This document shows, in pieces, positions 1 to 64,000 of a stretch of 64,000 nt of DNA; the stretch's first letter is position 1, and every line of letters starts with the position of its first letter. Made by a program: the position numbers and the translations under genes. Location: positions 21,993,256-22,057,255 of the forward strand of contig NC_089850.1 in assembly GCF_036373705.1 (NCBI RefSeq). The letters are read 5' to 3'. Origin of the DNA: Amia ocellicauda (lineage: Eukaryota > Chordata > Actinopteri > Amiiformes > Amiidae). The notes under the pieces were generated by a model. That model ran no database searches. It was not told where the DNA came from and saw only the letters and a program-made list of their open reading frames with translations.

Positions 1-57
1 TCTTTTAAAATCAGTGTTTCAAGATAAGTCATGTCAATGTGTTGCATAGTGGATACA

Positions 58-294
58 TACAGCTCTGGAAAAATTTAAGAGACCACTGCAAAATTATCAG
101 TTTCTTTGGTTTTACTATTTATAGGTATGTTTGGGGGGTAAAATGAACATTTTTTGTTTCATTCTATAAACTACTGACAACATTTCTCCCAAATTCCAAA
201 TAAAAATATGAATGGAATGGAATGGCTGCCATACATGTAGAGATGCTGATTTAAGAAATTTACAGTGGTCTCTTAATTTCTTGCAGAGCTGTAT
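58..294. mobile_element. Short non-autonomous Tc1/mariner-type element (MITE)
   Basis: A roughly 236 bp element is bounded by inverted repeats. The left end (58-88) begins TACAGCTCTGGAAAAATTTA and the right end (263-293) is its imperfect reverse complement, ending GCAGAGCTGTA. TA dinucleotides sit at both ends, as expected for Tc1/mariner insertion. There is no coding capacity inside. It lies in the part of the PPIL4 gene downstream of the last visible exon, so it is intronic. The family name is not certain, but the CAGCTCTGGAAA terminus is one I recognise from fish genomes. Confidence 0.8.
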
Positions 295-751
295 CTGAAA
301 ATCTACTAAAGCTCTGGATTTATCTTCCCAGCGGCAACTCGAGTCATTATCATCAAGTCAATCAAGCATTAGTGTTTCACAGTCTTACTCCTTCATAGTA
401 ATTATAGTTTCAATAGACAACGTGTTGCTGCATCCACAGCTGTGCGAAAAGAATGAAGACAGTTTATCTTTTCTCCTTTCCAATAACAGAGAAAATTAAT
501 GTACAGTGAAGACTGACTGCAAGTACACAATGCCACATTCAAAGAGAGCTGCAATCACCAGCAAGCAGTTTGATCACATTGCATTCCAACATTTGCATCA
601 CTTGAATCATCCTACTCGTTTGTAAGCATAGGCTAATGCACTGTAACATATGTTTAACATCAGTTTAACATCTCATCTGAAAGACAGGTGATGAAATTAA
701 ATGTAAATGTGTAACAAAGTGACAAAAAGGCATATAAATGCATTTCCTCAC

Positions 752-3700
752 CATCTCCAGTAGGATGGCCTTGGTTTTAGCTTCTTTTTCTTTGAGCAAC
801 TCATCCACTTCTTCGGCACCCTTTCCCTTTGTGTCATTGATATCTTCATCAGCTCCAATTCTACCACTCTGCCAACAAAAGTGACAATTGTGAAGCCATG
901 TGCATTTTTTAAACAGTTCAGGTGTTCTTTTAATTCTCATTTATGTAAATATTTTGCAAGGTTTGTGTTTTAAAGTATGTCCCTTGTAATCATGTAACAG
1001 CATATCACAAACTCCAGACACAGGAAATGTTGACACTTTACATTTTATTCCAAATTGATGACTATCTTATAATTTGAAATTAGTTCACAGGTCTATATAG
1101 AGTCAAACCTACAGTATGTGTTTGTTACTCCTCCTCAAAGCAGGTAGATGTTTCAGCAAGTGAAGATCAAACTCACATCTAGCTGCTCCTTTGTTGGTTC
1201 AGGGGAGCGATCAGGAATTGGCAAACCAGATGGATCATCAAATGGGTCTTCCAGTATCACTGTGTGGTTTATTCTGCACAAGAATATAAGAGAATCATAC
1301 CAAGAGCAGACCTGCTGGCTTAATAATCTCTTAAAATAATAATGACCAAAACTACACACTAACAACATTACTGGTTCAGCTAGAAATCTTATTGTGGGAA
1401 AAAAAAAAAAAATCTGAAGATGTTGTTAATTTGATTGAAATGTATTGCAATTCTCAAATAAAAATGCAACAGACACTTTACAGCAAATTTCCAATCAAAA
1501 TATCATGCTATAACATTAAAATAAGTTAAGGACTTGGGAGACCATGGTAATTTGGCATATGATTCTATAAGATATTTTGTGAGCGTAAATTAGGTCAAAT
1601 GCCAGTGAAATGTATTTTTGCAAAAGTTAAATGTTTAAGTATAGCAAGATTTCCAGGTGACTCCATAATATTGACCAAAAGTGTATGTTATGTGAATGTC
1701 AAATTCCTCCAGGAATGTCTAATGTCTATTTTCTTCCTTCTATATACTTGAACCTTCAAGATAGTTATTCCTTACTTAGTTTTGTTTTATTCACACAGCT
1801 TAAAATAAGATCCATGACTACACTTTGCAATTGCAATGATTTCTACACTAATATAATGAGTGTTATGAAAATACAAAATCATGTTTAAACTAATTAACGA
1901 TTACATAAAATTTAACAAGTCAACAATAGCTATGGAATACTGTTATTTCTACTACTTCTTTCTTAACCAATGATGCTAGATACAAAGGCTTCCTATAGAC
2001 ACTCCTTAGTCAGTAGAGAGCATTAGTGGTCTTCCCTGTGAAGGTGTGATAAGCGGTCTTTGGCTAGCTTCTCTCTTATGCCTGAGCTCTAACCTGATAT
2101 CTTGGTAAGGAAGGAAGTCCTTATCAACAAAGGCCTCATTGATCTTCATTAGGACCTCCATGCCCTCTGTTACTTCTCCAAACACACTGTGAACACCATC
2201 CAGATAATCCAGATTTTCCCCAGTGGTAATAAGAAACTAGAAAGGAAAAGATAATACACACACAATAAGTGGACAAAAACAGGTACATTTAATAACTTTC
2301 CATTCATTTAATCAAGGTTTGCAGTACAAATGCATGACAAAATACAGGTGTGTGTGTAAAGGTCACATAAAAAAGCTGTAAGGCATAATTTTTGTAACTA
2401 CCTGAGAGCCATGCTGGTCACTGCCATTATTCACCATTGAAACTGTGCCCTTCTTCTTGTGCTTGATTCTGGGCACTTTCTCCATTTCAAAAAAACGAGC
2501 TTGATCCCCATACAGTTTGCTGAGGGTAAGAAAACAATTAATCCACATTATTTTACAAATATAAATATATATTGGACAAACCTGGATGGACAAAATTCAG
2601 AGTAAGGAATTACAGTTAAGATGTGCTGTTGTGATAATATTACTATGTATTACATTATCATCAACATACATCATGAAATTCTTTAACAGTTAAAATTGCT
2701 TTACACGTTACCATACTTTCATACTAACAGCAGTCTTTGTTTCACACTTATAACAACATATGTGAAATACCTGGAAGTCAACCCACAAGGTATGCACAGT
2801 AAGAACAAGTTATCTACTAGTTAAAAGTGGCTCCTTTCAGAGCTTTACAGAAAAAGAGAAACTGACCCAAACACTGATTCTCCCCCGCGGCCTGTGCCAG
2901 TTGGGTCTCCAGTCTGGATGATAAAATCTCTCTGAAAAAACAAGACCAAGGCATCTAAGCAAAACTGGAGACCCCCTGGACATGTTAGAGATCTGACCTG
3001 CAATTAATGAGACACTGTACACAGAAACATCTCGGGGAGTACTTCATCAAGCAGTGGATCAATAATGGCTGATGATGCTGATGACATTATATATATATAT
3101 ATATATATATATATTCTACCACTCTGCCAACACACACACAAAGTGGACTCCACATTTATTCATAGAAGTTATAACAGATGATTTAACAGAAGAAATATCA
3201 ACTGAAACTGTGAAAAAAGTAATACTAACTGCAGAGCAATATCATGCTTTACAAAGTTAAAGTAGCATTAACAATACTTATTTGATCGACACATTTCACA
3301 AAACATTGAAATATGAATGTACAAATAACCAGTCAAGTTGCGCTATATCATTACCTGTACATTGTGAATAAGGCAGTAGTTGTAGTACTTGATTTTGCAT
3401 AACTTAAGGAAATTCAAGCAGGCTGTAAAATAAAAACATACACATTAATCAATTTCACTAATGTCGTTAATTTAAAATCAATAAATAAATCTTCAAGTTG
3501 TTCTCCAAGACAAGTTCCACAACAAACTACACAAGCCGCACTCTCAGCTCTAGTGCAAGCCTCGGAAGGGGAACTACAAATCATAACGTAAAGCGGATTA
3601 GCACACATTTGTTACTTAAATAAAATTAATACTGAATACAAAACTTAATATTAAAATTAAAAGCGTCAGCTACCACGCCATGCGGCTTGTCAATACATTC

Positions 3701-3873
3701 AAAATACCCTACTTCAACGTAGTTATCTAGCTGTATACAGACTACCGCAATCGTAAAACAATAAAGTGTTGTATCACGTTTCATATACGCAGAATGTGTT
3801 TACCCCTCGGTCTTTCTTCTGTATATAAATCAAACACAATGTCTCCTAATGTTGTTTCTAACAGCACAGCCAT
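752..3873 (-). CDS. ppil4: Peptidyl-prolyl isomerase-like 4 (cyclophilin), 5' seven exons, partial
   Basis: Nuclear cyclophilin-type prolyl isomerase linked to spliceosomes. Exons in transcript order are 3804-3873, 3355-3422, 2867-2931, 2402-2519, 2094-2236, 1177-1273 and 752-868. All have GT-AG borders and consistent phase, giving 226 residues. The start [11 protein letters not shown] matches the vertebrate family, with Kozak-like context at 3873. The cyclophilin domain fills about residues 1-160 and includes [14 protein letters not shown], the [19 protein letters not shown] segment and [16 protein letters not shown]. The [19 protein letters not shown] linker follows. The RRM and the basic RS-like tail known from the family are missing because they lie left of position 752, outside the window. 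The gene is head-to-head with GINM1. Confidence 0.95.
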
Positions 3874-5085
3874 CCTGAAACAAGTTCGGAATCCTTGGCA
3901 CTGTGCGATACGTCATCACCAAGCGACACTGGGGTCCACAGCTCCATCTTCTGGCGATCTATGACCATCATCATCATCATGAAAGAAACAACGTTAATAT
4001 TTTAAAAGTTACATTTTTTTAAATTTAAAAACACAAATTACAAATTAATTTGAACCTCAACAAAGAAAGAAAACAAAAGTACATGCATTTACCACTTGTG
4101 ATTAGTCTACCATTCTTTAAAATGTCATATTGCCAGATTGCATTAATTTATTATTCATTAGGAAAAAATGTTTTTCCTTCTGACTAACTGGGCTCTGTTG
4201 TATTGTGTTTCTTAAAGTATAGTGGCATAACTGGACCTGTAGAGAAGATTCCTTGTGTATGGTTCCTTTGCTGAACCAGACAACCCCAGTGGCAGGGCCT
4301 GAGCAGCAGCAGTGACATCCAGGAGTTGCCTGTCATAGGCCATGAGCACCAGCCCATCCCATGTGCATCCTTCATGGCAAGAGGGGTTGCAGGAGACCGC
4401 AGACCTAGGATAATGCTGCAGTGTGGGGCGCTGATGCCCAGTTTCATCTTGCAGTTGATGACGGTGTCCTTTCAAAACCTGCACGGCTGCGAACTACTCA
4501 AAACTGTTTGTTGCACTGAGTGACAGGACAGGAGAGCCACAGCCTGGTGCTGTGAATATGAAGGGGGGAGAGGATCAGTAACAGGGACACCTATGGCACT
4601 CCTCCATAATAGTGATGGGCCAGTCAGTCATGGCAGTGAGCAGTCTCTCACAATAGCTGGTTCTCCAACAAAATGATGCCTGATTCAATATGTCTATATG
4701 TACAGTATCACATTCTGAGGTTGATGTTTTCTCCTATAGTTTTTGAATATTATTATTATTATTATTATTAATAATAATACTCATATTATTAGTAATAACA
4801 ATACTAGTTATTATAATAATATTCATAAGTATTCGTAGTATTCATATTTATTTGTATACATTATTTTAACAATTATACCAGTAATATAAAGTGCTGATCA
4901 AGAATAATACATAGTTGCGAAATAAACAATACATCATACCATACATACATGAGTACATGAACATGTGTTTAGGCTGGCACAGGCAAAAGGCTGCGCTGTG
5001 TCTTTAACGATCGCTCGCACAGTATTTCCTCATTGCGTTACCCATGATGCCCCGCTCGGGATGTAAACAGTCGCTCGGACGCAAG
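3874..5085. promoter_or_regulatory. Divergent spacer between ppil4 and ginm1 (putative bidirectional promoter)
   Basis: The two start codons face away from each other across 1.2 kb. GC-richer stretches touch both starts, about 3880-3950 and 4975-5085. The middle is AT-rich and contains an (ATT)n run at about 4747-4770. A moderately GC-rich block at about 4200-4700 has no recognisable gene; its short open frames match nothing I know. No TATA box is evident at either start. The promoter role is inferred from layout only. Confidence 0.45.
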
Positions 5086-6832
5086 ATGGAGAGGACGCGG
5101 CCGCTGCTCCGGGCTCTTGCTCTGCTGGCTCTGCTGGCTCTGCTGGCTCTCTTTCCGGTGACAGACGCCGCTCCGACACAGCTGGACAAGGTGAGAGAGG
5201 AGCCGGTGAAGTTCAGCCTCCCCCGCTGTGCCTCCTGGTTATCATGGTGAAACCGATCATATTATGATAGTGATGTACCTTTCCACAAGCGAGCGGCCAG
5301 CAAAGTGGAGAAACGCAGCCGGATCCGCGCACGGGTTGCACGGCGGCGATGTCCAGTAACTGAGGGGCTTTGTCTGCGTGGTTGAAAGTTATTGGGAATG
5401 TCCGTCGACTGTAATGAAGTTCAGATTAAACGACATCTGAGACATGTTTTCATCCAATGGCCAGTTGTACCCGTTCAGAATATTTCAGTTGATTTCGAGG
5501 CCTGTTGTGATGAGACTGGAAAGTGTCCGCAATGGCAGTGCCGCCCCAGTGTGATTGACCTTTTTTAAAGTTGCCCTGAAATTGAAATCGGCAAAACTTT
5601 CCTAAACTGATTTTACTGCTTACCCTTCCTGGCTATACAATCGTCTTTTATGTGAGGACACAAAAGGGGTCTCCAATATGTTTATTAGTCTAGTTTTTCA
5701 CTTTAAATGTTCATTTTGTACGTATCCTTAATGATAAAGTGTGATTTGATTCCTAGCTAAACACTAATTTCCCTGATTGCCATTCTATTGTACATGCATA
5801 CATATACACACAACCAATTTGCAAGATACTTTGTATTTTGAAAACATAATGCGAGACTATTGTATTGTCAAGTATAAATCAGTATGTCAGCATAAATAAG
5901 TTGTAGTGTCAATTTAGGAAAAGTTGAATGACAAATTTTAAATTATTTCAATTTCAGGGCAATTTTACAATCCAGTCCCGTCTCCTCAGATTAGTGACCA
6001 TTTGGAAATCCTATCCACCTGGACACACATTTTAAAAGAAATGGGTCACAAAGCATTTAGGGTAACAGTGTTATAATGCATGTGTGTGAAATCAGTTGTT
6101 TTCTGCTAGTCATCCAACAATAATTAGGAAGGGAAATCAACTTTTGAATCAGTTTTTTTTTTTGACTGGGTAGGCCAGTGCTCAAATTAGTGATTTCCAT
6201 AACACTTTATTGCTACTTTATTAACAACATTACTTCATATCCAGTCTTCAATGGCCACAATTCAGAAGGGTTTATAGGTCACTTTAAATGGTCATCTGCA
6301 TTAGTCCTTGGACAATAATCACATCACTTAGAATTAGCCCACGAGTAATGAAAACCAGAAGTGGCCAGACCCAGGAGGACTAGATTTGGACAGCCGGTTT
6401 TCAGATCAGTATTTTGTTATTTGTTTTTTTAGGAGAGTATCGTCGTCAATGTAACAACAGTGGGGGACACACAGGAGACAAAGGACCTCCAGGTATGTGT
6501 CAGTATCTCGATGGGTAGTGAGAGGACTGTAATAACCGTATTGCTGCATTTAGTCATTCTTTTTTATTTTTTATTTTAAGGCACATTTAAATAGCCTTTC
6601 CTTTTCTGTCCAATAGTATTCAAGTAAGCATCTCTGTTAGTGTTTGACTAAATAGGAAGGAGAAACAACACTACAGTATAAATACACATCCAGTGTGCTG
6701 GATCATAAAAGCAAACCGATGTGCCACCAACTCTCCACAGGACCACCTTCTGTCAAGATACAGTATATCCATGTGAAGCAGGGCTTTAAAAACTAAATGC
6801 TATGGTACATGCTATCCTATGCTGTTAACCTT

Positions 6833-6884
<52 letters not shown>

Positions 6885-8808
6885 CAAGAGGTTTGAGTGC
6901 TGAATTTAAGGAAAGGGTAAAATCCCTTTCACAGTGTTGTTTTGATTATGGGAGGTCTTCTCTGTTAAATAAGGCCATCTATTATCTGTTACTCATGTCT
7001 GCTGCCATTTCTAATTCACCATTAGAGATCATTAAAGGTAGTTTTCTGGTTCTGGTCCTGGTTTTCTTGCTGCTGTATATTTGAAGATTGTCACTGGGCT
7101 TTTATACATTGAGTATTGTAACAGAGTAGCCTGACAATGGTTCTAATACGTATTCATACAAATAATTACATTTAATATGAAGGGAAACTGAAAAATAGGA
7201 AAGCACAATGCTGCACATTGAAAGAAAAACAGAAGAATAATAGAAAGTTTGTGAATGCGTAACTAAACATGAACTCCTGTAAGTATTTTTGTGTCTGGTG
7301 TATAAATACTTGCTGGTATCAGTGTAAATCATACACTGTAAATTGTTAAACTAATTCTTCCCTAATTACTCAATTTTTGGTAGTGAATCATCACGTGGTT
7401 GAGTGTAGATTAACTAATCAGGGGAAAAGTTACAATGACAGGTGAATAAATTGCAGCAATACAGAATCTTTGCGGCTGGAGTTTCCTGATTCGTGTTTCA
7501 CAACATTAGATTTTTTGGATTTTACAGTCAGCTTAATAAATTTAAACTATTTTGGTAGAACTCAAAAGAACAAATACATTGATTTTGATGTTTGTTTGTT
7601 TTTTTCCTAATTATTTGCAATAATGTATTCAACACCACCATCATTATATGAAAACGAATAGTGTATTGGAAGACTACTTTATTTGTATGTATTTTTAAAT
7701 TTTAGATCAATTTTAACATCTCGGTTGTTGGACATCAATTCTATGTGAATGGTATTCCTGTCAGACTGTCAGGTGTTACAAGGGTGAACTGCCAGGCATT
7801 GCATTGTAAGTACCAAAAATATGTATATATTTATGTAGTTGATAGTAGCTGATTTATTTAAGTGTTTTATTCCCCCACAATTTTATCCTCTGTGCTTAAA
7901 TGTATATGTAAGGAGACTTAATTAATTATTTAAGTTTTATTCTAACTATATGCAACGTATATAATGAAAAGTATTGAGTCAGAATTGTGTAACTGATACA
8001 ATTGTGTGAAAAACATAACATTTCATACATTTTACATTTTCGTAGAAGAAGTCTTATAAAATTATAAGGTATCCTGGCCTCAATGTGTTTAACATTTGTC
8101 TCAATAGAACTGATTATCTAAACCAAGGATGGAATATTTGTATACTATTCTGTGTGTTGCCACAAATATCTAAATGTTTTTTTCTATACTTATCCTCCTT
8201 TTCTTGTTATGGTTGAAAGTGGAAGTGTATCCCACTGTTTTAATGTGATGATCGCTCATGAACGTTTGTGTTACAGGTGTGTGTGGCTTGCTCCTGGTGT
8301 GTGTGTGTGACTGTCTTTTAAATTTACAAATTATTAGACAATAAATCAACAAGTGCTTTGGCTTTTCTGTTTCCTGTAGCATCATGGGTCATTACTAGAG
8401 TTATTTGTTAAGGATTCTGACCAGTACTAGATCAAAGCATGTGTTCTCCTGGAGAACCCTGTCCTCTTGTACTGAAAACACTTAATGACAGCAGATATCT
8501 TCAAGCCAGATGAGATATATATTTTACTTTAAAAAAGAAGAAAGTAAAAACTAAACTCTTTAAAGTCTTTATATTTCTACCGATAATAAGGTTATACAGT
8601 ATAGCCACGTTTTTTTGGGACTTGGCTTTGTAACCTGTATGTCAGTCCTCTAGCATCAAGAAGCTGATATAGCCGCCTCTTTGTCCATGTGAAGAAAGAG
8701 TTATTTCATTATCTAGGGAATTGGTAGCAACTGACTAATGTTTTTTAGCCTTTCATGTTAAATGGGAATTGTTCAGGCCTCTTTGCCCCTTGACCTAGAC
8801 CATGTTCC

Positions 8809-8845
<37 letters not shown>

Positions 8846-11800
8846 AAACGGAGCCTATAGTGATGACAGGAGTGGTTTGCTTTATGCAGAGCAGCATTTA
8901 CTGTGAAGCTTTGTGTGTCCACTTTGCTTCCAGTGGAGAATGGCAATCGGAGCAGCCCAGGAGTTCATGTGATGACTGTGGTGCGTGTGCTGGTGCGCCA
9001 GTGGCCCCTGGAGAGCGACCCCGTGGTGGAGCTACTCGTCTTCAATGAAGAAGTGATAGAGGTGGAAGGAACACAGGTGAACTACATTCTGCAATTTTTG
9101 GAGATGGGGACTAAAATCATGTGCATGTTCTTGGTGACCACATGCTAATACACCATATTTTCCCTCTGTCTGATCATAGTTATGCCCTTTTAATCTTTAC
9201 ATGAAACTAAAATAAACTTCCAGGCTGTAAGTATTTTACTTTTGTGTTTATCAGATTCACCAAGTCAGGTGTATTACATTTGTATCCATTTGTGTTCACT
9301 TTGGTTTGATATACATAAGCTGAGTAGACAGCGATGCATCCATTTACTGGAAGTCATTGAATGGCTCCTTGTTGCACACACAACAACATTTTAAGTGCAT
9401 GATCGCTGATGTGTGAACTTGAACAAATCATACTATACTTTAATCACTGATAACAGTTTCTTTTTTTTAGGTGCAACAACCAGACATGTATGAAGTGAAT
9501 ATATTGATGAACAAAGATTTCCAGAAGCTCAGGCAGTCCACCTACTCTTACCCTATGACGGAGAGCATGCTGTACAGCATTCCTAGAGAAAATGACATTG
9601 TCGTCACGGATCCCAACCTTCTGGGAAAAGGTACCAACAACATTAAATTTTTAGACCTCTTTGTCTTAGTGGTTCAGTGTGAGTCATCAGTGATTAACCC
9701 TTCTGATCACAGTCAGTATTTTACTCCACAGTAATGGGAGTTGAGTCAGATTTTCAGATTTGAACACAGGCTTCCTTTAATTTTACTTGAATGATTCTAT
9801 GGTTTTATGAGAATCTCTCCCACATACATAATGCTGGAGGGGTGGCAATTGGCGCTGTGAATCTAACCTCAATCTCCTACATCACAGCCACGCATGCTAC
9901 CACCTGGCCAATAGTATCTATGTGCTTCATGAACCAACTCCAATCTTGTGTATGTTGTTGTATATATGTATGTAGGTTCGTTATTTTGACTGCTTTAAAC
10001 ATTCCTCTCAGTGTATGATCATGGCCCTCTTCAAACAACAAGCCACTACCCTCTAAAGCAAGCGGAGACCACAGTGGAGGAAACGGCTGCCCCAGGCAAG
10101 CTGCCCGAGACTCCCCTCCGAATGGACCCGGTCTCCTTCTACGATGAAGAAACTACAGCTGACGAAGAGGGGCTTCCTGACAAACTGCTCCCTGAGACTC
10201 CCCTGCGATCGGAATCGCTGTCTTCTTACAACGTGAGCAGTCTTACAGTAGACTCTTGTGTGCCTAGAAAATACGTTAATTTAGTTTATAAGTTAGACCA
10301 CCTGTGATGCATACACTCCACTATGTTTAGTGTTAGTCTGTCTGTATGTATATTTCAAACCAGACGCATACAAATACTTTACACTTTGAGAACAAGATTT
10401 GAAAAAATAATAATAATAATAAAAAAAAATTTTTTTACAATGCATTTCTTTTTCATACATAGATAATATAGTCTTGACTTTTCATTCAAGGCAATGTGTC
10501 AATGGGTGAAGAAGCTGAGAGACCGCCTTCGACGCTTTTGGAGTGAATCTCTGCCCTTATTCTTCCTGGTGATGTGGGTGGTGGTGGTGGGTGTTGTTGG
10601 CTCGGCTGTAATCGTCAAGATCCTTGACGTGCTCTTCCCATCCTGTGAGCACAAGTAAGTATTCCCACACCAGACGCCTGGCACTGGTTCTTTCTGTCAT
10701 TATTATTATTATTATTTATTTATTAGTGGATCCAGGGTGTCTTACAGATAAAACAAGAAACATTTTAAAGCATTATAGAAATGCAGTACAATTCAATCAG
10801 TACACAATACAATAAGCATATAAAAGTGCCTATTCTACTCATTAATGCATTATAAAATCCTCGGTGACTTATACCCCCACATAAATAATGACTTCTCACA
10901 GTCAGATTAAACCTAAATTTGATATATTGGTCTTGTACCACTAGAATGCAAGAGATCTTCAAGATAAATGAAGTGTCAAAAGTACAGTGCATCCGGAAAG
11001 TACTCACAGCGCTTCACTTTTTCCACATTTTGTTGTGTTACAGCCTTATTCCAAAATGGATTAAATTTAGTATTTTCCTCAAAACAAAAAAAGCACATGT
11101 ACATAAGTATTCACAGCCTTTGCTCAATACTTTGTTGAAGCACCTTTGGCACCAATTACAGCCTCAAGTCTTTTTGACTATGATGCTACAAGCTTGGCAC
11201 ACCTATTTTTGGGCAGTTTCTCCCATTCTTCTTTGCAGGACCTCTCATGCTCCATCAGGTTGGATGGGGAGTGTCGGTGCACAGCCACTTTCAGATCTCT
11301 CCAGAGATGTTCAATCGGGTTCAAGTCTGGGCTCTGGCTGGGCCACTCAAGGACATTCACAGAGCTGTCCTGTAGCCACTCCTTTGTTATCTTGGCTGTG
11401 TGCTTAGGGTCGTTGTCCTTTTAGAAGATGAACCTTCGCCCCAGTCTGAGGTCCAGAGCGCTCTGGAGCAGGTTTTCATCAAGGATGTCTCTGTAAATTG
11501 CTGCATTCATCTTTCCCTCCATCCTGACTAGTCTCCCAGTTCCTGCCGCTGAAAAACATCCCCACAGCATGATGCTGCCACCGCCATGCTTCACTGTAGG
11601 GATGGTATTGGCCAGGTGATGAGCGGTGCCTGGTTTCCTCCAGACATGACGCTTGCCATTCAGGCCAAAGAGTTCAATATTTGTTTCATCAGACCAGAGA
11701 ATTTTGTTTCTCATGGTCTGAGAGTCCTTCAGGTGCTTTTGGCAAACTCCAGGCAGCTGTCATGTGCCTTTTACTGAGGAGTGGCTTCCATCTGGCCACT

Positions 11801-12773
11801 ATCATACAGGCCTGATTGCTGGAGTGCTGCAGACATGGTTGTTCTTCTGGAAGGTTCTCTTCTCTCCACAGAGACATGCTGGAGCTCTGTCAGAGTGACC
11901 ATCGGGTTCTTGCTCACCTCCCTGACTAAGGCCCTTCTCCCCCGATCACTCAGTTTGGCCAGGTGGCCAGCTCTAGGAAGAGTCCTGGTGGTTCTAAACT
12001 TCTTCCATTTACGGATGATGGAGGCCACTGTGCTCATTGGGACCTTCAATGCTGCAGACATTTCTCTGTACTCTTCCCCATATCTGTGCTTCTATACAAT
12101 CCTGTCTCGGAGGTCTACAGACAATTCCTTGGACTTCATGGCTTGGTTTGTGCTGTAGGACCTTATATAGACAGGTGTGTGCCTTTCCAAATCATGTCCA
12201 ATCAACTGAATTTACACAGGTGGACTCCAATCAAGTTGTAGAAACATCTCAAGGATGATCAGTGGAAACAGGATGCACCTGAGCTCAATTTTGAGTGTCA
12301 TGGCAAAGGCTGTGAATACATGTGCTTTTTTTGTTTTTTATTTTTAATAAATTTTCTAAGATTTCAAACAAACGTCTTTCACGTTGTCATTATGGGGTAT
12401 TGTTTGTAGACTTTTGAGGAAAATAATGAATTTAATCCATTTTGGAATAAGGCAGTAACATAACAAAATGTCGAAAAAGTGAAGCGCTGTGAATACTTTC
12501 TGGATGCACTGTAGGTGCTTATTCACTGCTGAATTTGTGTGCATTTTCTTGGGTTGGCATTTATATTGCTACTTAATGATAGCCATCGTTTCTAAAAATA
12601 TATTTGTTAAAGAGCTGTATTTGTATTCGATTGTATGAAAACTAATGTAAAATGTTCTATTTTGAAGGGGGATCTTAAGACTGGACCCTGTTGCAATGAT
12701 GCCAGAGGAGGCAAAACATTCCCTTTTGGAACACATGGAGGTAGAAATACAGGAAGAGCAAAATAATCCATGA
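5086..12773 (+). CDS. ginm1: Glycoprotein integral membrane protein 1
   Basis: Type I membrane glycoprotein of poorly known function. Coding exons: 5086-5190, 6433-6492, 7706-7805, 8934-9076, 9471-9630, 10012-10232, 10491-10654 and 12668-12773. All are GT-AG and in phase, giving 352 residues. The first exon encodes a leucine-rich signal peptide (about residues 1-26). The ectodomain has N-glycosylation sequons (NVT, NIS). One transmembrane helix spans about 284-305 ([20 protein letters not shown]), followed by a short cytosolic tail starting KGILRLDP, which matches the human tail. The start was placed at 5086 because it begins the signal peptide; in-frame ATGs at 5044 and 5047 would add 14 residues. 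The LPETPLR motif, single in human as I recall it, occurs twice here (220-226 and 249-255). The last intron holds a decayed Tc1 element. Confidence 0.94.
6834..6878. repeat. (TG)n microsatellite
   Basis: About 22 tandem TG units in GINM1 intron 2. A simple dinucleotide repeat, likely length-variable. Confidence 0.95.
8812..8840. repeat. Poly(A) tract
   Basis: A run of about 29 A residues in GINM1 intron 3, about 95 bp before exon 4. It could be the tail of an old retroposon on the plus strand, but no element body is recognisable upstream. Confidence 0.8.
10698..10750 (-). repeat. Possible L2-like LINE/SINE 3' tail fragment
   Basis: ATT-rich repeats (10698-10725) are followed by TAGTGGATCCAGGGTGTCTTAC. 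In reverse complement this resembles the GTAAGTCACCCTGGATAAGG tail at about 46240. Only the extreme 3' end is present, with several mismatches, so the assignment is tentative. Confidence 0.35.
10983..12513 (-). mobile_element. Decayed full-length Tc1-like transposon in ginm1 intron 7
   Basis: Element of about 1531 bp bounded by TA and by long inverted repeats (about 80 bp). The left end starts TACAGTGCATCCGGAAAGTA (10983), and the right end, closing at 12513, is its near complement ending TCTGGATGCACTGTA. The subterminal TTCACTTTTTCCACATTTTG and TTCCAAAATGGATTAAAT blocks recur inverted at the other end. It lies wholly in the intron between the exon coding the transmembrane segment and the last exon, on the strand opposite to GINM1. 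Confidence 0.93.
11178..12061 (-). pseudogene. Broken Tc1 transposase
   Basis: Three separate minus-strand frames carry transposase pieces in the right order. The first (12061-11771) has the N-terminal DNA-binding part with [19 protein letters not shown]. The second (11714-11421) has the first catalytic aspartate, [14 protein letters not shown], and [18 protein letters not shown]. The third (11360-11178) has [15 protein letters not shown], with the catalytic glutamate. The segment with the second aspartate (QDNDPKH type) falls in the gap between frames two and three and is disrupted. Frame changes and stops mean it cannot make an intact transposase. It belongs to a different Tc1 family from the element at 55.8 kb, judging by its ends. 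Confidence 0.92.
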
Positions 12774-14785
12774 GAAAATACTGAGATTATGGAAAACCAG
12801 TCAGACTTCCAAGTCAATCCAGTGGACCTGGGTGTTTGTTTATCCATTTCACTAAAGAATGTACTTGATACAACTCCTGATAACTTAATTTTAGTGTTTT
12901 TCTTCCCCCCTTCTCTTCCTGAAACCTAAATGCAGTGTCTATTCTGAGTTCTGTTGGGACAGTAAGCATCTGTTATGGGTCTAAATTATGTTGCTTTTTT
13001 CTACATTCTTCAAATGCTTGAATGTACCTCTGTACCACTTTTCTGTCTATCTGGCAATGAAGGGCCATGAGTAAGTCTCTAGTATAAGACAGGTTTGTAT
13101 ATGCACTTCTGGTTAATCAACCATTAATGGTTATTAAAGGACCTATTTCTTGCTTTCACAAAAATATACAAGAGCTGAATGCCAAGTCAATGAAGGAAAT
13201 CAAATGAAACATCTGAAAAAGCCATGGGAAATAGGGATTCATTGAAATGAAAAACACATTAGGTTATGTTGAAAAATACTGCAAATAAACAAAACTTGTG
13301 TTTTTACTCCCCCACTACATTGTACCCGAGTACTCTTGAATACCACCCATCCACACGTATGGAGAACAAATTAATCCTAGAGTCCACCACTGTGAAGATG
13401 TTTTTAGAGAGTTAAGTTCATATGTAGCATCTTGTTCTGTTTTTTTTAATACAAAGAAAAGTGTACTATACCACACTAACTGAACTGAATGTGTGAGAGT
13501 AGCAATTGCAGTAATTAGGAGGTGGGATCTTAAGTTTTCCATTGTCTCTCTGTCTTTAAAACTGGAATGAAAAAGGTCAAGATCTTGTTAAAAGGAAAAA
13601 CTCATCAGTTGCCATGGAGGCTGTCTTTCTGCTAGACTTTCATTCTTCTGATCAAAATCACTCCCAGCAAGTCAGCCTTATTGAAGTTGCTTTGTCAAAC
13701 AGGAGCAACTTGATCAAGGCATTCTATTATGTTAATGGTCTCCCCTGATGATCTATTTTATTACTTTCACCACCAAAGGATAGGGGCAGCTTATGCTGGT
13801 GTTACAGTAGTTAAAACATTATCCAATGCATTCAGTCCTTACTGCTGCTTTTATTGTGCCTTCTTGGTTTTCCATTACATTGTTTTATATGTAGTATAAG
13901 CATGGAAGCATGGCATAGTATGACATTTTTAGTAATGTTTGAACAAACCCTCCCCATTATGTCATGTTGAAATCCTACTGAATGAATAAATAAATAAATG
14001 ACGTTCTTAATAAAATATTCTAGCAGGATGTGAGTTAACTTTCAATAAAAGTGTGGAGGAATCTGTTTGACGGTCAAGGAAGGGTCTTCCTCCTTGTTTT
14101 ACTTCTGTAAACCTGGGGTAATGAATGATTATTCTCATAAGAATACAAAGAGCATGAACTCTGAAGTTAATTTATCATTTAACAGATCCAAACTTTTATT
14201 TTTAAATAGATTTATTGACTTTGAAAAAGCTTAAAAGGCTACAGCTGACATTTTGTATTTGTCGTACAGCACTGCCCAGAGACTTAAGAAACAATTCTCA
14301 TGTCACAGTGTCATTTTTAAAATCTAGTTATAAAAACTATTGCTGCTTACAAGTCATTTTATTACATTCAAATCTAAATTTAACAATAATGGAAGCTTTG
14401 GTATTCATACACAGAGCGATGAATGTCATGCAGCATAGGGATAATGGACTTTATTGCAACTTCTAAAGTATTTGTACTTAAACCTATATATCAAATCATA
14501 GATCAGATCATGGTAGTTTATGATGTCCATAGTCAGCAACTACTGTTGTGCAACTTCTATTCAGTAAATTAAATAGTGTTTTTCAAGGTGCTCTGGTTTA
14601 GCAGCCTAAGTTCGAGCATTACTGCAGACATTCTGAAGATGCTGGACAAAGAAAAACGAACCAGTTTTCTAATTTGCTTGGGTAACATTTACTAAACACT
14701 TTAGGAATATAACTGTGTGGTGAGAAATGTACTCTTGCTCCCCTGAGTGTTTCAAGACATTCAATGCTGGCTTTCTTCGGACTGG
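12774..14785. other. Convergent 3' untranslated region and spacer between ginm1 and katna1
   Basis: This stretch holds the 3' UTRs of the two converging genes and no coding exon that I can see. Possible plus-strand polyadenylation signals for GINM1 are AATAAA at 13284-13289 and 14044-14049. For KATNA1 a minus-strand AATAAA is read from TTTATT at 14211-14216. Short open frames here match nothing I recognise. Confidence 0.5.
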
Positions 14786-22024
<7,239 letters not shown>

Positions 22025-22320
22025 TTTAAGTGGTATCTGTTGGTAAAGGACACATTGTGAAAAACCACTGCCTGCACAAAGTCTACACAATCCCCCAAGT
22101 GTGCGCCACGGCCGGGGAGCAGCCCGCCGCCGCCGCCGCCGCCTCCGCCCGGCACCGGCCTCCAAGTCCGCCCAACAGACCTCCAATTCAGCTCATGCAC
22201 ACACAGCAGCGCCGGGAAGTCTTCGCTGTGTCAGCTGACCACCATTACAGTCTTGTGGTCAAACGTGTAATATATTTAAAGGAAAAACTAAACAAAACAA
22301 TTGTCACATCGTAGCGGTTT
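22025..22320. promoter_or_regulatory. katna1 leader and putative promoter, GC-rich
   Basis: Immediately upstream of the KATNA1 start on the minus strand is a leader with a plausible acceptor (AG at 22037-22038). Beyond it is a GC-rich stretch with six GCC/CGC-like triplets (about 22127-22147). This resembles a CpG-rich vertebrate promoter and non-coding first exon. I could not fix the donor of such an exon. Confidence 0.4.
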
Positions 22321-22348
22321 AAATGTCCCCACTCTCCGAAGTCAGTCA

Positions 22349-22401
22349 GTCTCTCTCTCTCTCTCTCTCACTCTCTCATATATATATATATATATATATA
22401 A
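22349..22401. repeat. (CT)n followed by (AT)n microsatellite
   Basis: A CT run at 22349-22372 leads into an AT run at about 22377-22401, just upstream of the katna1 promoter region. Confidence 0.9.
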
Positions 22402-22786
22402 TCAGGTCATACGAAAACAAAGCGTGTATGTATGCATGTATGTATGTATGCCATTATACCGTTTCAACTGAGGGCAAACGTCACACACAACAACAACATA
22501 AAGTTCATCTTAGTTTGAGCCGCCTCGCATAATGCAAAACATCCTTGTCGAAACGGAAGTGAGATGATAAACCCACCTGTTGCAACACACACCACCGGGG
22601 CCCAACACACACCACCGGGGTCTCTGGCACCGAACACCGAGGCCACGCACACCGCGACGCCAGTCCCTCCGCAGTTTGAAGTCTGTCTGGAAATCGTCAT
22701 TTCCTGGAGGCAGGAGCTGACCGTGCGGCACTGAAGGGACAGTCAAGCGGATGGCTTTGAGAAAGTAACAATCTTATACCTACACA

Positions 22787-22832
<46 letters not shown>

Positions 22833-25800
22833 TTATATGAATGACTGCGGATACATATACATAGGCTCGATCATTTTATACAGTAGATCCAAGTCCGCAC
22901 CTATTCAGCCAACAGAGGGCAGCGTTATGTAGTTCGTTTTCACTCAATGGTAGGAGATAGATAATACCTGCTGAGCTACAGCTACAGTTCATCCTTCGTC
23001 ATTCTGTATGTTATTGGAGTAAGATTGCATACATCTGATCGTTATCGTATGTTCATTGTCTGCTCCCCCCGGTAGGCTCTTCAAAAGATATTGGTGTATT
23101 TTAAACAACACACTTTACTTACATTTTACAGAGTTGGTTCTTTAAGTCTCTCAAAATCACAAATTGTATTCCTACGGAAAATGATTTATTTGGCAGCAGA
23201 GTAAAATGAAATGTCATCCCTTCTAAGCTGTCAAAAACATTATTAAAAAAAACATTTTTTAAAGTTTTCGTGTGCATAATGAATGATTAAAGTTGACAAC
23301 TCTGAAAGTAGTCACAAATATAAGGGTATGACCTGCAATCTAATTTTATTTTTTCAGTTTTAGCATAAAAATTAAGAAGCCAAATTAAATATAGCTAAAT
23401 ATAATATTATTTCTTCCTTTTCTTTCAGTTACATGAGCAATACAAAAGTGTAATCATACAATGCAAAATTCAAATAAAGCATAATACAAGTACAATTTAA
23501 GTTACAGAAGTTAAAATGTAGATTATATATACAGATAATATCAAATACAAAACATACATCCATATTCAATAGGTAACAAGTGCAGACGTGATGCAGTGAA
23601 ATCCTAGGTATGAGGGAAGGGGCATAGGAGAAATCACAAATAAACAGCAGCAGTTTGAGGGACTGAAGGGAGTTCGGTGGAGTCTGGTCATGACAACAAG
23701 GGGATGGTGGAAGTCTTGAACTGGGTGTGAGCTGAGATCGGGAGCCAGTGGGGAGAGCGGAGTAGTGTAGTAGTAGTAGTAACCTTCCAACTGAGGACAG
23801 GATTACCTTCTGCTGATTACTCAAGACACATCTGTTCAGACTGTACCTGTAATACAGCAGCATAATCTCATTTTACTGCAACTTCTCCTATACCTAGCCC
23901 TCCCTTTAGCACATACCTGGGACTTAACTGTATTATGTCTGCACTTGTTAGCTCATTGTACTCGGATGTATGCTTATTGTATTGTGTACTTATATTACTG
24001 CCCTTTTGTAATGCTTTAAAGAGTTTGTGTAAACTATATATTGCCCTGGATAAGACTGTCTACTAATAAATACCTAAATAATGAGTGGGAGGAAACCAGA
24101 GTACCTTCATCAAACCCACACAGAGCTGGAGAGAACATGCAAACCACACAGGCAGACACCGAAGACCAGAATCAAAGCTGGGTCCCAGGAGCAGCGCTAC
24201 CCCCTGCCACAACACCACCACTGCTGGTGGGATGACCAACCTAAAGAACACTGAACACTAAAGAACTTCAGAGTGCACAAGTAGTAAACATATACCTAAG
24301 TAATAGCAACATCAAAGATAATCTCAAATTGTATGCTTTTCTCACTTTTACCCAATTTTGGAATACAGAACTATTGATGGCTTTATTTATGATAGGCTTT
24401 GCAAGAATCATGTATGAAGAAGGGCCTTTATTTAAAGTGGGACTGTAGAAACTTTCTATTTTGGTTGCCGTCATGCAAATATATTCTGGTTCCTACAATA
24501 CAAAATTAAATGTTTCTTAAGTCAGTGGAAAAATAGCAGTTCCTAAACAGAATGTACTGGTTTGGGAATATAGTTGAAATAATAAAAAAACAAACAAATC
24601 ATAGGTTTCATTTTTTTATTCTCTCCCCCTCCGCTGCCCATTGTAAATTTTACATTAAGAACTGATTTGGAATTCTTGAGAAGATGATTATGGTTAAAAA
24701 AAGAAAAAAAAAAAAAAAGTAGAAATATTGATCATACTCCAGAATAACATTGAAAGTGTAAACCTCCTCAATAGTTGGGTTAACCATCTCAGGAGATGCT
24801 GTGCGTGACTTACATCACCACAAATACCCACTTCCCCATAAAGAGAGAAAGCTGTTGAAAGCCTTTCCTAAAATCCCAAAGAACATCATCCTCCCCTGTT
24901 GCATGCCATATGACCTGCCAGCTGGGGAGAGGGTATATTCAGTATTTCGAGATAAAGACCTTTTCCTACACAGATGGAAGCATGGTCCCTGTTTAATATA
25001 AAGGAATAAAATTGATTTAATTTGTTTAAACTCATTAAACTCAATGTGCTGTTCTCCTCTAAGACCTTAGAATATTGGTAATAACTGGTGCATTTATTTG
25101 TTTCAAAAAGGGGCAAGGGATGGAAAGGCCAAGTGAATAATCAAAAAACTTATAGAAAAAGCACAGAACTACAAGGAAAAAAAACAAGAGGGCCTGCCCT
25201 AGGATAGCTTATCAATGAAACCAACAGGATAGATAAGAACAGTATTTACATGTAATTTATACAGCATAATTTATAAATACATGTATATGTATAAATTAGG
25301 AAGAAAATACACAAATTACTAGTAAAATCCACTAAATCTCACCTAAGAAAAATGACCTCATTAAAAAATGCCAAGGTGATTGAAATTGTTCTAATATTTG
25401 GTAAAAGAAAGCAGAGGATTTGAAAAGGCACTGCAATGTACACTTAGCTTCAAGGATTTTACTTATTCCATCTCAAAATCAATTTCTCCAAATGAGAGAT
25501 CGATATAGTTCACCTTTGCAACTTAACAAAATGAGACCTACTAAATTATAAATTAAGACATATTTCCAATAAAATATTCAGTTTCTAAAAGAACAAAAAA
25601 TGATAGTGTTTATCTTGAATGTGTTACCATTATCATCAGTTTAAAATATTTAAATAAATTAAGAAAGGGGTTGTTATTTCTTTAAAATAAAGATTCAGAT
25701 AAAGAAAACATTGTAAAGTCTTTGCACAAGTCGATTTGAACGTTTCTGCTTAGACACCATATTTGAGAAATACATTGTACACTCCATAATAAATACACCT

Positions 25801-26051
25801 GTAGTATGGGCTTCAACAGACTTTTCTTTGAATGTCTTTCCTCACACAATCTGTGTCCATCTTTGACTTTCCAGGCTAGACCTGCTCAACTACTATCAAG
25901 GAGATGTGGAAAAAGCTAAATGTTACTATTAAAACAAGTTTTCCTCTCTCCCTGTCCTTTTGCAGCAGCAGTGATGCAGGTAGAAGTTGGTGACAAAAGT
26001 CAGTTTGTATGTGCGCTCTCAGGAGTCTGCGCAGGGTAGGCCGTACTCAGG
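22402..26051. other. Spacer between katna1 (5') and lats1 (3')
   Basis: No coding exon is visible. It contains an (ATT)n run at about 22789-22836, a doubled 18-19 bp unit around CAACACACACCACCGGGG (about 22586-22620), an L2-like retroposon tail (about 23860-24080), and the LATS1 3' untranslated region, whose end I cannot place. Open frames here match no family I know. Confidence 0.5.
23860..24080 (+). repeat. L2-like retroposon 3' region
   Basis: The stretch CTGGGACTTAACTGTATTAT...TTGTATTGTGTACTTATATT runs into TTGCCCTGGATAAGACTGTC and then an AATAAATA-type end. The same tail motif occurs at about 46240 and, inverted, at about 47055. The following 24085-24235 (GTGGGAGGAAACCAGAGTAC ... GAGAACATGCAAACCACACA) also resembles a fish interspersed repeat whose class I cannot name. 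Confidence 0.45.
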
Positions 26052-34720
<8,669 letters not shown>

Positions 34721-36360
34721 GAAAGAACATGTATGTCGGCAACAAAGGCAAAGTGGGGGGCCACACTCTCAGCAACTGGGCGGTCACTGATGCGCGAGAA
34801 CTAAAACGACACTGGCTGGACTGGGCTTCGTTCCTCTTCACATTTGTTGTCCTAGTGCCAAAGCAACATCTGGAGAGAGAAAAGAAAAACAGTTATCCAG
34901 ATAGATCTACACAGATCTAAATGTCAAGGATAGGGGTTATTCTTATGAATTTATATTAGAGTTGTTCTCTAAAAATAATTATCCTTAGAAGATGATAATG
35001 TATATTTCTACAGCAGGAAAACTGATTCTCTTGATGCAAATCTCCAAATGGTTAAACTTTATTACCATGTAAAGCACAGTGTATAGATGTGATTATTAAA
35101 TCAGCAAAGTTACAGAATGCACATGTAATTTGGTGGAAAATAATAAAACAATTAAAGTTAATAAATGTTACCTAACAGGAATGTATAGATAATAAAAATG
35201 TATGATTTGGGACAGATTTCATTTTCTACTGCGCCCCCCCATTACATGCAACCTCCAGAAATTGGCCCTCCATCACCAGACATTGGGAACCCCTGCCGCA
35301 GCCTATAATAGTTTAATATCACCCAGTACATGCATCAAAACTGAAGGAGTGCATTTGTCGACCGAAACCTTGCTCGAAATGTGAGGTGCGGTAATAATGC
35401 ATTGCAGTCTTCTCGGGAATGTTGCCTAGATTGGTTTGAACGATACAGTGCAATGTTTTATTTGTGTTAGTTCTCCATTGACTTCTGATATAGACTGAAA
35501 AATCAAGACAATGTAACTGAAGTTACCCACTCAAAACAAAAACAAGCTGCCGGAAGGGGCATCAGCTCCGCATCGCTGGAATACCAGGCACCGAAACCTG
35601 TCATTAAACTCACCAACTGCCCCAGACCTACCCTTAAGAGCAACACCACTTTCTCATTCGCCAGAACTTATAATGAATGTATTATCCTACCATTTATTTA
35701 CTCCTGAACTGTGGTCGCCAAAAGATCAACAGTGTATCCATCTTGGTTTTAAACCAACTGACACGTTAAAAAAATATCACGGTCTACTACAACGACCAAC
35801 GACCCTGTACGAACCCGATAATCCCCCGCACACGACCCGATTCCCGGCAGGCGTTCGGAGGACAATCCCTGGCTTCTCCATCTTGTCCCAGGCCTGTGTG
35901 GGCCTGGCTAAGGTGTGGCCAGGGATAGGGAACATTCCTTAAAACGTAACATGTAAAACACATTTAAGCCGGAGCCCTGTTTCAGAAATAACAGCGTTAG
36001 TGTTTGTCCCGTCACTCGGTTGCACGGCGGTCAAGTGAATCCTAAACATCCACCGATGCCACAGTCCGGACTCAGTTTAGTCGCTGCATCCAGCACCGGG
36101 CCTTCCAGCACAGGGGGCTTCACAAAGGACTTACCTAGCGCCTCCGGTCTGCAGCTCATTACCACACTGTACTGAGGACAAAGCGCCGCGGCGGCAGTGG
36201 ACCGTGTGCGGATTGAGCGGTGCCGCGGATATCACTGCTGTCCTTCTTTCTGTCCCGGTGTCGCTCGGATAGTCCACTCTTGACTGTCACACCGATAGCC
36301 CGGATGTAGAGGTTATTTCCATTTCCCAGCAAGCTCAGCAATCCAGCAAATAGGAGGCAT
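34721..36360 (-). promoter_or_regulatory. lats1 5' untranslated exons and promoter
   Basis: The coding exon extends upstream as leader to 34869, where a strong pyrimidine-AG acceptor (CTTTTCTCTCTCCAG in minus orientation) is seen. A GC-rich stretch ends at a consensus donor (CTAG|GTAAGT, exon edge 36135) and is likely the non-coding first exon, reaching to about 36340 or beyond. The promoter would lie just right of it. The intron between (34870-36134) holds no gene. A block around 35235-35300 looks like an old transposon end but is not classifiable. Confidence 0.5.
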
Positions 36361-37204
36361 GCGTTCAGTCAAATCGTTTGTGCCGAGTTCTTACACATTT
36401 GTGTCTATTTACTTTTGTTTTTTGGCATTCAAGTTTTAGTTATGTAAATAGATTAAAGAGAACACATATACAATACAGTATTAAACTAGATATCTTATGT
36501 CTGTCAGGTGAAAATGTATTTGTATTGTGTACCCTATCTATGGATAATAAAGTTCAAACCTAATTAAGCTCTTAAATTCCCAATATTCTATAACATATAC
36601 AATACAACTGAAATAATATTTGAATGCATAACCTCTTATCTAACAAAATATAAACAGACCACAATGGAATATTTTATTTTTTATTTGCACTTAGAAAATC
36701 ATAAAAAAAAAATATATGAAGGAAAAGGTACTTGAATAATGTAGTAATGGAAGGCATACTGTGTAAATATAAACAAGCTCCACGCCTTTATTTACTTAAC
36801 ATGTGACATTATAAGGGGGATCTCGGCCTCCTGAAAATGCTCTTGGGACCATGACAAAGGGCTCACTAGTCTAAATGCAAACAATGGAATTCATATCTTA
36901 TAACTCTGCAAACACACCTTTTTTGCAAACATACTTTATTAAAAAATAGTACTTATATTACACAACTTTTTCCTTGTTTGATTTACAGATTTTAAATATT
37001 TATTTCCTGGCTTTAAAACATACATTATATAGACTGTGTGTTCTTAACAAGTCATCCTTTGTATGCATCCCCATCTTGGCCTTTGTTACCACTGCTTCTT
37101 TAATTATATTATTAACTGCTGTACAACAAATGAAAGAATTAGGGAGGTGGTTGTGGTATTCAAAAAACAAGTTCCACTTTGTTGTAAAAAGCAACCAGTT
37201 CTCT

Positions 37205-40147
37205 TCACACTGGCACACGTTTTGTGACATAAATGGCTTCCCCATCGGTCCCACAGACCATGCACTGCCCCAGCACATCCAAACTGTTCACAGACATGGT
37301 CTGGCTGGGAAGCATGTTTGTCGTCTCCAGACGGCCTTTAGAAGAGTCATTGTTTAACCAGGAGCTTATCAAGGACTGATTTGCATTGGCAGGGCCAACA
37401 GTGCTGCGTGATGTTATGGTAGTATTTCTTCCACCTGTTCAATTAAACAAATAAATCAGTTTAATGAAATATTACACATTAGGGCTGAACACATCAGAAG
37501 AAACAGATCTTTCCTCAAGTAAAATGTCCAACTTCTTCTTTTCTGAAATTAAATTAATTTTGAAATCGAGTTGAAAGTTTTTACCTCTTACTACAATGGT
37601 AAATTGTGTTTTAAATTTGACCTCTCAACCTTTTTGTAAAATTCAAAAGAAAATGCAAACTTTGAAATAGTTTACCTTGTAAGAACGATGGGGTGTCACT
37701 GTTGGTGGAGTTCTCCCAGTGCCACAGAGAGCCGTCCTCTGAGCAGGTGAACAGGTGTTCTGGGTTGGAAGGATGGAAGTGGACCTCCCACACTAGGAAA
37801 TCACATGAAACACCAATCATTGGTATGTGACTTTAAAAATGTTTGTGAATGAAGCAGGTTAATGCCTCAGTTGACATTATTGCCTTTTGATAACAAATGG
37901 TAATTGAGCCGTTGGGGTTAAAAACAGGTAGTTTTCTCAAAGCTAATGAAACAAGTAACTCACTTTCAGCAGAATGAGCTTCCATGAGCGAGAACGGCAT
38001 GTTGCCCTGTCTTACATCCCAGATACACAGCATGCCGTCCTGCCCCCCTGTAGCCACTATGTGCTGCTGGTTGGGGTTTTTGTCCACACAGTGTAGCGGC
38101 ACTCTGTCCCCAGTTCTATGAGATAAAAGACAACAGTATTCCTTTTTATTGTGCATCTGTATAGAAATATTTTTCCCAGCCTGTTTGAATTAGATACTGT
38201 TTAAAAGCATATAATGAATTAATCTGAATATTTGTATATACAGCTATAGTTGAAAACATGCATACTCTTCATTTCAAACAAATATTATTTAGAGAGTCAG
38301 TATAGTTTAATTAAACTATACTGACACATTAATTATATTTTTCAGTGGTAGCTGAACACTGATTCAGACTACAGAAAACAAATGATTCCGGTTGACTGAA
38401 ACATGCAAACTTTGGATCGATAATCCACCAATGTATCTATTCAACTTGTTATGGTTACATCTCTACCAAATCTGTAATGGCTTGTCAACTCACAAGGAGA
38501 GGATCTGTGATGGTTCATTTCCCCGTTGCCTGAAGTCCCACAGTTTCAACTGGCCAATAGAATTGACTGTCAGAACCTCTGTTGTTCTCAGAAAAGTTGC
38601 AGCATGGATTGTACTGCTATCAGCATTGTCTGCAAAAAGAAACAAAGCCATTCCTTTTCTATTTCAACTGGAATGATTAAAACTACATTATACGGAACTC
38701 AAAATAATGATGTAACTGTCAGATTTAGGTTGTCTTTGCGGTTAACACCAGAGCAATGATGGGATGGCCAAGTGTGGTGTTGTCATGCACATTAAAGTGT
38801 TTCTTTATTTTAACTTATCAAAGTTGGTAAATGATGGAGCATTCTTAGAGATTTTTATTTAAAAATTCCTCAATTCAATTTTGTATTTATTGGTTGACTT
38901 AATTTCTTAGTGAGAAATCCAGATACTTTTTATATAAAGTTGCACACACAAACAGTAAAGTAAAATTAAATTAATCCTTATTAATATGGAGACATTATTA
39001 CGCTTTGTCCTCTACCTCATAGAAACTAATAGAGGGCAGGTTTCTTCTCTCTCCAACATGCCACGTTTGGTCTAATCATTGAATTAGAACAGGAAAAACA
39101 CGTTTGCCTTGCTGACTATTAGTCTAAATAAACGGAGAATTGAACAAATACATCCGAGCAAGAAAAAGTGTGAACAGCCTATACACAAAAATAGAAATAA
39201 ACCAACAAACCAATCTAAATGAAACAACCGATATTGTTTTGGGTCGGGCACACACCTATGGTGCGTATGACTCCTTTGTGTTCCACTCTGAAGAGCATGA
39301 TCCGACCGTCTTCCCCAACCGACACAATCTCTGGGCTGCTGCACACCACACCCGTGCAGGGGGCATTGTCACAGGAATAGAAGTGTGCCCGATCCCAACG
39401 CTGAGCCACAGACAGAGTCTACAAGGATAAGTGTGCATCTTTCAAACATACATACATACATTTAAAAGAAACACAGATTGACCTATTGTGCAGCAACTGA
39501 CAAATACATCAACAAAATTAAAGTCACCTTTGGTTTAATATTACAGATAGAGGGACTGAGGGAAAAGACACTATTACCAATTCTTCTTCACTGAAATCCC
39601 CAATACATTGCTACAACTATTATCTACTTTGTTTGTATTCAACACTCATGATGATGTTATAACAAGCCGGTGGCAGCCAAACATCTTCTATTACAGAAAA
39701 GTTGTACAGCTGCAGGAGATACATCTGCCATTTGATTAATAAATGTTGGTTACTTAATCAAAAAGTATCACCTTTTCTGTAAAACTAAAACAATTGGGAG
39801 ACTGTTAACAGCTAGAAACCAAAAAATAAGTTCTGTCACACTATACTTTGTAGATAATTTACTGCTTCCAAAGCTTTGGTTTGTAGTGAATTTGGGTAAA
39901 CCATTTTTAATATGAGAAGAAGGAGTTTCAAAAAACCATAACTGGATTAGCAATTATGAGGGAATGATTGAGAACCATTCACTGTAGTCAGTAAATTTTC
40001 AGAGATTGTTAATTTTTTTAATCATATTTTTGGAAAAGAGGCATAATCAAGGCAGGTTTACCTGGCTGTTGTGGTGGTGACGGAAGATGGTAACTGCTCC
40101 AGTGGATGAAGCTGTAACAATTCTCTCCATGTCCAAAAACTATGGGG

Positions 40148-40185
<38 letters not shown>

Positions 40186-41286
40186 ATACTTTTTGTTACT
40201 ACTATGCATTTCAAGTTCCCCAAAATATCCCTCTCAAAATGTATCTTATCTGCACACTTTTCTACTTTTCGCAGATAACAGCACACAATTAATATAGTGA
40301 CATGACCTGAATTATTGACACTGTCACATACAACAGTTCACTACATCTAAAATATTGGAACTTAATATATTGGAATAATTTAAATTACATACAAAAATAA
40401 ATCAAATATAAAATCTGAGGGGTAGGCTAAATATTGAAGTCTTGATCTGGACACAGCACTAGCAGGTGAAGAGAGAACGAATTATGTATTTGATTTTTAC
40501 AACTGAATGATAAGACGCACTTTGCTTATAGTTACGCCTTATAATAAAACCATACAGCAAATAAAATGCATTAAAGATGAACAGATGGAGAAGTATAAAG
40601 CAGAATTGTACCTGAAGGTCGAGGACATCGCCGTCATGTTTGAATTCACACAGGAGCTGAGGATCTCCTTCAAACTCATCCTCCATGCTGGAGACTCCAT
40701 GCTCTCCGACAGACCAGATGGAAACTTTGTTGTCCTGGTATAATAATGCAGAACTACAGTTATGCGAGATTGGTTTAATGTTCAAAAACACACAAACTCA
40801 GTCGTTAGACAACTGATGATTTCCTTTGCATTGATTTCCTCAACCTTCTGAAGATCACAATATTACTTTGCTGCACGATGTCGCCCTTCCTTTGCATTCA
40901 ACTACGAAATATCATTGACATTGTTTACACGTTTTACTACAACGAGAAACACGAACAGAATAGCAGTTGTAAGTAAGGACCACAATTTTGTCTCCATGCA
41001 GCCTCACAATCAGAATAAAATGGCTATTCTATCGAATGCTCAGTCACTTCTGCAAACATGCCTTTAGCAGTGCTACTTTATATTCATACAGCACTAATAA
41101 AATAATAACACTGAGCTCCATTACACACACATTTCGCCCATGCGGTTCTGTGTGGCTGTACTTTACCTCATTATCCCAGGACCCCGTAGCGAATATATCT
41201 GGTTGTTGAAGCGAGGCAGAAGAGACCGGTCTCCATCGTGTCTTGCTGATCTTTTGCGACACAAATTTAGCGTTAATGCACTCCAT
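37205..41286 (-). CDS. nup43: Nucleoporin Nup43 (Nup107-160 complex WD40 protein)
   Basis: WD40 beta-propeller subunit of the Nup107-160 (Y) complex of the nuclear pore, also at kinetochores in mitosis. Eight exons in transcript order: 41167-41286, 40612-40734, 40062-40139, 39256-39418, 38494-38629, 37964-38115, 37676-37792 and 37205-37434. They give 372 residues (human 380). The start MECINAKFVSQKISKTRWRP and the WD signatures ATGSWDNE, SVGEDGRIMLFR, GQLKLWDFRQ, ATGGQDGMLCIWDVRQ and CSEDGSLWHWE match the family. The tail SVNSLDVLGQCMVCGTDGEA is near the human one; the last residues (VTKRVPV) differ. A minus-strand polyadenylation signal is read from TTTATT at about 36933. An AT microsatellite abuts the acceptor of exon 3. 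Confidence 0.96.
38296..38325. repeat. Perfect 30 bp palindrome
   Basis: GTCAGTATAGTTTAA followed directly by its exact reverse complement, with no spacer, in NUP43 intron 5. No known site is recognised. Confidence 0.95.
40150..40181. repeat. (AT)n microsatellite beside a splice acceptor
   Basis: Sixteen AT units lie about 10 bp from the acceptor of NUP43 exon 3, where the branch site and pyrimidine tract normally sit. Confidence 0.95.
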
Positions 41287-42406
41287 CTATTTTATTAAAT
41301 ACCTACTTATTATTTCTTCCACATCAATTTAAATTCCGAACACTTTTCTATTTTTCTCGTTCAGTGGATCCCGCCGGTTCCGCCTCTTCCGATTCGCAAT
41401 ACTGGCGTGTGATTGGCTAGGAATGTACGGTGCCTGTACGGAGACAAAAATCTCAGATGTGTGATAGTAGAACGAGAACATTAAGGTTATGGACTTATAT
41501 ATAGTGATACAGACTTAGGAAAGATAGAGTTGTCTTTAAGGCATGGGAATTAAAATGGGAATTAAAACTGCAAGATCATTAAAAAAAGATATATTATTTC
41601 GGATGTAAGTAATTGAAATCTGGTTGGCTCTATTGTCATTATGTGGAAACGTTATTTCAAACAACTGACTTTATGATGCGGTTATGCACATGCCAATTAT
41701 ATCTTACACTTCTCTACCTTCCGTAACCCTTGTCATGAGAAAAATAATCTGCATCTGATTACCATGCAATCAGAGATTTGCACATGGTCTCTCATAAATC
41801 AATGAGTTCAGGTACAAAAGGGTCTGCAGCTTTCTAAGACTGAGAGGTAGTGTTTCATAGTGTAAAGATGCACCATCTTGTTATGAAAATGCTAGTCACA
41901 TTTTGCTATTTGCTTGTTTACTATCATAAATCACTTTCAGGAAAAGTACAGGTGTCTCCATTTGATGTCAAGTATTATCAACCCGTGCGTGTGGGACAGT
42001 TCTATATATTGGACGTGCTGTTGTTTCGCATTTTGAGTGACTACAGATGTGACAACAAATAAGCATCGTGAATTCACACTCCTGCTGCACTACAATCCCA
42101 TCAGACGTCCAGCCAGCGGGAGCAAAAAACAACCTTGATCACATGATGCCAGTGTCGACACACACTGCGCCTGCTGGACTAGAGGTGCAAACCCGCAGGT
42201 CTGTCGGGCTGCGCTTCAGCCACCATTGCGCCGCATGCGACACTGTCCTGCGTTTTGTGCCAACTGCATAAATAAAACAGCTGTCTCATCCTCTCTGTCA
42301 TTTTAACACACAGTTTGTGCGTGTCCTGAATTATTGTTACGACACAGGGAAGCAGGGACAGCCCCCCCCCCAGCGGCGAGGAAGAGCAGCGCTGGGGGAG
42401 ACAGCC
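41287..42406. promoter_or_regulatory. Divergent spacer between nup43 and pcmt1 (putative promoters)
   Basis: The two starts diverge over 1.1 kb. GC-rich sequence touches each start (about 41287-41410 and 42100-42406). A 70-residue open frame at 41850-42062 matches nothing and is not called. A TATA-like CATAAATAAAA lies at about 42267. The middle is AT-rich and otherwise empty. Confidence 0.45.
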
Positions 42407-45400
42407 ATGTCTAGTGCCAGTGACGTAGCTCCCTCTGTACTGGAAGTTGTCAGTGTTGTGGGCAAAGCGGTTTGCGCAGGCGCGGCACTGACTGCCGCTC
42501 TCTACCTGATCCGCAGAGTGTGTTTAATGATGGCCTGGAAATCAGGAGGAGCCAGCCATGCCGAGCTCGTCAACAACCTCCGCAGTAAGTTCCCTACAGA
42601 GGGGCTCATATCCTAACTGCCAGCGCCGGAGCGGCCTCCCCTGCAAGGCCTGAGAGCAGATGCGTGCGCGGTCGTGCCGGGGACGGGGGTCCGGGAGGGA
42701 GGCAGAGACCGCGGAGATGCGGGGCGAAAAACGCAACTTCTCACTGGAAACAAAGGGGCGTGTCTGCCCTCAGAGACGGCGTATCTGCGGTTGCTTTTGT
42801 GCGGAACATGGTGCTTTCTTTAGAAAATATGAGTTACAGAAAGTGTTACAGTTTGTGACGCAACCTTAAAACACTGACCGCCAGTTCGCTCGCAAGCGTG
42901 CACGTATCGGACGACGTTGCTTTCAATGTAAAGGGCGTCTGTTTAGTTCTTGCATGATGGTGTAGACCTGTGTTTTTGCACGGAGCTGCAATGTCTGGAT
43001 GTTGTCAGACGGTTTGAGTCGAGCCAGCGTTGCGTGCCGTGCCAGGCCAGGCGTGCCCGGGATGTCGCTTCATGCCCGCACTTTCCTCGATGCGGACGAC
43101 ACACGGCAGTAAGCTATACTATGTATGACGAAGCAGTAATGTTATCTGGGTTATTTCGGTGCTAGAATGCATGAAGTGTGTATCATTTTGGCTAAAGCAA
43201 ACCGCCCTGGGGGTGGTGGGGGGCAGGGGCACCACTGTGCCAACAGCGCAACACACGTCGTTTGCCCACTTTACAGATATTGATTAGACGACATGGTTAT
43301 ACCTTTAAATAAAACCACCACCTCAGACTTAGCAATGTTTTACACTCGCACAACATTTAATCACGGCCATAAAACAGTTCTTAAAAATATTACATCTACA
43401 AATGTTTGCTTAATATCTGATGTTTTGTTTAGTTCATGAACAACGTATTCCTGTATAGATTTTGTAGACTGTATATATTTTTTATTGCTATGTCATTCAT
43501 GATACAGTACCTTTATTGACCTATTCTACCTTGATGTAAAACAATGCAAAGTTATTCTTTCTCTCATATAAAAGAAAAGCCTAATCCCACAACAAACGAC
43601 ATGCAGAACTACAGTGTTGCCTTTGAATAGCAAGTATGTAGAAGTACTTTAAAAATGTGCTTGTGTTGTAATTTGTCAGCAATGTCAGATAGCTCTGGTG
43701 CTAAAGCAATACCAGCATTAACGTGGATTTAAAGAATTATGTGTGCGTGTGGTATGCATAGCAAGTTAATTTAATATTATGTATTATACGAATATTACTT
43801 TCTTTTTTTTTTCTTTTCTTTTTTTTTTAACTGGAGGCATTTTCAAAACTGCTGCTCAATATGACATGTATTGAGTAATGCAGTAGCTTATTTTGCCTTA
43901 TTGAAATTATAGATGGTCACAGTCCACAACAAACCCAACACTTAATGTAATACAGTGGAAGTCATTATTCAGACTCCTTCATTTTCCCTTCCAGGAAAGA
44001 TCCCAGAACGTTACTGAACAACAGAGTATTATACTAAGCAAAGTTAGAACTGCTAAGCAAAATATATGATTTAAAAGAAAATGTAATTTGTTAAAAAAAA
44101 TTGTGATCTGTAAAAAGAGACATCAGCAGAAACCCATAATAGCACAGATTGTTTTTTATTCAAGCTTGTGTATTTGTATCCAGTACGTAAGTTAAATCCT
44201 TTTTGGTTTTGCCTTTTTAATTAAATATATAAGCAAACAAATGTAAAATATACACTGTAGTCTGAAAACTGTGTTTCACTTTGTTGTGCTATCTGATGAT
44301 AGTGTCATCTGCCCCACCCCTCTGCAGTAGCTGTTAGGTGCAGCAGCCTCTGGACATAGAAGGGCTTCAGTATCAGCCAGTTCTCTATATTAAGTCTAGA
44401 GCAGCATGCAACTCATACCTCGGGGCTCCATGTCACATTTGGCTGCTAATCTTTAGTTGGCTATATTTATATGAGTATTACAGCAATGTCTTGCACTCTT
44501 TTTTCATGAGCATTTGCTTTCAAATGAAGTCAATCATTAGACCCCATTTTAACTGATTTTTTTAAACAGATCAAAAAGAAGTAGGGAAAATTTGAAGCTA
44601 AACCGATGTGTTAAGATGGTACTTCTGCAGAATGTGTTTGTTTAAAAAAAAAAAAAAAAAAATGTTGAAATACAGTTGTCTGAACTAATTAATGAAAGAC
44701 ATTGGACTGTGGCTGCACACAGACACTGATTTTCCACTGAGCATGATGTCATTTAGTGAGGCTTTGAACATGAACAATTATTCAGAAAAGGATTGCCAAC
44801 GCACTGCAGGTAGTGGTTTTGCCTGTGAAAAACCTGAAGGTTTGATACTGGGGTCTAAAATGGCACATGAACAGTGGAATTCTGTTGAAAAACTTTCTCT
44901 CTTTCTCTCCATCTCTTTCCAGAAAATGGGATCATTAAATCAGATAAGGTTTTTGAAGTCATGTTGTCTACAGACCGAGCACACTTCGCAAAATGTAACC
45001 CTTACATGGATTCCCCTCAGTCAATAGGTAAATAAGTTTTAGAAAATAAAAATGATACATTTGTCTTTTAAGTTTTGTATTTTAATGTATTAACGGTGGT
45101 GGTGATTCTTTAATTAAAATTGTTTAATTGTGTTTCTAAATGAAAGCACAAATAACAAGCTACATTATGTAAACCAATTTTTACCAGCAAACTCTCCTTA
45201 GATAAGACTGATTAACACTGTGTTCTCTGCATACAGAGGAGAGTTTTGTTGCATTACCCTGTCAACTTCATAAGGGCATTTTGTTTGTTTCAATACCTTA
45301 TTACACTAATAATAAATAAATACAAATATATTAAAAAAATAATAATACAAAAATGAAATGCATAATTAGGAGGAATGATACATTTGCTGTTTGAAATTCA

Positions 45401-47000
45401 GTCAAGGATATAGCACAATTAACTAAATTCTGTTGTGGCATTTGCAGTAGTATAGAATATATATGATATAGTATAGAATATAGCCTATTTGTTTTCAGTG
45501 CAAACAATTGAACACTTTTTGCAAATAATATTGGCTTGTTTTGACATTTATTAATTATAATGTCATTATAATGCAATTATAATGTCGTGTAATAATAATA
45601 AATATACATATAATAGACAGAATCGCTTACAGGCTGTTGTATTTTTGGTATTTGGGCATTATTTACAAGAACAATAATTCAGTATTTCTTTGTTTACAGG
45701 TTACCAAGCAACTATCAGTGCTCCTCACATGGTAAGCTTTAAGAATCACTATTTAGAAATAGATTATTTGTCAGGTTTCTAGCTTATTAAAATGAAAATG
45801 CAAGGCTAACAAATTAAATAAGTGGTCATAGGTGACCTTTCACAATGCTGGTATTGTTGGTAACTTGGGGGGGCTTGGACAGTGTTTAGGCAATAGAAGG
45901 TCAACAGGTACCCCACCTAACCACAGTCCAGTACACCCCGTATTTATCTCCTGTAAGATATCACTTCACAGCATTTTATCATGCTTCTTGCATTACTAAT
46001 ACTCGTATTATTGGTTGTTTGTCTCCTTGCTCCCTTTCCCGTAGCCCTTGACTGTGACCCAACGTCTTGACAGCATTTAGCTTTTACTGTCCAGGATGTA
46101 TGACCTCACTTACTGTACTTACCTGTGTAAACTGGAAGTTGTAAAATGTATTATATTTTGAATTGCTCTGTTTAATGTAAATTTGAATTTCTAATGTTTG
46201 GTGCCTTGTACTGAACTGTATTATTGCACTTTGTATTGCACTTGTGTTGTAAGTCACCCTGGATAAGGGCGTCTGCCAAGAAATAAAAATAAATAAATAA
46301 TAATAATTATTATTAATTTAAATTCAACTTAAATGAGGAACTGCAGGCTTTGCCTCCCAATGACAACTACTTCTCTCTTTTGCTTCAGCACTATATTTAT
46401 CTTTACTGGAATGTAAAAAAATATATTTTAAAAATTCTGGATTAAAATGATTTTGTTCTGCATAGTAAATGTTATTTGCAAAGACTGCATTTGGTGTGAG
46501 TGAGTGTAGTTTGTGTTGGGCGGCTCAAGCTGCTTCACTGGTGTGGATGAAATGGAGATAATGCCAGCAGTCTGTTTGTCTATTCTAGCATGCGTACGCT
46601 CTGGAGCTTCTCCACGATCAGCTGCATGAAGGAGCCAAAGCTCTAGATGTTGGATCGGGAAGTGGAATCCTCTCGGTCTGCTTTGCTCGGATGGTGAGTC
46701 AGCATTTTAAACGTTTTAGATTTTTTTTTTTTTTTTCACACCACCATTCTTTTAGCTGTTTCGTTTTTGAAATGTGAAAGATCACATTTCTATCTCAATA
46801 TTTAAATACATGTCTAGAAAAGATTTTCTAATATTAAAAGATTTCTCCTCATAACTTGGGCCATTTTTAAATATCATATTTTTACTTTAACTTTATTTTC
46901 TGAATAAATATATAGTTGACGCATCAGTTTTGAAATCACATTTGTGAGCAGTGTTTTTTTTACTCTCTTATAATTGGTTATTGCTGATTATTATTATTAT

Positions 47001-47031
<31 letters not shown>

Positions 47032-50000
47032 TTTTTTTTTTTAATTATTTCTTGGCAGACGCCCTTATCCAGGGTGACTTACAACACAAGTGCAATTACA
47101 TCATAACATTTACTTTATGAAGGGTAGACCCCTACTCTTTTAGCATGTTAGATAACAGATTAAACAAATATTAGTCACCATTTTTATGGTTGACCAAGCA
47201 TTTTTGTTCTTCTAGTCTGAGACTAGAGATTGCTTAGAGTCTGATTTGTGACACAAATCATCATCATGCTTGACCAGATTGATCTTGTTTACATTGTGGT
47301 GGGTGTTTGTGCATTCTTAATACGTTCAAGTGAAATCTGAGTGGGATTCTGAAAACATTGTGCAGTGGAGTGTAGGAGAAAAAGTTGGCAAGTGTACAAC
47401 AGCAGACTGCATTGGGTTTCCACATCGAAAACAGACCAATCATTTATTACCACGTTGCATCTTTTGTGCAGGTGGGTCCCAAGGGAAAAGTCATAGGAAT
47501 TGACCACATTAAGGAGCTTGTAGATGATTCGATAAACAATGTAAAGAAAGATGACCCTACATTGATAACATCTGGAAGAGTAAAACTGGTTGGTAAGTAA
47601 GTGTAGTTTTTATTACCTATGACCATCATTTTTTAATTGTTGTTTGTATTAAAGTCACTCTTAATATGATTTTCCAGTGAAGAATCTTATGTGTTTAAAA
47701 GTAGAGCTGGTTATCCCAGATATAAATCAAACTAAAACCTGCATTTTTCTAAAATTCTTTGACAAAACAATATTAAAGGGTCAAATCAGACCTAAAATAA
47801 TACAGATAATTCGTTGTTCTTGGTAGCATTATCACAGCAGCATTTTCAGGAGTTTGTGTCACCATTTGCTGATTGTATGTAGTACAATACTTTTTATTGT
47901 AGTAGTATCAGTAAACATTATGACAAGGCTTTTATTGATAGTACTGGAAATGCTAGTTTGCATTACATGATTTCTAACGTGTAGAACAAAATTGATATAT
48001 CTTTAGTTTTATTCATGTCTTCCTTATTTGATTGTTATAGTATTCATAATTAATATTAAGATAAATTGTACAGATTTTGTTTATGTTGTTTTGTTTTATT
48101 ATGGGAGTTCTGGAGTCCTTAATCAGAGCTGTGATCAAACCAACTGCAGCTAATGAACAATTTACATCTCTGTGCTGCTAAGCATCTGATCACAGTAATT
48201 TTTTTCCAAAACCATGAATCACAGTCCTACGCAAATGTGATCTTTGCACGGTTTCCCACTTTGCGAACATGAAAAATAGGATCATGTCTTCTAATAATGA
48301 CTGTATAGCAGTGGTAAGGAGTGGTTGTAACCACAGAGGAATAAAATCCCAGCTGAAACACTGTTGTTGTATACTAAAAGGATGGTCATCACAGTTTCTA
48401 AAATGATTGGTTTATATAAATATGTCCTCATGTGTTGGTAGGAGTTTATAAGTAAAGTATTTGTTTTTCGGTTTAATTTGATCATATTAGTAACTTTTTA
48501 CACTTACAATTGTAACCCTGACCAAAATCATGGTGGCTTTGTAAAATGTGCTTTGAGCTTTCAGGATATAACATTTCATCACTTAAAGGATAGCCAAGAA
48601 AACAAGAGCACGGGATATCTTTTCCATGGCAATTCAGTGTGCCTTAATGTCGGACAATAATAATAATAAGTGTATTGCAGTGATTGAAAATGGATGGATG
48701 GATGGATGGTAATACAAATATTTAAATAATAGTAGTAGTGAAATACTGTTTCTTCATCATTTGTCTTTAGAAATTTGCACCCCAAACTTGGGACTAATTA
48801 AAATAATACATGAATTACTAATCAGAACATCATCTCTATCCCTAAGGGGTCTGTAGAAAAACGAAAATAAAATACGTAATTAAATGCACAATTCCAGTTT
48901 GGGGTTTCTCAGAAGATACGTTACCAGCTAGATGATTGTTGTGTTTGAAAGGCTGATACGGTATTGTGCTTATATTACAGTAGGCGACGGCCGAATGGGA
49001 TTCCCAGAGGAAGCCCCGTATGATGCCATTCATGTGGGGGCGGCCGCACCAAATGTCCCACAAGCAGTAAGTTCTTCAGCACATTTACATTTACAGGACT
49101 ATTTTTATGACTTCTAGATCAACCTGTATTCCTCCTCTGTATTCCTGTGATAAAAGTTCACTCTGCAGCATAGAAGAAAACAGTTCTGTGATATGACTGA
49201 CTTAGTACTGGTGGCAGTGAATAGTGTGGTTGTTTCCTCTGCCTCAGCTCCTTGACCAGTTGAAGCCAGGCGGGCGGCTCATCCTTCCAGTGGGCCCAGC
49301 TGGGGGAAACCAGATGCTGGAGCAGTACGATAAGCTGGAAGATGGCAGCACCAAAATGAAGCCTCTTATGGGGGTGATATACGTGCCTTTAACAGACAAA
49401 GACAAGCAGTGGTCCAGGTGGAAGTGACTTACTACTCAATCTTACTTCTTCTTCCGAAAGTCACACAGGTGAAATGGTGTGGAGTGGAGCAGACAATTGA
49501 TCACAAGGGCTGTGTTTGCTGCTTGTCATCATTCTTTGCTACCCCATACCATGGCAACTGGCTGCACTTTTGAACTGAACTAAGTGCACATAAGACCCCA
49601 AAACACATACATCAGTCAATTACTTGCTTAACCTAACTAACAGATCTAGGTTTTATTTTTAGTTCTTTAACTTTTGTTGTTCTCCTTCAACTGATTCGAA
49701 TTGATTTTGTGGTGCCTTTTTACCAAACTTTTTAGTTTCTTACCATATTTAAATTATTCATATTTTCTCAATGCTATATAGGTATTATCATTCTGTTACC
49801 TCTCAAATGGGAAAGGAAATCAAAATCCAATTATGCAAAATGTTGTGTGTGTTTTTTGGGGTGAAATTGTCACTATTGACACTAAATCTGTGGTTTGGCT
49901 TGGATTGGTTGAGATGGTCGTGCACTAACAGTAATGCTGGAGGAAAGCGTTAGGGAAGTTTTTCGTTCAAGCCTTCGATTTTCTCTCTTCCTTCAGCCTG

Positions 50001-50524
50001 AGGTTCATCGAAGTAGGACTGGATCTGCGCAGCAGTCTGGGGGAATGTAAAAATGCAGGATGATCATTCTCGAACAACCCCCGAGAATTATCTAGTTTTA
50101 GTTTTTTCTTGTACCAGGCTGTGGTTAATTGCCCTTGTTAAATGCCATCTATCTGTTAAATTGACCAAGCAATCTACTGCGTATTATTGTAGAGGAATCT
50201 TGTAAAATGTTACAAATCGTAAAAAGATGGTTACAAAATGGAAGACTGGGGGCAGCGCAGGTGGATTTTATAGAGTGCATTTTAAAACGAAATTGTCTCT
50301 GCATGTATAAAATGCACTTGAGTGCTGCTGAAAAACAGCTGCTGAGTACAGGTTTTCTATTAGTGGATGGGTCACAATTTAGATTTAATCGCAGGCAATG
50401 GTTGATCATTTACCAATGCTGATGCATGAGTAATAACAGAGCTAATACTGTGGGGAGTGGGGATGGATTTTTTGCTGAATGTTAAGTCTCTCTCTTGATT
50501 GTTTTTTGCAGGGATGAACTGTGA
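42407..50524 (+). CDS. pcmt1: Protein-L-isoaspartate (D-aspartate) O-methyltransferase
   Basis: S-adenosylmethionine-dependent repair enzyme that methylates isoaspartyl residues in aged proteins. Exons: 42407-42584, 44923-45027, 45700-45731, 46589-46693, 47472-47592, 48981-49066, 49248-49417 and 50512-50524. They give 269 residues ending RDEL. If the last splice is skipped, exon 7 runs to a stop at 49425-49427 and the protein ends SRWK (268 residues). The cofactor motif DVGSGSG is in exon 4 and [20 protein letters not shown] and [13 protein letters not shown] follow. The N-terminus from 42407 adds a hydrophobic stretch (about residues 11-40) before the classic cytosolic start MAWKSGG at 42530, as in the human long form. 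An in-frame ATG at 42317 could add 30 more residues. The 3' UTR probably ends after AATAAA at 51350-51355. Confidence 0.96.
46000..46315 (+). repeat. L2-like LINE or SINE 3' end
   Basis: The sequence ends with GTTGTAAGTCACCCTGGATA, then AGGGCGTCTGCCAAGAAATA and an A/T-rich microsatellite end (to about 46310). This is the tail shared by L2-type LINEs and their partner SINEs in fish. It is in PCMT1 intron 3. Confidence 0.55.
46985..47105 (-). repeat. Inverted copy of the same L2-like tail
   Basis: An (ATT)n/poly-T run (46985-47042) precedes TTTCTTGGCAGACGCCCTTA and TCCAGGGTGACTTACAACAC, the reverse complement of the tail at about 46240-46275. It lies in PCMT1 intron 4, so the two copies face each other about 0.8 kb apart. 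Confidence 0.6.
48681..48709. repeat. (TGGA)n microsatellite
   Basis: ATGGATGGATGGATGG after GTGATTGAAAATGGA in PCMT1 intron 5. This form often ends an old fish retroposon, though no body is recognisable. Confidence 0.7.
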
Positions 50525-53500
50525 AACAGCATCAGCCTTTCCTGTGTTGCATTATTAAACAGAATGGACTTCTCCAGTTTCAAGCAGCTATTGGATTAAA
50601 AAAAAACAAAAAAATGCATCAGTTTTCATTTTTTTTGCGGGACTTTTTTTTTTTGTCAAATAAAGAGGTGTGGAGCAGCTCATAACTGATCGGGACAATA
50701 GACATGTAGTAGTTGTACTTAAAAGGAAAAGAAAAAGTTTGGATTTGGGAAATTTTTCATGCCTGCACCTTTTTTTTTTTTTAAAGTGGATGCAAGGTAC
50801 AGATTTTGCCCAGTTATGGCTAAAATAAATAACAGTAATGAGATCTTATTACTCATTCATTCAGTTGGAGAAAAACTCTTTCTTTCTGGACTGTTTTGCT
50901 GCAGTGTGTAAAGCCTTTATTACGACTTGCTGATGTGCACCTTAAGACACCATGTGCATCTTACAATTTCTGTCTGCAGACAACACTCGCTCAATGCTAA
51001 TAGTCATTTTTCCTGCTTTCAATATTTAAACCAAGAAGCACACTGCAAATGCAAAGCCGCTATTCTCTTTCTGTAGCTTATTCTCTATGGTAAAAACAAA
51101 AACAAAAACAAAACACAAAATAACATGCAGTATACGAATTGCTGTTCTAGTTACCTGTAGAATCTCCTGTACAGATTGACATGCTGAGAAATCTTGTCTA
51201 TACACTGCGTTACGAGCTCATCAGTTTTGTGCTTTATTTTTTGCTTTTTCTGTACTGAATTGGATGCAGACTATGATGTACATGACTAGTAACATGCTTT
51301 GCAAGCGATGTACCAGTGACTGACGGTAAACTGCAGTGCTGCTTTGCCAAATAAATCTGAACGCAAAGCAAATGTCTTCTGTTTTTACATCTAGGGGTAG
51401 AATAACAGCTAAATCCTGTTGGAATTCTGCAAGCGGTTTTTAATTCAGCTGCCGCCTGAGACAGACCTGCTATTTAAAGCCCCTCTAAATTAGGAACAAA
51501 TGGATATGAATAGTATGCAAGCATGACCTATATGGTGGTGATATGATGGACAGCTTAAGATAAATGTACATCTAAAATCCTCTTTAATAAATGGTCTGTT
51601 GGTGAAAATACATTAAAAGTTAAAAATTGTAACCTAAAACATGGATTGTATTTATTCACTCACTCTTACAGTCTTGATATAAAGTATGGACAAAAATTGC
51701 AAAGGGTCAAATGAGAGAATGAACCACGTTTTTTTGTTTGAGATATTTAGATATTAACACTGAGCAGCCATCTGGAACAGGTAATCAAAAGATGGGGAGA
51801 TAGACGTCCCTTGCTCTATTCCCTCATTTGTTTTGTTTTCACTGTTCATTCTTGGTTTCAAATGCCATACGAGTCTCAGACAGGAGCTGGGTTAGAAACG
51901 GTGCGCCTTATTCCAGCTGGAGAGGAATATCGTAGACGAGTGTTTCAACAGAATCTGTTCTGTATGAGGAATGAGATTTTTTTAAAGCTTTTGTTATTCT
52001 TTAATCTTCAATGTGTTGTTAAGTGGTTGTTATTATAAGCACTTTACATTACCAAGCCTCCTTTATTATTTATTTCTATGTCTTGCCTGTATAAAATGCT
52101 CACCCTTGCAGCTTTCCAGGTGTGGCATTTCATTTCTGTAAATAAAAGAAAAAGGTTGAGTGTAAAACTCCTTTTCTCATGTAAATAGACTTTGAGAGCC
52201 ATCGCTGTTATGCAGCTGTTTGGGCAAAGCACTGGTGTAATTAAAGCACACGGGCGATTCTGAATCAATCCAGAAATACGAGGTGGAGTGAATCCTGACC
52301 ATAGAAATGCCTGGCTTTGATCTGATACTTCAAAGCATGCTTTCATACAAGGGAAAACAATGACAAAATAAAAACCTAAACAAATACACAATCTAAAGCT
52401 AAGTGAACCTTTTCTCAAGTTTGAAATTGACAGCCAAATGTATTAATAGTAAACCACTTAGTGTGCGGTATGAGATCAGCATTGATTTGGGTTAATTAGC
52501 CAATTTAATTTATGTATCTTAGTTTTAAATTGTGTGGAATTAATCTTTTGAAAACAGTATTTTAAATCTCACTTAATTTTTTATTGTGTAAGCATACAGA
52601 GATTTCACAATTTCTGACCTACATACAACATTTACTTCATAGTTTTATATAATTTAGAACATTTAACAATTATTATATCAACAGCATTGTTGAATTTGCA
52701 AAGAACGAAAACGAAGAACAAAACGTAGACATAAAGGTTTATGCAGCGTAATGAGTAAAGACCAGACCTTCCCACAAAGGTTGGTGAAGTATGCAGTAGC
52801 AGGTAGACTTGTCCAAAGTCCCCTTGGCTATGTAGTGCAAGTCTGCTGACTTAAGACACTCATGGTTATATTAATTTTCTCGTTTTCTGCCACGTTAAGG
52901 TTACTGCACTTCAGAAATACTTATACTGCCTGTAAGCAGTATTTACCACCCTGAATGATGTTCATGGTGCAATACTACTTCCTTGGGCTGTTATAAATTT
53001 GTGTTAAAGGTTTGGCTTGATCATCAAGTCCTTTGCAAACACAAACCTGTTCACTTCCAGGTGACTCTTAGGAGAGAAAACCCAACAGCTGCAATCTTAA
53101 ACTTTCAAATGATATCTCTGGAGAGAATCAAGAACTATTAGCATTGATGTGTGCAGTAGTTCTGCTCAGTAATTTACAATGGCCATATTATAAAAGTTTT
53201 CCCCTCTAGTCAGGAATCATAGGAATACAGGACAATAGTATATCACATGCACCTCTGGTGGTTGAACTAAATGTATTTCATGTAACCGCATTTAGCAGTA
53301 AATTGCATTTTACAGACAAAGACAATTCGGTTTAACTCTTGACCAAAGACTACAGGGTAAGATGGAGATCATTCAAGGGACTTCTGTTGTGAACTGTGAA
53401 AGCTTCTGTTACAATGAAGGCAGGCTGTATTATACAATCTTTAAAAGACAACACAGTAGTACCACCTTGTAGAAATGTGTACATCTACTGATATCACATG

Positions 53501-53975
53501 GGTTCATAAAAGGTTGCTTTCAACATCCTTGATTGGTGTATTGAGGTAAAATAAATTAGAAACAAAACAACCTTCTCATTAAACATTACAGATATACTTA
53601 GAATAACTGGTATAGAGTAAAATGACTGGGCTAGACTTAAAGGACCTCCAAGTTCTTCTCTCATCATTATACAAAAACAAGTCCATGCAGCTGCCCATGC
53701 TAATGATGACAGTGCTCATGTTATCTGAGAAGCTTGGTAACAGAGAAGAAGGCCTTCTAGTTTACAAGACAATTCCCACATCTGGTAACCACTCCTGCAG
53801 GTGGGGGAGGGAAAGCAGCTGCACATTTAATTCAGATTAGATGTCACAATTCTGTTGCTGTTAGTTTTCCTCACTGCTCTGGGGAATGCTGTTTTCTAAT
53901 CTTTTGAGATGATGGTCACTCCAGCCCCTCTCCGACTGGACAGTGGGATCCTGGGTCTGTGCCTGTAGGCCTCCA
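50525..53975. other. pcmt1 3' UTR and convergent spacer to lrp11
   Basis: The PCMT1 3' UTR runs to about 51370, with AATAAA signals at about 50659 and 51350. The rest up to 53975 contains the LRP11 3' UTR, read on the minus strand, and spacer. Short open frames (for example 51811-52038, 52044-52418 and 53622-53840) show no recognisable domains. Confidence 0.5.
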
Positions 53976-56900
53976 CTACAGGTACATGCCGTTGATCAGG
54001 TAATCGGACTCCTCGGAGGTGATCGGCCGGGCTTTCTTCAGCTTTTGCCGGACCAGGCGCAGGCGACAGGCCACCATGAGCAGCAGCAGGGCAGTGATGG
54101 CCAGGCCCAGCGCGAGAGGCAACACAGCTCCTAGTGCAAACACACATTGGGGTAGAGGTCGTTCCATGACATCACTGACACCAATCTGGACTTGTTGGCA
54201 TGAACAGGATAGAATAGCTGTGTTATAAAAGCTAGGCGTTGGACTTTTACAGAACATGGGATTTTCTCTTATAAAACACCACACCAATGGGCTGGTATTA
54301 ATAAGCTTTAGAAACCTATGTTCTAGAAAAATGTAAAGCAAGACGGAAGCAACCTGAGATTAAAAAAATGTCTAGTCATAGGTAGGGTGTTGTGTTTTTC
54401 TTGTCTTTGAAACTGAATTGTAGTTGTTATCCTTCAGGCAACATTGAAGCAATTCACGGTAACTAATCTAAGAAACAACTGGGAAATCAACAGAAGCTGT
54501 AATTAATTAGAAAATAAGTCATATATATATTGGTGCATTTTAATTAATTGTTCCATTTAATGAAAATCAAACAGAAAGCTTGTACTCTACCTATAAAGCT
54601 GCACCTGAGAAATATATTAATACATATGGAGCACTGGCTCAAAAGGTCACAATGAAAAGTTACTGAAAAATGAATTACTACAAGCTGGATCATTGTAAAA
54701 AATATAATCATCATGGAACCTGTGTTCAAGACTTAATAACCCCAATGCTCTGTGCATTATTGTTATGGTTAAGTCACAAAAAAGCACCATTATAATAATA
54801 ATAATAATAATAGCTGGGTTATGATACAAATTCAATATCTAACTAAAATGAACTGGACATTTTCTTTAATGAAAAGAAGCGGCACTTGAGAGCTCCATTG
54901 CTCTATTAACCTATGAGCAAATGCACGTCATTTGTAGTAATACAATGACTAATTGAGATGATTAAGGTAAGGTAATGTGATAATTGTTCAATAAGTGGCT
55001 GAAACACAGGTTATAAATCCCAATTTTACAGCACTCTAATGGACCAGACAGCAATTTCCTGTTTAAACTATTGCTATGTTCTTTCTTTGCATGTATTGGC
55101 TTGGTATTCACATGCAAAGAACATTTGTTTATGTATACTAATGTCTTTATATAGTTAATGTAAGAATGATATATCAAAAGACATGCCAAACCTGACTCTG
55201 GAACGGGGTGTCCACCTGTGGCATGGTGGGGTTTGGACAAGGGGTCACCTTCACCTTGGTCCTCTGCAGTTTCTGCTCGAGCAGTGTTAGCTATTAGCAG
55301 GAGAGATGCTTTTTAAAAAAAAGGTTAAATAAATAACCACATCTAAATTATTAAACTACTTCTATCTTATATTCAGATATAAAGTGACAAAAAGAAAAAC
55401 TGAATAAAGATTATATTAAAATGTGTTTCATTAATAATTTAAACCCAAGACTGAGAACAGAATTTCATACATAAAAAATATATATATTTTAAACCGTGTT
55501 AGACAGTACCCTTGCAAATCCCTTTATATTAACATACTAAATTATTAGAGTCTTCCTTTTTCTGTATCCATGAACTTACGAGACTCAGATCTTGTTGTAG
55601 AGGAAGGGTCAGTGATGTTCTTTGGCATGGCTGTACCTAAAATGAAAACAAACACAGCGATTTCTTTGTATCCCCTTTTACATTATTTTAAATGTATTAT
55701 TGTTGATTTCACACTTACCGGAACCTTTGTTCCTTTACAGTACTCCGATTTGTATTTTAATCTAATATATATAATTAATAACAATCTAATATATATATAC
55801 ACATTGAGGGAAAAAAGTATCTGATCCCCTGCTGATTTTGTACGTTTGCCCACTGACAAAGAAATGATCAGTCTATCATTTTAATGGTAGGTGTATTTTA
55901 ACAGTGAGAGACAGAATAACAACAAACAAATCCAGAAAAATGCATTTCAAAAAAGTTATAAATTGTTTTGCATGTTAATGAGGGAAATAAGTATTTGATC
56001 CCCTATCAATCAGCAAGATTTCTGGCTCCCAGGTGTCTTTTATACAGGTAACGAGCTGAGATTAGGAGCACTCTCTTAAAGGGAGTGCTCCTAATCTCAG
56101 CTCGTTACCTGTATAAAAGACACCTGTCCACAGAAGCAATCAGTCAATCAGATTCCAAACTCTCCACCATGGCCAAGACCAAAGAGCTGTCCAAGGATGT
56201 CAGGGACAAGATTGTAGACCTACACAAGGCTGGAATGGGCTACAAGACCATCGCCAAGCAGCTTGGTGAGAAGGTGACAACAGTCGGTGCGATTATTCGC
56301 AAATGGAAGAAACACAAAATAACTGTCAGTCTCCCTCGGTCTGGGGCTCCATGCAAGATCTCACCTCGTGGAGTTTCAATGATCATGAGAACGGTGAGGA
56401 ATCAGCCCAGAACTACACGGGAGGATCTTGTTAATGATCTCAATGCAGCTGGGACCATAGTCACCAAGAAAACAATTGGTAACACACTACGCCGTGAAGG
56501 ACTGAAATCCTGCAAGGTCCCCCTGCTCAAGAAAGCACATGTACAGGCCTGTCTGAAGTTTGCCAATGAACATCTGAATGATTCAGAGGAGAACTGGGTG
56601 AAAGTGTTGTGGTCAGATGAGACCAAATTCGAGCTCTTTGGCATCAACTCAACTCACCATGTTTGGAGGAGGAGGAATGACCCCAAGAACACTATCCCCA
56701 CCGTCAAACATGGAGGTGGAAACATTATGCTTTGGGGGTGTTTTTCTGCTAAGGGGACAGGACAACTGCACCGCATCAAAGGGACGATGGACGGGGCCAT
56801 GTACTGTCAAATCTTGGGTGAGAACCTCCTTCCCTCAGCCAGGGCATTGAAAATGGGTCGTGGATGGGTATTCCAGCATGACAATGACCCAAAACACACA

Positions 56901-59900
56901 GCCAAGGCAACAAAGGAGTGGCTCAAGAAGCAGCACATTAAGGTCCTGGAGTGGCCTAGCCAGTCTCCACACCTTAATCCCATAGAAAATCTGTGGAGGG
57001 AGCTGAAGGTTCGAGTTGCCAAACGTCAGCCTCGAAACCTTAATGACTTGGAGAGGATCTGCAAAGAGGAGTGGGACAAAATCCCTCCTGAGATGTGTGC
57101 AAACCTGGTGGCCAACTACAAGAAACGTCTGACCTCTGTGATTGCCAACAAGGGTTTTGCCACCAAGTACTAAGTCGAAGGGGTCAAATACTTATTTCCC
57201 TCATTAACATGCAAATCAATTTTTAACTTTTTTGAAATGTGTTTTTCTGGATTTTTTTGTTGTTATTCTGTCTCTCACTGTTAAAATACACCTACCATTA
57301 AAATTATAGACTGATCATTTCTTTGTCAGTGGGCAAACGTACAAAATCAGCAGGGGATCAGATACTTTTTTCCCTCACTGTATATATACATACACCTAAG
57401 ACCTAAGATGGGACAGAGTCACCTTTCAGCAGGACAGCAGAGCAATGACCCCAAGCACACAGCCAAAGCAACACAGGAGTGGCTTTAAAACAACAAAAGT
57501 GAATGTCCTAGAGTGGCCCAGTCAAAGCCCAGACTTCGACAGAATCTAACAGAGCTTGAACATTGCACAATCCAGATGTGCAGAACTGACAGAGGCTGAC
57601 CCCAAGACCCACAGCTGTAATTGCTGCCAAAAGTGGTTCTACCAAGTATTGACTGGTGAATACTTGTCTAACAAATGTTTTTTGTTTTATGTTTTTCCAT
57701 TAACTGTTGTTTCACCATAAAATGTGTCTTGCCTCTTCAAAGTGTTGAGTAGGTTTTGAAAATCAGGGCAAAATATACATTTAAATGCATCAAAATGTCA
57801 GGTTGTAAAACAACAAAATGTATAAAAGTACATTTTACAGAATATAAGAATACAAATATATAAATTTAGTCAAATTCATGCAGAGTTGTTATTTAGCAGT
57901 TAAGCTATGTTATTTTAATAGTTGTGCCTTTACAAATAATCCTCATCTGTGGTAGCAAATAAAATAAACAAAATTGCAGTTAGGCAGAGCACAGGTAAGG
58001 TAAGTTGTGTATTTCATAAGGCTAGGGACCTGTACTTAGGACAGCTGCATAAAAAGCCAAGGGGGACTGATTCATATAATAACATTTTCTGCAGAAAATA
58101 TTGATTTACAAATGTTAAATCAGACTGTAGACCCCCCCCCCCAATAATCAGTTTTCATATACTGAGATACTGAGATAGATTACAAAGGGCAGAAACAACA
58201 GAATAAAAGAGCTCTCACACCTTGTTTTCTTATACATTCATTGATACAGTCTGTCTCCTGCAAGAAATTGTTCCCATTTCCTTTGCAGCCTCCATAGATG
58301 AAATGCTTGCAAATTCCAGCGGCCTCGTCAAAGTACCAGCGTGGGAAGAGGCCTTTGCACGGCCCAACAGCAGGAGGTGCCAAACAGTTGTCTGCAGACA
58401 TAAACATGACTTCAGCCTCTACAGGGACACAGATCTCTGTTTGGTGTCATTATGTCTAAATATGAAAAAGCAAACAGATCCATCTCATTCAAATTGGAGG
58501 ATCAGATAGCTAAAAACAAACAGGCACTGTTTTTAACCCTGCCCCCCCCTCCTTTCAGCAAGGCTCAGTATTTGTTTTTATGTGTTCCACCCCAGAGAGC
58601 CGCACACAGGCCAGCACAAAGGAGGTGGTCAGGTGAACCATACTTGTATCACCTATTAAACAGGATCCTTTTGTGTGAAACCCTCTTCAGTATCTGCATT
58701 TTCCCTGTTATCTTGCAGGCGTGTTCACTTCATTTCACAGCATTACATCAGCCTTGAGGGTCTCAATCTGATCTTATATGAAAATGTATAAAAATGAAAT
58801 TTGCTGAACAGATACAAAATTATTAACATAATCATGCCAGCTTAGCCTTCAATTTTCTTCCTTCAGGACAGAAGTCAATTCCCTTAACATATAAATAACA
58901 TGTTATTTAATTTAAAATAGATTTAATGCTTCCCATACTTCAGAAAATGTGACTCATAACTGAAACACATTCTTTGGTCTTCTATCTTTTATGAAAATAA
59001 TGAATAAAATCTCAATATGCTTTCAGTGAAAACAGCACAATGAAACAACTGATTGCTGCTTGACAGAGTATAAGAATAAAAATGCTGTCTCTACAATGAC
59101 ACTATTTTATACTGGGCAAGCAGGTTTTCGGTGCTTCCCAGTATCAATGCTGTGGCTAGACTACAAGGAATGCAGCTATTGTTTACTGAGTTACTGTTCA
59201 TAATCTTTACTGAGTTACTGTTCATAATCTATGTTAAACAGATGTGAGGGAATTTAACATTATAGAAACCAGACTGAAACTATGAAATAAAAAAACACCT
59301 ATGTGATTTATATTTTGTTCTTAGTGTTGTTATTTATGATCATGTTGTTGTCCATATTTTCACAAGCATCTGCTATGTAATTGTTATTTTGGTTTTACTT
59401 TCAACCAATAGAACAGTGGTTTTCCACCATGGTCCTGGGTGCCCACTGCTGGCTAACAAGGACAGCAATACTAGTTTCACACATACAGAACTGTAGTTTT
59501 CCTTTAACAACAGTGACACCTCACACCTGCTATGTATGTCTTTGAGGACACCCCCACGACTGCAGTACCTGAGATGTGTCTGCCTCCCTCGGTCTGCCCA
59601 TGAGGCAGGGGGAGGCTCTCTCCTCTGTCATAGGAATGGATGGGCGTCTTCAGCTCCACCATGGTCTTCTTGGCTTCGCCAAGCAACATCACCCTGTCCT
59701 CTCCATCCTCAGTGTGGGCCTCAATCCTCAGCTGGCTGGGGACGCCCGAAGAGTGAGTGACAGCTTTACGACTCCCGTCAACTGGAGGATCGAGAGCTAA
59801 ATTAGAGGAGCAGTTTGCATGCACACTAAATCTTATGAAAAAAATATGATTCTGTCTTCTGTTCACATAAGTTAATAAAATATTCAATTATTTTAATCAC

Positions 59901-61132
59901 AAATGTTTGGGCAAGGCTTTTCTAACAAGGAAGAAAAGCAAAAAACAAAGCAAGGGAAGGACACAGTAACATTTCTTTTGACTGGCATTGCACACTATGC
60001 AGGAGCAGTACTCACAGCTTTGGCAGAAGGCTTCGTCAGACCTATCTGGACATTGCTGTTTCCCGTCGCACGCATATGTAATGTCAATACAACAGCCGTC
60101 GTCGCACATGAACTGGTATCGGGAGCAGTGGCCTGTACAGACTGCAGATAGTGGAAACGTTTGTTGCTGTAGTGCTTGTTTACTTTTACACAAATGGGTA
60201 TCTTACAGAGCACAGTTCAGTTTTAGATTTTTTGAATATAGACTTAAAGACGGCATCCTCCAGAATCACTCCCATTCTACAGTAATAAACGAATTCCTCG
60301 CCTTACCAGCTTCATTTAACAGTGAATAAGGCATGAGCTCTTGCTCCTTGGAACATTATTTAATTGTATATATTTTTCCCCATCAAGATAGAGCAGAGTG
60401 CATCAGTATGAAGGCATTATTAAAACTAATAAATACATATTTAATCTAAAAGCATTTTTAAGATGAACGCTGCTTTACAACTTTTTAATATTTTGAAGGG
60501 GACATATTTTTATTTTTATTTCAAACATACTAGCAGCCAACCTGTACACAGACAAAGATAAGCATGTATCATGTATCTAACCATATGGTTTTTTTTGGAG
60601 ATGGAGAATGAAACAGTATTTACATTTCTAAAAGCCATCTGTTCACTTCAGCATATTTATTATCACAGAGAAAAGTTAGGCACAGAAAACGAAGGACAGC
60701 AATACAAAGAGAGATATATGCAAAAGAGATATATAAACAAAGATATTTATAAAACAAATGTTTTGCAGGTCTCGGAGGTGTAATATTTATTGAATTAGAT
60801 TAATGCAAGCTCAACTTAATTTAATCAAAACAAAATAACCAATAAATACATAAATGCCTACGTGAAACTTTTTTTTTTTTTTATCAGTCACTGCGATTTT
60901 GTGTGAAATGTAATGAAAGGATCCTCACGGATGTTTCTGATGTTGTGTATTTCAGAGGGATGTTAAATTACAGGGAGAAAGGCATCGTACCTTCTGCTTG
61001 GTGCTCAGGTGCAATAACAGTGACAGTGACATTGTCTGAACTCTTCTGCCCGTCCGTATCAGTGACAGTCATCTGGAAAAGGTAAGTTCCCTCCTGTAGA
61101 CCACTCAGCTTCAGAACCCCAGGCTGGGTAAC
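53976..61132 (-). CDS. lrp11: LDL receptor-related protein 11, 3' seven exons, partial
   Basis: Type I membrane protein with extracellular modules, of poorly defined function. Exons in transcript order: 60991-61132, 60016-60141, 59569-59796, 58221-58391, 55580-55636, 55192-55290 and 53976-54130. All are in phase. They encode the second half of a PKD domain ([20 protein letters not shown]), an LDLa module ([16 protein letters not shown] ... [10 protein letters not shown]), a linker, a complete Kunitz domain, a Thr/Ser/Pro-rich stalk, one transmembrane helix ([20 protein letters not shown]) and a tail ending [11 protein letters not shown]. The tail is nearly identical to human LRP11, which secures the identity. 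The signal peptide, MANSC domain and start of the PKD domain lie beyond the right edge. The intron between the Kunitz exon and the next carries Tc1 elements. Confidence 0.93.
56030..56126. repeat. Near-perfect hairpin upstream of the Tc1 transposase
   Basis: Two arms of about 47 bp, starting CAGGTGTCTTTTATACAGGT and mirrored at 56080-56126, with one visible mismatch and almost no loop. It lies between the inner direct repeat and the transposase start. The right arm ends about 43 bp before the ATG and includes TATAAAA. Confidence 0.93.
56169..57173 (+). CDS. Tc1-family DD34E transposase, complete open frame
   Basis: Cut-and-paste transposase of 334 residues. The start at 56169 ([10 protein letters not shown]) has a CCACCATGG Kozak context and is the family start. 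The longer frame from 56085 reads through the hairpin and is not favoured. An N-terminal paired helix-turn-helix region includes [14 protein letters not shown] and a GRPR-like SLPRSGAP. The catalytic triad is complete: D150 ([11 protein letters not shown]), D238 (FQHDNDPKH) and E273 (LNPIENLW), with 34 residues between the last two. The [19 protein letters not shown] block is present. One departure from the common family form is His in SQSPHLNP, where Asp is usual. No stop or frameshift is seen, so it may be recently active. Confidence 0.93.
57400..57830 (+). pseudogene. Degenerate 3' half of an older Tc1-like element
   Basis: The stretch retains fragments equivalent to [14 protein letters not shown] and [10 protein letters not shown], separated by frame changes and stops. 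It ends with GTCAGGTTGTAAAACAACAA, similar to a Tc1 terminal repeat of another family. It lies directly after the intact element but shows no matching left half on the other side. Confidence 0.75.
59182..59229. repeat. Two-copy 24 bp tandem repeat
   Basis: Unit TTTACTGAGTTACTGTTCAT plus AATC, present twice without gap, in the LRP11 intron between the Kunitz exon and the linker exon. Confidence 0.95.
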
Positions 61133-62780
61133 CTGGTTGGACATAAAACAAAACATTAATGACAGGCTGAATTCAGGGGATTGCTGAATTCAAATAAAAT
61201 AAATGTAAGACATGTGCGTATATGGTGTATACCCACTTATCTGAGTGGATATATATTGTCTACTTAATTTGCTCAGTGGGATTGCTGACACACTTTCATG
61301 ACATCTGTTAGAAATAATCTCTCTCACAAGTGAGGCAATCCTGCAGACCTGTGGGTCAATTGCATGCTATAATCATTCAGCATTTCCCCCTTACGAAATA
61401 CCACTGGAACAGCAAGAATAAAATAATGGCGAGTGTTTCATTATATATTTGGAAGTGTGGGTGGAGTTTGACCTATAAATCAATTTCTTCAATATTTTGG
61501 TAATATCAACATGACAGAACATGCTTCAAATACAAATCATGATAGCATATCTATTATCATAATTGGTGTAAAAACATAAAAAAGCTTTTATTTAAGTTTG
61601 GCTTTTGAAAATGTGTGTTTGCTCATTATACTTTCAGATATAGGGCATAAATATACATTAGAATGTAATTATGATTACATAATCAAAGTTATTCATGTAA
61701 AATGATTTATTTGAGTTTTTTTATTGATTCTGTAGGTCTGTGTGTCATAACCTGAATAAACGAATTGAGTTGCATGATTGTATCTTGTTTAGCTTGGTTG
61801 AGGTTACAATGTAATGTGACTTACCGCAATGTATTTTTCACAACTGTGAAAACCACGTATTCAGAAATGAAGTGTTAAATGTCAGTACAGTATGCCTTCA
61901 GTGAATTTCAATGCTGTGCATATATCTTGCAATAAAGAGAGAAAATGTCCTCTATTACCCTCTCTGAATACTAAAATATCCTCCCCATCCTCTCACACCT
62001 TAAGCCTCACAGCCTACATTGCTGCTTTGATCCATATAGTATACCCACTTACGATTTTACCACAACACCACTGATGCTAATAAGTGAAAGCCCAGGTTAT
62101 CTGTGCAGTGAGTTCAGTGTACTGGTGATTTTGCTTAAAGCACATTCAGTTTTATATCCTGTAAGGGGGAAACAAAATCTTAAAATGTATGACTCCATGT
62201 TGGTAATTAACCATATGAGAGAATGAGTCAGAATTGTTCACTCTTCCGCTTATGACAAACTACTGCTAAAACAAGGCTTTTGTGGACTTTGTAAAGCTGA
62301 TTTTCAGGGAGAAGAAAGAGTTTGAGTGTAATCTGACCATGATTAAATGTCTGCTGGGTCAGGAGGTCATGCCAAGTAGAAATCCAATTCCAGCTACTTA
62401 AATGTGATTCCCTGGAGGTCAAGAGTACTGTGTAAAGTGTAAACATGTTTTAAAATGAATCCTTAAACCAATGTTTTATTACTATACAGTTAACATGCAC
62501 AGTTAGGTATGACTGTTCTGAATGTCTTTTTGTGTAACAAACTTAATGTGAACATTTGATATTTGATCACTGTACAGAGGATGGGGAAGATGGTTCCTGG
62601 ACTAAATTCAATACACCACATACTGAATCTCAGTTTGACAGAACAATGCTACCCAGGAAGCAATTTCATAGGGCCGGGGACCCCAACCAGTTGATCGCGA
62701 GCTACCAGTCGATCGCAGGACCTCTCTGAGGGGCTCGCCGAACAATTTAGAAAATACAAGCAAAATAGCGGCGCATATAG
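61133..62780. other. lrp11 intron, no exon seen
   Basis: The first half of the PKD domain should be encoded upstream, but no exon matching it is visible here. Near the right end (about 62672-62755), GGGGACCCCAACCAGTTGAT with CGCGAGCTACCAGTCGATCG resembles the end of a hAT-type repeat common in fish, without a matching partner in the window. Confidence 0.4.
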
Positions 62781-63846
62781 TACACTACCAGTCAAAAGTT
62801 TTAGAACACCTCCATTTTTCCATTTATTATTGACATTTACGCAGTTTAATGTCTCAATGTACTCTGAAATTAAAGCATGGAACAAATAAACAATTGGAAA
62901 TAAAAAATGTTTTGTTTAACATAATTTAACCCCTAAAGCTGACAAACCCCTCTGGTACCCTTAAAAAGGCACCAAATCCATGTGCTTCTCTTTAATCCCA
63001 TGTGTGCTCTTCACTGTGGTGTTGTTTGCCAAGTGTTTGGTATCCCATGAAAGCTGAGACTCTGATGTGAAAAATATGTTTTTTTCACCCTGCATTTACA
63101 CCCCCTCCGCATTCTGAAATGGGGGGTGGGGGGATACTTGGTCTGAGTAGGAATACAAAATCTCAAATAATATTGACATATTCTGGAACCAGACAGACTA
63201 CTGATCAAAACAAGACATCCACGTTTTGGTAGAAGCAACACACACCCGTAGAGAGCTCAAAATATCAAGATGGAAAACTCTGTTTACAGTGTACTAATAC
63301 ACAATGATTTTACATAACTGGATCTGAACTTCTCTGTGTTTGATAGAACATCAAATAATATATACTGGATAAATCATTAGGTTGTTCTGTACAAAACAAG
63401 CCTATTTACGAAGAAATCTGATCGAAACTGAGTGATCTGTGACCGTCTGAATGAGACCCCCCCGGAGCAGACTGTGTGTTTACCCCCCGGGCTCTGAATG
63501 ATGGCGGGCGGAAACTTTAAAGCGGATGTGTTTGAGAATGAAACGCGCTGGTAGCCAAGAGAATAAGCTTTCAAACGATGTGTGCATTGTAGGAATACAG
63601 TGTAACTTATATGCACAGGAGCTGCGTGTAACACTGCCAAATAATGCTTAAGAGGGTGTAGTAACAGTATATAACTCTGAAATATACATTATGTTTCAGT
63701 GTTTGGTAAACTAAACTATTTTTTTAACCTCTGGCCGTTTACCACTTACCTTTGTACCATTTCAGGTTATTCACTGGACTTGAACTGCTTCAATTTCAAT
63801 AAAAAATTGAAGAATGGGGGTGTTCTAAAACTAAAACGGCAGTGTA
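62781..63846. mobile_element. Non-autonomous Tc1/mariner-like element
   Basis: The left end TACACTACCAGTCAAAAGTT with TTAGAACACCTCCATTTTTC is mirrored imperfectly at the right end (GGGGGTGTTCTAAAACTAAA then ACGGCAGTGTA). Both ends close on TA. The inner 900 bp show no transposase in any frame, so this is an internally replaced or deleted copy that would need a transposase in trans. It probably landed in or beside the hAT-like end to its left. Confidence 0.75.
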
Positions 63847-64000
63847 AGTGTTTATGTTTATTTATTTTTTATGGAGTCCACTGAAAAATGATATTTATTC
63901 TCTGCCTGGTTGCTCTGCGATAACTGATGGCATAAACAATGGTAATTCTTTTATTTTGGTTATCAGTTTTAAAAATCTTATCTTTGTATTGCATATGCTT

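Follow-up and report, generated by a model that had tools for sequence, protein, structure and literature searches.

Gene content of the LRP11 locus

The window analysed here is a 64,000-nucleotide stretch of the Amia ocellicauda genome (C1:21993256-22057255), of which 988 Mb in 385 contigs were searched. From the right end of the window down to position 53976, the minus strand is occupied by the 3' portion of a gene with several exons, which a sequence-only reading had named LRP11. The order of the corresponding block at human 6q25 is, as we presume, PPIL4-GINM1-KATNA1-LATS1-NUP43-PCMT1-LRP11. The fish window contained a KATNA1 MIT domain (PF21126), a protein kinase frame at the place of LATS1 and a WD40 frame at the place of NUP43, the latter two names being our assumption from position. 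PCMT1 was located at 42530-49424 of the plus strand by tblastn with a human query. PPIL4 and GINM1 were recognised only by eye in open reading frames, and Pfam searches of four frames from that stretch gave no match. These neighbours, together with the domain order MANSC-PKD-LDLa-transmembrane helix (TM), which is the order expected for LRP11, bear out the earlier naming: judged by synteny with the human block in the order that we assume, the gene is LRP11.

The first two coding exons fall beyond the window, one encoding the MANSC domain (C1:22061042-22060442) and the next encoding the N-terminal half of the PKD domain (C1:22059235-22059078; 158 bp, phase 1-0). Within the window, and all on the minus strand, are the exon for the C-terminal half of PKD at 60991..61132 (142 bp, phase 0 to 1; PF22352, E = 3.3e-11), the LDLa exon at 60016..60141 (126 bp, phase 1-1; PF00057, E = 9.6e-8), a linker exon of 76 codons without a Pfam match at 59569..59796 (phase 1-1), and a Kunitz exon at 58221..58391 (171 bp, phase 1-1), delimited by PF00014, splice sites and genome comparison. 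These are followed by two stalk exons, one at 55580..55636 (19 codons, phase 1-1, with an NIT sequon) and one at 55192..55290 (phase 1-1, with an alternative acceptor possible further upstream), and by the last coding exon at 53976..54190, which encodes a hydrophobic helix and a short tail ending in DYLINGMYL, stop included. The weakest scored junction of the gene was the last-exon acceptor, at percentile 53.

With a start codon picked by eye, the assembled protein has 598 aa in the order MANSC-PKD-LDLa-Kunitz-stalk-TM. Pfam searches of the 598 aa returned MANEC at 69-158 (E = 3.5e-27), PKD at 210-292 (2e-23), LDLa at 305-340 (1.3e-7) and Kunitz at 421-471 (6.2e-18). The Kunitz domain is followed by the stalk and then by one hydrophobic helix, recognised by eye; the last Kunitz cysteine lies about 70 residues ahead of the helix, and 14 of 67 counted residues were Ser or Thr and 9 of 67 Pro. 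The core LDL receptor family is described by its LDLa clusters, EGF-like modules and YWTD propeller modules (PMC8469001). Fish LRP11 has a single LDLa, and neither EGF nor YWTD modules were matched in it at E up to 0.001; by its modules it falls outside that core family. In two papers the name LRP11 has been applied to SorLA.

A genome search with the LRP11 protein, in which 117 of 130 candidates were scored, gave six matches that are the gene's own exons and elsewhere just Kunitz and LDLa-type matches. Among the same scored candidates no second LRP11 copy was found, and the linker and tail matched at their own locus only. Scans of viral contigs and genome contigs returned no vertebrate LRP11.

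Transposon sequences were also observed in the window. The intron after the Kunitz exon contains a Tc1/Sleeping Beauty-type transposon at 55790-57392, with 213-nt inverted repeats that are 95% complementary and a plus-strand open frame of 373 codons from stop to stop at 56052-57173 (PF25787, PF01498 and PF13358). A near-perfect inverted repeat at 56030-56126, with 48-nt arms 1 nt apart, overlaps the 5' end of this frame. Broken pieces of a Tc1-like transposase were seen by eye in the list of open reading frames at 11421-12091 on the minus strand.

The Kunitz exon and its domain

The acceptor AG of the Kunitz exon reads tgtttatgtctgcag followed by ACAA, and the donor GT reads AAG followed by gtgtgaga. 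The reading frame enters as G/AC AAC TGT, with the slash at the splice junction, and the exon encodes 57 residues. Both flanking junctions (59569-58391 and 58221-55636) are phase 1. Splice sites were scored by a simple scheme with general consensus frequencies against every minus-strand AG or GT in the window, which placed the acceptor at percentile 96.5 (AG, n = 3938) and the donor at percentile 98.7 (GT, n = 3689).

Searched alone, the exon matched Kunitz_BPTI (PF00014; cut-off 21 bits) with E = 1.4e-19 and 70.5 bits over profile positions 2-52 of 53. Its six cysteines are spaced 8-15-7-12-3, and the reactive loop GPC-K-GL presents a basic P1 Lys after the second cysteine, with Gly at P1' and Pro at P3. 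Of the functional positions of the Kunitz fold, in BPTI numbering, the LRP11 domain retains Gly12, the P1 Lys, Gly16, Phe33, Tyr35, Gly36-Gly37 and Asn43 as well as all six cysteines. Among the 35 Kunitz matches of the genome it ranked 13th, at 70.9 bits and free of internal stops, indicating a typical Kunitz domain rather than a borderline match.

At the level of sequence, these results confirm a real exon with a complete Kunitz domain. The boundaries, cysteine spacing, phases and P1 Lys given in the sequence-only reading were all recovered from splice sites, in-frame translation and the profile match. Its argument that this is no chance frame likewise held, that explanation being excluded by the profile E-value, the six cysteines, the good splice sites and the phase 1 fit at both junctions. 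A pseudogene relic in this fish is unsupported, since the Kunitz exon and the other assembled exons are all open. We infer that the exon is included in the mature mRNA.

Kunitz-like sequences were met elsewhere in the course of these searches. A protein of 336 residues from Thermodesulfobacterium hveragerdense (L003, 4149-5159), found through the common peptide VGPCKGLF, itself a search pattern, combines ankyrin repeats with a Kunitz domain at its C terminus (PF00014, E = 2.7e-7); a like match in T. thermophilum (L004) is known from the match only. For a thermophilic bacterium, the presence of a Kunitz domain seems unusual. Two further matches are not Kunitz domains: L001, on a viral contig, is a short stretch of like letters, and L005 was also discarded.

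Kinship with HAI-1 in exon structure and domain order

MANEC exceeded its threshold at two places in the genome, LRP11 and a gene on C27 (11 candidates scored; domains split by introns could escape this search). Because the C27 gene also carries PKD, Kunitz, LDLa and Kunitz domains in the order of HAI-1, we named it SPINT1. Its exons for the N-terminal PKD half, C-terminal PKD half, LDLa, first Kunitz domain (KD1) and second Kunitz domain (KD2) measure 158, 142, 126, 171 and 171 bp, the LDLa value assuming the acceptor nearest the first cysteine, with another AG further upstream. The corresponding LRP11 exons have these same lengths (158, 142, 126 and 171 bp for its single Kunitz exon), and the phases are also equal in the two genes: 1-0 and 0-1 for the PKD halves and 1-1 for both LDLa and Kunitz. 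Equality of all four exon kinds in length and phase is difficult to account for without common descent; it strengthens the case for kinship with HAI-1 and points to LRP11 as a sister of this inhibitor.

The sequence-only reading had also seen an HAI-1-like domain order, which was found in part. The LDLa-Kunitz-TM portion corresponds, with the one LRP11 Kunitz domain occupying the KD2 slot after LDLa. HAI-1, however, is ordered PKD-KD1-LDLa-KD2, and a six-frame search of the LRP11 locus gave one Kunitz match and none in the KD1 slot between PKD and LDLa. LRP11 thus lacks the two Kunitz domains flanking LDLa that mark HAI-1 proper. Homologous MANSC, PKD-like, LDLa and Kunitz domains are all present, and these place it in the HAI-1 (SPINT1) family taken in a wide sense.

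Kinship with HAI-1 in sequence

The LRP11 ectodomain was compared with 177,635 distinct PDB sequences, giving 82 matches at E up to 1e-10. Among the best 60 of these 82, which were inspected, the top match was human HAI-1 (5h7v; 219 bits, E = 9.6e-64), aligned over all four domain types with 61.5 bits for MANSC, 41.7 for PKD, 30.4 for LDLa, 66.7 for KD1 and 39.5 for KD2. Although the LRP11 Kunitz domain sits in the KD2 position, its sequence is nearer to KD1: the exon alone gave 67.0 bits with KD1 of 5h7v and 45.4 with KD2; an entry consisting of KD1 by itself reached 73.2, and among the best 60 of 125 matches no single-domain entry from a different protein exceeded 59.7 bits. The list for the exon alone was headed by the three-domain snail inhibitor SmCI at 134.5 bits summed over its domains (best domain 58.7), versus 108.6 for HAI-1; identity over 51 residues was 30/51 with HAI-1 KD1 and 29/51 with SmCI domain 3.

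For the whole PKD domain, the single KIAA0319L domain 2yrl scored 50.1 bits, against 41.7 for human HAI-1, so that LRP11 is kin to the KIAA0319L family too. LDLa matched HAI-1 with 33.8 bits over 41 residues, similar in size to matches with single LDLR-type domains. Within the fish genome, the nearest match of the LRP11 Kunitz domain was SPINT1 KD1 (55.2 bits), and four other Kunitz domains came within 7 bits of it, with a higher identity within the aligned stretch (both results from the 117 of 130 candidates that were scored). The similarities to SmCI and KIAA0319L weaken the argument from sequence alone. With the whole-ectodomain similarity and the shared exon lengths and phases taken together, and less firmly the domain tree described below, the shared ancestry with HAI-1 proposed earlier is upheld, and the best reading of LRP11 is as a paralogue of HAI-1/SPINT1.

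Placement of the Kunitz domain among HAI-type domains

A tree was built from 34 of the 35 genome Kunitz matches and four human HAI domains, two of them from HAI-2, over 51-53 columns; SmCI domain 3 was left out of the larger trees. With few columns and long branches, the LRP11 domain fell into a set supported at 95/95 with SPINT1 KD1, three SPINT2-like domains from C5, human HAI-1 KD1 and the two HAI-2 domains, with HAI-1 KD2 outside. When the two HAI-2 rows were omitted, support for the set became 92/88, LRP11 paired weakly with SPINT1 KD1 (84/46) and no starred set included LRP11. AU tests on these 51-53 columns gave p = 0.31 for LRP11 with KD2, 0.60 with KD1, 0.35 with SPINT2 and 0.10 for HAI-1 KD1 with KD2, and none was rejected. 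As placement with KD1, KD2 or SPINT2 is tolerated by the AU test, our claim is limited to the "HAI type", and, less firmly than the kinship of the whole protein, the LRP11 domain appears to group with HAI-type domains (SPINT1 KD1 and SPINT2-like). A 13-row Kunitz tree resolved no grouping. A candidate HAI signature, the PRW motif, was abandoned once it was seen in APP/APLP2-type and other domains of the same genome as well.

Two observations were made on other Kunitz domains of the genome. The SPINT2-like gene at G000:C5:12895204-12901664 has three Kunitz exons versus two in human HAI-2, and the domains at G000:C8:41816931-41817086 and C4:29319236-29319388 both lack the second and fourth cysteines, a paired disulfide loss.

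Proposed function

Trypsin-like enzymes are suited by Lys at P1. We read LRP11 as a type I membrane protein (MANSC-PKD-LDLa-Kunitz-stalk-TM) and an HAI-1 paralogue, whose Kunitz domain is most likely a canonical tight-binding inhibitor; we put the probability of this reading at roughly 0.6. The P1 Lys loop GPC-K-GL would enter, in the manner of a substrate, the S1 pocket of a trypsin-like serine protease near the membrane, and a shed ectodomain may inhibit likewise. Human LRP11 has been listed among the type I proteins in the medium conditioned by HEK and HeLa cells (PMC2793532), which makes a shed soluble form plausible.

The exon may instead be a cassette, spliced in only in some tissues, so that an inhibitor and a plain receptor form would coexist. 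At 171 bp and phase 1-1 it could be skipped cleanly, its omission removing exactly 57 residues from the assembled protein, and the tissue-dependent KPI domain of APP is a precedent (PMC5331069). Among the scored LRP11 junctions, however, the Kunitz donor was the best and the acceptor the second best, which suits constitutive use, and we regard the cassette as a doubtful alternative, though one to be kept in mind. The Kunitz domain may also be present yet non-inhibitory, serving as a spacer or binding module; Kunitz domains without inhibitory activity are known from other proteins. HAI-1 itself has a weak domain in the same slot: KD2 is described as acting on trypsin and as largely inactive on matriptase and HGFA, the main HAI-1 targets, which HAI-1 inhibits chiefly via KD1 under restraint by its other domains (PMC12940448). 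Retention in LRP11 of the six cysteines and of every functional position named above argues against such a loss of activity; a non-inhibitory module is unlikely, and the residues point to the Kunitz domain of fish LRP11 as a likely working inhibitor, with a membrane-near trypsin-like protease as its presumed target.

Human LRP11 and the history of the domain

Human LRP11, which we take to be 500 residues long, presumably has no Kunitz domain, as the earlier reading had it. This agrees with two figure legends, rather than with a sequence: Figure 1 of PMC8469001, on the human LDLR family, names MANEC, PKD and LDLRA, but not Kunitz, as domains in the drawing, and the Figure 1 legend of PMC11772764 has a similar list, also without Kunitz. 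A search of the latter's text for BPTI gave no hit, and it is absent from the papers in which LRP11 and Kunitz occur together; its family tree covers gar, fugu, coelacanths, lungfish, newts, frog, turtle, chicken, mouse and human, with LRP11 outside most other members. In a table of PMC7693530, the row for the worm gene F32D8.7 lists AMBP, LRP11 and SPINT1, apparently as human counterparts, in weak agreement with a Kunitz-bearing ancestor of LRP11 and HAI-1.

If human LRP11 indeed lacks the domain, the simplest history would be that the common ancestor of LRP11 and HAI-1 had a Kunitz domain after LDLa and that the exon was lost on the way to humans; the loss in mammals, like its timing, is something we infer from the comparison. 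Local gain, in which exon shuffling within this fish lineage would have given LRP11 an HAI-type Kunitz exon that mammalian LRP11 never possessed, could draw on the ease with which phase 1-1 Kunitz exons shuffle, on trees and AU tests that leave the source of the domain unfixed and on the Tc1-like element with an open frame in the next intron, but it is improbable, because HAI-1 has a Kunitz domain in the same slot with an equal exon length, the other modules are common to both proteins and the LRP11 domain belongs to the HAI type; ancestral presence therefore calls for fewer events, and the worm row also speaks against local gain.

On the reading of ancestral presence and loss, LRP11 would be a third vertebrate HAI-type membrane inhibitor, disarmed toward mammals by the loss of one exon; the human protein would be a misfiled former inhibitor, and fish LRP11 would restrain pericellular proteases beside HAI-1 and HAI-2. 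To this wider proposal we give slightly less than even odds. Human LRP11 is currently discussed as a relative of the lipoprotein receptors. Should LRP11 prove to be a paralogue of HAI-1, research on pericellular proteolysis ought to consider its MANSC-PKD-LDLa body alongside HAI-1; the use of fish LRP11 as a model of the human protein would compare proteins that differ by a whole inhibitor domain, and the exon loss would be a clean case of functional change by one exon. The Kunitz domain of fish LRP11 is probably already visible in automatic database annotation, and no discussion of it was found in the open-licence literature searched. The parts are all of known kinds; the combination of LRP11 with an HAI-type inhibitor domain is new within that literature.

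Comparison with known systems

Human LRP11 is the orthologue by synteny, in the human order that we assume, and is drawn without the Kunitz domain that the fish protein carries beside the same MANEC, PKD and LDLRA modules. APP and APLP2 resemble LRP11 as type I membrane proteins with a Kunitz module that can be present or absent, but they are unrelated to LRP11, and their Kunitz domains lie outside the HAI set in the trees. KIAA0319L has a MANSC domain and several PKD domains and is not known to have LDLa or Kunitz, and its PKD is closer to that of LRP11 than the PKD of HAI-1 is. HAI-2/SPINT2 is membrane-anchored and contributes HAI-type Kunitz domains to the tree set of LRP11, and is described as having neither MANEC nor LDLRA (PMC12940448). 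HAI-1/SPINT1 has in common with LRP11 the MANSC, PKD-like, LDLa and Kunitz domains and a single TM; it differs in having Arg at P1 of human KD1, where fish LRP11 has Lys, and the 76-codon linker exon ahead of the Kunitz domain is a feature of LRP11.
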